From Pseudophaeomoniella oleicola (lineage: Eukaryota; Ascomycota; Eurotiomycetes; Phaeomoniellales; Phaeomoniellaceae), in assembly GCA_003868215.1 (NCBI GenBank), contig QWDQ01000043.1, forward strand, positions 172,866-236,865: 64,000 nucleotides of DNA. The letters are read 5' to 3'. Below the pieces are notes generated by a model, which saw only the letters and a program-made list of their open reading frames with translations, was not told the origin of the DNA and did not search any database. The position numbers and the translations under genes are program-made. Shown here piece after piece: positions 1 through 64,000 of the stretch (its first letter is position 1; the number at the start of each line of letters is the position of its first letter).

Positions 1-3000
1 TGTCGGAGTGACCCATGGGTGCTGAACCTTCTACGCGGAAGGTATGCTCCAAGTACGGGGGTAATAAATCTTCCACCCCTGCGGTGATAGCCATGGGGGA
101 AACCAGGCGACTGTTTCCTGGAACTTTGAAGCATAATACGGCTTCCATGTAAAACAGGATCTGAAGGTGCATACAATGCATTGTAGAGTTTCCGAGACAG
201 TACGTGGGTTGAAGGGTTGCAACGGCTAAGATAACGACGGGAATATCGTGGTCTCAGTCATCAGCCAGAAAGGGTACAAACACCCAGTGGAGGCGGTCAG
301 AAGAGTACAATATCTTCCCATTAGCCGTGCTGTATGCAGTCCAGACCAGGATATGTCCCTGGTGGAGACGACATAGCATGCAATGTGTAAGGGTCAGCTC
401 CACGTTTAACGGGTCCATTATTGGGATTTCCCTATGAGAGCTCGACTTTTGGTAGCAAGGTCGGACGGACCCCGGCTCCATGATTATGTCAATAAGACCG
501 AAGTGCAGACAGGGCATCCGGGAAGCCAGATTACAATTTAGTGCCCTGACATGGTGCATTGCGCCTAACAGCGCACGGCAATGAGGGGAAGAGGTGCCTC
601 ATGTGTCTGTTGATCGTCCATCTGTACTAGGCAAACAACAACAGCCAAACATCACTCGAGTCTCTCGGGTAGTCCTATCAGATGTTGTTGAGTGGCTTTC
701 TGCGTCTGATAGGAACAAGAATAAATTGGTATTACGAAGCCATTTGATGGGGAAGGGAAGCTACGACGAATCTGGACTAGAACAGAACCACCGTGTACGT
801 GCACTGACCAATGCGTGGAATGGTCGAGATCGACATCATGATGTTCGGAGAACCTATTCAGGTCAGTACACTCCGTACCATAGTAGACTCGGGTCAAGTT
901 AATCATATCAAGGTGGTTGCACCCAGCTTGTGCAACGGTGCTGAATAACTACAAGACCTAGTCGGAAGCGAACTTCGTAGAAAGTGGTGATTCGATAGTT
1001 CGAGGGGATTAGAGTCCATGTTCGACGGTTTCTTTGGACTTGGTCGCTAAAGAATAGTTGCATGCCAAGCTTTGACATTGGAGGGCTGCGATTGATCGAC
1101 GACTCGGACGCTAAATGCCCTGGTCGACAGATGGCTCGCAGGGACGGGAAGCCCGCAGCCAACGGCTTCCCTGAGCGTGCATGAATGATGGACGACTGGA
1201 CAGGGATGAAAGGTCATGGGAGGCACAGAGAACAGAACTGGAGAAGCTAATCATAGAGGAGGGATGAACTCGAGGAGACGACTGGCTGATGACTAGATGG
1301 ATACATACCAGGATAGTGCCTGCTAGCGGTGCGGATGCTATGCAATGCGTTTTGAAACTATCAGATATCAGATTAAAGCCAATATAACCCGAAAGCTTAC
1401 GGGTGGATGTACTACGGTTGGAGCTCATCACATCCAGCAGAAACAGGTCATAGCTTCTTAACCTCAATTAATCCCTAAATTAAGAAGCAAATCTGCCTTA
1501 ATTAGTAGCAATTACGCGCTCAATTCATGGCACCACTTGATATCTTCCTCATACCAAGGCAAAAATGTGATGGCACTTACATACCGTAGCTCAGCAGACA
1601 CGTTCATGTGGTGATATATCTTTATCACCCAACCCCTCCACCATCAACTACCATACTACTGTATGGACCTAATTAACATCAATTATCTAAGAATAGATGG
1701 GAATGTAATGCAAGTTAATAACACCAATATGGAGCTTCGAAATGCACCATAATTAGCACCTATTTACACAAGAAATACTAAATAACCCTTTTACTTCCTT
1801 TTTAGGCTTGATAGAGGACTTGCAACAGGATTACAGTGGAAGAAAGAGAGCTAATGGTGCGGATACAATCCATCCATCCAATATGCAAGCAGTGGCAATC
1901 ATCATCACCATTGATCTTCATGATCTCCATTAGGAAACATGATGATGGGCCTTGGGGCTCTGGGCCGCTAACAAGAATCGAGTCAATGCTGGAGGAAGGA
2001 GAAGTGGCCATGTGACCTCGACATTCGTCTACCGCCGGGATTTCACGGTCGTCGCGTTTGTGTCCGCCCAACCCAACGGCTTTTCTGCCTTGACTTCTAC
2101 TTCTCGCTTGTCAGCGTTCATTCATGGCTTGCCTATGACAGCATCTGATCTTGTCGGTGCTGATCCGTCCCAGTACTCGTGACTTGCATTGCTACCCAAC
2201 TACAGCGGATATTCCAAGTTCCCATTACTCCAGACCGCTACTATCTGATGTTGCCTTTCCTGCTGAGCCTCACATCACCTGGTCATATGGCGAACAGTAG
2301 CTCTTGGGCGGCTGACTTCTGGAAAGGCTAGGCATCAGAAAATCGTCACTTAGTGGATGATGATGTTATGATCATCTCATGATGGTCTGTATGCAACTCG
2401 GTCGATCAATCAGTCATTACTTGCAGTCGGTCAGCGACCAATCTGTCTCCAGCCACCGATTATGGGCTTTGGAAGATCCCTGCCCCTATACAAGACATAT
2501 TCTCAAATGTGATAACTCATATGAGGAACATTTAGGAGATATCTACAACCCGCTAGCTCCGCTGCATGCAATCTCCATGTATCTCCCACCGGCAAAAGAT
2601 AGCATGCTGCACGTACATCCATTACATGCATATGTATATGCAAAAAGACATCCACGGGTTCGTGAGTCATATAGCATCCTTCCATATAATGGAAAACGAG
2701 TGCCCAGGCAGCACCCGCAAGCTGTTGAGAATGAAAATGGCAAGTCCTACTTCTATATCGCCTTTTCATCTCGTTCGCCTGGAAGACACCCTCAAGAAGA
2801 CACGGCTGCAGCACGGGCAGGTCATGTGAGTCCAATCATGAATCAGAGACTGCAATCTTCAATGATGATTGCTCATGAAGCGAAACACTAATGAGTAATG
2901 GCGTGATTTAAGAGTAGGTTGATAGACGGTAGTGCTACGCAGACCACCGGTATGATTGTGGAGGATCAAAGTCTGATAGATGCATACTAGGTAGTTCAGA

Positions 3001-4692
3001 TTGATAATTCCTATGCTTAACCTCATCGGGGAAGTTGTAACTTGCGTGAAGAGGCAATCAATGCGAAAAGCAGTCAAATACCTACCTATGTGACTAATCC
3101 TCTCGCCTTGACAATTGGTTAGCGAGCATGAAACTATGATGTTTTCTCATCACCGTGCGTACGACTACTACAGTAAGTAAAGAGTGATTCCTCGAGAGGG
3201 GGGAAAATCGCTATGCTTGATTTGTCAGGGGGTAAAGAAGGTGGCTTGAGCATTCATGCAAGCGAGAAAGTCAATCAATGTTTGACTTACAGTAATAATA
3301 TAGATCCTGGCTCTCTGCACATTCTACATAACTTAGTAAGAAGGGCCATCGACGTCGTACAGAAGCGGAAATGTGATGAGAATACTTTCGGCACAGTGAT
3401 ACATATGGTGTCCCTGCCCTGTGGCTTGCATCAAATTGTAAGTGTTTGCATGCATCATGCTTCTTTCCTGTCATGCAGGCACAATCAAATTCTCTCGCTT
3501 TTTCATGAGTCGGTGAAGGAAGAGGAAATGATGCTTTTGAAGACCCTTTGTGCGCCCCGAGAACAATTGGGTAGTCGTATCCATTGCCGTTGAACCGAGT
3601 CTACTGAGGCAGCGAATGAGAGGCAGGAAATCCGCTCTTCAGCACCGGTAACCCAAGATGGTCACGGTACGGATCGATTAGGCCCAGGGTGACATTTGGT
3701 CTCGACTTCATCGATGTACATTGTAATTAGTGTTGATCAAATTCTGTCCTCCAACAGGACTTGCCCAGAAACAGGGTCTAGATAGGAATAAATGGATTTT
3801 CCGTCCCGTATGACGCTCCATTCAAGGAGAACATTCATCGTCAGAAGCCTGTGGTTGGTCCTCGCCAAAATAACAGATCTTCGACGAGAAATTGCATTGC
3901 TGGCCAGAGATTATTTTCATCGTTCAAACCGAAGGTCTTAATACTTTCTTGCTATTACGATGATGATTGGATAAAATACACAATCGCATTCACTGTGCGC
4001 CAATCAAACCTCGAGGGTTGGAATGATCCAATCGAGCAGCCTATCACATTCGCATGTTTGTCGCCTTGGGTCCAAGTCCAGCGCTTACTATCTTGTTCAT
4101 CCATGTACCTCAACCTCTACCCCTCCTCATATCGCCGCCCATGCACTATGCACTCTGCACCGTCTTAGCACCTTTTGAGCACACGGGCTTTTTTCATGTC
4201 GAAGCTCACCCGACTGGCCAGCTATGTTTTCTAAATTCATCGCCGCCTTCGGTTATGGTTTTAGACCCTGCTCGGATCTATCCTAGCTGCACATGCTATT
4301 CGTTCTGGCCCTGCAAGCAAGCGCCCAGTCAAGGTTGCTGCTTCACTGCTCTCACCGGTCTCGCTCCTGCGGATTGGCACCGGTCTCCCCCAGAGATTCT
4401 ACGCCCAAACACTTCTAGCACCCGCAATTCGTCACATCACCGTTGTGCTAGCTCCACTGCATTGGCTCTTCCGGTGTCACGATGCATCTACAAGTAGTCC
4501 TCCCCCCATATACCCGTAGCACCCATCTCGTTCTTGATTGTTTCATTCCAGTTCTGTTTCGTTTCCTTAAATCATAGTTACATAGACATACCCGACTGGC
4601 AACAGTCCAAAAAGTGGTCTTTCAATTTTGTCAATCGGTTTCCAACTTTCCTTCTGCTTGTCTCTGATGCCCGGCGTATTAAGCACGACAAG
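1..4692. other. Long gene-poor stretch
   Basis: No reading frame here has a recognisable domain. The open frames are short (under about 170 codons), overlap on both strands, and have no neighbouring exons with good splice signals. The last 700 bases or so are rich in C/T runs, as is usual for promoter and 5' untranslated sequence of filamentous ascomycetes, and probably serve the SAM/PH gene that follows. I saw no tRNA, transposase or LTR. A fast-evolving small gene could still be hidden here. Confidence 0.5.
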
Positions 4693-7470
4693 ATGGTGAG
4701 TGCAATCCACTCGCGAAGAAATGGAAAGTAGCAGCTGACAAAGTTACAGCAAGCCCTTCGTCCCTCGAGCATCGACACGAAGTTTGGAGACCATCTCTCC
4801 TTTGTAGATAGGAGATCATATGCTCCAAGGCCGGTATCATCAGCCACCGAATTCTCAGATACCGACTTCGAAGATGACTACCCCGATGAGCAGTTCACAG
4901 CAAGGAGTGCTAGCAGTCAAACGACAGTCTCGACATTTGACTCACTAAAGACTCCTGATACTGCAGGTCTAGGCGGCTTTGACTTTCATTTCGATGACAA
5001 GCAGCACGATAAGGCATCCTCAGTAGGAGATGCCGAGGCGGTGAATCTCTACTTTGGGTTTTCCCCCGGCGGAGATGTCCCCGTCGAGCTACCAGTGAGG
5101 ACGTCATTCGAGCCGCATGAGGTGTTGAAGAGTCCTCTGAGCTCCCGTAAGGACGCTTGTGACAAGCTTGATGAGACTGATGTGCGGAGCTGGACACCAG
5201 AAGATGTTGCTGACTGGATGTTTGACGCTGGGCACGATGATGCGGTTGTTGACAAATTCCTCGACCACGACATCACAGGCCACATCTTGCTTGATCTTCA
5301 ATACGACGACTTGAAGGAACTGGAGATCTCGTGCCACCACAAGCGGAACGCCGTGTTAGATTCCATCAAGTATCTCCGCACACGCAGTAGGGTTTCCTTG
5401 GCACCAATGCTCCCACCAGACATGCTCTCCAAGGAAGTTGCGAAGCCTAACAGGGAACGCGTTGCGAGTGAGCGGCGAGGTCGTCATCAACATGCTACAG
5501 CAGAAGATGTTATTGCTCCTGGGGAGTCGGTCTCTATTGTCGCCATCGAGCAAGTCCTCCCAAAACAGCATGTCTGCTCTAAGGGTGAAAATTGTAAGAA
5601 GTGGAAGAAGCAGCAGATGCAGCTGCAACGGATACGGGAAGAAATGCAAGCGATGCCGAACACTCCGATGACGATCTCTACAAACGTGTCACGTCCATCG
5701 CAGGTGGCACCGTCCATCACTGCTTCTTCTGATGTCTTTGGGCCTGGTCTCCCGAACCCCTCGGCAATCACTAGAGAAAAGCTCCGTGAGCTAACGCCTG
5801 TTGACCCCCAGGAAAGCGTGCGACAATTCCTTGGGTTCCAACACTTTTCACCCACGTCTCCCAGCTCAGGTGCCTTATCGGAGAAGCTCCGCAATATGCC
5901 TCGACTAACCATTCCTGTATTGTCGTCATCCTCGGACGCTTACTTCTCCCCAGCCGGTCGGCATTCAGCAACCCCTAGGACGGTGATCACTCCAACCCTT
6001 CGTCGGTCTAAGACACCGATCTCTGCAATTAGACACCCATCGAACATGCAATCTGCGTCATCAAAACACGAGAGAGGCTCGTTCAATCTCCGGACACCGA
6101 TGGATGCCTACCAATTAGCTTCCCCATTCTCTGAACTTGACGTCCCCATCACGTCTTTACCCCAGGAACCCCTCGCACGAGATACGTCCCAGTCAGTGCC
6201 TCCCAACATGCAATTCGGTGCAAACCTTACTAGACGTCCTATAGACCCAGTTTCACGTCCGCAATCTGTCCAGCAATCAAACATCCGTCATGTAAGACGG
6301 CCATCTTTTGCGCCTCCTAGTGTCGCTCTTCTTCCGGAAGAGGAAATGGCCGAACCAGTCACAGCCATATCTTCTTCAATTAAGAGCCCATATCATCTCT
6401 CACCACCCAGGCGACGCCCATCCGTATCGGGGGTGACCCCTCAAACAGCTTTTCCACCACAATTTCCTCAGTCTGCAGGAGCCTCAATCAGCCGGCCGTC
6501 CACTGCAGCACCAACATCGTTGCCATCTTTCGCCCCGAGAGTGAGCACCAGTCTGCCGCCTCGTTCATCTTCCGTTGCACCGCAGTCCCAATCTTACCAG
6601 TCCACGGTGCCTCCACCACGGCCATCCACCACTGTCCCAACGCACCGCCAATCCTCTGGCCCCACACCCACGTCTCGGTATCCTCTATCTTCATCTCCAC
6701 CGCCACGATCTTCCACCACTCCACCAAGCCCCTACACCCACACCTCTACACCTCATCCTGATATTAGTCCCTCCAATACCGCCACCAGCTCCGCCTCAGC
6801 CGGGACTACAAACGCAACCTCGCTTTCATCTTTGCTCCTACCGCCTTCCACACCCCAGATATCGGGGCCGATGCGCCGTCGTCTCCGAACTCGCCTCCTC
6901 CGCCACGAATGGACTGATGGTCATTTCGCTCTCACTGGTACTTCGCTTGCCATGTACAAGTCCGAAGAGAGTTACCTCCGCCATTCGAAAGCCCTTGAAT
7001 ATATCGACGTAGACGACTACGCCATCGCCTGCTCCTCAGCTGTCAGCGGCAAAAAGCTCGGCGCCTCATTCTTCCGCTCCGGAAAACTCGGCCGCTCCCC
7101 CAGCAACAAAGGATCCGACGGTTCCAGATCCGCACATCCCGACAGCAGTTCCGGATCCCGCGGTGAAGCATGTTTCGGCTTTTCCCTGATCCCCATTCCT
7201 CATCAGCACAACAGTAGCAGCCCCGACGGCGGCAGCTCATCCGGATTCGGTGCCGGCAATGGTAGCAGCAAAAAGCCCACTACCATACACTTCTCGTCCT
7301 CATCCGACAGGTCAAAGAGCTCCGACGCGCACCACTTTGCCGTCGGGACACGTGATGAACGCATCGATTGGATGCGAGAATTGATGCTGGCCAAGGCTCT
7401 GAAGAAGGGAAGACGGGACACCGAAGGCGTTGAAGGAGCGAGAGTCGAGATTGATGGATTCGTCGTTTGA
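4693..7470 (+). CDS. SAM and PH domain protein, Boi1/Boi2-like polarity factor
   Basis: Proposed exons are 4693-4695 and 4750-7470, giving about 907 residues. The frame is open from an acceptor (ttacag) at 4749, well upstream of any in-frame ATG of the large frame. A donor gtgagt directly follows an ATG at 4693, with a CTGAC branch site between, so exon 1 may code only the start Met. Alternatively the frame could begin at 4534. A SAM domain spans about residues 146-215 (WTPEDVADWM ... HHKRNAVLDSI). A long Ser/Pro/Thr-rich middle follows, then a C-terminal PH domain at about 708-880 (LLRHEWTDGHFAL ... HHFAVGTRDERIDWM). Yeast Boi1/Boi2 join SH3, SAM and PH domains and act in polarised growth and exocytosis. 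I see no SH3 domain here. SAM domains mediate protein-protein contact and PH domains bind phosphoinositides, so a cortical scaffold role is inferred. Confidence 0.85.
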
Positions 7471-8130
7471 GGTGGACGCTCTTTTCTCCGACGATTAAAT
7501 GTGAGATTAGCGATGGCTATATGTGTTCACGATCATTCTTGTTCTTCTTGTTCCATTTTTACTTCTCATGCATCCTTGCTTGTCCAAGTTGGAAATTGGG
7601 AATTCTTCCCTGTCTGTCTGTCTATCTTTTTTATATAATTCCTCCTGACAACCTGCCTCCCGCTGGCCGATGGGACATCGTCTCTCGCCCGCGCGCTCTC
7701 TCACAAGCACAACAGACTTATACGCTACGAGAGACTTGACTTTCTTTTATGCATGCGTGGTCTATGCAATGACTACTACCACATACCCATATATAGGATA
7801 GGATAGGATAGGATAGGATAGGATAGCATAGTATGGGATAGCGTATCTACATAAGTATGCATGTATGCATGTTTTCAAGACCCTAAGCTTTTGGTTCTAT
7901 CATGAATGGTGAATAAATATCAATCGCCGATCTTTCATAATGGTATCGCACACCTATCTAGTCGTTAGGATAATTACCCGTTCGTCTCTCTTACCGGACA
8001 CCCCGGGATCTATCGGACCCCCCCACTTCCTCTACATGGCCATCCTACTTGGAAAGCTCAGGCGCCTTCGCGTGAGGAAGATGCCCAGAGGCCAGATGGA
8101 AGAAATTACAGAATATTCACTCTCTCTATG
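7471..8130. other. Intergenic, convergent 3' ends
   Basis: This lies between the convergent SAM/PH and ATG5 genes and holds their 3' untranslated regions. The only notable content is the GGATA microsatellite, listed separately. No gene is seen. Confidence 0.6.
7796..7825. repeat. GGATA pentanucleotide microsatellite, six units
   Basis: Six perfect tandem GGATA units sit in the 3' intergenic region, flanked by degenerate units (GCATA, GTATG, GGATAG). Confidence 0.95.
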
Positions 8131-9261
8131 CTAATTCATGACAACGACAACGCAAAGCCATCCGTCTCCATACGCAGCCCACCTGGCCAACGGCTCCAGT
8201 TCAGCTGACATCGGTACCATGGCGCCGTGAAGGATCGGTTTTGCGAGCACGGGGATTCGGCGGCTGGGGAAGAGAGAGGGGAGGAGCGTATGGAGAGCTG
8301 AACCGAGGGTTTGGGGTTGAAGAGATGGCGAGGAGCGCGGAGGTAAGATTGTGCTGCTGGTAGTGGTCGAGGATGAGGGTGTTATGTATGGTGGAATGTG
8401 AGACTGGAAGACTTTGATGGATGGGATGGCGGATGGGTCCGTGGGAGACATTGAAGACGTAGGGATATAGATTCGTAGTGGGACGTTGCGGAAATTTTGG
8501 GGTAGGAGAGAGGAGTAGATTCGTCGGTGGGTCGAGAGATCGTGATTCTGGACGGAGGTCCAGAGCGCCTTTGAGTCAGCTGCTGAGAGTGACATGATTG
8601 GTTTGGCAGTTCCGGAGCGGAGGAAATCGGCTTCTTTGACAGAGTTGATGAAGGAGTCGTGCAGGATCGGCGGAGAGAGAGGAGGTAGCTGAGGGGGAGG
8701 CGGTGTTGGTGGTGATGAAGGTGTTTGAGCTGAGCTGGTGGTAGTTGGCGGAGGGGTTGAGAAATGAAGCATCAAGCGGAATGACGGCGGTGTGGTGGGG
8801 TCAGTAGGAGCCGTGGGATTGGAGCAATAAATGTCGTACAGGAGGCCCACGGGGAGATGCCATCTAAGTGGCACGGATTCAAAAGTGAAGTAGCCATCAT
8901 ATGGATTGGTCGTAGTTGTAGGGTTAATCAAAAAAGGTGAGAAGAATGTATGAAGTCGGGGGAGGAGGAGCGGCAGATATGACAGGCGGGGAACAGATAT
9001 CTAACAAGCATGTTAGATGACTGTAGCCAAGAGAATACGACAATGATGGCTCCTGAGAGCTGATTCCCAGGTAATCATGAAAGCGTGATGTACATTTCTG
9101 ATAAACGTGGAACTGCAAGGTTGTCGACTTACTAGATACGGATCTGACTGATTGAAGGTCCTACAATCCGAAGGTGACAATCGAATATCCAGCGCCAGAT
9201 GTCCATTCCATATCTTCGCTTGGAGAGCGGAAAGCTCAGCTGCACCAGGAGACATTTCCAC
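8131..9261 (-). CDS. atg5: Autophagy protein 5 (Atg12 acceptor)
   Basis: The exons are 9261-9133 and 9000-8131, giving 332 residues. The 132-nt intron has donor gtaagt and acceptor ttag, and joining restores the family motif DPYL-ISVPRLSYLPLLLPRL. Further family blocks are YFTFESVPLRWHLPVGLLYDIY, FINSVKEADFLRSG, and the C-terminal ILHGAMVPMSAELEPLARWA...DGWL. Atg5 is covalently joined to Atg12 through a lysine. Lys165 in SVKEAD aligns with the known acceptor context (MKEAD in human ATG5). With Atg16 the conjugate promotes Atg8 lipidation at the phagophore. A Pro/Thr/Ser-rich insert at about residues 115-155 replaces conserved sequence before the helical region. The start at 9261 gives a normal N-terminus (MEMSPGAAELSALQAKIWNG). 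Confidence 0.93.
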
Positions 9262-10191
9262 AGATGGCTATACGCATGTCTCAATCACGTCTAACTGGAC
9301 AAGATCCTCCCCGTTGGCACGCTTTCGGAGGGAGGCCTACGGCGTCAAATCCCGGTCAGATTGCCAAGAGGCTTATTGCTGGTTGAGATAGAACAATAGT
9401 CGGTTGTAGATGCCACATGATAGATCGACGCTTCTGAGAAATAATGTCAATTCATCGCTCGATGTCTGCAAATGTGTACACACTGTCAGGGTTGAGGATG
9501 CTAAGCCTAGAATTCGGAATAAAACCGCTTTGTGGTCTATATGGAATACCTCACTACCAAAACGAATGCGATTATCATAGTATACATTCCAATCAACATG
9601 CAGTGAGTGGCCTATGATGGCGAGAGATATATGTGCATATGTATCTACCAAGCGCTAGAAAATTGTTCTGATTATGGTTGATCCTGAATCTTGCATCTAC
9701 ATGTAGCCACTATCATCTGCTTCTTCTCATAATTGCATCCCCTCTACGCCTAGGCTTTCTCACAGCAACATCCCGACTCCATTGTCGTAAGAATTTGCCA
9801 CGACTTCAGCTTCAACAGTACATTAACCCCTTGGGCCCCGTCCTGAGCTGTAATGCGAATCAAGTATAGTAGACTTGTGCTGTTACGCGGTAGATTTTAG
9901 CATGGCCTGACTGTAGACAGTTGATTGCACCTATCGCGGATGAGAGGAACGGAAACCTGTTGCTGCTTATCCAGTGTCATCCATAACGTGGCTGCTTTCC
10001 CGAATAAAGATGATTCTGCATTGCTATAGAGCATACGATGTGCGATGCGCGGACCATATATAGCTGTGGTTTCTTCTGCGACCTCCGATAATTGCAAAGC
10101 AGTCAACACCATTTCCTGCTGATTCCTGAGGATGCCGGAGAATGCACCGTGACATGTACAGCGTGCTGACCGGGCTCTATGCCAGACAGCC
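9262..10191. other. Intergenic between atg5 and coq10
   Basis: Both flanking genes are on the minus strand, so this holds the atg5 promoter and the coq10 3' end. The open frames here have no recognisable homology. No tRNA or repeat is seen. Confidence 0.5.
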
Positions 10192-10953
10192 TTACCGTCC
10201 ACCGGTCTCCTTCAGCCTCTGTTCAAATGCCTCGATCATTGCACTTGCAACTTTTGTTTCAACTGCCGCCAGGAGGGCGTCATACATTGGGTTGCGGAAT
10301 TTGACCTTGACACTCAGAGCTGCCTCTGTCTCGGATCCTCTCCCTGACGTGACGTCCGAAAACTTCCAGATTGTGTCCAGGGTCTTGAAGAGCCCCTCAT
10401 CCTTGATGTACTGATCATCTTCAACGCTATCTCCTGATCTGGCTCGAACGATACCCATGGTCTCGTCACAGTCGACTTGGCTAGTAAAAGATTCTTTGTA
10501 ACCTGCGTATCCCACGTCCATCGTCGCACGGGACGGCCATCCTTTCTGATCGCGAGACGAGACCCTTGAAGACTGAAGGAATGGAAGAAAGTCCGGATAG
10601 GCGTCAATGGAAGCGACGATCTTGAACAACGCTGGAACAGAGTATGGAAGCTTGCGCTTCGCTGCTAATACTCTTGGTGTACCGTTACCTGTTGCCACTT
10701 TCAGGAGATCATCAATAAATAGCGACTGTGGTGTGTGATGGAAGGATCTTTTAGCTGTAAACGGGATTCGCTGCGGGCCAACGGATTTCACGGTACTCCA
10801 TGCTTGCAGACATGGAGCAGGAGATCTCATGCCTCTGATACAAGAAGACACCGCGATATTGGCTGCGTAGGACAGAAAAGAAAGCATCGAAATACAGCTT
10901 TGGCATGGTCGCGCAACTTGGCTTCCTGCGCCGATTACTGCGGGCCGTGGCAA
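10192..10953 (-). CDS. coq10: Coenzyme Q-binding protein Coq10, mitochondrial
   Basis: A single exon codes 253 residues, or 231 if translation starts at the second Met (10887). The C-terminal two thirds is a START-like polyketide-cyclase/lipid-transport domain. It shows Coq10 hallmarks: LPYSVPALFKIVASIDAYPDFLPF, a region ending in VGYAGYKESFTSQV, a kinked FKTLDTIWKF, and the closing FRNPMYDALL...VASAMIEAFEQRL. The N-terminus is rich in Arg/Ser (RSFHHTPQSLF before the domain), consistent with a mitochondrial presequence. Coq10 binds coenzyme Q in the inner membrane and is needed for efficient respiration and CoQ synthesis. The extra 22 residues before the second Met include two Cys and look less like the typical N-terminus, so the shorter form is possible. 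Confidence 0.9.
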   Translation of the reverse strand: MPRPAVIGAGSQVARPCQSCISMLSFLSYAANIAVSSCIRGMRSPAPCLQAWSTVKSVGPQRIPFTAKRSFHHTPQSLFIDDLLKVATGNGTPRVLAAKRKLPYSVPALFKIVASIDAYPDFLPFLQSSRVSSRDQKGWPSRATMDVGYAGYKESFTSQVDCDETMGIVRARSGDSVEDDQYIKDEGLFKTLDTIWKFSDVTSGRGSETEAALSVKVKFRNPMYDALLAAVETKVASAMIEAFEQRLKETGGR

Positions 10954-12152
10954 TTCAAAGGTGCGTTGTATTAAAATAGTCTAGTCTTTTGCAGATCTCA
11001 AAGACTACAGGCACGCACTTTCTCTGGCAGCTCGGTTCTTCGCCTGCACGGCCCCTCGCCTGCGCGGCCCCCTGGACCTTCCTTACGCATGGTCGCTATT
11101 GTGATCCGGAGTCCAACACGCCTGGACCCAGGCCCATATATTCATCTTGATCATAAATGCTTCTCGGGGGACAATGGATACTTTTGACCCTGTTCATGCA
11201 GTCAACCACTGGAGTCCGTGGTATTACATTTGTACAGCGGAGAGCAGATGGTATCTACGTAGTATCACATCAATGCAAGTCAGTCATTCAGCGGTCATAC
11301 CCACTTGCTTCTTACGATGAATGAGGATGTGCCCTGATCTGCGCATCTAATTTTGTCTCGCCTGTGATATTGTAAATTGCGATTTTACATCGACAACCGT
11401 GGATCACGGATGCAAAACTAGCAGCAACATTTCAATAATCACCAATGTCTTGATTCATCTGGTATGAAGTTCGTCCACCTTGCCGATGCCTACATACTAT
11501 GCAGACAGAGCCTGTCGGGCTGTTCAACGTTAACCTTGGTCCTTCGGAACACATACGGAGTAATAATTATTTCTTATTCTGTATTACTCTTGCGCTATAT
11601 CGACTGTTTCAGCTGAGGTCTGCCTTTATATCATCACTTCTCGAGGCTTATTCTCAGCTGCAACCACTTTCCTTGGGTCCATTGGGTCATTGAGTCCATC
11701 ATCGTACCCCACTGTAGCCGCGACAACTCTTCGATCTCTTTGCTATCAACGTCACTAGAAATACTAGTACATCCATCACTAATGATGTACGTGCCTAGTA
11801 GGTGCTCGTAGCAAATGTGGCCGTGTCATATAATTGTCTTCATAGGGCATCGAGATCAAGGCAGCAATGGTCTCTAGCGATCAGCGTTCCACACCAAGCT
11901 CTCCTTCCAAGACCGCCTAGCACCACCGGAATCCTCGTCACTTCCTGTTTTGTGCCTCGAGGCTCAAGCTAATCATCGTGAGCTCCCACAATTACTATCC
12001 CAACCCGCGTTTGTTCCGCCTCCCCTCAAACTCTGCTGTCACAGTAGCGTCTTCAACCCTCACACCTATCATTTCGAGGTACTTATCGGACACTGTTCCT
12101 CACTATTCTTCCGATGTTTCTGTCATCTTTATTCGGCCAGAAATCTATCAAC
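10954..12152. other. Divergent intergenic region coq10 / PI-PLC-like gene
   Basis: A shared upstream region of two divergent genes. It contains a near copy of the intergenic palindrome (GTATCTACGTAGTATC, about 11251). Its last 200 bases are pyrimidine-rich, as expected of a 5' leader. No other gene is seen. Confidence 0.5.
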
Positions 12153-13748
12153 ATGGCCAACGACAACATCACCATCCGAAATATTTCATCCATTCCCCTG
12201 CGGTTGAAACTTGTGGAACGTTTCCATTCGCCGCCAGCGTCTGCCGATCCTATTGCCAATATCACCTCCACGTTCGCAAATATCACAACGGCAGTTGGCA
12301 TCACGAACAACGTCACTCGGACTCCGGTTGTACCCATAGGAGATGATGCCAAGCCATATACGACTAAGGACTACGATCTCGAGATCCCGCCATTCAAGGT
12401 AGTCCGAACAGATATCAAACCGTTCGAGCATGATGCGAAAGAAAGGATTGCACTCACTTTCGAGACGAACATGGGCGGAAAGCATAAGGTTGGGCAATTC
12501 CGCCGTCTCAATCCATTATAGTTCTGACCTCACACTGTCATAGATGTTTTGTCCTGTGCCCACAACTAGTGGTTCTCACGAATTGACCCCTCTGGGAGCC
12601 AATCCGAAGTATCGGTTCACCGGGATCTATTTACCGAAATCATCATGGGTCACCTTGTTCAGCAGCGCCAATCCCCAGGCATGGATGCGGGAACTGCCTG
12701 ACGAAACTCCTCTTGGTGCCCTCTCAATTCCCGGCACTCACAACTCCCCAACGTATCATCCAGCACCACCGAGCGTCAGATGCCAAGCGGTTTCACCCAA
12801 AGAACAACTCGCAAACGGGGTCCGCTTTTTTGACATCAGAGTCCAGCCCGAAGATGCACAGGATGAGAACAACGATAAGCTCATACTAGTGCATTCGGTC
12901 TTCCCTATTTCCTTGACTGGGAACAAATACTTCCGTGACCTGTACAATGCTATTCTCGACTTTCTAAAGAATAACCCATCAGAGACGCTCATTCTCTCGC
13001 TCAAGCGTGAGGGAACAGGCAATGCCACCGACCAGCACCTTAGCAAACTACTGAAACAGCATTATACAAACCCGCAACAATGGTACACCGAACCAGACGT
13101 TCCAACCTTAGGGAAGGTGCGGGGCCGCATCGTGCTCGTAAGACGATTTAACCTTGATCCCCCGCTGAATGATATTTGGGGCCATGGGAGGGGTTGGGGT
13201 ATCGACTGTTCTGTCTGGGCGGACAATACTCCTGACAGTACATGCGCATCCGGTTGGGCCAGGGTCCAAGACTTTTACAATGTTACGGAGGGAGCCCTAC
13301 TAGATAAGAAGGTAGCGTATGCACGTGCGCTGTGTGAGCACAGCGGGTGTTGTACCTACGAACCAGGTCAAGTCCAAGCACAGGGAGCCCCAAGAACTCC
13401 TCTTTTCATCAATTTCCTGAGCGCTAGCAACTTTTTCAAACTGTCTCAGTGGCCCGGTATGTTATTCTGTTATTAACTTTGAAGCACTGGCCCGTTAACG
13501 AACGCATCAACAAGAGAAAATCGCTGCAAAAATGAATCCTGATATGGTAGAATGGCTGTGCAAGGACCACATGGTTGGAGACAAAGCTGGAGACTGGTCG
13601 ACAGGTGAGGCTCTTACGCAACAGGCCCGATCAATAACTGACTGAATCGACCCAAGGGATCATTGTCACTGACTGGGAAGGCCTCGGAGGCGATTGGGAT
13701 TTGACCAGGGCCATTGTTGGGTACAACTCGAAGCTGATAAAGCAGTGA
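12153..13748 (+). CDS. PI-PLC X-domain-like phosphodiesterase
   Basis: The exons are 12153-12488, 12544-13456, 13515-13604 and 13657-13748, giving 476 residues. The introns are 55, 58 and 52 nt. The total is in frame and the last exons restore the closing motif of the family (TGIIVTDWEGLGGDW). The X-type TIM barrel has both general acid/base histidines: His178 in LSIPGTHNSP and His229 in KLILVHSVF. FFDIRVQP follows the first strand. No Y domain, C2 or EF hand is present, so it resembles the small bacterial-type PI-PLC/PLC-like phosphodiesterases and not the Ca-dependent signalling enzymes. An N-terminal domain (residues 1-130) has the beta-rich look seen in fungal homologues. ATG 12153 has a strong context (aacATGG); an upstream in-frame ATG at 12114 would add 13 residues. 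The substrate is unknown. No secretion signal is seen. Confidence 0.85.
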
Positions 13749-14583
13749 CGAACATCTGGAGGTTTACTGGATGTGGGAATGGAATCGTGGACTGCTTACG
13801 ATCGTCTCGTTTAGTGTCAAACAGATAATGATCGGCGTACGGAGCATTTTGGAAAGGCATGGTGTGTGTCAACGGTTGTAGCCTACTCGAGCCTGAAGTA
13901 CCTGAGTCGACATGCAAGATCCGAGCAATACTTGATGTAGGTATTGACAGGTTGGATCCGTACCGGCTCGCCGGATACATTACTGGTACTTCGAGGTGTA
14001 GATCAATACTAGGCGGCTGTATGGCTATTAAGCAACCCAGCTTGTATTGTTATATCATATTCTAACAGCCTTCGGAAAGATGACCTGAAGTATCCTGTAA
14101 CGAATCTAGCAGGTATTTACATAACCATGACTTGTGGATGCGAGTAATGGAGGTATCTCGATTACGGTATATGTTGGACTCCCCCTGTATAATGACCAAT
14201 ATGCGGCAAAATGACCCGGTACCGGCTAACGTACCAATCCAATCAGAATGGCGGACATCGCGGATTTACATTTCCTCGGATCGCCTCTTAACCAATGCCC
14301 ACAGTGCTCAATGACCTCCGAAGGATAATAAATCATTACCTCAAATGGCCTACTGCTGCTGTCATGTCACGCCAAACGGGGTTCAACGCCTAAGAGGCAT
14401 TCTGCAACTCTTCTTCGACACGGAGGGAGCAGAGCCCCTCGGTGCCATCACGCGCATGCCAATCTTTAGAGTCTGCCAAATACCAATCGCATTACAGTAT
14501 ATCGTTGTCCAAATCGTTTCCCAAATTCGTTTCAAACGAGATTCTAAATCAACTCTGTCACCTTGTCTCTGAAACAAGGATGC
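13749..14583. other. Intergenic
   Basis: Between two plus-strand genes. Only short unrelated open frames; no RNA gene or repeat recognised. Confidence 0.5.
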
Positions 14584-16415
14584 ATGTGCTCGTCTATCAA
14601 GATGCTCGAAATCCTCTCTGTGGACCTGCTGGTTCTCATACTCGAGAATGTATGTGCACCGCTGGCCTGCTTAGCTGCCATATCAGACTGTTGTGCTCAT
14701 GATCCATAGCTACCTGAAGAAGACCTCTCCCGGATAGGACGCGTCTGTCGTCAGCTCTACACTTTTGTCCTTCCTGTGCTGTACAGGACAGTATATTTTC
14801 GGTTACCAGCTAAATCTACAATGGATAAGATCATTCACAAGCTCGAAGTATTTACAGAACCTAGTTTCCAACACTTACGGCATACCCGCCGTGTTGTAGT
14901 TGTTGGATCCTGGTACGATGATGATTATTCAGATCTGGAGCCAGATCTTTCTCATGAACAGATCTTGTCGCCAGCGATCCGGATGTTGAGCATTCTCATC
15001 GATGTTTGTCTAATGAAAATGAGTAATCTCCGAAGCTTCATGTGAGTCTGAGGACTCCTTGAATATAGACGTCGTAACTGACTCTCTTCTCGATCTTCAG
15101 CTGGGATGCTGAAATTCCGCCGACGCAGAAACTAGTTGCGAACCTGGCGTACCAAGATTCCCTGGAAGAAATACAGCTGCGTCTGGGAATCGACCATACT
15201 CCCCATCCGTTATTCTATCCGGTGCTTAACTACCGGCATTATAGTCGACTTACGACGGTCAAGCTGAGTCAAATTAACTCGGTTGATGTTCTGCGAACCA
15301 TTGGCGGACTCTTGGCCTCTCTCCGTTCCTTGAAGCATTTTTATATCGACGTCGATCCAGATTGCGATTTCAAGTTTAGTTCAGCTTTCAAGGGGTTCCC
15401 AAGTAACATGTACCTGTCTTTGCGTACCTTATACGTTGTGGGATTTTCTGATCCTCGCATTGAAAGAGGTGCTTTTTGGACCATGTTCCACTCAAATACT
15501 CTCGAGGACTTGACCCTTATCACAGGAAAGCATATGGAGCGCGAATGCGTTCAAGATTTCTGGAAACGGCCACCATACTTCCAGCATTGCATTAAGCGCC
15601 TGAGTACTAATATCATAGACAGCAGCATCGCGGATTTCATTGTCAACGCAGTTTATCTGGAGGCTCTGATCATTCACTCGTGTAGCTCTTTTGCGCCTGA
15701 GGTAGACTATACAGAGATCATCAATACGATCTCACGCCCAGGTCGTGGGCTTCGATGCCTTGGCATGTATCCCCAGGGGCAGGACGCCAGACAGTTCATG
15801 ATTTCAAGGCCGATGATCCGAGCCATGCGTTCACAGTGCCCTTTTCTATCAGAAGCAGCTTTTGGTCTGGATACACAAGATTTCGTAAGTATAGGTCCAT
15901 CGCTCGCTGTTCCATTTACTGGTGTCGTATACTAATCACACTTGCTCCAGTCTGTCATTGATGAAGTCTTCGATATTAAGCACCTACGTATTCTTCACAT
16001 CTACCCTACTTTCATGGACCCCGATTATGAAGGCGACCAAATAATAAATCCAAGACAACCTCACAAGAACAAAAACAACAAAAGGGGCAGTCCTCATAGC
16101 CATGCTTACTTGAGCAAAACCCGCAACGGCAACCGTCCCCTTCACCCCAACAAGGCTCAAGCAGAGTCTGTGGTGACCAACGACTACATGGATCCGAGGG
16201 ACGAACCGATGCGAGAACTCGAGCAGTGGGTCCTTCGCCACCTCGCCAAAGGACACGCACCCGGCCTCATGATCGTCGCTTTCGACGAGGCAACTCCCTA
16301 CCTCGTCCAAAGGCATCCGCTACGCCTCGAAAAGCTGTCGTGGCTGGTGGCCGCCGTTGCCGCCACCCAACTCTTCAAGACCCCGTTTCTCGATTGGGCG
16401 TCTCGAAATTCATGA
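14584..16415 (+). CDS. F-box protein with leucine-rich-like C-terminal region
   Basis: The exons are 14584-14649, 14710-15041, 15101-15884 and 15951-16415, giving 548 residues. The introns are 60, 59 and 66 nt, all GT-AG, and the sum is in frame. The N-terminal F-box appears only after joining exons 1 and 2: MLEILSVDLLVLILEN then LPEEDLSRIGRVCRQLY, followed by VLPVLYRTVYFRLP. The rest has scattered leucine-rich-repeat-like segments (LRTIGGLLASLRSLKHFYID, LRTLYVVGF, LEDLTLITGKH, LEALIIHS, LRILHIYP). F-box proteins recruit substrates to SCF ubiquitin ligases through Skp1, and the C-terminal part would bind the target, which is unknown. A poorly conserved Lys/Asn/Arg-rich insert lies near residues 430-480. 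The start could also be the second Met of exon 1. Confidence 0.8.
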
Positions 16416-17436
16416 CGGCAGAATTTACCTGTAGAGAAAAGAAAGGAAACTCCTCCAATGACACAGGCGGACGTTTGATCACTGTACGCACAGCCTCCGT
16501 AGTCTCTCAATAGACTCTAGTTATCTATGAATACTTCTTTCCCTGCTATTGTTTTGCTGCTGCTGCTCCTTCTTGGCAATGATCAAGTGCAGATGATAAG
16601 AATCGCACGGCTTACTCCCCTAGCTACAACTGATCGTAGTCTATTCTTCGAGAAGTAGGTAGTATCAACCTGTTATAATGGTCACTAGGGCATGGGACGG
16701 TTATGCTTAGGAGGAGGCGAGAAAGGTAATGCAACCTCGACAACTTCTGTTCGATCCCATGTGTATTAACAACGCATTACAAGTCCTGATGCCCACCCTC
16801 CTTCCTGTACCGACGCTTTGGTCGGATACTGATATACTCCTGCCGTACAGAATCGCATGTCTTCATCGCTCAAGCCCCCTCGTCACCGAAAAAAAGCGTC
16901 ATGTCATAGACAATAGAACCCACACATGAACAGACGGGCCAGCCCGTTATTTCAGAAGTCACATAAAACACAAGGTCGAAGCGAAAAAGGATAGGAGGCA
17001 GAACGGGAGGGGCATATGGCTCGCATCTTGAAACATTGGCCGTGAAAACACATCATCTCCAGGAGTGCCTCGAGAACGCGGTGGACAGCAACGATGATTG
17101 TACACAATTCCAAGCTTCTCTTTTCCTAAAAGGGCCGTCATATATAAATTTTTTTAGTCAATGGCTTCGTGAAATTGTCGTAATGCATTCGAAAAGAAGT
17201 TGGAGGGCCTAACCATAAAAATTGTATCCGTGGTCGTATCAGTGGGCTTCACTGACTTAGTCAACCCCGGATGTAGTTGATATTGGTAGGGAAATGCTTA
17301 GCTGAGCGTGACTGTGAAAATTGTAGGCCAATAATTGTGAAGTCGTCGGGCTGACTGAAGCACGTATGGTCTTTTCAGGGAAGTTATGCGATTCCATTCC
17401 GTTGGAACCGCAAAGTATTGTTGTCGATGTTACGTA
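16416..17436. other. Intergenic, convergent
   Basis: The 3' flanks of the F-box gene and of the zinc-cluster factor. No gene or structured repeat is seen. Confidence 0.5.
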
Positions 17437-19287
17437 TCATTGACCGTCGATCAACCTAATGGTTCCTTCCAAATTGTTCGGTTCGGCAAGCTCTGGGAAT
17501 GTTCGCAATATGCTTCTACCGATAGACCAATTCTCTAATCGACTAACATGTTCCTCAAAGGCTTTCGTTAATTTCACTCGGTTCGTCACTGGGTCTTGGT
17601 ATATCGCAGTGTCCATCGAACTCGGCCAGTTGACGCTGAGCCCAGCAGCCGGAAACGCGGTCAGCCAGTCTCGGAGGCGTTTGGTAAGTATCTCGCGGAA
17701 TATTGGGATGACAACAAAATCGACTGCGCAGTGATGTGGGACAACCCTCTGTACCGGTAGAGGTTTCGCAATTGCGGGTATGATATCGTATTGTTCTTTT
17801 AATGGTAGAATTGACCAGCGCATAATGTAGGTGGCGCTCCAGATATGAGCAAAACGAACATATATATCCCAGTCTTCGAAACTGCGCCAGCTCTAAGATT
17901 TACTCAGGTCAGCAATGATTTGAGCATTAGCAGCTAGAAGATCTGAAGTCAGAAGAGAAGATGGCTTTACCTCGCTAGCCCAATTCGAGACAGTGAAGCC
18001 ATCGGTTTCATTGCGACTGCGCATCAGGAGTGTAACATCTACACCGTCGGGCCCTAAAACATCTAACGGAGGATTACCATCGGCGATATACAGCCTCGCT
18101 GCTTTCCTGTAGTCCGAGCTGACCCGACTCAGAGGTGAATTTTCTGGCTGGCATGCTGATTGTACAAAGTGAAGGGGTACCTGAGACTGCTGGAACGCGT
18201 AAGTGATCTTCTCTGATCCGGGCTGAAAATTCGGGTACGCGGCGAGGACTTCCATATGTTGTGTGCCTGTCGCATCGCTTTGTCCATCTTCTCTCAACAC
18301 TGTGTCGGCAAGTGACATAGGCGGGTCTGTCTCATCTAGCGAGAGTACTCGCAATACCGGATGCCAAAAGAGGCGGTCCTCATCCCCTATGGAAGGTTGG
18401 ACAATGCTATGATGATCTGCGATCCCTGAAGCTAGGACTGTGTTTGGCCAATGGGGACCGAGATGCGACAGGGAATGGGTTGATGCGTTCAGCCGATGCC
18501 CTAGCTCTATAGAAGCGTCAACGGCGGTGTCATACAAAAGCGCATCTACTCGGGGCTCTTGTCCCTCAAAATAACGGCACCATCGTTCATATGTCCTGCC
18601 TATTGCCATTTCCGAATTTCTACTGCTCTGACCAGAATTGGAACGGTCCACGCTTTCGGAAGAAAGGGCACTCTCTGGATATACTGGGGAGCTCGGTGTC
18701 GATATCGATGTGGAGTCTTTGGTGCTAGCATCATCTTCTGGGCCTTCCCATACGCGCCATGATGAAACTAATGCATTCAGCAATTCGTCAATGTAGGAAG
18801 AAGTCCCATCTTGTTGTCTCCGAATGTTGCTTGTGGTCCTTCGAAGACGAGGCGCCAGTGTATCTGCAGCTTCGCCTTTGCGAATTGATAGGACAAGATC
18901 TTCCGCGTCCTGCAATTGGCCGTACCGGATCGTTTCTAGGATGGAGAGAAGGATGTCTTTTTGGGTGTCGGCTTGCTCGGCCAGTTTTTTGGCAGAGAGC
19001 TTGCGACGTTGGTCGAGAGATGCATCGATGATGCATTCTGTTCCGCTGGTACGACACGCCAGGCATGGGCCCGGACGACCAACGCACTGTTTGTTATATG
19101 AACAAGAGGAAAACGAAGGGGCTGAACCACATACCCTACTTTTACGTCGCTTACAGGCCTCACATGCGGTTGATGTCCGTGATCCTCCTTCCCTTTTACC
19201 TAGCTGAGGCGCTGGGGCTTTGGGGGGGTTCATCGAAAAATTGGGAGCCGGCAGCAGCAATCGCTGCTTTTCGTCACTCATCGACAC
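17437..19287 (-). CDS. Zn2Cys6 transcription factor with a DUF3425-like C-terminal region
   Basis: The exons are 19287-19135, 19086-17971 and 17892-17437, giving 574 residues. Splicing the 48-nt first intron joins Arg51 to Cys52 and creates a textbook zinc cluster: C42-x2-C45-x6-C52-x6-C59-x2-C62-x6-C69. The second intron (78 nt, gtaaag...ctgac...ttag) removes a stop codon and joins WASE to SWRSFEDWD. The C-terminal part (SWRSFEDWDIYVRF, QRVVPHHCAVDFVVIPIFREIL, NWSIGRSILRTFPELA) resembles the DUF3425 region that often follows bZIP or zinc-cluster DNA-binding domains in fungi. A coiled-coil-like stretch (LDQRRKLSAKKLAEQADTQ) follows the cluster. It should bind CGG-type half sites in the nucleus. 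Target genes cannot be inferred from the sequence, and the neighbours are not an obvious biosynthetic set. Confidence 0.87.
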
Positions 19288-20506
19288 GCATGCAACTGTT
19301 AGCTGAAATGGGAAATGTTTGGTAGGTATTCAGAGATAGTTAGGAGGTTTCTTATGCTGGTACGTTTTCTACACTAGGAGCTGTGCTTTGTTGCATGATC
19401 CGGGTCTCATAAGCGGTCGCCCCTGCTCTTGGGAAGCCTGTTTAGTTGTGCAAGCTAATGTACTGCGTAGCGGAAGACATACCCTGCGCCTAGTGATACG
19501 CTCGAGAGTAGCTTCCCAACAAGTGGGGAGGGCATCGCTCACGGTGATGGCTGCAGTATGGAAGACGATCCTCTGAGATCAGTTTCGAAACAAGACATAT
19601 GTGTGCCGAGTTGCAACCCAGCAAAGGACCAGGTGGGAGACAGAGAGGACGCTCAGAGGCGATGCTGTGGCTGATAAACCCCAGTCTACAAGCGATATCC
19701 CAATGTGACAACAAGTGTGTATCGTGCGGAGGAAAGAGATGGGAGATGAGGGTCTGAGAAGGCTGGAGGTTGCTACAACTTGCAAGTATCCAGTGTGAGG
19801 TACATGAGGTACGTACTACGTAGGTAGTGAGGAATCCCTTTGTGGGAAGGAGCCATTTGTAGATACAGATGAAATACGGTATGGTATGTAAGGTTCAGTA
19901 CATTTCCCAGATACACAAATCTATCGAATATCTCCTTGCCTGTCCATGTTCATCGAGGAAATTGGTCGCTCTTCTTCCCATGCGAAAAGCCCTCCTACGT
20001 TCACGGAGCCCTGCGCCTGTCATTTCTTGCACAAGCGCATGCCGGGATTAACCAAGGTAGGTCCCGTCTTTAAATTAGAGTAGCCTAGAACATGGTGACC
20101 ATTGCGCGCCAAAAGACCATAGTACTGGGCTGATAGTTAGTAGATGACGGTTGGGGGGGCGGGACATCACCTAAAGGTATCTCCTTAAGGTGGATAGGTA
20201 GACGGTGCTTTGGGGGGAGATAGAAGCCTTATCTCATGCATGATTTACTAGATCGGCGGAACTATCATCCTGCTGCCAGATACCTCGGTAGGTATATACT
20301 AGGTACCTATCGCAGACGTTGGAGGACAAACGACAGAATCAGCAGCCGGCTAACCAACTCGTCTTTCAGATAGGACATCGATGCAAGAGGTTTGGATGGT
20401 CGAACTCAGTAGGTAGACAGACTCATGGGCATCTGTTCGCAGAGGGAAAATTGGTTTTCAGGCTGGAAATTTTGTGTCTTCAATGCTTACCTGAATCATA
20501 AGTGTC

Positions 20507-20518
20507 TACTACGTAGTA
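20507..20518. repeat. TACTACGTAGTA perfect palindrome (copy 1 of 5)
   Basis: An exact 12-bp palindrome in non-coding DNA, followed directly by a second overlapping TACGTAGGTA word. The same 12-mer occurs four more times in the window, always between genes. Confidence 0.95.
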
Positions 20519-21016
20519 CGTAGGTAAGGTATGTAGTTTAGGCGGATATTTTAGTGCAGTATTCGTATATTACCGGATTACTTCACCGGGGTGATAGGAA
20601 GACTTCTATTGGCGAATCGTTTATCCTTACGTGTATCAGTAAGATATTGCGGAAATCTCAGTTCCGCTTATCACACGGAGTTATGTCATGTAATTAATTG
20701 ATTTTCTTTCATAAAGTGACGACTTGATACCACTGCCCTTTCCCGGCTTGGTAAGCGGCCAATTGCCATGATCGCCATCACTGTCTCCCGTCAATCGATC
20801 ACGTGGGATCAATGCTATGGTGTGACTTCAACAACCAACTTGAATACCCGCAATACATAATCCATATCGCAGACAAATCATATCTTCTGAGTGTTGCATG
20901 CCACAATATCACATCGGTAGTTATCAGTCTTCTGCTCTCTAAGACCTCCAGTGTAAGGGCAATAGCGATAGGTGCCCAAACAGAAAAGAGAGAAGAGCTG
21001 GTGCGGTACCTCAGCT

Positions 21017-21035
21017 CCCCCCCCCCCCCCCCCCC
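21017..21035. repeat. Homopolymer run of 19 C
   Basis: An uninterrupted C tract in intergenic DNA. Its exact length may be unreliable in the assembly. Confidence 0.9.
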
Positions 21036-21482
21036 AATCTCCGTGCTACTGATGCTGTAACACAATAGGATGACGTCTATGTCGGGTAGGTCGCTCGTTT
21101 GGATATGTATCTAATCTTCATTTGTTTACAGACGACGACGATGACAAGCTCCCCCTCGAGGTACGTATATGGAAGGTAGGTAAGTAAGTAAAGATACACA
21201 CTATGTATATGGGTAAGATAGAGTATGACCGTCCCAGTTTCTCAGTGTTGTTTTTGCAAGGTTACCTAACATATGTTAAGGGAGCCTTCCTGTCCTAGGT
21301 AAGGTGGGTTGATCCGGAAATATTATACCATAATGCACTTGTAAGATGAGAGACTTTTGAGTCCCCATGCGCTGCACTTCATATATTCCTGTCCCAAGCA
21401 AGAAAATCAATCTGTCCTGCAGATGACTTGTTCGTGAACCCTGATATATGACACCCGAACGCTAACACGATTCCACGATATT

Positions 21483-24400
21483 TCAGACTTCCGTTTCAAT
21501 CCCGGGTTTCCGTTCGCTGTGCTTGAATGTTTCGACCGCGCCATCCTTTGTATGCTCGACCTTTGTCTTGGCCCAATCGAGGCTCCTCACGGTCTTCCAT
21601 TGCATCAACCCCCGATGCCTTCGATGCAACTGCTTCCGATGCTTCTTGTAGTCTCGTATCTCATCGAGTGGCCCGCGAGAACCCTCAGATGATGTATCCT
21701 GATTTCCGTTGATGGCACGGTTGGCCGTTTTCTTGATTGATGAACGAAGCGATGTTGTTGACGTAGATGGATGATCTCGAGGTCCGGAATCATCATTTTC
21801 GTCGGACTCAGAAGAGGGAGTTGGTAGCTCTGTGTCCGTACCACTTGACGATTTCGAAAGGTCAGATGAGCCGTCGTTGGCCGCCGCATAGGAACTTGTG
21901 TCGTTGTCGGAATTAGTATCAACGCTGTTGATCTCGTCCACTGTGTCCAGGGCTTCCATGATATCCTGAAGATCCGCTTGTTTGTTATTAGTCGAGGCTT
22001 TGTGATATCCACTTAAACCTCTCCAGAATTTTAATGTCAGTTCAAGCTCGCCCAAAGGCTTCTGGCCCTTCTTATCAAAGTCACAGCAACTCTTTCCACG
22101 CTTCATATCTACCTTATTAGACCATACTGGCAGCCTAACTGTCTTTTCTTCCTCATCGGGGATGTCTTTTAGCCAGAATACCCCCCAGGCAGGTGTACTG
22201 TCCGGGCCAAGAGATGCTTTCCTGAATTCTATCAGAAGAGCATTGCTGTATCTGTTCTTGACTGCTAAACACAGACTTCTCCGCCCTCGCTTGGGTTTCC
22301 ACCCCTCAGAGTCCTTCGTATGATGCATTTTCCCATGAGCAGCCGGGTTGCTAAGTCGTAGCCTCAATTGCCGCAGATCAGATGATAAATCCACAGGCTT
22401 AATTCCGGACTTAATCTCAAGTGTGCCATACTCCCATCCAAGCAATTCCTGAGAGAGCTGTAACTTGGTTGAGCGGAATACCAGACTGACACGGGCTCGG
22501 CCGTAGCCAATCCCACCGGCTAATGGGAACGAGTCCATCATTTGAGAACGATCCTTGAAAATTTTTGCCAGTGGTAGGTACACTATTCCAAGCAGAGGGT
22601 CATTCTCATGCACACGGGAATCCTTGACAGTGATTATCAGCTCTGACGTTCTCCAATCCCTGATATATCTCTCGGTGCCAGCGTTGAAGTAAGGTTTTGC
22701 GTTCTTCGGCTTCGTACGTGTCCTGTATATCTTGGAATGATTCAAGATAATCATACAGTATGCTGAAGGAAGGTCGTCAGAGTCTTCCTCTTCTGGGTCG
22801 GATTCATCTTCGCCGCCTCCTTTAGGACGGTCTTTCTTGATCTGCTCAAGCTCGAGACCAGTAATCTGATGAACCTGAATCGAAAGAATCCCACTGGGGT
22901 AATCGTCGGGGGGGCGTGATGAGATGATCAGGTTGTCTTCACGCTCGTTGTAATCTTGTGCTTTTTGCTGGGAAATTTCCTTCGTCTCATCACGTGCCGT
23001 CGCTTCTCTCAGCTTCGATTCTGCCTTTTTGGAGACGTCTTTCTTCAAGTCATCTACGCTACGGATATCAGGTTCCGCACTTTGATTGGCCAATTGCTCA
23101 GGAGTGATCCTCGTTTTCGCGAAGTAGCCGACACCCCATTCCAGCGAACCCGGCATCAGCTCCCCCTGCTTTTCTCCCTTTAACCGGTCAGTGCGATCCA
23201 TGATCCGGCCGTTTGTCTCTTCTTTGCTCATAAGCTCTTTCAAGCCCAATTCGACTCTACCAAGATCATCGTCCGCAGTCGACCTATCTGAATCCCACAG
23301 CTGAATACGCAATATTTCTTCGGCGTTGAGCTCCTCGGGGCCAACCAACACATATGCCCATTCGTCCCACCATGGTTCCATCTCACTGAAGATGATCCTG
23401 GTTGAGAACATGGGTTTCCCAAACTTGGCCCACGATACTGTGCAGTATGGATCAGCTGACCCATCTTTGAGCGGCCCCAAGCTATTGTCTCCTTCTTTGA
23501 AGTCATAAGCTCTCTTGATCCGGACCGCAACAATACCGCGTGAAAGAGTGTCCTTTTTGAAATCATCGCCGGCCAGCATTTGCTTAAGATCGAGGGTCAA
23601 ACTCTTGGGCGCAACGTATTCCGCGAGGGCAGCGTCAATGGAAGACTGGACAAAGGTCGAGATCAATGGAAGGTCCATGACGTTTAGGTTGTGTCTGCTC
23701 AATGGGACACACGAGAGGTCGGCCTTGGGCTGACCAAGAAATGTCATAGTTGCAAGTGCGAAAAAGGGTGGGTCAGGTGTAAGCTGCAGCCGTAACCGCA
23801 TGGTCCCAACGATCCCACGCATCTCCACCCAGACAGGTAACGCAATGCTACCTGGCAAGAAGAAACGTATCAAAAGATGCGCATTGTTAGCTTTGGCCTT
23901 CAATGACCTTGAGGTTGCCGTTGCCCTGTAAGCAAACGCAACCTCAACGTTGATAAAATCCCCCTGCTCTGCTTCCATGCCAGCCGCAATATTCTCTTGG
24001 TCCTGTTCAGTGGCTTTGTTTTCATTCGAGGGATGGTTATCTTTCTGTTCATTTTTACCGTCGCGGTTCTCGTCATCATCATCATCGTAGCGTTCAATCT
24101 GCCCTTGCCCTGGGTCGACTCTATCGCTACACTCTTGGCTGTCGGGAGATTCTAATTTTCCATCTTGCCCTACGCTTCGCGCTGCAGCACCTGTTGGGAG
24201 CCATCTGATACCAAGGATTCTAAGTGACTCGCTTCCTTGGCCAAGGTCATCAACACTGACCATACGTACCATTCTTGGGAGCGACGCTTGCATAGTATCC
24301 TCCAATGTGTCTCCAAGGCTGGTGAATAGGTCCGGGTTTATCAAAGGCCAGATCGAAGCCAATAACATATTAAGCCATTGCGTAGACTCGGGTAGTGCTG

Positions 24401-25454
24401 ATGATGAGCTGTTTTGCTCCTGTTCGTGCTTCCTTGCTGCGCCCCACACCTTGTCTTGCCATATGTGTTCCACCTTTTTGATCAGCCATCCCTGAATAGC
24501 CCATACAAGGGCCCCGCCGCTGACTGTAGACAAGACAATCGTGAGGAAGATAGGAACGAACACTCTTGTCCCCCGCTCTGAGTCCGTCCCTTTTTGCAGT
24601 TGTGCACGACTTCGGATCACCAATAGTTGCCACCCAACCATGAAGAGCATCATTAACACCAGCAGTATGCTTAGACCTAGCACCAGCGCGAAGCGATAGA
24701 CTTTAATCAATGACGTTTGTGTGTCCTCAAAGTCAGGCGGAGGGTACAGCTGTTCCATACCGCGTATGCCTTCTTGGCCTTCGTCGACTTCAACATCTAA
24801 CTGACTTTGAGACTTGTTGGCGCCGTCAACACCCGTAGATGTGGATGGTTCCGTGCCAACCGCAGGCTCATTTTCAGGCGCACGCATGAGATCTCTTTTG
24901 GTCACATCGTGTATGACAATTGGCAGGTGAGTGACAGGATCAGTGACTTCTCTACCGCCCTCCTGGCGTTTGTTGTGTTTCATTGCCTTCCTCTTGGCCC
25001 TTGGGTCATGAAGACTAGCTGCGGCTTCGGATGCAGATTGCCCCTCCCCATTTTTGCCCTTGGTCTGACTTGAGTTGGGGCGGTCCTTGTCAGGAACAGG
25101 CGGCGGATCGTCATAGCTGTGCGTTTCCTCTTCACCATGGTTGATGTCACTTGGGTTACGATTATTAGTTGGTTGATGCCGGTTTTCTGTATCATAGACC
25201 TTCCCCGGCAGATGCTCTTGTTTGTCCAAACCAAATATTCCCTTCACCGCATCTGTGGTTCGTCTACCTCTACCCTTATCTGCATTGTCCGACTCGACCT
25301 CTACGTCATCCTGGCGATTCTGCGCTTGTTCCTCTTCTTGGATGCCTTTGCGTTGTTCCCGATATTCCTGAATATTCGGGATTCGGTGCTTCTGTGTATA
25401 GGGGGCTTCGTATCTCCTCCTATTGGCATCTGGATTGATGTCTTCGTTATCCAT
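21483..25454 (-). CDS. Mug190-like SMP/C2 lipid-transfer membrane protein
   Basis: A single exon of 1323 residues from the Met at 25454; an in-frame Met 11 codons earlier (25487) is less likely. The order is: a charged N-terminal region; two hydrophobic segments at about 250-275 and 298-322; an SMP-like domain from about 355 (QWLNMLLASIWPLINPDL) to 620 (FVQSSIDAALAEYVAPKSL); a C2 domain at about 640-740 (GIVAVRIKRAYDF, DGSADPYCTVSW); a second C2 at about 855-970 (GILSIQVHQITGLEL, SAYCMIIL); then an acidic and Ser-rich tail. This matches fission yeast meiotically up-regulated gene 190 and the tricalbin/extended synaptotagmin class, which tether ER to plasma membrane and move lipids. The first C2 keeps several acidic residues for Ca binding (DGSADP, DSDRSTADDD). 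The second looks interrupted by an acidic insert. Confidence 0.9.
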   Translation of the reverse strand: MDNEDINPDANRRRYEAPYTQKHRIPNIQEYREQRKGIQEEEQAQNRQDDVEVESDNADKGRGRRTTDAVKGIFGLDKQEHLPGKVYDTENRHQPTNNRNPSDINHGEEETHSYDDPPPVPDKDRPNSSQTKGKNGEGQSASEAAASLHDPRAKRKAMKHNKRQEGGREVTDPVTHLPIVIHDVTKRDLMRAPENEPAVGTEPSTSTGVDGANKSQSQLDVEVDEGQEGIRGMEQLYPPPDFEDTQTSLIKVYRFALVLGLSILLVLMMLFMVGWQLLVIRSRAQLQKGTDSERGTRVFVPIFLTIVLSTVSGGALVWAIQGWLIKKVEHIWQDKVWGAARKHEQEQNSSSSALPESTQWLNMLLASIWPLINPDLFTSLGDTLEDTMQASLPRMVRMVSVDDLGQGSESLRILGIRWLPTGAAARSVGQDGKLESPDSQECSDRVDPGQGQIERYDDDDDENRDGKNEQKDNHPSNENKATEQDQENIAAGMEAEQGDFINVEVAFAYRATATSRSLKAKANNAHLLIRFFLPGSIALPVWVEMRGIVGTMRLRLQLTPDPPFFALATMTFLGQPKADLSCVPLSRHNLNVMDLPLISTFVQSSIDAALAEYVAPKSLTLDLKQMLAGDDFKKDTLSRGIVAVRIKRAYDFKEGDNSLGPLKDGSADPYCTVSWAKFGKPMFSTRIIFSEMEPWWDEWAYVLVGPEELNAEEILRIQLWDSDRSTADDDLGRVELGLKELMSKEETNGRIMDRTDRLKGEKQGELMPGSLEWGVGYFAKTRITPEQLANQSAEPDIRSVDDLKKDVSKKAESKLREATARDETKEISQQKAQDYNEREDNLIISSRPPDDYPSGILSIQVHQITGLELEQIKKDRPKGGGEDESDPEEEDSDDLPSAYCMIILNHSKIYRTRTKPKNAKPYFNAGTERYIRDWRTSELIITVKDSRVHENDPLLGIVYLPLAKIFKDRSQMMDSFPLAGGIGYGRARVSLVFRSTKLQLSQELLGWEYGTLEIKSGIKPVDLSSDLRQLRLRLSNPAAHGKMHHTKDSEGWKPKRGRRSLCLAVKNRYSNALLIEFRKASLGPDSTPAWGVFWLKDIPDEEEKTVRLPVWSNKVDMKRGKSCCDFDKKGQKPLGELELTLKFWRGLSGYHKASTNNKQADLQDIMEALDTVDEINSVDTNSDNDTSSYAAANDGSSDLSKSSSGTDTELPTPSSESDENDDSGPRDHPSTSTTSLRSSIKKTANRAINGNQDTSSEGSRGPLDEIRDYKKHRKQLHRRHRGLMQWKTVRSLDWAKTKVEHTKDGAVETFKHSERKPGIETEV

Positions 25455-26143
25455 CAGGGTGACAACGACAATTTGGCAACTAAGCAACGTAGTAATGAAG
25501 TGTCAGAGGTCATGCAGATATAAAATCCATGGAGATGCATTCAGTGTTCCAGCCAGTAGGATAATCGAGAATAGAACGACGAATCGCTCGTGACAAACAT
25601 CACCCTACAGAGTCGATGAAGGATCAAAGAGATGCTCTACTGTAATAGTATGTATTTACAAAATGAGAAAGTAGGCAGGTTCCTTCAAGAATACTTCGAT
25701 CAAGAGCTGTTAACTTGTTTCACGCTTGGTGCCCTGACGTGGGCCGCTCCAATAATCCTGGCAACCATTTCGTCATCCCCGCACCAAGAACGTTTGGCGG
25801 TAGTTGAACCAACATGCTGATCAAGGCACGAACACTCACCGTTAATGTCGATCTATTCAATGAATCAACCACTTCATCTTAGACCTATTCTGCGACTAGT
25901 CTTATACCATAGTAATTGTGTATATATATATAGTACCATGAAGCGTGCTAAAAGAGACTTAGATCGGTCATGCCGTGCATTGGTTGTGCCGCGGCACAGC
26001 ACATCTCGATCTCGAGACAAAAGCATCTTCCTTACCTGATTCATATACTTTGTACCTGGTACTACTGATCTAGAGAGAAAGGGTTTGAAAGAACAAGGTA
26101 ACAATCACACCTCATGACTCTAAGTTTTGTCCTATACCTGATA
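25455..26143. other. Intergenic between Mug190-like gene and npr3
   Basis: Both neighbours are on the minus strand, so this holds the upstream region of one and the 3' flank of the other. Includes a short TATATATATA tract near 25920. No gene seen. Confidence 0.5.
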
Positions 26144-28510
26144 TTACCAGTGCCTCACGCTGACGACTATCTTCTTCTTCCCAACTCCACTTCCTCCCGA
26201 GCCCGCTACAGAGATCTCATCTTCTGAGACTTCACCGTCGTCAGCAGTTACAGCGCGTTCTCCAACACCAAGCCGTCCGAGTATTTCCCACGCTTTTAGT
26301 CGCTTTATACCATGCATAATCGGGATCTTCTCGAGTGCTTCGCTTCCATCCATCTCTTTGGCAAAAATGGGGAAATAATGTTGCAGCTCGGCAATCTCTT
26401 CTTGGGAAAGATCTGATGCTATCTGTGGTGTTGGGATTATTTCTGCGGTGATATGAGACAGATAGGCAGATTCAACGGGAGAAGCACGGATGGGGTTGAG
26501 AATCAGAGAGGAGACTGTCAAATCCGTCGTGGTAGAAGGTCTGGTAGATGATGGTGGTATCGAGGACGAACGATGTGTGCCCGTATGGGAAGATGCTTGG
26601 GATCCTGAGAATGAGCGAGAAACTGCATTAGGCCGTTGATTAAACGATGCAGTTTCAGACATCGAGCTTGTGATACTGCCGCTGATCTTGTTACTGTTGC
26701 CATCTTTCCGCCGTTCACTGTGTTCACGTTTGCGTTCTGCTTTCATAGCTTTGTCGACTGCCTGTTTCACGTCCTTGTCAACTCTGACCCATGCAAATGT
26801 TCGTAATTGCGTCACCCAACCACCTCGGAGAAGCCAACCCAGGATCTGAAAATAAGCCTCTTTGTGATCTTTGCTGGGAATAAGAGTCCCGTAGGGTCGT
26901 GGAGGACCAGACAACGCTGCAAGCATCTTTGGAAGACTTGGCAATGTTGGGAATGTTGCCTCAAACGCGCGACATGCTGCTGGAAGTTTGCTCATATCAG
27001 CATTTGGTGACACAATGTATGTGTCCCGTTGGTGTAGAGGCGTTATAGCTCGAGCTCGACGCCAATAGACCAGGTGGTCGGCTAAAAGGCGGATATCATG
27101 TAGAGATATAGCAGCACTTGTAGATACCTTCGCAAATGATTTCGTTGGTGGGGACGCACGGATATATCGGACTAGCTCTGGAGCAAGAGGTCCAGCAGAT
27201 GCCATGATGTCTTTGATGATTGTCGATTCGTTGTCGAGGAGCAACAGTGCAAAGTGTTTGGCGAGATATAACGATGACGATGTGTTCATATGAGCTGATG
27301 AAGAGATATGTTCATCATTTATTGAATTGGCAGTCGTCAGCCAGAGACCGGGTAGACAAGGGGGGTCAGTTAAGGATGGCAGTACGGACAGCGACGTGAC
27401 TGGGGGGATTTGGAGTGTCAGTTGAGTGTCAGGGGTCAGCATCAATGGTCCTGCTATTTTCGACGCAGAAATCGATGTATAAATTGAGGCTATAGCTCGA
27501 GCCAGCGATGACTTCTCCAGGATCTCCTTATACAAGGAAGATATCGGAGTACCTAACGATATCAGTACATAGCCTCTCCATTTGAATATGACAGCCTTAC
27601 GATTTTCGCGAGCCTTTTCTTTGAGTTCCAGAATCACTTTGGCCTCTTTCCATACATAGCCTGATTTTGATTGCTCCCATTTCAAAGCTTTTGTGAACTT
27701 TTTGGTGATGTTGTCGTACATCTCTTTCACCCGAAGTGAATACTCCAAGATCGGAGGATGCAACACAAAGACAATGTTGAACATCGTCATATTAGCTGTC
27801 TTTTCTGGCTGTGCCTCTGATACCACAGATGGCTCCGTCGCGGCATCTTCGTAGCTACCGGCTTCATTCGCCTCAAGCCTTGGGTCAATGCGGTCGTCTG
27901 TCTTTCCTCCTAGCTTCGCGATCTCTTCATTCGCACCAGAACCGGCCCCAGCGTTCTTTTTCCGCTTGTGTCTTTTCTTCTGCCACGTACCATCCTCTCT
28001 AACAAATACTGGCCATCCGAGAAAACATAGTTCGTTCAAGCCAACCTCAAAACGACGCTTGTGCCAACTGCGGTTATTTGGACCAAGTAAGCCCTCTAAC
28101 GCACGGGTACGAAGGTTGAAGAACGTATCCCATGGATGAGCTCGTCCCCCAGCGCCATCTTCATCTTTGCGCTCCGGGCTAGATGTTTCTTCTTCGTCGT
28201 CCGGACGCTGCCTTGACTTGCGAGCGGTCGAGCCCAAGGAGTCATTATCGGTCATCCATCTGCGTTTCGCTGACTCCCTTGCCGAAACGACCTCATCCTC
28301 AGAGGTTGAGCTAGAACTTTCATCATCTGAATCGCTTGAAGAAGAGAAGTCATCTACGTGTGAGTTCTTGCGACTTCTCCTGCGCTCCTGGTGAGGATTC
28401 GAACGTGGGTCTTCGGGGTAATGAAAGACGAAACGGGAACCCTCACGCGAGCGAACGATGAAAATTATTGCGACAAGACTTGGATTCGGTGGGGGTGGTA
28501 CTGGTGGCAT
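26144..28510 (-). CDS. npr3: Nitrogen permease regulator 3 (GATOR1/SEACIT subunit)
   Basis: A single exon of 788 residues. The N-terminus (PNPSLVAIIFIVRSREGSRFVFHYPEDP) is the conserved longin-type start of Npr3. Further matches are TFFNLRTRALEGLLGPNNRSWHKRRFEVGLNELCFLGWPVF, FNIVFVLHPPILEYSLRVKEMYDNI and the C-terminal helical part (SQEEIAELQHYFPIFAKEMDGSEALEKIPI...LKAWEILGRL). With Npr2 and Iml1, Npr3 forms the complex that switches off TORC1 at the vacuole when amino acids are scarce. Acidic and Ser-rich insertions (residues about 45-75 and 95-125) and a Ser/Thr-rich stretch before the C-terminal block are usual for filamentous fungal orthologues. The start codon gives a full-length protein, so no upstream exon is needed. 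Confidence 0.95.
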   Translation of the reverse strand: MPPVPPPPNPSLVAIIFIVRSREGSRFVFHYPEDPRSNPHQERRRSRKNSHVDDFSSSSDSDDESSSSTSEDEVVSARESAKRRWMTDNDSLGSTARKSRQRPDDEEETSSPERKDEDGAGGRAHPWDTFFNLRTRALEGLLGPNNRSWHKRRFEVGLNELCFLGWPVFVREDGTWQKKRHKRKKNAGAGSGANEEIAKLGGKTDDRIDPRLEANEAGSYEDAATEPSVVSEAQPEKTANMTMFNIVFVLHPPILEYSLRVKEMYDNITKKFTKALKWEQSKSGYVWKEAKVILELKEKARENRKAVIFKWRGYVLISLGTPISSLYKEILEKSSLARAIASIYTSISASKIAGPLMLTPDTQLTLQIPPVTSLSVLPSLTDPPCLPGLWLTTANSINDEHISSSAHMNTSSSLYLAKHFALLLLDNESTIIKDIMASAGPLAPELVRYIRASPPTKSFAKVSTSAAISLHDIRLLADHLVYWRRARAITPLHQRDTYIVSPNADMSKLPAACRAFEATFPTLPSLPKMLAALSGPPRPYGTLIPSKDHKEAYFQILGWLLRGGWVTQLRTFAWVRVDKDVKQAVDKAMKAERKREHSERRKDGNSNKISGSITSSMSETASFNQRPNAVSRSFSGSQASSHTGTHRSSSIPPSSTRPSTTTDLTVSSLILNPIRASPVESAYLSHITAEIIPTPQIASDLSQEEIAELQHYFPIFAKEMDGSEALEKIPIMHGIKRLKAWEILGRLGVGERAVTADDGEVSEDEISVAGSGGSGVGKKKIVVSVRHW

Positions 28511-28787
28511 GGATGCCGTTTCATTGTCAGTTGCGAAGTGACAGTTATAGTGCTAGGATGCGCCTATATTTACGGAGGGGCTTCAAGAGGTATGGCCTAG
28601 TTCCCACCAACGCCAAGATCCGGGGTACAGCTAAATCACAAATTTGCCAAGCCCGTCAAGCGAGCGAGGCCATACTTTCACGCACATTTCTTCCATCGCA
28701 TACGAATACAAGTAGTGCAGCGTGTATTTTGATATCAGTCCGTACGTGGAGACTCTATGTAGACGTAGATTGATGCGGTCTCATACC

Positions 28788-31394
28788 TCATAGCTCGCTC
28801 GCAAAAGCTGTAGCATCTGGGAACTTTTTCCTAGCAGCATCTCTATACTTTTCCTTGACCTGCTCAGAGACTCCAAAGTGGTCTATCAACAGCAATCCAT
28901 CAAGAGCCTCCCGTAGTGTTATCCCTTCGATTTGCAAGGTTTCAAGAAGATCGTCGGCGCAGCTTTCCTTCGCATTAGGACCCAAAACTGACCTGACGCG
29001 GAGACCAGACTGCACGTTTGCGGCTATCTTCCCTCTGTATTTCGCCAGATATTCATCATTCCACTCCGAGGGGCTTTGATTTGAGGAGAAGAGCACATCA
29101 ATATCAGGAGAGATGATTTCAGTGATATTTTGTGGTAGATCTTTCAGGCTCTGCCGGAACTGGAAGAGCTGGTAGTGGAGCAAAGGGTGGTCAGGAGACA
29201 AGGCACGTGCAGCTAATATGCACTTGAGCGCGAGCAAGTATTTCCCTGGGCAAATGTAAGCTCCTATTATCTAACGTGACGCAAAGACTTACTTCTTCGA
29301 AGGAAAACTTCAAATCCCACGCACTGAGCTTCTATGTTGCCAGCGTTCGACTCAAGCAACGGCGTCAAGAATTTCATTGCATCGGTGAGTGGCTCCTTAG
29401 TCTCAGCAAGCTGTTTACCTAACGGATCTGTGTCTTCCTTCTTGATTTCTCCATCAGCCCCCTTTGCGCTCGCTTTACTCGCTTTCATCAGTTCTCTCTT
29501 CTCGGCCTCGGCCTTCTCCTGTTTTTGTTGCTGCTGCTTCGCCTTCTTCATAGCCTTTTTCTTCTCTGTTCCATCCAAACCATTGGTGACACCATTGCTG
29601 CCAACAAGGTTCGGACCGTAAGCGAGCTCAGGGTGGTCATGAAGAAGGAGGTAAGCCTTCACAGCCGGGATAGCCATGGTCGCAAAATATGGATGTTCTC
29701 TGAGGTGGTCTTCCCATCTGACCATATCAATATAAGCCCTTATCATACCCTTCCGAAGAGAAAAGTTGTGGAAATTGAACTGGTCTTCCTGCCACGTTTC
29801 GAAAATTGTCAGAGCAGTGTCAAAACGCTTTAAAGCGAGAGCGAGCTTCTTCTGCCGCAAATTCGAAATGCCATCTTCTGTGATGAACCAGATGCACTGC
29901 ATGTCAAGAAGGTCACCTAGCGGTCCACCGGCAGTCTCATTTCGCGTGAATTTACTCATCGTCGCGAGTGCTTTATCATTCTCGTCATTTCTGAGCTGAT
30001 ATTTGGCACATTTTGTGTTAATCGCCCTATCCTTCTCATCGAGAGATCTAGCTTTGTCCATGATCTCTGCGGCTTTAGCAAGGTTTCCGCGATATTTCTG
30101 TATCCTTGCTTGAGCCATTGTGAAGTCAACTGATCTCGAGTCTATCGACAGAGCCTTCTCGATGTATGTGTCCGCTTTATCGAGAGCCCGGCTTGTCTTG
30201 TAGCTGTAGTGTTGGGCCAAGAAGTAGTAAACGAAGGATTCGAACTGCGTGTTGTCTGCTGAGCCATTGGTTTTTGGGCCGAGTCGACCAGCAGCGAAGC
30301 CTTCTACAAGTTCTTCGACAATCTTCTGCTTTGAAGAATCCACGTACAGATGCTTGATGTTCGCGAAAGTAGACGGTACCCCTTTACGAAGCATTCTCTG
30401 GAGATAATTGTCGGCGGCTGAGCGGAAATCTTCTCCCGTAAGAAAGTCGAGTGGCCTCCGTCGTGGCCCGTCTGCCTTCGGATGTTTCTCCGCGAGCATA
30501 TCATAATCAGCCTTCAAATGATTCTTGTCTTGCTTGGAAAGTCCCTTGGCTGTTTCCCAAGCCTCAAAATAATCCGAGTTGTCCGGGTTGCGCTCGATCA
30601 GCGCCGCGTATGCTGCTTCGGCTTCTGGCAACCGGCCCAACCTTAGAAGATAATCTGCCCTCATTTCCATCACGGCTAGAACATCTGAGCACTTCTTTCC
30701 AACAGCTTCTAGATGCTCCAGCGCTTTTTGAACTTCGCCAGACTCGGCGATGATGAAGTTCTTATACAACAAAGCTTCGGAGTGTTCCAGATCAGACCTT
30801 GGCGGTTGCTGTTTTAAGGTGACTTCGTATGTGTTCAACACGTTCTCTGCCTCCTCGAAATTCCCAGCCAGATGATGCGCAGTGGCAAGAGCTGTCCAGT
30901 TTTGTCGGAAGCCAGGCCGCTGTTGTAGCATGTTCTTGCGACTCTGCACGTAGCCAGAGTAGTCACGCATTTGTATCTGTAGATCGGCTAAATCTCTCTG
31001 GATTGGTTGAGATTCAGGATCTAGCCTCAGTGCGAATTTGTACGCCTTGATAGACTCATCGTAGTTTTTTACGGCGCGATATAATAGCCCATACACATGC
31101 CAGCATACATGCGACTTCATGTTATTATTGAGCGCTTGTTTGGCGAGCGCAAAGGCTTCATCCTCCTGTCCCAAATGGCTGATGATGAGGGCTTTCATGG
31201 CCTGGGTATCCGCATGGTTGGGGTTTTTCTTGAGCACCTGGTCGGCCGTCTTGAGCCCTGGGAGAACTGTCAGCTGGAAGCAATAACACCATGGCCTCAA
31301 CTATACCCTTTTTGTACTGCTTGTTCTCAAAATGCTTGACAACCTGTCGAAACAGTGCGCCATCTTTATTACTCAAAAGCTGCTGTTGTGACAT
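28788..31394 (-). CDS. nat1: N-terminal acetyltransferase A auxiliary subunit (Naa15/Nat1)
   Basis: The exons are 31394-31307, 31257-29293 and 29245-28788, giving 836 residues. The introns are 49 and 47 nt. Joining gives continuous conserved sequence QYKKG-LKTADQVLKKNPNHADTQAMKALI and FLRRR-KYLLALKCILAARAL. The protein is built of TPR helices from start to end (for example ESIKAYKFALRLDPESQPIQRDLADLQIQMRD), with the Naa15-specific Lys/Glu-rich segment (KKKAMKKAKQQQQKQEKAEAEKREL) near residue 590. Nat1 is the ribosome-binding scaffold of NatA. It holds the catalytic Naa10/Ard1, which acetylates Ser, Ala, Thr, Gly and Val N-termini during translation. The length matches the family. It is downstream of npr3 on the same strand relative to transcription, with no sign of shared regulation. 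Confidence 0.94.
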
Positions 31395-32100
31395 GCTGGG
31401 CGCTTCCGTGATGTAACCGCATCAAATGGTATATACAAGTTCACCGCAGCCTGTGGAGTTGCGAAGTGAACCGGGGAGGATAGGCACGAGACCTGTGGCC
31501 ACGGAAGGGTGAGAATAACGTTACGGAATGAGCGGTACAAACAACACAGGGGAAGTGCACCAGGTGCTTGCGATACGCAGTCAATGTAATGAAGCTTCAG
31601 CGGAGTTGTGGCCGGAGATTTTGGCAGAAAAACCACCTCCCCACATTCACGCAGCTGTGTCCAAGGTTCGTAAAATCCGCCGCACGACCAGCACACAGGA
31701 CACAGCACTCTGTTGTTCAATGTACTTGAATTCGGATACCGACCGATACTTATTCAGACACGCCTGTGACTGGCCTTGCGTAAGTCTCTTTCGAAGTTTC
31801 GGCAGGTCTGGACTGCAGTGATGTTATCGTCTCCGTGCACATAACCTGAGGAAAGTACTTTATGAAATATTCTCTCCTATGCTACGGCCGCGAAGTGGTA
31901 GTGACCACAATGGCAGTATTTCACACGTCAATCTAAGAAGCAGGTTATATCCGACCTTTACTTCCAGAAAGTATGTTGTAAGCAGGAGGCAATCGTCCTG
32001 ATCAGGGAGCTTGAGATATGTCTATTAACGAGGGTTATCTTTCCAATATGTACAAAGAAATCGCATCATCTTAGTCCACCTGTTCTCCTCTAAAGAATGT
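31395..32100. other. Intergenic
   Basis: Upstream region of nat1 and 3' flank of the FAD-oxidase gene. Only short shadow frames; nothing else recognised. Confidence 0.5.
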
Positions 32101-34053
32101 CTATACACGGCAAAGCCTTCCATTCTGCGTCGGCAGCCCGTCGCTTGTCGCGACGTTCCAATCCTCGCTACCAACTGCATTACGGGCATAGAATACACCG
32201 GTGGGGTCGTACTTTTGTTTGATGGAGTACAGAGTGTCGTAATTACTGCCATAAAAGGATTGCTGCCAGTTCGGCTCGCTAGCATCAGCTTCCCCGAGAT
32301 ATGCACCCGACCCTGGAGAGACAGCACGCCACTGATCCATTGCGCCGTAAGTCATACTGTTGCTGAGCTCCAGAACCTCTGCGGAGCTGGTTCCAGTTTC
32401 CCAGGACACCGCTGTGAGCGCATGTACAATAGCGTTTCTGAAAGCCGGATTGATGCTGTTCGCAGTGTTCGAGGGATGTAGGTCTTGCTTAAAATTGAAG
32501 CCGAGGAAGACAAAGCCATTTTCTGTGGTATTCCTCATAGCGTTGAATGTTGCGTCCAAGAGATTTTCGTCCTCCCAGTTCGCCCTTGGGAAGAGTCTGG
32601 ATGCAATACGACCAGTGGCTCCACTAGCATTTTCGAGTGGGAATGCGGTCGACCATGCGGCATAATAAGTGTCATAATAGACTGGTGCCGGGTCGACGTC
32701 AATGCCGAGTTCCGAGAGCCTGTCCAGCCATGGGCCTAGCATTGTATAAAAGTCTTCCACTGTCTTGTTGGGAGCAAAGAAAGGTGCCATGCCGAAGTAG
32801 TACTGATCTCCTCCGGCGGCGTAAGAGCGGAAGTAAGCATAGGTACCATTGCCGGCAAGAGGGATGAAGTAGTCATAGTACGCTCTCAATGCTTGCCAAT
32901 GGACTGTCGCATTGGTGGTGAAGTTGAATGTCGATACTGTAACCCCGACCTCGGGCCAGACCTTGACGGTGACTGATGTTACCACACCAAAGGTGCCGGC
33001 GCCACCACCTCTCAGAGCCCAGTAGAGGTCTTCATAACTGTTCGGCGACGCCGTGACGAAACGGCCGTCGGCCAAAACGACTTCGTACGCCAAGACCTGG
33101 TCAGCGGCGGGACCGTAGAGACCACCCATAGGAGAGTGGCCACCACCTTGGATATAACCTCCAGCCACACCGACTGTCTGACCTTCACCACCAACGGCCA
33201 CAACATTGTGACTGTTGGCAGCTTGGTACAGTTCGCCGCCCTGCACACCAGCGCCTATTTTCATGGCTTGACCGCTATAGTTAGGGCCCTGGTAGTTGGA
33301 GTAGTAGGTGATGTCCTTGAGGTGATGAGTCCAGATACTCAATGCACCCGCTCCTGCAGATTTTCCGGCAAAGTCATGTCCTGTGTTTTTGATGACGAGG
33401 CGCAGGTTCAGGTTGCGAGCCAAGTTTACCGCAAGTTGGATTTGTGCGACGTTAGAAGCATTGACTGCAAAATAAGGGAAGCCACCTAAAGTACAGTTTG
33501 CAGGTGCCCCATCGATGGGCATGCAGGTTGCGCCTTGGTAAAAGGGCGACATGATGGAGGTGGGGTGATTGTTGTGCAGGGAAGGGATTAGGAAATTTTC
33601 CGAGAGGTATTCACATTCGTTCGCATCGTAGTCGTTCCAATCGGTGTAGCATGGAGAACCAATGGGAGGGACCTTGAGGAGAGTGTTCCCTAGCAGCAGA
33701 TCAAAGACATCCCACAGGAGCTCGGGTATCTGAGTTGACTCGTCTACATAGGTTTTGCAACTGCCTACTCCCCGCTCGACGACTGTGGCATTGTCACCAA
33801 AGGTGAATAAATATGCCATGGTGTCATTGCCCAATTGATCGCTGAGCTCAGTGGCTACTTGATCCAAGACGGCATCTGTCAACTGAAGTGTCTCTGCCGG
33901 AAATAGAGTTGCACCCGCCGAAGCAGTCACTGTAGTGACGGCCGGTGAGAGCGATAACGTGGCAGCACTGTCCTGGGCCTGGGTTGGCATAGCCAAAGAG
34001 TGGAGCAGGATCGCAGCCATGAAGGCCGGATTGGCCCAGTGAGAGGGAGACAT
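32101..34053 (-). CDS. Secreted FAD-linked oxidase, berberine-bridge-enzyme family
   Basis: 650 residues from the Met at 34053. The frame stays open a further 408 nt upstream, but that part has no family similarity. Starting here gives a clean signal peptide (AFMAAILLHSLAMPTQA). The FAD-binding PCMH domain spans about 190-380: IKNTGHDFAGKSAGAGALSIW with His226 as the expected covalent FAD attachment site, AVGGEGQTVGVAGGYIQGGGHSPM, ALRGGGAGTFGVVTS. The C-terminal BBE segment ends YDPTGVFYARNAVGSEDW. The second attachment Cys found in bicovalent enzymes is replaced by Glu-Gly-Gln, so single covalent linkage is inferred. Many N-glycosylation sequons (NAT, NCT, NAS, NYS, NGT) fit secretion. Such enzymes oxidise sugars, alcohols or secondary-metabolite scaffolds. 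The substrate is unknown, and the neighbours do not suggest a cluster. Confidence 0.9.
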   Translation of the reverse strand: MSPSHWANPAFMAAILLHSLAMPTQAQDSAATLSLSPAVTTVTASAGATLFPAETLQLTDAVLDQVATELSDQLGNDTMAYLFTFGDNATVVERGVGSCKTYVDESTQIPELLWDVFDLLLGNTLLKVPPIGSPCYTDWNDYDANECEYLSENFLIPSLHNNHPTSIMSPFYQGATCMPIDGAPANCTLGGFPYFAVNASNVAQIQLAVNLARNLNLRLVIKNTGHDFAGKSAGAGALSIWTHHLKDITYYSNYQGPNYSGQAMKIGAGVQGGELYQAANSHNVVAVGGEGQTVGVAGGYIQGGGHSPMGGLYGPAADQVLAYEVVLADGRFVTASPNSYEDLYWALRGGGAGTFGVVTSVTVKVWPEVGVTVSTFNFTTNATVHWQALRAYYDYFIPLAGNGTYAYFRSYAAGGDQYYFGMAPFFAPNKTVEDFYTMLGPWLDRLSELGIDVDPAPVYYDTYYAAWSTAFPLENASGATGRIASRLFPRANWEDENLLDATFNAMRNTTENGFVFLGFNFKQDLHPSNTANSINPAFRNAIVHALTAVSWETGTSSAEVLELSNSMTYGAMDQWRAVSPGSGAYLGEADASEPNWQQSFYGSNYDTLYSIKQKYDPTGVFYARNAVGSEDWNVATSDGLPTQNGRLCRV

Positions 34054-34371
34054 ATCGTGTCTTCGGTGCCTTGTAGTGCAACAATGGCTCACAATGTCTT
34101 CAAGGCAAGCTATAGACAAGTTAAATCGGTAGTAACACAGGAGATGTTTGAGATGCGGGCAACCTACCAATAACCCAACGAAGTAAACACCGGTGGGTGA
34201 CGCTATTGGAGCTTTACCAGGGGACTTCCACGTGGCAATCCTGTCAAAGGCTTCGATCAAGCGATCGGGCAGACAGTTATATATGGTACAATGCAGCCAT
34301 TTCCCATGTTCCAGAAGGAGAACAGATAATTGCAGCAGTTCCACGAGTGATTCTAGAAACGGAAGAAATAG

Positions 34372-34398
34372 ACAATAGTCACAATAGTCACAATAGTC
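34372..34398. repeat. Three tandem copies of ACAATAGTC
   Basis: A perfect 9-bp unit repeated three times, about 320 bp upstream of the proposed FAD-oxidase start. A related word (TATAGTCGAGTGG) follows within 30 bp. Confidence 0.9.
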
Positions 34399-36364
34399 GA
34401 GCGGATACAACGTATAGTCGAGTGGACGACATGTGGTATCCGTAGTTGGTATCCGATTCAACGTACAACAAGTCAGAACAGAGTAGTGCGAGGACCATGG
34501 AAGTCGCTGCTAGCAAGTCACGCCTCTCGCACTCTACCTAGGCACCGTGCTGTAGAACCGCGGGTGGTTTGTACAGTTTTGTACGGTATCCTGCCGTACT
34601 GAGCACCTTCGTCTCACCGAGGCCGTTATTTTGACTCTGCGCTGAAGTCGGAGCAATACCACTATCGTAGATAGTAGTCAGGGACTATCGGATTAAACCA
34701 GGTACCAAGTCGCCCTAAGTTAATCAACGGAGCTTACTAGCCTGCCCTTACCATGTACTAGGTAGTAGAAGCGCGAGATCCCTGCATGTTGCGTGGGACT
34801 GCCCAAAACAGGTGGTCGTATTCTCCTGAGAAATGCAGACGACAGACCGAGAGACTCAGAAACATTGATGCCTTGGTCACATCGATAGCCCCGAGGATTA
34901 CGAGTATCTTGACCAAGACACGGGCGGTCCAGCCGTATCATGCTCATAGCCAAGTCTTATTTTCGAAGACATCAGAGACAGTGACCATAAGCAGCCCATA
35001 CTTTAGACCGCATACCTGATGTGGCAGCAATGATAAGTCTCTTCCCAAGTCTCAAAGTCCAGTTGTCAACAATATGCCTAAAACGATCCCATTCGTAGAC
35101 TCTGAACAAGCCTGAGAGCATGAATGCTGTTCGCTTGATGATAGATTGACGAAGTCTGGGATTTCGTACGATTAGCGGGGTCGACCGTAGTAAGCGATTA
35201 AGCGACGTTGCAGATTACGAGGATCGAGGGTCTCTCGGCACAGCTCCGCCTGGACGCCACCATTGATTGAGCCGGCACCAACATCTCACTGACCCGAGCA
35301 ATTCAAGCGGAGACCTCTCATTAGACTTCATCTCTTTCTCCTATCAATTCTCCTGCCTTCCTCCCGTTCTGACCTTGTGTACCCACTCGGATCACTGTCG
35401 CCCAGATTACTGTCTCGAGTAAATTATGCTATACCATAGAGGTACGTACTATGTAGTAGTAGACCAGAGACCCCATTTATTCAGCTTCGGTTAACGGAGA
35501 GACAGACAGAGATGCGAGGATGGCCGCCGGTGGAGGGTCCGACCCTACCGGAAGGGGACACCAACCAACAGGTCCACATGCAACCTCATTTCATGGCAAC
35601 ATACCATTCTACGTTGTGGCATGGTCTTGTAACCAGCACCAACGAGCCATCTCCCATGGTCGTCAGAGATCGGCGAAATCGTTACTGACAATGGACTGAG
35701 AGTGTGTCCAGAATCAGCTGAGTCGTTCGTAGGCAATTGAGCCATCGAGCCAAGCCGTCTGCTGAACCCGCGAACTGTCTCTGTGCGTAACGGAGAATTT
35801 GGTTGATCCTCAGTGATCGACGATATAAGGCTTCAAGACGACAAATTCGTTGGTCTTCAATTGCATCACGTTGATTCTACAGTTTGGAATCGGTTGCGTC
35901 TATATCCTTTCATCCGCCTACATAACAAAGATGTCGTATTGGACGTGGGCCACAGTCGACCTACCTACCACTTTGTAACGTAGTAATTGGCGGCAAGCCC
36001 AAATTCGGATCAAACCCAGTTTCCCGCCTCCGCATTCATTTATTTCCTGGCTGCCCTGTCCTGCGCTTTCCCGTCCTAGGCTTTCCCGTCCGATGCTCTC
36101 CGTCGGACAGAGTTTCGTGCTCACACCTACAGTAGGTACAGGTCCCAATGGCCAGCTAGACCTTCGTTGGAATCTGTCACTCGCACGTTACACGCACACT
36201 CTCTATAAGCGAGCCCCAGAGGCATGCCCTGATCGAAGATTACTACATGCCGCTGGCCGAGCCTTTATTATCGAATGTCTGGCGATTGCAGGAAATTCGT
36301 CCTACTGTGTAGGATGGTGTCGATCCACATGTCCTGCTTCCTACTCAAATCTACTGTGAAGGTA

Positions 36365-36376
36365 TACTACGTAGTA
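36365..36376. repeat. TACTACGTAGTA perfect palindrome (copy 2 of 5)
   Basis: An exact intergenic copy about 400 bp upstream of the SAT4-type gene. Confidence 0.95.
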
Positions 36377-36779
36377 TGCGAGAGCGGCACGCGGAAAACT
36401 GGTAGATTGCTTCCCGTTGCACCGGGTGCAAAACGGTTCCAATTCTACAAGATTCGTTGCCAATCAAATTGGGTTCTAGGCCTCCTCTCCCTGCTGCACC
36501 AGTACTGGTCAGCGTTCTTTAAAACGCCACTCGAAGTCATAACCCTGCAGACCAACTTTGAAGCGAGGTTCCTATTGTTACAGACTTGGAAAATGTTCCT
36601 TTTCGACATCAGTGTTGAGTATTGATATATAGTGGCTTAACGGCGTCGAGAAGTCCAAACGCCATCTGATGCAGCAGCTGTTGTTGAGATCTCTTTGACG
36701 AGCGGCACCTCGTCGTCAGATTATTTTACTTCATTATTATCGACCAATCTGCGAATCAATCGTAGCCACAAGCCTCACG

Positions 36780-38286
36780 ATGGTTCATACTAACCAGCCT
36801 GCGGCGCTTTTCATAACGATATTCTTTCCATGTCTGTCTACAATTTCAGTCGTGCTCCGTCTGTACAGTCGATACTTCTTGACAAGGGCGATGGGATTGG
36901 ACGACTTCTGTATTTTCTTAGCAATGGTATGTCTAGTCGAGTATGGAGGCCGAAGTTCTATTAACGATGGTTGGATAGGTATTATCTATCGGGCTCACAT
37001 GTACAACGGCCGAAGGTATCAAATACAACTATGTCGGCTACCATAACTGGGATATTCCAAAGAACTATGACTTCTTGACCGGAGCGAAGGTATGGCGAAC
37101 TTCTTTGCTGCAATGAAAAGGTCCATTGTGGAAGCTAATGACCGAGTGATTGCGCAGTTCAACTTTGCAACACAACTGCTATACAATCCCATTCTCGCCC
37201 TCGTGAAGAATGCGGTTCTCTTATTTCTTTTACGTCTCGGAGGCAGGGTGTTGAAATTCCGTTACTGGATCTATTTTGTCATGTTTATCAATACGACGAT
37301 GATGATTGGCATCTTTTTCACCGACATGTTCCAATGCCGACCTTTCGCGAAGGCATGGGACGCCACAAGACCTGGCTATTGCATTTCAATGGGAGACTTC
37401 TTCATTGCAACTGGAGCTTTGACAATCCTCACGGATCTCTTCGTTGTCATCCTGCCAACATGGATCACGGCACGCTTGCAAATGCCAGTGAGAAAGAAAA
37501 TCGCCATCATTATTCTGCTCTCACTTGGTCTGATGTGAGTCATCTCTCAGACCCCGCTACACACACATGATGTATAATAACGTCTTCTAGCGTTACGGCC
37601 GTCGGCATCTATCGCATGGTTTTCTTGATCAAAATCTACTATCCCACCGGGCCACCCGATTCGGATTCAAATTACAGCCTCAGTGGCACAGCATCCAGTA
37701 TCGAGGTCAGCCTTGCCATGTAAGTCGCAATCATCCTAATTGTCCAACAAAGAACTGAGTAAGAAATAATGCTAACGCACAATTTTTCAACTCCAGCATC
37801 GCCGCCTGTGGCCCCCCTATCAAACCTTTGGTTAACAACGTCTTCCCCCGTATCTTTGGCAACGAACGTAGCACACCTCGAGGAAATGGCCCCAGTGGCG
37901 CCTACCCACTCGCCTACGGTAACACACGCGCCAGTCGAGCCGGCAATCACTCTGTGATACAAGGTGGACACGACCACACCTACGAATTGCGCGGCGTCAA
38001 AGGCCGCCCATTACCCAACACTGTTGATGACGACGATTCGGAAAAGGAGATCATGACTTACGACGGCATCATGAGGAAGACCGACATAAACGTCACTTAT
38101 GCGAACATCAACGACGGGGAGCACGGGAGCAGGAGACGAAGCGAGGATGACGGCTCAGGCAGCGGTCATGACCCCAGCGCAGGAGCAATCGGAAATGCAC
38201 TTCCGCATAGGGGGTACGACACCGATTTCGACTCCGGATACGTAAGACATGCCGGCAGAGAGGCAAGAGCCGAACAAGTCCTTTGA
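36780..38286 (+). CDS. SAT4/Pth11-type seven-transmembrane (fungal rhodopsin-like) protein
   Basis: The exons are 36780-36926, 36979-37089, 37158-37534, 37591-37719 and 37797-38286, giving 417 residues. All four introns (52, 68, 56, 77 nt) are GT-AG and the sum is in frame. Family blocks emerge across the joins: LRLYSRYFLTRAMGLDDFCIFLAM; NYVGYHNWDIPKNY; FNFATQLLYNPILALVKNAVLLFLLRLGG; CRPFAKAWDATRPGYC; ALTILTDLFVVILPTWITARLQMPVRKKIAIIILLSLGLI-VTAVGIYRMVFL; SLAI-IAACGPPIKPLV. About seven hydrophobic helices are followed by a hydrophilic tail of some 150 residues rich in Gly, Asp and Ser. The family includes Pth11-like receptors lacking a CFEM domain. None is seen here, so receptor function is only a possibility. 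Confidence 0.87.
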
Positions 38287-40747
38287 ATTTTTGTGTCCTT
38301 TTGTCACTTTATCGGCAATAGTAGGGAAAAAAGGAGTTGATCGCGAACTGGGCCATGGATTTTCAATTTTCAATTTCACGATTCCGAATGATATTATACC
38401 GAAAGCATCTACCAGTAGTGGGACACTACATATATACCCATGCATTTTCCATTCGTCGATACGTTCCATTGTCCGCTGTTATCTATCTCATATACATATC
38501 TCTGTTTAGCTGGTGTTGCTTGGGACTGATTCCTCTCCTGCACCGTTTTGCGCACAATTTCATCCCTAATTCGATATCTATGTACGAGCGACCGTGCAAT
38601 AATTCATCTCGAGACACTACCCTGTCTTATTTCCTAGGAGTAGGTAGGTAAATTTCTAATGAAATCCTCATGCTTGCACCCCTCGAGTCCCAGAAAGGAA
38701 AGAAGGAAATGTACCAAACGGATAGAAAATTTGCCTATATACACTTAGTACATAGCTAACGAATTGTAGGCACACATATGTAACCTGGCGTGCATCTTGA
38801 AATGCAGAGTTGCCTAGGAGACATAAATAACCCTCCTCGTCTCCAGCCTCTCTTTGAACAATCCAACAAGATTGAATGCAGGCGAGCGAGCGGATCTCAT
38901 GTCCAAACCCTTTAATCCTATCTATCTTTTCTCCCATGAGTATCCCCCCGGGTTGTCTATTTTCTACTACACACGTTGCAGCAGGTATGTATTTGATATA
39001 CATCAACTCCTTTAACACGATCAGATGATGAGATGAGGGACTGGGTAGATAAGTAAGAAATATTTTAGGTGTAAGAAAAAGGTCAATGGGCTGACGATGA
39101 ATGGAATGCTTGAGAAAGGAGAAGGAGAAAAAGGGGAGGCAAGTCAGATTTAGTCAACCGTAACCGAGCCACAAGCCTCGAAGGAGCGGGGAGGGGAAGG
39201 GGGGGAGGGGTTTGAATGATGGATCGAGGAGGGAATTTGTGAGGGAAGGGATGAAAAAGGGGTTGGGTGGGGGAAAGGAATAGTATAAATATATATATGA
39301 CATGTGCAGTCCATGTTTGTAATAATAGCGCAACGGAGAAAGACCTTGATTGATATACTATCTACATACCTATAAGTAGGTGGTATCGTGTACAACAAGT
39401 GTAAGATACCGGTGATAGTAACCATTATACTCAACATGCGCGCGCACCCAAAACGGTTCTAAGACAGGTGACAAGCGCGTGAAGGAGAGTGAAGGAGGGG
39501 GATAGGGAGGGAGAAGAAAAGGAAGTCTCGTTTCCTTGAACTTTTGCTATGCTACTTGGGTCTGCTGTTAGGAAAAGTACAGGTCAAGAAGAGGTTGAGT
39601 GAAGGAATGAACATCAACTCTGTGGTACGTAGGTAGATAGATGATGATGTATGCATATAAGTAGTCGATATGTCGAGTAAGAAGAGAAACGATATAATGA
39701 GACATTCTGAGGTTTGGCAGAAAGCGCAATGTAGATGACAGATGCTTTGACAAATGAATCGTTTAGTATTTATCAATGTGTAGACGTAGAATTAAGGAGT
39801 ATAGTGGTATGTCGGTATCTGATTGAGATCATGAATGAAAGCCTGCACACGCGAGGAATAGATACTATCAAATCTAGAATATAAGAAAGATCTTTCTGGA
39901 TGAGACTCTAATATGTCCTGCGTATCAAGGCCAGGATGTCTCTAGGATTTATGAAGTAATTCGGCGCTCTTTTCTCTGCTTCTGTCGATATATATGGAAA
40001 AGACAGATTCAACTCATATACTGGCAGATGGCACGAGTCGTTGGTTGGAGACCATTGATGAGTGGACGACGGGATATGCATGGGCACATCCTGATCACGG
40101 TCGCATTTGACATAAATCTGTCATGAAAGCATGGCGAACGAGCTACCAGCGGCGTACGAGGCAGGCCCGAGTCTTAGACGGCTTCAAACCACCGTATACC
40201 GTGGGAGGCTGGCGTCGTGTGCCTGGCCCGCAATCGCGCTGTCTGGACACGCCACACCGCTGGGTAATAACACGAAAGAGGAAGACCATAGCGCCTCAAG
40301 CAGAGACTTCCTCTACATGTATTGTTTGCGTTGCAGTCGTCCTCGTTATCTTCGATCCCAACGCCACTTCACCTCTCCGTGAGGCAAACCTGTACAAAAG
40401 AAATACTGAGAGACAGAGGGCCTCGTGGCAAAAGCCTTCATCTCACGGTCAATACTGGACGGAAAGGAGGCCGCATCCTCTTCGGCAGCCAATTTTGATG
40501 TAAATAGCGGATCAGCAAGAATACTGATGTACCGATAGTCTGATTGTCTTGGGGGAGCGCTTTGAGGCAGACAAGAAAGACGTCGGCGAGGGCCACCACC
40601 GATGTCGACGCAGCCGTTCCGAACGCCACGGGCCAATGAGAATCCATCAGCTGCGTTTGCTGTCGATAAACAAATACCGCTTAAGCCGGTACAGCTTGCT
40701 ACCATGGAAGTGTATGTATCATCACGTGCCATGGTGATTTAATGCAC
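38287..40747. other. Long intergenic region, AT-rich with purine tracts
   Basis: The 3' flanks of the SAT4-type gene and the PPxY gene. Includes a G/A-rich tract at about 39105-39275 and TAGGTA-type words. Short frames near 40350-40730 are not convincing. No RNA gene seen. Confidence 0.45.
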
Positions 40748-41299
40748 TCAGCACTTTTTTGATGGAGTTCCATCGCGCGCTTGGCCGTGATGATCATATC
40801 CACTCGGCGCTGCAATCGTCAATTGTATCTCACGGTACAGATCGCCGGCCGTCATCGGCCCTTGATGTTCGGTCCCTATACGAAGAGGTCGCCGCATGGG
40901 TGGAGTGTACGGTGGCGGTTCCAAGCCATCATCGCTGGTCCGGCTCATCCGGCTTGCTCCAGTATAATTTGAAGCGACACTTGTGATCCGAGTGCTAGGT
41001 AATGAGATCGTTGAAGAAGCGTGGGATGCCGCGTCGATAGCATCGTCATCTGCAATCTCAGTGTCGTCTTCGGCGACCAAGGCAGTATCTTTCTCGGAGA
41101 GAAGGCATGTCGATAGTGTCGAATCTTCTAGAATTGGAGTCGGACGTGGTCGACGATATCGAGAGGACAGTGAAGCACGAGGTGGAGGCCCTTTCGGTTC
41201 GATATGGAGGACAAAGCGTGGAGGGGGTTGACTGTGGTTATCGTCGGATGGAAGCTGGATGCGGGATTGACCCGGGAGACAGGAACATGATAACCCCAT
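40748..41299 (-). CDS. Hypothetical protein with possible N-terminal lipidation and a PPxY motif
   Basis: 183 residues from the Met at 41299; the open frame begins 14 codons earlier, but this Met gives the N-terminus MGLSCSC. Gly2 followed by Ser/Cys at 5-7 is the pattern of proteins that are N-myristoylated and then palmitoylated (prediction only). A central acidic segment (AEDDTEIADDDAIDAASHASS) and a Ser/Thr-rich stretch precede a PPPY motif at residues 128-131, the ligand type for WW domains of Nedd4/Rsp5 ubiquitin ligases. No transmembrane segment and no known domain are seen. It lies 430 bp downstream of palF on the same strand. The composition and uninterrupted frame suggest a real gene, but I do not recognise an orthologue. 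Confidence 0.55.
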   Translation of the reverse strand: MGLSCSCLPGQSRIQLPSDDNHSQPPPRFVLHIEPKGPPPRASLSSRYRRPRPTPILEDSTLSTCLLSEKDTALVAEDDTEIADDDAIDAASHASSTISLPSTRITSVASNYTGASRMSRTSDDGLEPPPYTPPMRRPLRIGTEHQGPMTAGDLYREIQLTIAAPSGYDHHGQARDGTPSKKC

Positions 41300-41732
41300 T
41301 CTGTACCTCGCTAGCACGTAATGCCAGCTTCTTAGACACAATTGCGCCGCATTGTCGGCATGATTTGCGCAGTCTCTGAGTTGCCGTTTAGTTGTGAACG
41401 CGGCTGAGAGTAGTTCGAGATGACGGGTGCTTTTCGGTCGACGATATGCCGTTAACTCCGTTGGAGTGCCTGTAGTGGGACGACTCTAACAACTCAAATG
41501 TCGCGTCCTCCGATCAAAGATATTTGATATAATTAATTAAATCATCCATTCATTCTATTATGTGAGCAACGCGCTATAGTATCGTGCCCAGAGTACATGT
41601 ATACCCAGCCTATAGCCTCCATATATCCAGCGAATTGGGTATCATATCCAACATACATACAAACTACATGCACCTTTGTGCTTCCCTAAAACTCCGTCCG
41701 TGCAATGCTGATTTCACTGAATACGGTCATTG
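41300..41732. other. Short intergenic region
   Basis: The 3' flank of palF and upstream region of the PPxY gene. Nothing recognised. Confidence 0.5.
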
Positions 41733-44097
41733 TCACCGTTGGTAGCGCGGCAGATGTTCTCCTTGGCCATGACTATCGTGTAGTGTACCGTCTAACGTTT
41801 GATATTCGTCTTCCTCTGTCAGTAGAGGAGCACTAGGCACACCGGCATCGGGTGCTTGACTTCCAGCTACAGAGGGTTCGCCTCTTTGCTCTCCGTCCAA
41901 TTGGGGAGGGCCGCTTGCCTGCGTCAGCAACCGCTGGCGCTCGAGTTCTTGCTTATCTTCTTGTACGGTGACTTCTGGATCGGATTCGGAAATTGGTAGA
42001 CGATCGTTAGAATTGTGGCGGCGCGGTACAACAGTATCGATTGAGCGAGCAGACACCGCACTAGGAAGCGGCAGTGAAAAGGCTGCATCTTCATAGTCAG
42101 CGTTAACTACTTCCTCCTCTGCAATGTATGGCGCGGTCGGTGCAGTAGCGGATACATTTGGTGAATCCACATGGAAAGACGACGGGCCTTGTCCATTTCC
42201 TTGGGGAGGCTGGCTTGGGAGCAGAAGTTCCTCAGCACGACGCAACTGGGACTTTTCGTCGGCGGGTTCCTCAAGCTCCGGGGGAGGTACAAGTTGAGGA
42301 GGGTTTTCATTTCCATCAGTGCCATCATACCAGTACCCAGCATCGGCATAATGCCCACCGTAATAGGCGGCGTAATCGTCTTCCGACCATTGATCGTATT
42401 GCCAGCCATTTTGGCCGTCTTCTCCGTCAAGATGGTCATAGCCTGTATCTTCGGCTTCCTCGGCCCACTTCTTGGAAGTTCTAGCACTGTCCCGTGATCC
42501 GACTGTGACATCAAAGAGACATGAGACAACGGTTTTGATACGCCGGATGGAATCGGTATCGACAATCCTGTCAGCCCAACTCGAAGTGACATGATGTCTC
42601 TGGTCGTAGCCATTCTCCGAGGCGAAGGTGTTGGAGTTCGTTGTGAGCGACAGACGAGGCAGTAGTCTCGATTCCCCGAGCTTACCACAGAGATCAATGA
42701 CGACCTCTACATAATATTTAAACGTGATCATGGCTCCAGGCACATTGTTGATGGTGGGAAATGCATCCTCGGGAAGCCTGACCGAAGCCTTGGTCTCCGC
42801 GGTGAGAGTATGCGGATTTATTATTAACGGCGCCGTGGATTGAAACAGATCTTTACGAAAGACACTGCTTGGGGAACCGCTGGAGAAATGTAGCCCACCA
42901 AGACCCGTCTTAGATTTCGGATACACGTCTTCGTATTCCGGAATTCCCTCCCTGGATTGCGGGCCGATCGGGAGTGGTGGATGCATATCGATTCTGCCCT
43001 GCCGATATAAGGTCACAATGACAGTCCCTCGTACAGCCTTGGTATGTTTGACTGAAACTTTTATTGGTATCATATCACCTGGAAGACCGCCTGGTCGAAG
43101 AATCTCGGCTGTCGCAGTGATTAACGATTCACTGATCGAGCTGGAACTGCTCTTCGGGTTGCTCAGTCTATTACTGTTCCCTTCTGTAGAAGGCGACGGT
43201 TGTTGTTGTATTATGCGATAGCTCCGAGAACTTTCGGTAGCAACGCTTGCTCCGCTTTCCTCACTAGGAGCCGGACTTTGGGGCGGCATGATATCGGGTT
43301 GCGTTGTATTCGTGCCATCGCTCTGTTCAGTATTGGAGCGGGGTAGACTCGTCCCTCTTTTCCGCCGGGAGGCTTCAATGGTGCCGTTCACAACTTTGCT
43401 CTTCATCCGACTTCGTTTCGAAATCGGTTCTAGAGAGATCACCTTTGGTTTCGGCAACGACAACGGTGCAACATCAATGAGATCCTGAAATTGTATTCTC
43501 CGTTGGCATGTCATAGTCGGTGCAATTGTAGTCGGCCTCGTCAATGTCGAGGTGATATAGTAGCTCACTACACCCCTCTCGAACTACAGGCAGTTAGTAT
43601 TCGTGTATACAAGCGTAGCCCGGCGAACGTACGTCAATGCTTGAGGGAAGTCCCTTCGTGGGGAAGACCAGCTCGAATTTGAACCTGTAGACGCCTTCTT
43701 GTAACCTCCCGTCACCGCAGAGAACAGATTCGTCCTCAAACAAAGATAAATTTCCATCTCCAAGGTACTCTGCACCTCTCCTTCCGCGGCCAGGTCCGAG
43801 GAAGCCAGCATCGGCGTGACCGTCCCCCGGAGCGACTTGTGTTTTGAAAACCCGTGCTTGACCGTGTAGGCAGACCACCAAATGTGTAATTCTGACTGGC
43901 TTGACAACCGTAAGGACGACACAGCCACCGACGATATCACCTGGGCCGTATGACCGCCATGGATCGTCTGGCTCGATATGGAAGTCTGAAATATTTCGAT
44001 TGCGACTGGCAAGAGGGCTTGCGAACCTAGAAAGCAATGACCGGCCTCGGGTACGTATCCCCGGACTTGCGGCAGGAACAAAGGAATCGGCTGGCAT
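41733..44097 (-). CDS. palF: pH-response arrestin PalF/Rim8
   Basis: The exons are 44097-43633 and 43583-41733, giving 771 residues. The 49-nt intron has gtacgt, a ctaac branch and gtag, and removing it gives the family block GLPSSID-FERGVVSYYITSTLTRPTTIAPTMTCQRRIQF. The N-terminal arrestin half shows SRFASPLASRNRNISDF, GGCVVLTVVKPVRITHLVVCLHGQARVF, GRGRRGAEYLGDGNLSLFEDE and LCGDGRLQEGVYRF. The C-terminal half (LRPGGLPGDMIPIKVSVKHTKAVRGTVIVTLYRQGRID) is followed by IRRIKTVVSCLFDVTVGS. PalF binds the seven-TM pH sensor PalH. At alkaline pH it is ubiquitinated and recruits ESCRT, leading to PacC/Rim101 processing. The tail is acidic and Tyr-rich (DDYAAYYGGHYADAGYWYDG) and ends in HLPRYQR. The start gives a typical N-terminus. 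Confidence 0.95.
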
Positions 44098-45785
44098 TCC
44101 GGCTAAGCATCGAGTCCCAGCGCCTTGCGCATCATCATAAGATTCAGTGAATCACTTCCAGCTCTTACAGACCTCAAGAGGCAGTAACATACAACGAAGC
44201 GCCGATAAAAAGGCAGCAATGCGCTCGTTCGAGGTTGCCGCCAAAACGATACAATCACAAAATGTATCTCGGTAGTGTCGCGGCGTATATTCGTCTGCTG
44301 CGCGCTTCAATTGGATCGCATCGTGATGAAAAAGCCGTTGAGGAGCGCCGCGTCGACCCAAGATAGTATCGTCCTCGGTGAATATAGTCTGTCGATGGCG
44401 ATGTTGGAAGGTATAGTAGATATAGAGTAGATGTGATAGGCGGCAGAATCTGACAAGTAGATTCGAGCAATCGCGTGCCCTGGAGTTGATCGGGTGGTGA
44501 TAATAAGCGTGGGATTATGTGAGCGCAGCAGGACTGGGACGAGGTATATCAAGCGATAGCGAAAGAAGCGACAATCTAGGTAGGTAAGCGTGGGAGAGTA
44601 TACACGGCGTTCAATCCTGATCAAAGGAGGAGTATGATAAGCATGCAGCCAAAAAGAGCGTGTCCGTCAGTGTCAGTGTCGATAATCGTCTGGGTAAAGA
44701 TATGTCTGGGGTGTGGGCTTCTGCGGTCAATAGCCTGAGCGGTGCAGCGGAACGTCGGTTTCGGGGGTGGAAGGCTTTGTGAGCCACTCCTAAGGCGGGT
44801 GTTGAGGGCGCCACAATCACAAGCGCGCGGGCCCAAGTGGGGGGCATCACTTATGACATCTATCACTGTTCAACATCCTTTAACAGAAAAGAGGTCCCTG
44901 TTGCGCCCTCCATAGTTACAGCATCTCTTTTCTTGGTTAGACGACTCATGTCAGGTACGAACAGAACCAGAGACTTTGTGTGCATGCGGGTGGTTGTAAT
45001 TTGGAAGCCAAATGCAAATCCCTTTGGCAAAGTTATAACGGCCGAGGGGGGCATTGCTTAAACTGTATTCCCTTTCCGGTCTGCGTCGGAACTTGTCCAG
45101 TTAAGCATTTCCAGCACCAACGGTAAAAAAGAAGCTTGATTGCTTTGTCCCACCTCCTCTTCCAAATCGTCGGAAAGTCAAGGGCACACAACAGCCAATG
45201 ATCTCTTTTGTTCAATGCGGTAACTCCAGATTATCAAGTTTGATGGTACCGCTCTATGTTGATTTTGGCTGTGCCTGTACCATGGACCGAAAGCCAAAGA
45301 TGCCGGTAGGTTGGGCACCAAACTTGGTTTTGCCTCGTGTTACCAAGAGAAAGCTTGTGCTGCTAAGCTTTGGGTGAAGGATGATTCCCCTGTCCGCACA
45401 CAGGGTGAGAGCACATGAAGTAATAGTTGTCATCCATGAAACGAACTTCATCCAGTCCCTGCTCACGTTGCCGTACCTGCTGCAGCATCCTGAGGGTGCC
45501 AGTGCATCTCACGGGCATGATCATACGTCTACGCTGCAAATCTAGGAAGATCTCTCAAGAAGCGACTCCACGGTGAGGTAGCTTTGATTCGCTGGCCTCT
45601 CTACCCCAATCCGATACGACGCGATTATGGCGACATGTGCTCGGACTGAAATAAGTTGTAAGTTATGCAACCCCATTTCCAATTGGCAACCGAATAGGTC
45701 GACTTAACGTCAGAAGCTTTTTCGAGATTGCTGTCTACTTGCTCTATCTGGGACACGCTTCAACTTCCATGCAATTGCTCAAGAA

Positions 45786-45808
45786 TTCATACTACTACGT
45801 AGTATGAA
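45786..45808. repeat. Inverted repeat containing TACTACGTAGTA (copy 3 of 5)
   Basis: Arms TTCATACTAC and GTAGTATGAA are perfectly complementary around a 3-nt TAC spacer. The exact 12-mer is at 45793-45804. Confidence 0.95.
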
Positions 45809-46268
45809 GTTCTCGGCATCTTTTCAATTCTCGTCTCATCATTAGGTGGATCGGCTTTGCTCGGATCTCGGGCTGTGCTTCGTTCTTCTCGCGCTCGGCT
45901 GATTGTTCCATTCCATTTCCCCGCCGTGAGTGGCAGTAGCAGCTTTGGTCACACTCCGGATGCTCTAGGAATCTGTGTCACACCTTACCTTACTCTCTCC
46001 TTCGAGAATCCCCTCCAGATCTTCCCTGCTTCGGGAATGCTACTTTGTCGAGCATGTTTCGAGGTCATCAGCGATATCACTTGAGGGGTCAAACCGCCAT
46101 TCAATTTCAAAAATCTCGCTTTATTTAGTTCGGCCTGTAGTTCGCGGAGCCTTCTTGAAAGCTGTCAGCACATTGTGTCATAGAAACGATACGACAGGTC
46201 AAAGCAGGACCAGCGCTGCTGCTAAACCTGTTATGATTCAAGAGGTCTAGCATTGCTCCCGGCCACTG

Positions 46269-46628
46269 TTGATATCACCAATGTTCACAATGCAAATGAT
46301 GGATCTGCTCTACATCAACGAGTTCAGTCTCTCAGCAGGTGTACCCTATAGAATGATCGTCTGCCACCGCATGACAGATTGGAGGACTGATCCAGAAGAC
46401 GTTTACACTAGACCAGAAGATCCACGTCCAAAGTTAATTGTCATCAATTGTTACTTCATACATAGCAAGACCTATGGTAGCGAAATGTTTCGGGTATTAC
46501 AGACTTTGCGTTCAGAGCCAGTTGACCAAGAATTGGTACTCAAAATCCTATCAGAATACGATCCATGGTTTAAGGGTGACAACAGTTTGTTCTACGTCGT
46601 TAAATGCTCGGGTCAAAGGTTGCGTTGA
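46269..46628 (+). CDS. Unrecognised open reading frame, doubtful
   Basis: 119 codons beginning MISPMFTMQMMDLLYINEF. A mixed, protein-like composition with no low-complexity tract and no known domain, signal peptide or obvious flanking exon. A shorter start at the sixth Met-rich position (46284) is possible. It stands alone in a 4-kb gene-poor region and could be chance or the remnant of a longer gene. Confidence 0.2.
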   Translation: MISPMFTMQMMDLLYINEFSLSAGVPYRMIVCHRMTDWRTDPEDVYTRPEDPRPKLIVINCYFIHSKTYGSEMFRVLQTLRSEPVDQELVLKILSEYDPWFKGDNSLFYVVKCSGQRLR

Positions 46629-46708
46629 GGGTTGAGGAGCATCTAAGTTAGGAGTGATGTGCCTGGGGCCATAGGCCGAATCTCTACGTAGGGACTTGGA
46701 CTACTGTG

Positions 46709-46720
46709 TACTACGTAGTA
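46709..46720. repeat. TACTACGTAGTA perfect palindrome (copy 4 of 5)
   Basis: An exact intergenic copy. A related degenerate word (TACTATGTACTATGTAG) follows at 47161. Confidence 0.95.
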
Positions 46721-47651
46721 GAGCACGCGCAGAGCAATGCAGATCCGCGTCAGATAATCATAATACCTCTTGGCCTCGATGATCTCGTCTCCCCGTCAAG
46801 TCGTGAATCGGGTACAGAAGGATGATCCCCAGGTTTCTTGCTAGCAATATCCGTATCATGGAGGGAATCGACGACAGAGACCTCGACTACACGCCATGCT
46901 GTCCGAAGACTATGGTACTGTACTAACGTCGCGTAGCACTATTTCCACGTGTCTTGTTGAATTGCTCGGATTGTCAAAGCGTTGCTTTTCTTCTAGTCCT
47001 CAACTACTATGGGGAAGATATCCATCGACGCCACCAACAGCCTGCAGGGCATCAGAAGATCAAAAGGTGTCAACAATTGTTCAATACGATTCCTGCAATT
47101 CTATGGTCAATACTCCTTCTCGTACGAACCATGAGATTCCAGATTCTGAGGATACTTGAATACTATGTACTATGTAGCAGAACCGAGATCTACTGTGAAA
47201 AGCCCAGATCTTTTTCTCTTTCGGCCCTTGCAACTGCAACTCTCCACCCCTGCAGGACCTGAAACCCAACCAGAGGAGACTATAACCCATTCCAGTTATG
47301 CATAGGTGCTAGTTATGCGTTCCCTCACTGTAACGGCAATCTAGCCCAATCTTGCCCTTACCTTAACCAACCGATAGCGCGTTCGCGTGCCTGGACTCCC
47401 AGAAAGTCGTTGCGAGCCGTTCTTCATCATGCTAAAGTCAATTAACGTGCAACTAACAGTGGTGCACACAACAACAGCTTCTTCGCCTGTATTTGTAGGC
47501 ACTTCTCGGCACTGTAACTGTAATTACTTACTCTCGTACATGGGGATGATCTGCTATATCGCTCACCTTAATCAACGCTCCGGCGTGCCGGTAAGGTAGC
47601 CACAGACCCCCGAATGGCGTTGCTCTGCAGCCGACCTAAACTACTCGGTAC

Positions 47652-47663
47652 TACTACGTAGTA
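47652..47663. repeat. TACTACGTAGTA perfect palindrome (copy 5 of 5)
   Basis: An exact copy inside a longer TAC/GTA-rich stretch (47649-47670), about 500 bp upstream of the MGLIDK gene. Confidence 0.95.
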
Positions 47664-48171
47664 AGTACTAGGGACCGGAGTAGTAATCTACTGTATTCGG
47701 CCCATGATAGCAATTGCAATTCTCCTTTTCTTTTCACTCACGACGTCCCTCCTTCCTGTGTCCTCCCTTTGTGCGCATTGTCCTTTCGAGTCTCTCCCTT
47801 ATCGTTGTCATTTGCATCTTTTGGTCAAATTCCAGGACACGCCATCAACAGAAAATCCATTCCGACCCCTTGCATAGACCCGAAGTAAGCCAACTCAGCG
47901 GCTGTCGGGAAGACCGGTTCCTCCCATTACTTAGAGTACATCATCTGAACTGTTTCCAGTACTGCTAGTCTGCTTCGAATCTCTACCTCGCTTGCTTATC
48001 GGACTCGCCCTGTGAATTGCGCTTGATTGTTCAGTCTTTCTTTCAACGATTGTAAAATCTACCTGGTTCAAACTATATCTGGAAAACCCTTTGCGCTGCT
48101 CATTCAAGAAGGAAGCCTGGTCACTGCCGCATCGAAGCATACATATCTCCGTGTCAGCAACAGCATTCAGA

Positions 48172-48591
48172 ATGGGTCTCATAGACAAGCTTCAGTCCAG
48201 TATGTTCAACCCGTCTCCTCTCTTATGTACCTCCCTGCTCGCTATTATCGACCCCCATCAGCGTAACATATAGCTAATCTGCTTTTTTATTTCCCCTGTA
48301 GAGCTTGAGCTTTATCGCCTCGAACAACGATACACTCGCCGAAAGAACCGTACGACCTTTGCCACGGGCGCACAATACGTGGACGGCGAATACGTCTATC
48401 CGAACTCGTCCGCTGCATTTGAGGCTAGTTCCCCAGTCAGCCCGATCAGTAAGAACTCAACTGGAAATGCAGACAGAGACTTTTGGCGACCGCCGCCGCC
48501 GTCCAGCACGCAAGTGAGCTTTAGAAGTTCAGATAGTGGCAGCAGCAGTCGAGGCTCGGGCAGCACGAGAGACCCTTGGGGAAGAAGTTAA
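48172..48591 (+). CDS. Small conserved-type fungal protein, unknown function
   Basis: The exons are 48172-48199 and 48302-48591, giving 105 residues. The first exon codes nine residues (MGLIDKLQS) and a split Lys codon. The 102-nt intron is gtatgt...ctgtag. The joined protein starts MGLIDKLQSKLELYRLEQRY, followed by TRRKNRTTFATGAQYVDGEYVY. That compact charged block looks conserved-type; I believe similar short proteins occur in other Pezizomycotina, but I cannot check. The C-terminal half is Ser/Pro/Gly-rich and low-complexity, ending in DPWGRS. Gly2 could be myristoylated, though the Asp at position 5 is not ideal. No catalytic motif or membrane segment is seen. The tiny first exon would make the gene easy to miss. 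Confidence 0.75.
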
Positions 48592-49981
48592 AGATGATCT
48601 CTTCTCCATGTTGATGAATGCTTCTCTCCGAGCTTTGCTCTCTCACGTTCTTCTACCGCCGACAGGTATCGGCAATGGAGAATCTAGGGCGTCCCGAACG
48701 TGCCGAATGACCTCAATTTACTTTCGATGAATCATTCCTTCATCTACTTTCACACTCAATGATTACGAAATTTCCTTTCTGCATCGCGAATGCCGTTCGA
48801 TGGAAAACAGGAGCTGTTCGGAGGGGGAAGGAGGGTCTCCGATTCAGAACCTGCGATGCTCCGTTCAGGATACGCTGCCTCCTCTCCAACGCATATCCTG
48901 GTCTCTCTGAACCCTTTTAGGGGTTCAGTTTTTCAAGACATTTGGTCGCCGTACAACACCGAGTTTTGGACGTGTTGTGCAAGCATGAGCATATCTGTTT
49001 CTAAGCGTCTGGATTTCTCAATCTATTTTTCTTTGTCTTTCTTGCCCGTTCACTGTCGGGGTGCTTACAAATGATTTATATGTATATACATTCATGACCT
49101 ATTGACCACTTCAATTTGAGATTGTTCTATCGGATCTTGAAACCTTTCGCTTGGGTCGACCTATGGATTCGTTTTTATACCTAGGCCTTTAACCACATGG
49201 TAGCTTCAGCTACACATCTCTCAACAAGACCTCAATTTCCGGCGATGATGTGGGCATCCTGAGCATGTCCTGCCCACCTATATGTTGATGATCGCAATGA
49301 CCGGATGTCCATACTTTTGCAGATGGTGATACGACTTGATCCTGCAGTGGGAGTGAAGACCATCTGCCGAGTTTTAGTTTAAATCGTGTCGTTATCATCT
49401 CCCGGGATGTTCGAATCGAGCCGGTTCTGCAGTTGGAATACCCCTTTCGACAGGCGCTGTGCATTCTATCAATGTCCAAGCAGATACGGCGTGCATGAGA
49501 GCGCTGATCCAAGTCGCAGCTAGGTTCTTAGAGAGTGAGGTGTTGTAGGAACAGGCTGCTCAGAGTAGAGTAATCACGGTTCTTGATCTGCTTTGTGTTA
49601 TCTACTGACGACATACTGTACCCAAGTACCTAGTTGATGACCTTCTATGACAGGTTGTATCCCTTGCAGTCTACTGTGATCCAGTACTGGATTGCTCTAG
49701 ATATGATGCAGTGCTGGGTTGCTCTAGATGTCAACAGCTACAGTACATTTAGCAGTGGCGATAACTGACGGAACACAGGAAAATGACGTCTTCTCGCCTT
49801 ATCCCACCATTCCGGGGTGTAACCGGTGCGGCCGCTTATTATTCAGCAACTCTATTGGAAAAAAAGTCCATTGGCTTCTTCAAGTGCAAGCCATTTCCAA
49901 TTACAAATGATGGAAGTTTGGGAATTGCATATATATAAATCCCTCTTCTCTGGCAGAGTGGTCCTTCGCTGATATGTTTAC
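48592..49981. other. Intergenic
   Basis: 3' flank of the small protein gene and promoter of the oxygenase gene. A 27-bp imperfect tandem duplication is listed separately. A TATATATAAAT element lies at about 49930, some 50-100 bp before the oxygenase start codons, and may be its TATA box. Confidence 0.45.
49678..49731. repeat. Imperfect 27-bp tandem duplication
   Basis: Two adjacent units, both ending TTGCTCTAGATRT, are identical at 23 of 27 positions. Three of the four differences are A in the first unit and G in the second. Confidence 0.85.
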
Positions 49982-51040
49982 TTGTCCATATCATCATCTC
50001 ATATCTGTTCATCTTCGTCGGTCTCTATGCAAGTAGTCTCAACTTTCAAACCTACCCAAGCCATCTCCCGTACTCTACGTCTGTATAGACCATCGTACTC
50101 ACGGCCCTTCAGTGCGTTTGGACATCGTTCTGCACCAAACATGACGACTGCTACTTTCAAATACATAGATCCGTCCACGTATACGGACTCCACCGAGCCA
50201 TTCGTCAAACCATGGTCCAAAGTTGACGGGCCGGGCACTTCATTTAGCCTTAAGGACTACCAGCGCTCTGTCCATGACGTTCGTGGCCAGGAGTCCAACT
50301 TTTCAACCGACACTTCAGGCTTTGCGGTATATAACCATCCTGCGGAAGAGCGTATGTTCACCGATGACAAGGTGGTTCGCGAGGCATATTATGCCGAAGT
50401 AGAGAATTTGCTTCGGGAGAAGCTTCCTGGCGTCAAGAAAGTGGTGATATTTGACCACACAATCAGACGGCGAGAGAAGGCATCGCCCCGGCAGCCTGTT
50501 CAGCAGGTCCATGTCGATCAGACTCCCGGCGCAGCAGCGACAAGGGTACGAAGACATCTACCAGAAACTGAAGTTGAAGACCTTCTCAAAGGCCGGTACC
50601 AGATTATCAACGTGTGGCGACCAATAGGACATCCGGCTTCGGACTTCCCATTGGCGGTCATAGACTGGCGAACAACATCTCCCGCAGATTTCGTCAAGGT
50701 CGATCTGCTATACCCCAAGCGCAATGACTCCGATAACGATGACAGAGGCAAAGAAGTCTTACCTGACGCCAACTCCACGAGTTCAACTGAAGGTTATGAA
50801 GTGAAGGGAGAGACGTATAGTGTGGCAGCGAACGACAGGCACAACTTTTATTACATGAAGGATATGACGCCAGAAGAAGTCATGTTCATCAAGTGTTTCG
50901 ATTCGAGAAGTCAGACCATGGGAGGGAAAGACGGAATCGCCCATTGCACGCCTCACACGGCATTTGTTGATCCTCAGACTCCCGCTGATGCGCCAGGAAG
51001 GCAAAGTATTGAAGTTCGGTGCTTGATTTTCTACGAATAA
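49982..51040 (+). CDS. CmcJ/AsaB/NvfI-family non-heme iron oxygenase
   Basis: A single exon of up to 352 residues. The conserved body begins at Met54 (MTTATFKYIDPS). Family motifs are VKKVVIFDHTIRRR, QPVQQVHVDQTPGAAATRVRRHLPE, YQIINVWRPIGHPASDFPLAVIDWRT, NFYYMKDMTPEEVMFIKCFDS and TPHTAFVDPQTPADAPGRQSIEVRCLIFYE. The HxD (HVD) and the later histidine (CTPHTAF) are candidate Fe(II) ligands. Characterised relatives (AsaB, NvfI, GA4 desaturase-like) hydroxylate or desaturate secondary metabolites with 2-oxoglutarate and oxygen. Residues 16-53 before the body (MQVVSTFKPTQAISRTLRLYRPSYSRPFSAFGHRS) lack acidic residues and are rich in Arg and Ser, like a mitochondrial presequence. Whether translation starts there (50027), at 49982 or at 50141 is not settled. 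Confidence 0.85.
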   Translation: MSISSSHICSSSSVSMQVVSTFKPTQAISRTLRLYRPSYSRPFSAFGHRSAPNMTTATFKYIDPSTYTDSTEPFVKPWSKVDGPGTSFSLKDYQRSVHDVRGQESNFSTDTSGFAVYNHPAEERMFTDDKVVREAYYAEVENLLREKLPGVKKVVIFDHTIRRREKASPRQPVQQVHVDQTPGAAATRVRRHLPETEVEDLLKGRYQIINVWRPIGHPASDFPLAVIDWRTTSPADFVKVDLLYPKRNDSDNDDRGKEVLPDANSTSSTEGYEVKGETYSVAANDRHNFYYMKDMTPEEVMFIKCFDSRSQTMGGKDGIAHCTPHTAFVDPQTPADAPGRQSIEVRCLIFYE

Positions 51041-51489
51041 TGATTGATTGAACTATTGGGCCCTTAAACAAGGGAAGGACCCAGAATGCACTGTTAGCAA
51101 TGTTATATTGAACGTTTTGTTATATGAGCAGAGATGATGCATAATTAATAATGGATTTATCATCGTTGACATATCTACCGTGAGTTGCAGTTGAATATTG
51201 GGAGTCCAATTCCCTAAGCCCTTGCATTTCAGCAGGTGATATGAATCTTAACTCCGGACGTCACCTCCAAAAAAATAAATTTTGCGACTACCACTCTAAG
51301 AGCTTTTACCACCATCATCTTTTGCGCTCTTTCGTATGAATAGCGAATCCCTCTTCGGTAGATCGTTATACGCACTTGTGTAATGCAACCAGGGGTTCTT
51401 TAGATAGTCCTCGAATCTTGCACCTTTCACTCTTCGTCTATCATTTTTCCCAACTTTTCCCCGTCCACCGCACCACAGACTTACCCACG
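51041..51489. other. Intergenic
   Basis: 3' flank of the oxygenase and pyrimidine-rich leader of the next gene. Nothing else recognised. Confidence 0.5.
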
Positions 51490-52269
51490 ATGTCAGCGAT
51501 CCCGCCCGCACCACCCCCCCTCCACATCCACAGCACAACACCTCTCTCTCCCTCCGCCGCCTCCTCCGCCCTTACCTCCTTCCTCTCCCGCGCCGCCATC
51601 GACCCTTCCTACCGCCCCGATTCCACCCTCTCCTCTCGCGGCGACGGCCCGCAATCTAACTCCGGCGGCACAGGAAACGTGAACCTGACGCTGTTCCACC
51701 TCGAGCGCGTGCTCAAAGGACTGAACGGCGAGAGTTTGGGGATCGGAAAACCAGAGGATGACGGTGGCGCGAAGAAGGTTGTCGGGGAAGATGGGGAGGA
51801 GCAACAAGACAGTAGACCAGAGAAGGATCCTGGGTGGGGAAGGCCGGAGAGGAAAGGGGGGAAGAAATCTGGTACGCAGACGGTGAAGGTGAGGAGTGTG
51901 CCTGTGGTGCAGGTTGAGGGCGATGAGGAAAAGAGTGCCACCGCTGCCGCTGTTGCTGCTGCTGCTGCTGCTGGGGACGACTGGATGGACAGAGACGAGT
52001 TTGAACGTGAGCAGGATATCGAGCAGGGAGAAGTCGGAGAGAGAGACACCACGGTCCCGGATGTCCTGGTCTCCGCTGACGTGAAGGTTATGGCCGAGGC
52101 GGGTGATGCGATGGACGTAGACATTCAAGAGCCAGATCAGCATCAGGGAGAGACTACAGCGCCCAAACCGAAATCGGCCAAAGAGAAGCTGGACAGGAAG
52201 GCGGAGAAGAAGCAAAGGAGAAAGGCTGAGTTAAGGGCAAAAGAGGAAGCGAGGGCCAAAAACATCTGA
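51490..52269 (+). CDS. Hypothetical protein with a Lys/Arg-rich C-terminal helix
   Basis: 259 residues from the Met at 51490 (context cacgATGTCAG); the frame is open 38 codons further upstream, without similarity. The N-terminal part has a compact block (ALTSFLSRAAIDPSYRPDSTLSSRGDGPQSN ... VNLTLFHLERVLKGLNGESLG) that looks like the conserved core. The middle is acidic and low-complexity with a poly-Ala run coded by GCT repeats. The end is a long basic helix (AKEKLDRKAEKKQRRKAELRAKEE) that could act as a nuclear or nucleolar signal or bind RNA. I do not recognise a named family. A nuclear, possibly ribosome-biogenesis, role is only a guess from composition. Confidence 0.7.
   Translation: MSAIPPAPPPLHIHSTTPLSPSAASSALTSFLSRAAIDPSYRPDSTLSSRGDGPQSNSGGTGNVNLTLFHLERVLKGLNGESLGIGKPEDDGGAKKVVGEDGEEQQDSRPEKDPGWGRPERKGGKKSGTQTVKVRSVPVVQVEGDEEKSATAAAVAAAAAAGDDWMDRDEFEREQDIEQGEVGERDTTVPDVLVSADVKVMAEAGDAMDVDIQEPDQHQGETTAPKPKSAKEKLDRKAEKKQRRKAELRAKEEARAKNI
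51955..51972. repeat. GCT trinucleotide repeat, six units
   Basis: Codes a poly-Ala run inside the Lys-rich hypothetical protein; flanked by GCC/GTT variants that extend the alanine stretch. Confidence 0.9.
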
Positions 52270-52433
52270 ATGATCCTCATGTTGGGGTCAAATTCCATTT
52301 TCTACATTCGAGTATCTCGCTTCGATGCTTGAACAAAAACTGATATCGCAACTCTTTTCGCGAAACGAACCAACCATATGACTACTTTTGGTATCTACGT
52401 ACGCCCGACCCTCGACGCCAATATGGTCATAGT

Positions 52434-54042
52434 TTACAATTCCCGGCCTGTCGCCTTCACAGGCTTCTCGTCGTCTTCGGCTTTCCCTGTGGCGACCTTC
52501 TTCGAATCCGACCATCCCAAAGCCTTCAAGCGTTCAGGTAGGATGGGGTGGGAATAGTGGTAACTCGAATAGATCCAATCGGCGTCCATGGTGCTCAGAT
52601 TCTGGATCTGCAGCTTGATAAGAGATTTGGCAAGTTCAGTGGAATAGCCTAGCTTGACAGCGAATTCATCTGGAGTCGAAGTTAGCGGGTCTGAGGTCAG
52701 CAGGATTGGACAGACATACCAGCTTGGTATTCAAACTTTCGGCTCAGGATGTTCATCAAGAGCTTGACGACGGTGTCCATTGGTGCAAGAGCATCGGAAA
52801 AGAGGATGAAACCGATAATGATCGGGTGCTCTTTACGGAACCCAAACGACTCATAGAGCGATCGGTTGTCGATGAAGATGGAGAAAAGCGCAAAGATGTA
52901 GAACATGTGGAACTAAATATCTGGATCAGCTGCGTTCCATTTCAGTCCAGATTTAGAGCATACCTGAGCAATGCCGAACAGTTTAGTTGTATGGCCCAAA
53001 CTCCAATGTCCAAGTTCGTGTGCCAGCACCGCTACAACTTCCTTCGTCTCGCTCTTCTCGATCAAGGTGTCATAGATCACGATATGCTTCTTCCATGGCA
53101 ACCCGTAGAAATAAGCATTGCTGTGTGCACTTCTCTTGCTTCCATCGATGACATAGAGCTCTTTTAGGGGGAACTTCAATTTCTTTGCAAGGTCCTCAAC
53201 ACCGGATTTGAGGTCTCCAGGCTGAAGAGGTGAAAGCTTGTTGAACAGTGGGAGAATGAAGATCGGATAGATGGTAATGCCAAACAGTTGCACGCCGACG
53301 CTGAACAACCAGAGATAATAGAAGAACCTTGTACCGGTGGTCTGAACGATTTTCAAGAAACCAGCAATGAGCGGGGTACCGAAGGCTACCATCAAAGCTT
53401 GCCCCTTGAGCATGTCTGTGATCCATAGTTTTACCGTTTGTTTATTGAATCCAAACTTTTCCTCGAGGACGAAAGTGCTGTAGTACGAGATCGGAAGAGA
53501 CAATACCGTTGAGATGACATTGAAGGTGAAGAAGAATATCAGAGTATGAGTGATCTCTCCTTGGAACCGTGACGGCAAATACCTAGTAAGCCAAAGACCA
53601 GTGAGACCCCATATTTTGGGGAGGACATCGTAGACAATGAAGGCTGTGTTCTGGATTTGACTGTAGAGCCCGGCGATAAACCCGAACTTCGCTTTTGCAC
53701 GGCCATACGCCTGGATGCCCGTCAGCCATTCTCATCTCCACGCATCGAGCAACACGCTTACCTGGCTTTTGTCGAATGTCTCTTGCGAGATCTCGTCACC
53801 CAAGGTTGGAGGAGGCTTCGTACGCTGCAAGACCTTGTACTGACGTAAGGACAGGAAGCTTTCAAAGACAAACTGTCCGACAGAAAACCCAAGAATGAGA
53901 TTCTTCCATGGGAAGAGAGGTCGGTCGAGGAATCGTGCTAAGCGCTGTTGTTGAGTGAGCTCAGCCTGTCCGGAACAGATGCGCAAATGAGGGGAGACCA
54001 TACCTGTGGAAAGTCCAACAGTAATGACCAAATGGACGCCAT
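52434..54042 (-). CDS. ste24: CaaX prenyl protease 1 (Ste24, zinc metalloprotease)
   Basis: Five exons, 54042-54004, 53944-53762, 53710-52964, 52912-52720 and 52669-52434, give 465 residues. The introns are 59, 51, 51 and 50 nt, all GT-AG, and the sum is in frame. The zinc-protease motif HELGH is at 305-309 (VAVLAHELGHWSLGHT), and the third ligand Glu384 lies in FEYQADEFAVKLGY, created across the last junction. Other matches are RLARFLDRPLFPWKNLILGF, TLGDEISQETFDKSQ-AYGRAKAKFGF and GSKRSAHSNAYFYGLPWKKHIVIYDTLIE. Several hydrophobic spans fit the seven-TM barrel in the ER and inner nuclear membrane. Ste24 removes -aaX from farnesylated proteins and trims a-type pheromone precursors. The first exon codes only 13 residues (MASIWSLLLDFPQ). 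Confidence 0.95.
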
Positions 54043-54310
54043 GACTACAGCAGATAATGTGACAACGTTCAAGCCGCGACCAGGCTTGCTTGATATTGCT
54101 GTTGAGTCTAGAGGTAAGGTGGCACAAGCTTAGTTGTACAGCTGCAGTGTCCCACAGGTGTCCCGCAGGTGTTGCGGAGATGAAGCGGAGGTCTGAAGCT
54201 TGTAGGCGACTGTAAATTATTTATTCACTTCCGCCCAACGACCTCACTGGCTACGGGTTCACCGCGCCATCATCATAGCACAGCAAATAGACTAACCAAT
54301 ATCCTCAAGG

Positions 54311-54816
54311 ATGATCTGCTCCAATTGTCGCCACGCGGCCCTCGCGTTTCTAAGGTCGACCATCAGAGATCGTCAGATCTTACAAACAAGGTGAATATTG
54401 GCCGCGTTGGTACTACACATGGATATGACTGATCAATGCAATAAAGGTCACTCGCAACAAGTACCACAACCCCAGCCTCGTTTTCCTCACAGCCGGCGCG
54501 TTTATCATTTGCGTCTGGACAGACATACGGTGTTAGCGCATCATCATTTCTTGCGGCTGGCAGACGACCTTCACTGCTCCGCAGGACCACCCTCACACAG
54601 GCGATACAACCTCTCGCACAACCTTTACGAATCGCCCAACAGCAGACGTCTTCGTTTTCTACTACAGCTCTGCTTGGAGCCCCCAGAGATACATTCAATC
54701 CGTCACGGCTGGTGCAGAAGAGACGTCATGGATTTTTATCAAGACTGAGGGATCGAAACGGCAGGAAGACTCTGAAGCGGAGGAGGGCTAGGGGAAGGAA
54801 GAATCTGAGCTGGTAG
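54311..54816 (+). CDS. mrpl34: Mitochondrial ribosomal protein bL34m
   Basis: The exons are 54311-54390 and 54447-54816, giving 149 residues. The frame is masked by a stop in the 56-nt intron (gtgaat...tgactgat...aaag). The C-terminal 45 residues are a clear L34 domain: [20 protein letters not shown] then [21 protein letters not shown] and stop. The long Arg/Ser/Ala-rich N-terminus (about 100 residues, few acids) fits a mitochondrial presequence, so the protein belongs to the large subunit of the mitoribosome. The start ATG (54311) lies 268 bp from the divergent ste24 start, suggesting a shared promoter. The acceptor AAAG is less common than CAG, so the 5' exon is less certain than the L34 domain. 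Confidence 0.85.
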
Positions 54817-55693
54817 GAGAGGAACAAACTGACGGACCAGAAATGAGGTGACACCATGCGACGTTGGAGAGGATAGTGAAAGCCGGCATCACAAGGGACA
54901 AGTAGGTCCGAGACAACGACATCCCACACGAAACGGCGATTTCACAATGAACTACCACATGAGGTCGGCTATCCTGTCTCCTATATCTATCGGCCACGCG
55001 CATTTTCAGAGTGTCCACAATCAAGACAGCTTGACTTACAACCAAAGATCTTGGAATAATATCTCCCGTCCTATCGGACGAGTGCTGGGAAACTGGTGTT
55101 AGCATCGGTTACTTTTGTATACAAGAAAGATAGAAATATGTACAAAAACCGAAAGGGTTCATCTTCTTCACCTGCTATCCCTATACCAACCCCTGGACAC
55201 TTTCCACGAACGTATCCAATGATGTCTGCCCAGCGTTATGAGTATCGCCTCTTCGCAACTCCATTGCCAGACGCGATCTCTGATTACGTCCTCCCACAGA
55301 CCAAATGTTGCGTGCTCTCTTATGTACTACTATGCTTTGCGTATGCACCAATGACGTTCGGATAGTGGTGGAGGACGATGACAGGCAGAGACGTAATAGA
55401 ACTATGTGGCTCTGACAAGTCCCTTGAGAATGGCTCGGTCGTTCGGATACGTCAGGAACTGCTTTCCGTAGTCTCCCATGGATATATGTAGAGGACGTAC
55501 TACGTAGGCATACCTGCTATGTATAGATCGGGGTGGGAATCTTTTGCTTCGTCCGTTGAGAATGCCTCGGGAGTTACCGAATTTGCATACCTTACTTGCC
55601 AAGGCTGTGATTGGGCTTGTAGCAAACCACACAAAAAGAAAGATTTAGTTTCTTTCCACCTGGAAGCAAACAAAAAAAAGCAAAAGAATAAAT
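54817..55693. other. Intergenic between mrpl34 and tRNA-Ser
   Basis: Short frames only. A near copy of the intergenic palindrome (TACTACGTAGGC) is at 55498-55509. No other RNA gene recognised. Confidence 0.5.
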
Positions 55694-55809
55694 CGACACG
55701 AACAGGATTTGAACCTGCGCGGGCGAACCCAACAGATATATTTTGCGAATTGTTATAAAACAAAGTCGGAAATTCAAGTCTGTCGCCTTAACCACTCGGC
55801 CATCGTGTC
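55694..55809 (-). tRNA. tRNA-Ser(UGA) with a 35-nt intron
   Basis: On the minus strand the acceptor arms GACACGA and TCGTGTC pair perfectly, with discriminator G. The D arm is GCCGAGTGGTTAAGGC. The anticodon stem ACAGA/TCTGT closes the loop C-T-TGA-A-A, giving anticodon UGA. A long class II variable arm (TGGGTTCGCCCG) and T arm GCAGGTTCAAATCCTGT follow. The intron at 55772-55738 lies one base after the anticodon, at the canonical position for nuclear tRNA introns, and is AT-rich. The spliced length is 81 nt before CCA addition. It reads UCA serine codons. Confidence 0.95.
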
Positions 55810-56320
55810 TCTAGTGGAGTAAAAAGAACTTATGAAGTATATATACAATAAGAAAAACAGGCTTTGCGAATTTTGGGGAGAGGTAAATGAGATAGCCGTA
55901 GGTGCGTAGTATTCAGTAGACCGGGCGCATCTTTTTCCTAAGGAACTTGGTCTCATTTGTCGCTTCCTGGCAGAGAATGGTCCGTTTCTCGCTAGGGGGA
56001 GTGCATACTTTGTGGTTATAGTATTGATGTCCGGTTAGGCAGCTAGGGGTAATGCAATGCCTCCTACGAGCCAACTTCAGGCTGGCGCGAAGCGATGTTG
56101 ATACTTGTCACTTTCAAGATGTACAGTTGCAGAATCTGCTGTCGAGATTTAACGGCAGTAAGACAGTCTGTGAACAGATTTGGGTTGTATTTGCACCGTC
56201 AATTACCCTGTTATAACAAGATATCGTTCTGCTATATTTTAGGTATATAAGTACCCATGTAGGTATACTTCTAGGTCCACTCTGATGCTCTCAACTCAAA
56301 TGCGTTGTAATTTGACAGAT
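55810..56320. other. Intergenic
   Basis: 5' flank of the tRNA gene and 3' flank of the small HxxHC protein. AT-rich; no gene recognised. Confidence 0.5.
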
Positions 56321-57001
56321 TCAACAACTCTGGTCATATGATATTGGGCCTGCGAAAGACTCAATCATAGACCAATTACTATCGCTTCTGATCAGTTCCA
56401 TCAATATATGTGCGCAGTGGTCAACATGCTCATAGTCAACTTGCTTCGGAGTATATACCCCATCGTCTCGAATAATCTGTCCTAGGTTTACAAACAGATA
56501 GACGCAGTGTGTCAAATGTTCTCCCCTTTCGCCATAGAGCATGATGTCATTATCCAACGCTTCTGCCCAGTCCTCGTCAGTGGCGGCTTTCCCGATATAA
56601 GGGTCGACGTAGAACTGCCATGGCTTGTTTGGAGCTGCGGCACGGAGGTATAAATCGTTTGCATAATGCGGACAATGCTTTGGCATCCATGCCCACATCA
56701 ACTGATCGAAAGAGCATCCCAGAGCTCGAGCTTCGGCAGAGGAGTTCCCACAAGGTCGCTCTTCTTTGTAAGTTGACAATATCGTATTATGGCTCATACG
56801 GAATCCGTATAGACCCAGGGTCACGAATATGGCTATGCCAAATATCGTCACAATGGTCAGGAAAGTGGTCTCGAATTTGAATGGAGGACGCTGCGATCGT
56901 GACTTTTCCTCTGCGTATGTTTCAGTAGAGCTTTCTGTGTTAATTCTGCGGTATGGCGACCACCTCAAATGTGGTAGCATGCTTGCGATTGTAAGGTGCA
57001 A
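56321..57001 (-). CDS. Small single-TM protein with paired HxxHC motifs, UstYa-like paralogue A
   Basis: A single exon of 226 residues. A cytosolic-type Arg/Lys-rich N-terminus is followed by a TM segment at about 46-66, then a luminal domain. That domain has Cys84-Gly, Cys96 in GCSFD, Trp105, Cys110, and two histidine motifs, HLTHC (162-166) and HVDHC (192-196), separated by exactly 25 residues. UstYa-family oxidases also carry two HxxHC motifs, and the UstYa gene 0.6 kb away has the same 25-residue spacing. Fungal proteins with the CG...GCxFD order are, as far as I recall, mostly listed as hypothetical. A metal-dependent oxidase role in the secretory pathway is an inference. It is transcribed divergently from the UstYa gene across 582 bp, which could allow co-regulation. 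Confidence 0.8.
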   Translation of the reverse strand: MHLTIASMLPHLRWSPYRRINTESSTETYAEEKSRSQRPPFKFETTFLTIVTIFGIAIFVTLGLYGFRMSHNTILSTYKEERPCGNSSAEARALGCSFDQLMWAWMPKHCPHYANDLYLRAAAPNKPWQFYVDPYIGKAATDEDWAEALDNDIMLYGERGEHLTHCVYLFVNLGQIIRDDGVYTPKQVDYEHVDHCAHILMELIRSDSNWSMIESFAGPISYDQSC

Positions 57002-57583
57002 CTATGAAAGGACATATGATGCCGAGAGCTTCTCAACAAAAAACCAGAAATTGTACTTTTTGTTGTGAAGTATGATGAAGTCACAGAATTTCTAAGGTCG
57101 ATTTACCTGTCGAGACTTGTAGAGTGGGCCGACTCACATCAGAGCCAGCAGAATAGGAACTCGATAGCCTAGAATCATCACCAAGGTGAGAACTGAGTTT
57201 GTCCCTACATTTGATATTCCTGACCCTCCACCCTGATTGTCTTATGCCATCAAGCAACACACGTTCCACAAAAGGGTCCACGAGATCAGACTAAGCGGTT
57301 GGATGACTTGCATGGACATCATTGTGTAAGGCATGGAGAATAGTCATATCAGTAATAAGGTGGTCGATCAAATAAGATGTATGGTAACATCATTGATTAC
57401 GTTGGGTGTGTTGTAAATATGTCGTGGCGCGCTGATGTAAGTGCGGACAGTAAGCGACCGAAGAATCCGGAACGATCTATTCCGATTCTCAAGACGGGGT
57501 CGACCCCTGAACCCATCCCTAAACCATGGAGTGTACTATCTACAATGCATCCTTGAATCGAGGAGCACATTACGCTGGACACA
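57002..57583. promoter_or_regulatory. Divergent intergenic region between paralogue A and the UstYa gene
   Basis: The only non-coding DNA between two head-to-head genes of the same putative pathway, so it should hold both promoters. I saw no clear TATA box or known regulator site. Confidence 0.4.
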
Positions 57584-58715
57584 ATGGATCAACTTCCGAG
57601 ACTCAGTGAGGATTCCCTGCGAGAGTCCAAAGAGGACCTTCTCAGAGATTTTGATCATTCAGGTGGTACCACGAGATGTCGGGCCTGCGAGTCGAGGAGA
57701 TCAAGGCGGTTCTTTAAGACAATACCTTGGCTTCTCTCTTTGTTGTTGTTTGCTGTTTCCACCGGCCTTGGAGTCTCATTATCTAGGTCGAAAAATTGCG
57801 TGCCGAAAGGATATTGGGCACCGACAGAGTTTGGTGAGTCCCTACTTTCGACGACGAACGTTGCCGGGACTGACCTGGTAATCTGCGAAGAAACTGTGAA
57901 GAAAGAGGTTCCTGCAATTACTGAGCAGGTACGGTTTACGGCTGGGCTCAGGTACAATGAGAGCAAAGAACTATATCGCCCTGTTTACCCCGAGCAACCT
58001 CAGTATGTCGGCGATCCGACGCCAGAACTGGATGCCGCTTGGGACGATCTTATTGGAGGTTAGATGGGTCTATGAGACTCGTGGCTTGGGGTCCTGGCTA
58101 ACATCTGCAATAGCTGTAAATGTGTTTGTGACGCCGAACGAGGAGCCGTCGCTCGGAGGAGGTTTGTATTTGGAACCGGATTCCCAGCTGTATATGGCAC
58201 AGTAAGCTATGATCTACTTGTGCCGGTCAATACCAGCGACGGGTCTGACCAACGTGTACAGAGTGACTGTGTTCCATGATCTCCACTGCTTGGTGAGTCT
58301 CCAAGATTTCCGCTATCGAAGCATACCTAGCTTGTCAAATGAATGCTGATGCTGCTAAAGAACATGATACGTCAAAACCTACCGTATTACTCGGACTATT
58401 ACCCCCACAACAACGACTCAATATTGAGGCCCCATTTAGGTATCATCTCTGACTTCTGAAATCTGGGGCAACATGCTTACCAAAAGCGCAGATCATTGCG
58501 TAGACAGTCTTCGATTGAGCCTCATGTGCTCAGGAGACATGACACTGTCACCCGTCATCTGGTCCGAGGAGAAAGGAAGGATAATCCCGGATTTTGAGGT
58601 TGTTCACACTTGTCGCGGGTATGATGCATTGAAGACTTGGGCAGATAACAGAGATTCTGAGCATGCGGACAAGTGGCCGGAGAACGCGGAGAGGCTTCAT
58701 GCGGAAGGAAATTGA
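57584..58715 (+). CDS. UstYa-family (DUF3328) oxidase
   Basis: Six exons, 57584-57833, 57891-58058, 58114-58201, 58262-58292, 58361-58439 and 58492-58715, give 279 residues in frame. The introns are 57, 55, 60, 68 and 52 nt. The order is a short cytosolic tail, TM at about 47-66, then family blocks PTPELDAAWDDLIG, VTVFHDLHC-LNMIRQ (HxxHC at 174-178), HLDHCVDSLRLSLMCSGDMTL (HxxHC at 204-208, split by an intron) and DFEVVHTCRGYDALKTWA. UstYa proteins catalyse oxidative steps such as ether or C-N bond formation, halogenation or hydroxylation on ribosomal peptides and other metabolites. The first intron is 3n with no stop, so its removal is inferred from good signals (gtgagt, ctgac, gaag) and from the better fit of PTEFETVKKEVPAITEQV. 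The segment between residues 140 and 170 is less typical, so exon 3 boundaries are least certain. Confidence 0.85.
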
Positions 58716-59048
58716 GAGTTGATATGTACGTAGACAATAAGAGAGAACTTATTGACGTTGTGTTGTGTACGCTCTCTTTTTGCAGGATACTACGGTATAG
58801 TTCGAACGTGAATTACGTGATATATCGAGAAGACTTGCTGTCTCTGCTCAGGAGTCCACATGAAGAAGCTCTATAATCGCCTTCACGAACGGTGTGTAAT
58901 AATCCAATGTTCTTGTAGATCTGTTGGAGCCGACTGCCTGGGATCTTTATGATACCATCACTTTCTGTAACGTGAGAGATCAACAGACATCTTGTATTGT
59001 TGACAGCCTGAATACGAAAGGGAGATACATCTATGTGATAAAGGACCA
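58716..59048. other. Short convergent intergenic region
   Basis: The 3' flanks of the UstYa gene and the transporter gene. Nothing recognised. Confidence 0.5.
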
Positions 59049-60774
59049 CTATGCAAAATCAAGTTCTGCAGAGCCGTCCGAAAGCCGCTCTTGGAGAGGC
59101 TCTTGAATTCCGCGTGCAATATACATAGCCACCAGAGCGAACAGACCACCAAGACGTAAGACCCAGACAATCTCTGATCCTTCTTCTCTCCTTGAATTAC
59201 CCGCCACGTCCGAAAGCGCCCATGATAGTGCCATCCCGAGACACATGAGGACTTGTGGCAAGCAGATAGAAAGGTTATGTATGCCGTACATCAAGCCCAC
59301 TTTATCTGCCAAAGTCTCGTTATTGTCTTCGTCTTCTTCAGGCTCCTTCTCTTCCGGTTCATTGTCATTACAATGGACTGCTACAGCGGCTCCGCAGCAC
59401 TGCTGTGCCTGGGAAGCTTCGATGCCTAGTAATGTATAAGGGATCCAGGCAGAAGCGGCCCAACTAAAGCCCACAATCGCGAATAGTATAATGGTTCCTG
59501 TAGATGACTTGACAAACATGGTAGCCAGCATGGAGAAGGCGAATATACCATGCGATGCGGCCCAAAGGTGACGCATGGCGAAAGCCTTGCTTGCGGATAC
59601 CAAAGCCGGTATCAGAATCACCATAATTAGGGCGACTGCGCTATAAATAAAAAGAGTGAGGGAGCCCATTCTCGGTGCGCTTCTTCCTGCCAATCCAAGG
59701 AAGCCATCTGTACGCAACTCATTTTCACCTATGGGTATGAGCAAGAAGTAAGACAGCAGGCAAAGTGAGGACGACACTTACGGACATTATCAACATATCT
59801 GTAAGGCAAGTTCAGTAAGTAGAGAGGTCCAACGCATTTAGAGGACCTACGTTGCCATGTAGAACAAGAAGGGAAACCAGCCAGACCAGGCAAAGAACTG
59901 GACCAGACACACGGTCCGTAATTGGGAAGATCCTTGGAAAAGTAGTTTCCCTGCGGCTCGAATTCCTAGAAGTTGAGGTGTCCTTCGAGGAGAATAAGTT
60001 CTCGGGATTACTTCAGTTGCAGTGATGCAGCTGATGAATACCGTGGATGCTAGGCAAACAGAAGCTAAGAGACTCATGTCCATGAAAACCGTATGGCCAG
60101 AGCGGTGGGTATAAGAACGGTCCATATATGCTGAGAGATTTCCCAGAGTTGCGGTGAGATTACTGTAGAAGCTGGCCCAGGCATTCGCTCTCAGTTGCTC
60201 ACGCGGGGTACAGCCGTCGGTGACAAGAGTCCGCAATCCCACCTGGACTGCCTGAACAGCGGCGAACAATGAGATGGTAGAGATGAGTGTTATTGTGACT
60301 AAGCATATTCGGTAGGCCTTATGCTCCACAGAGGGTATGAGGAGGCGAGCAACGGTTTCCGCCCATGCAATGAGAAGCATGGAGAGAATTAGAACCGCTG
60401 TGCCAATTACGATAAAAGGCTTCCGACGGCCCCATGGCGATCGTAAACGGTCACTCCAGTTGCCAAAGTATGGCTGAAAGACAGCGCCACATATTGGTCC
60501 GGACAGAAGTGCCAACAAGATTTCTAGCTGTGTTAGGCCGATGGACTTGAAATGAGTCTGTTTCATGTTAGTACCCAAGTAATGCATCAGAGCTCCTTTA
60601 CGTACGACTCCATGACCAATGAATGTAGCAAAGACGACTTGCAGACTGCCGATAGTAAATCAGTCTTCTAGATACCAAGCCGAAGCAGGACTCATAGATG
60701 CCAACTCACCCTCCGAAGCCGATAGTAGTTACAAAATGCGGCGTAGGCCGCGGTGACTTCTGGGGGAATACCAT
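59049..60774 (-). CDS. MFS transporter, SUT/GPH-type (sucrose or alpha-glucoside permease-like)
   Basis: Five exons, 60774-60710, 60645-60606, 60557-59851, 59798-59782 and 59728-59049, give 502 residues in frame. The introns are 64, 48, 52 and 53 nt. One exon is only 17 nt long (codes YVDNV plus split codons), and joining gives FPFLFYMA-TYVDNV-RENELRTDG. The N-terminus reads TTIGFGG-LQVVFATFIGHGV-THFKSIGLTQ, as in fungal SUT-like carriers. The SUT/GPH signature is SDRLRSPWGRRKPFI at about residues 70-84. About twelve hydrophobic helices can be counted. An acidic loop (EPEEKEPEEDEDNNE) lies between late helices. These carriers move glucosides with protons. In this setting it could also carry a pathway product, but that is a guess. 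Start ATG 60774 has a good context (caaccATGG). Confidence 0.85.
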
Positions 60775-61397
60775 GGTTGACTTTGATCAACCTGCTCTTA
60801 GTAATTTGCTCTGGCAAAGACGGATGCAGGCAGAAGTGCCAGCAACATTGAAGAAATGGAAACACTTGTTAGCCCGTCTAACTTCGTCTACAATGATGAT
60901 GATACTACTTTGTCAACTTGCCTATAGATAGCCAGCGTGTGCCCAGCGTACCACATGTGCAGTCGTGCCTCACCTTGGTGACATGACTTGAGCTGGTCAG
61001 CTGTTTGATCATCAAAGCCTTACTCTTCACGTCTAGAACGTTAGTAGGATTTGATTTCCAACGGAATGCAACATAGTAACACATAATTACCTAGAATACG
61101 TGGTTTGGACATCGTAGAATTTGCTCACGTAATTGGTAATACACTCCGGTACATGTAAGCAAACAGAGGACCCCTACAACGGCTTAACCTAATTTGGAAG
61201 TGAAAGTAGCCTTTCCTCTTCGTTCACTCTCATGTGTCCCTGACTCCTCACAATCTGTAGCGACGTCGAAGAAGACCACTGCTTTGTTGGACCAGACCTT
61301 CAGCCTGACTAGTCGAGACTATAGACATCGTGTGGACGAGCCGTTTTAACCTAGAGTTTTCAAGCAATCCCAAAAGCAAGTCTCGAAAATCTCCGAG
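60775..61397. promoter_or_regulatory. Divergent intergenic region between transporter and paralogue B
   Basis: A head-to-head arrangement with 623 bp between the start codons, the second divergent pair in the locus. No recognisable regulator motif; short frames only. Confidence 0.35.
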
Positions 61398-61955
61398 ATG
61401 CTTCCAAAATTGCTTCTGTATATCAGTTACACAACTGTCACGGTTTCAGCATACCTGACTTCCAAACCTGTATCTCCAGAGGCCATTCTTGACTGCGGCT
61501 CTACTCCGGCAGAGGCGAAGGCTTTGGGATGTCACTTTGACATGTTTTCTTTCGCGTGGTATCGCACACCGTGCTGGAATATGGACCTTCACGATGACTT
61601 TCTCAGCGTCCACGCCCCCGAAATTGATTGGAGAATGCCTGATCTTACCCCGATAACAACATCCGAGGTCCTCGAAGGCGTCCACATTGACCTTCGCCCG
61701 ATCACAGGACAATTCCACGACTTGCATTGCACCTATGAATGGCTGAGGCTCATTCGTGCGCTGGCAGAAGAGAGGCCGTTGGATAGAAAATTGTCGCGTT
61801 TTGAGCACTCTCATCATTGCTCCCAAAGACTGCTGGAGAAGGACAAGAGCGGACGCAACGAGACTGCTGGGACTACTGCGAACCTTCTGTTTGGTGCTTG
61901 TGGATTGACTGCCGACGAGATGCATGAGTTTGGAACAAAACCGGAGTCGGATTGA
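61398..61955 (+). CDS. Small secreted or anchored HxxHC protein, UstYa-like paralogue B
   Basis: A single exon of 185 residues with an N-terminal hydrophobic segment (LLLYISYTTVTVSAYL) that may be a signal peptide or anchor, and no long cytosolic tail. It then repeats the pattern of its neighbours: Cys33-Gly, Cys45 in GCHFD, Trp54, Cys59, HDLHC (107-111) and HSHHC (137-141), with 25 residues between motifs. The first motif is identical to the HDLHC of the UstYa protein encoded at 57584-58715. The Glu in PAEAKALGC and the C-terminal CGLTADEM are also seen in similar form in the other two paralogues. A metal-centred oxidase role is inferred, not known. This is the shortest and most complete version of the pattern in the window. 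Confidence 0.8.
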   Translation: MLPKLLLYISYTTVTVSAYLTSKPVSPEAILDCGSTPAEAKALGCHFDMFSFAWYRTPCWNMDLHDDFLSVHAPEIDWRMPDLTPITTSEVLEGVHIDLRPITGQFHDLHCTYEWLRLIRALAEERPLDRKLSRFEHSHHCSQRLLEKDKSGRNETAGTTANLLFGACGLTADEMHEFGTKPESD

Positions 61956-62236
61956 GGAGCGTGAAAACATTTGTCAAGTTCAAGTCAGCTTGGGGTGTCT
62001 ATACAATGACCTGGTATTTAAGCTACTGGTGTACACCTTATTTCGTCAATGTATACCTGTTGGACAGTAAATAATTTGTCTCTCGATTACAACAGTAAGG
62101 ACCTTAAGCAGCATGGAAGTGTACAGATTCACGTTTGCCATACACTTAATTTAAACCCTTCTGTGAATCCCTATGTCTTCATGTACCTCAAGCTACCTTT
62201 ATACCACTCTGCATACCTCACTCATTCCCAGATACA

Positions 62237-63094
62237 TTATTGAAGAGCTGCCGCAATTTCTTTCCTCATGTCCAATGCTTCCAATCCACACTTCGGATAC
62301 CAAGGTCGAAGATGTAACATGATACTATCACTCTCCCGCTTCTCCCTTGTCAGCATATCCGGACCGCAGCGACTAGCTAAGGTATAACTTGCTGACCACT
62401 CCTCCAATGGCCAATTCCGCATGGCGGCTCTCTGGACTTTCTGCCATCCATATGCACAGGCGACCAGATAGTGCTCCCACGTTCCAAGTATATCCTGGTG
62501 ACCTGTCATTTGCCCGTGAGCACCGAAACCGTATTCTTGTACGACTGAAATATCCACTGGATGAGAACCCATTGCGCTTCTGACAGCAAAAGCCGAGGAC
62601 CCTTCAAGTTGCGAATGAAGGATACTCAAGGTCAAATTGTAGAGCTGCATGTCCGTACATTCTGGAGGGTTCCAACCGAAGGAGAAGATGTCAAAGTGGC
62701 ATCCCGCAGCAATGGCTTCAGTTGGAGTGCTGCCGCATGATGTTATACCCGTACTTGATGCTAGATGCTGTGATCTAGCCTGGTCGTGCTGTATTCCTTC
62801 CGTATCAGCGTTGTGGGAGGTTATGTCATATACGACCAACCAGGCCAGAAGGAGCACGATAGCAGTTGAGATTATGAGCAGTGAGAGTAGCAGGCTGATG
62901 ATAATTTTGGTGACAACTGATCGACGCTTTCGATGCGAGTATTCGGACCACAAAGAACGCTCGGTGGGATTCCCAAGTATAGAGGACTCATCCGTAGTAG
63001 ATTGCGTGTCTTCTTCACTGGCGTTCTTTAAAAGAGCCCGTGATACGTGGGGATCCTCTTCATCGTTGACCTTCTCGTACTCCGCCATTTTCAA
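62237..63094 (-). CDS. Single-TM paralogue C, histidine motifs lost (possible pseudoenzyme)
   Basis: A single exon of 285 residues; a second start two codons later (MAEYEK) is equally possible. A long charged cytosolic tail is followed by a TM segment at about 63-88 and the family pattern Cys120-Gly, Cys132 in GCHFD, Trp141, Cys146. Where paralogues A and B have HxxHC-x25-HxxHC, this protein has YLVAC (209-213) and LASRC (239-243). The cysteines and the 25-residue spacing stay, but all four histidines are replaced. Trp and Tyr next to the first motif (AYGW against TYEW) and the C-terminal CGLEALDM against CGLTADEM confirm the alignment. The frame is long and intact, so it looks like a maintained protein that has lost the presumed metal site, perhaps a partner subunit. 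Confidence 0.8.
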   Translation of the reverse strand: MKMAEYEKVNDEEDPHVSRALLKNASEEDTQSTTDESSILGNPTERSLWSEYSHRKRRSVVTKIIISLLLSLLIISTAIVLLLAWLVVYDITSHNADTEGIQHDQARSQHLASSTGITSCGSTPTEAIAAGCHFDIFSFGWNPPECTDMQLYNLTLSILHSQLEGSSAFAVRSAMGSHPVDISVVQEYGFGAHGQMTGHQDILGTWEHYLVACAYGWQKVQRAAMRNWPLEEWSASYTLASRCGPDMLTREKRESDSIMLHLRPWYPKCGLEALDMRKEIAAALQ

Positions 63095-64000
63095 GTCTCA
63101 GAGATAGGTGAAACTCTGGGTGGTATTTCCGAATCGGTTTCCTAGAGAGGTATGTGCACAGATCTCAAGGAACAGGTTGAGCTGTAAAAGCGTCTTTTCT
63201 TCTCCTCAGAGGTCTATATCCTCCACGATTACGATGCTATGGGATGGATGGCGGCCTCGGAAGATGCTGAATCTCCGCCTCCTACTATCTCCGAAAATGA
63301 AGGTAGTGAGACAGTATTGACTAATGCCTTCAGAAGTCCCCATTTGGCGCTATTACTGTCACTCAACCACCAGATTGCGTATCGGTTGAGACCTTGTAAG
63401 GCATCGCTTACGGAAGCTGTGTGTTGACTTCCATTAGGGTCTTGTTGCTTACATCAGGGTAATACGATCCTGGGTTGCCTAATGACCCCAGTGCGCCAGT
63501 GTGCTAGACTTGCGTGACTCTCAGTACAGAATTGTAAGCTTGTTGATGTACGTGTGCCTACATAGGTAACTGACTAAAGTACCTAGACATACAATGATTT
63601 CTATGTAGGTAGGTAAGGTAAGGTAAGGTAGGTATATTATCTTAGGTATGATGCACTATTACTGTATTGTATTTATGACAGCAAGCGGTCAGCAAGACTT
63701 GGCAACCGGAACTATTCTTACGATACAGTAATTTTGCATCCTCCGTTATGGATAACGCAGCATGTGCTCTCAATGTGCTCTACCATCAACATCAATACCC
63801 TCATGCCGACAAACCCTGGAGGTGGATCGACTATGGTGATGTCAGAGAGGACAATACCAACATACCATCTACCTGCAGCCTTACGTAACAGTCATTACCC
63901 TCAGCAATATCACTCGTTCTCGCGATGCACGACAGAGGTTCAACTCATCCTGCATTATCATGTGATCTGCCATGAGAGGGCCGTAAGTCAACCACCTCAC
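63095..64000. other. Right-edge intergenic sequence
   Basis: Upstream of paralogue C and onward to the window end. It includes an AGGTA microsatellite. No gene recognised; any further cluster members lie outside the window. Confidence 0.45.
63611..63630. repeat. AGGTA pentanucleotide repeat, four units
   Basis: Four perfect AGGTA units inside a longer TAGGTA-rich stretch, similar in wording to other intergenic TAGGTA tracts of the window. Confidence 0.9.

Follow-up and report, generated by a model that had tools for sequence, protein, structure and literature searches.

Genes at the locus

The stretch of DNA analysed here (the window) comprises 64,000 nucleotides of a 26.1-Mb assembly of the fungus Pseudophaeomoniella oleicola, on a contig labelled C51. 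Between 56.3 and 63.1 kb, five genes follow one another in the order A (-), UstYa (+), MFS transporter (-), B (+) and C (-) (Table 1). By translation, protein A carries CGNSSAEARALGCSFD, PKHC, the motif pair HLTHC-x25-HVDHC and a final Cys. Translation and hydrophobicity give protein B a signal-peptide-like start together with CGSTPAEAKALGCHFD and HDLHC-x25-HSHHC. The motif pair of the spliced UstYa protein is HDLHC-x25-HLDHC. Protein C, which carries CGSTPTEAIAAGCHFD, is a third paralogue that the sequence-only reading had left outside its bounds.

A single N-terminal membrane segment had been ascribed to A, B and UstYa alike. This holds for A and for UstYa; the hydrophobic stretch of B is weaker and begins at residue 2. 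By eye it resembles a signal peptide, in which case B may be secreted or a soluble protein of the lumen.

Table 1. Positions of the features discussed. Features of the window are numbered from its first nucleotide; the last three rows give the loci of the genome that hold CG genes (the family of A, B and C, see text).
Feature	Position	Strand	Remarks
Rhodopsin-domain protein	37071-37538	+	fungal
Arrestin-like protein	41733-44151	-	
355-residue frame	49973-51040	+	presumably like fungal CmcJ/AsaB-like oxygenases; no Pfam match at E <= 0.01
CAAX prenyl protease	52913-53731	-	Peptidase_M48_N + M48; a few kb off the cluster, probably housekeeping
tRNA gene	55692-55812	-	adjoins A; intron-containing and serine-like by eye; uncalled by ARAGORN (bacterial mode)
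Gene A	56321-56980	-	219 aa, membrane helix; 61 homologues, 39 rows aligned
UstYa/DUF3328 gene	57584-58715	+	298 aa; PF11807 match 139 bits, E 2.4e-40
UstYa exons	57584-58058, 58114-58201, 58262-58292, 58361-58439, 58492-58715	+	four GT/AG introns, single open frame
MFS_2-type transporter	59049-60659	-	PF13347
Transporter, main coding stretch	59847-60659	-	PF13347 at 38.4 bits (cut-off 27)
Transporter, main coding stretch	59049-59777	-	no Pfam match in the Pfam scan
Gene B	61398-61955	+	185 aa; 23 homologues, 17 rows aligned
Gene C	62237-63088	-	283 aa, membrane helix
Locus on C51	window		3 CG + 1 UstYa
Locus on C1	470-489 kb		3 CG + 3 UstYa
Locus on C85	0.9-11.1 kb		2 CG + 1 UstYa

A fungal family with a paired HxxHC motif

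Judged by their sequences, A and B are members of one fungal family without a name, here called "CG". The two proteins are 30% identical (pairwise E 5e-13), and C is 29% identical to B (E 2e-16). The profile of the A family matches that of the B family at 98.3%. No Pfam match over the cut-off was obtained for A, B or C. The family pattern is CG...GCxFD...PxxC...HxxHC-x25-HxxHC...C. In a 51-row alignment from which C was left out, the positions that vary little or not at all are the cysteines of CG, GC and PxxC, the FD, the His and Cys residues of both motifs and the last Cys. The small proteins had been described as a reduced branch of the UstYa oxidases; this is half right, given that the family has an upstream CG...GC...PxxC module of its own.

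Exactly 25 residues had been reported between the two motifs in A, B and the spliced UstYa protein, and translation and counting bear this out. The pattern H..HC.{25}H..HC arose in none of 200,000 shuffles of A and none of 200,000 shuffles of B; with the spacing relaxed to 15-45 residues, two of 200,000 (A) and one of 200,000 (B) matched. Among the 431 stop-free frames of at least 60 aa in the window, only A and B have the double motif, UstYa being absent from this count because introns split it. Conservation was followed over 90 CG rows: homologues of A or B with 150 aa or more, the three proteins of the window and five paralogues from the genome. The double motif is present in 81 rows, spaced by 25 residues in 78, by 26 in two and by 33 in one, and is absent in nine (P0017, P0019, P0021, P0024, P0048, P0065, P0077, P0082 and C). 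Two of the nine, the B homologues P0017 and P0021 (the latter from a Caloplaca aetnensis MAG), have lost the motif His in part, which suggests that decay of the site is not confined to C.

The search for UstYa homologues found 16, and 14 of the 15 examined have the double motif. The spacing lies between 23 and 30 residues in 12 of these 14 (exactly 25 in three of them) and is 16 in P0089 and 40 in P0100. The claim of a shared, exact x25 signature therefore stands within the small family, where the spacing is constant; for UstYa proteins, 25 is one common value, and its identity in A, B and UstYa is partly luck.

Protein C reads YLVAC-x25-LASRC at the motif positions of its alignment with B, with Tyr, Ala, Leu and Arg in place of the four His. 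Both motif cysteines and the 25-residue spacing are kept and all four His are gone. Such a loss of metal ligands on a kept scaffold gives C the look of a pseudo-enzyme subunit, and C is probably a non-catalytic partner, as far as its sequence indicates.

Profile comparison with UstYa

The relation of the CG family to UstYa was addressed by comparison of profile HMMs. Narrow profiles matched UstYa with probabilities of 16.7% (B family) and 9.8% (A family), both with the two motifs in register. Broader profiles raised the CG-UstYa probability to 61%, then to 87% (E 4e-6) and then, for the luminal part, to 90.5%. This last comparison, the check that had been proposed for a common fold, extends over 71 columns with both motifs in register at E 1.4e-6, the hhalign E-values being valid for one comparison.

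Permutation of columns was used to locate the signal. With all UstYa columns permuted, the maximum was 25.0 against a real score of 43.1, and none of 100 permutations reached the real score. When the six motif columns were kept and the others permuted, the mean was 24.5 (sd 5.2, maximum 36.8), and again none of 100 reached 43.1. When the core, defined as five columns before motif 1 to fourteen past the start of motif 2, was kept and the flanks were permuted, the mean was 42.7 and 11 of 100 permutations scored at or above the real value. The signal is thus confined to the core, and homology has no support outside it. A reversed UstYa profile scored 11.1. Masking of the six motif residues on both sides left no signal (scores 11.7 and 11.0). 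On the evidence of these profiles, the neighbours of the motifs add similarity and the motifs themselves carry most of the score.

A scan of 51 and then 58 CG members against the 24,736 models of the Pfam library also points to UstYa. The Pfam family met by most members is UstYa (PF11807), in five of 51 and seven of 58 members of these overlapping sets, all of them weak matches (best E 0.002 and 0.0062). The runner-up, Annexin_3 (three members), was judged spurious. The strongest single PF11807 match was that of the paralogue at C1:487.5-488.6 kb (E 0.0021, 18.4 bits), which covers profile positions 118-171 and both motifs. This best score stays below the PF11807 gathering cut-off of 25 bits, and by that cut-off the CG family is not in PF11807. 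Five of 20 homologues viewed singly gave a PF11807 row (P0072, P0075, P0076, P0078 and P0079; maximum 16.9 bits), and A and B gave none at E <= 10.

Predicted structures

An AlphaFold2 model of A built from 58 rows has a mean pLDDT of 78.7. Motif 1 (154-158) lies in a helix (151-172) that directly follows a strand, and a second helix (182-197) contains motif 2 (184-188). The model of the UstYa homologue P0085, built from 15 rows, is weaker (mean pLDDT 62.7) and places motif 1 (172-176) in helix 169-182, again directly preceded by a strand, and motif 2 (202-206) in helix 200-215. Predicted structures had been named as a further check, and the order of elements around the motifs agrees between the two models in 80% of 71 columns. 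The element strings, aligned by sequence only, have no conflict of helix with strand, and 173 circular shifts of them gave a mean agreement of 41% (sd 8%, maximum 63%). Among solved structures (VIA, Foldseek), none was clearly like the model of A or that of P0085, and the two had no solved neighbour in common; no solved structure was found for the CG or the UstYa family. In CctR, a UstYa relative, each of two helices is described as bearing one HxxHC motif, the helices being paired within the monomer and lying at the dimer interface (PMC12435403).

Genomic clustering of CG and UstYa genes

Eight CG members were found in this genome, at three loci that all hold UstYa genes (Table 1). Searches with seven of the eight as queries gave no place beyond the same eight; four of the queries list all eight, and three list six or seven. 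The widest gap between a CG gene and its nearest UstYa gene is about 7 kb. UstYa occurs at 14 places in the genome (22 exon matches, grouped by hand), nine of which have no CG gene nearby. By a rough estimate, stretches of about 7 kb around the 14 places make up less than 1% of the genome, so chance would yield the three loci about once in a million.

The C1 locus (C1:470001-490000) also holds an MFS_2 transporter, a tyrosinase and a Zn2Cys6 regulator and is regarded as a dikaritin-like biosynthetic cluster. Its transporter is the closest paralogue in the genome of the window transporter (37%). At the C85 locus, the two CG genes and the UstYa gene have an M3-family peptidase gene between them.

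In other species, homologues of A and B lie on contigs of equal size in five cases (122020, 8852095, 186576, 27827 and 42486), the first of which, from Aspergillus leporis, also holds the UstYa homologue P0086. Penicillium angulare has its UstYa and A homologues under consecutive numbers (N7456_002326 and 002327). For the B and A homologues of P. malachiteum, the numbers are N7483_003848 and N7483_003851; this numbering would fit the order B-MFS-UstYa-A if the two genes between them are the transporter and UstYa.

Shared descent and its alternatives

Homology between the CG family and UstYa is likely, and A and B probably have the UstYa/DUF3328 fold in a highly diverged form, plausibly as a hidden branch of the superfamily, as profiles and models suggest. 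The sequence-only reading had put forward such a branch. Its proposal is partly supported: it gains from the profile comparison and the order of elements, the two checks named as able to refute it, and from the contact with PF11807, and it is weakened by the scores under the Pfam cut-off and by the loss of all signal once the motifs are masked. This loss is also what would be expected if the two families had separate origins and a pair of helices bearing two HxxHC motifs had evolved twice for similar binding of copper or zinc. Convergence would also fit the N-terminal halves, which look different (CG...GCxFD...PxxC in CG and YxGxPTPExDxAW in UstYa), and two motif-bearing helices would match in part even if convergent, one of the two models compared being weak. 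It is nevertheless unlikely: columns around the motifs add to the score (43.1 against at most 36.8 with the motifs kept), the models agree in the strand-helix order ahead of motif 1 and in the helix that follows motif 2, PF11807 is met by more CG members than any other Pfam family, and both families occupy the same clusters. Plain chance, by which a short motif pair would recur accidentally in a small protein rich in Cys and His, draws on the rarity of exact 25-residue spacing among double-motif UstYa homologues (three of 14) and is highly improbable in view of the family-wide conservation of the motif and of its absence at that spacing from the shuffles of A and B.

By analogy with CctR, A and B would act in the lumen of the secretory pathway as dicopper oxidases of a peptide or a similar substrate. 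A membrane anchor (A and C) or a signal peptide (B) would precede the luminal domain. In that domain the two HxxHC helices would pack together, and their four His would hold two coppers. The protein would work as a homo- or heterodimer and would draw on O2 and electrons for the oxidation of C-H bonds in a small peptide or a comparable product; the MFS transporter would afterwards export this product. In this scheme C, a scaffold without the four His, would be a non-catalytic partner or regulator. CctR is reported to hold two coppers per monomer through its HxxHC motifs, to depend on O2 and electrons, and to form a dimer (PMC12435403).

Catalysis by A and B is less sure than homology, and we lean towards it with some reserve. 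The CG proteins could instead share the fold without being oxidases and serve UstYa as accessory partners, for instance by loading copper, donating electrons or joining it in a dimer. All eight CG members lie near UstYa genes while nine of the 14 UstYa genes do without them, C stays in the cluster despite the loss of its His, and the authors of the CctR report suggest that electrons or Cu(I) need to be supplied by an accessory protein (PMC12435403). Against a purely accessory role, which we consider possible but do not favour, it counts that 81 of 90 rows keep the complete set of four His and two Cys; this conservation suggests catalysis over a scaffold role for most members. Since an accessory role fits shared descent as well, the confidence placed in these competing readings overlaps. 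Rather doubtful is a wider reading in which A, B, C and UstYa are assembled into one heteromeric copper oxidase in the lumen. It starts from the position of the HxxHC helices at the dimer interface of CctR: CG proteins may then be alternative subunits, which pair mutually or with UstYa, and C would be a dedicated pseudo-subunit that shapes which substrate is oxidised.

Comparison with known systems

These data are best read as placing the CG family among the UstYa/DUF3328 dicopper oxidases, as a divergent branch found in dikaritin-like clusters and accompanied by a probable non-catalytic partner. The reactions of DUF3328 enzymes on peptides, namely halogenation, hydroxylation and cyclisation, take place at unreactive carbons. 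If CG is a hidden branch, genome mining that searches with PF11807 overlooks candidate copper oxidases and draws the boundaries of clusters wrongly. In that case B, which is small and has no evident anchor, may also suit structural and spectroscopic work better than CctR, which was purified in detergent, and the His-less paralogue C makes heteromeric DUF3328 enzymes a testable question.

The likeness to the UstYa/DUF3328 family (PF11807), including CctR, described as a copper-dependent cyclochlorotine hydroxylase (PMC12435403), lies in the paired HxxHC motifs, with similar spacing and each near a helix start. It extends to the N-terminal membrane segment of A and C, the occurrence in the same clusters and the predicted strand-helix order around the motifs. 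Unlike that family, CG proteins score under the Pfam cut-off or not at all, have the CG...GCxFD...PxxC module in place of the YxGxPTPExDxAW stretch, and are mostly shorter, without the LMC...HTCR tail; B appears to be borne by a signal peptide, and C is without the four His. The CctR report likens the site of CctR to the four-His dicopper site of the plant BURP-domain copper peptide cyclases (PMC12435403); for the CG family, these enzymes serve as an analogy only.

The other comparison is with dikaritin RiPP clusters such as those of ustiloxin, phomopsin and asperipin, whose definition, as quoted in PMC12048977, includes a tyrosinase and several DUF3328 genes. Unlike these, the window locus has no tyrosinase match anywhere on its contig, and no methyltransferase was seen. 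Nor was a precursor with repeated cores and Kex2 sites found in the window or the C1 and C85 stretches. The scan looked for ORFs of at least 60 aa that contain three dibasic sites as well as three copies of a 5-residue word, a design that would miss intron-split or single-core precursors. The C1 locus, with its tyrosinase, three UstYa genes and transporter, does resemble these clusters.
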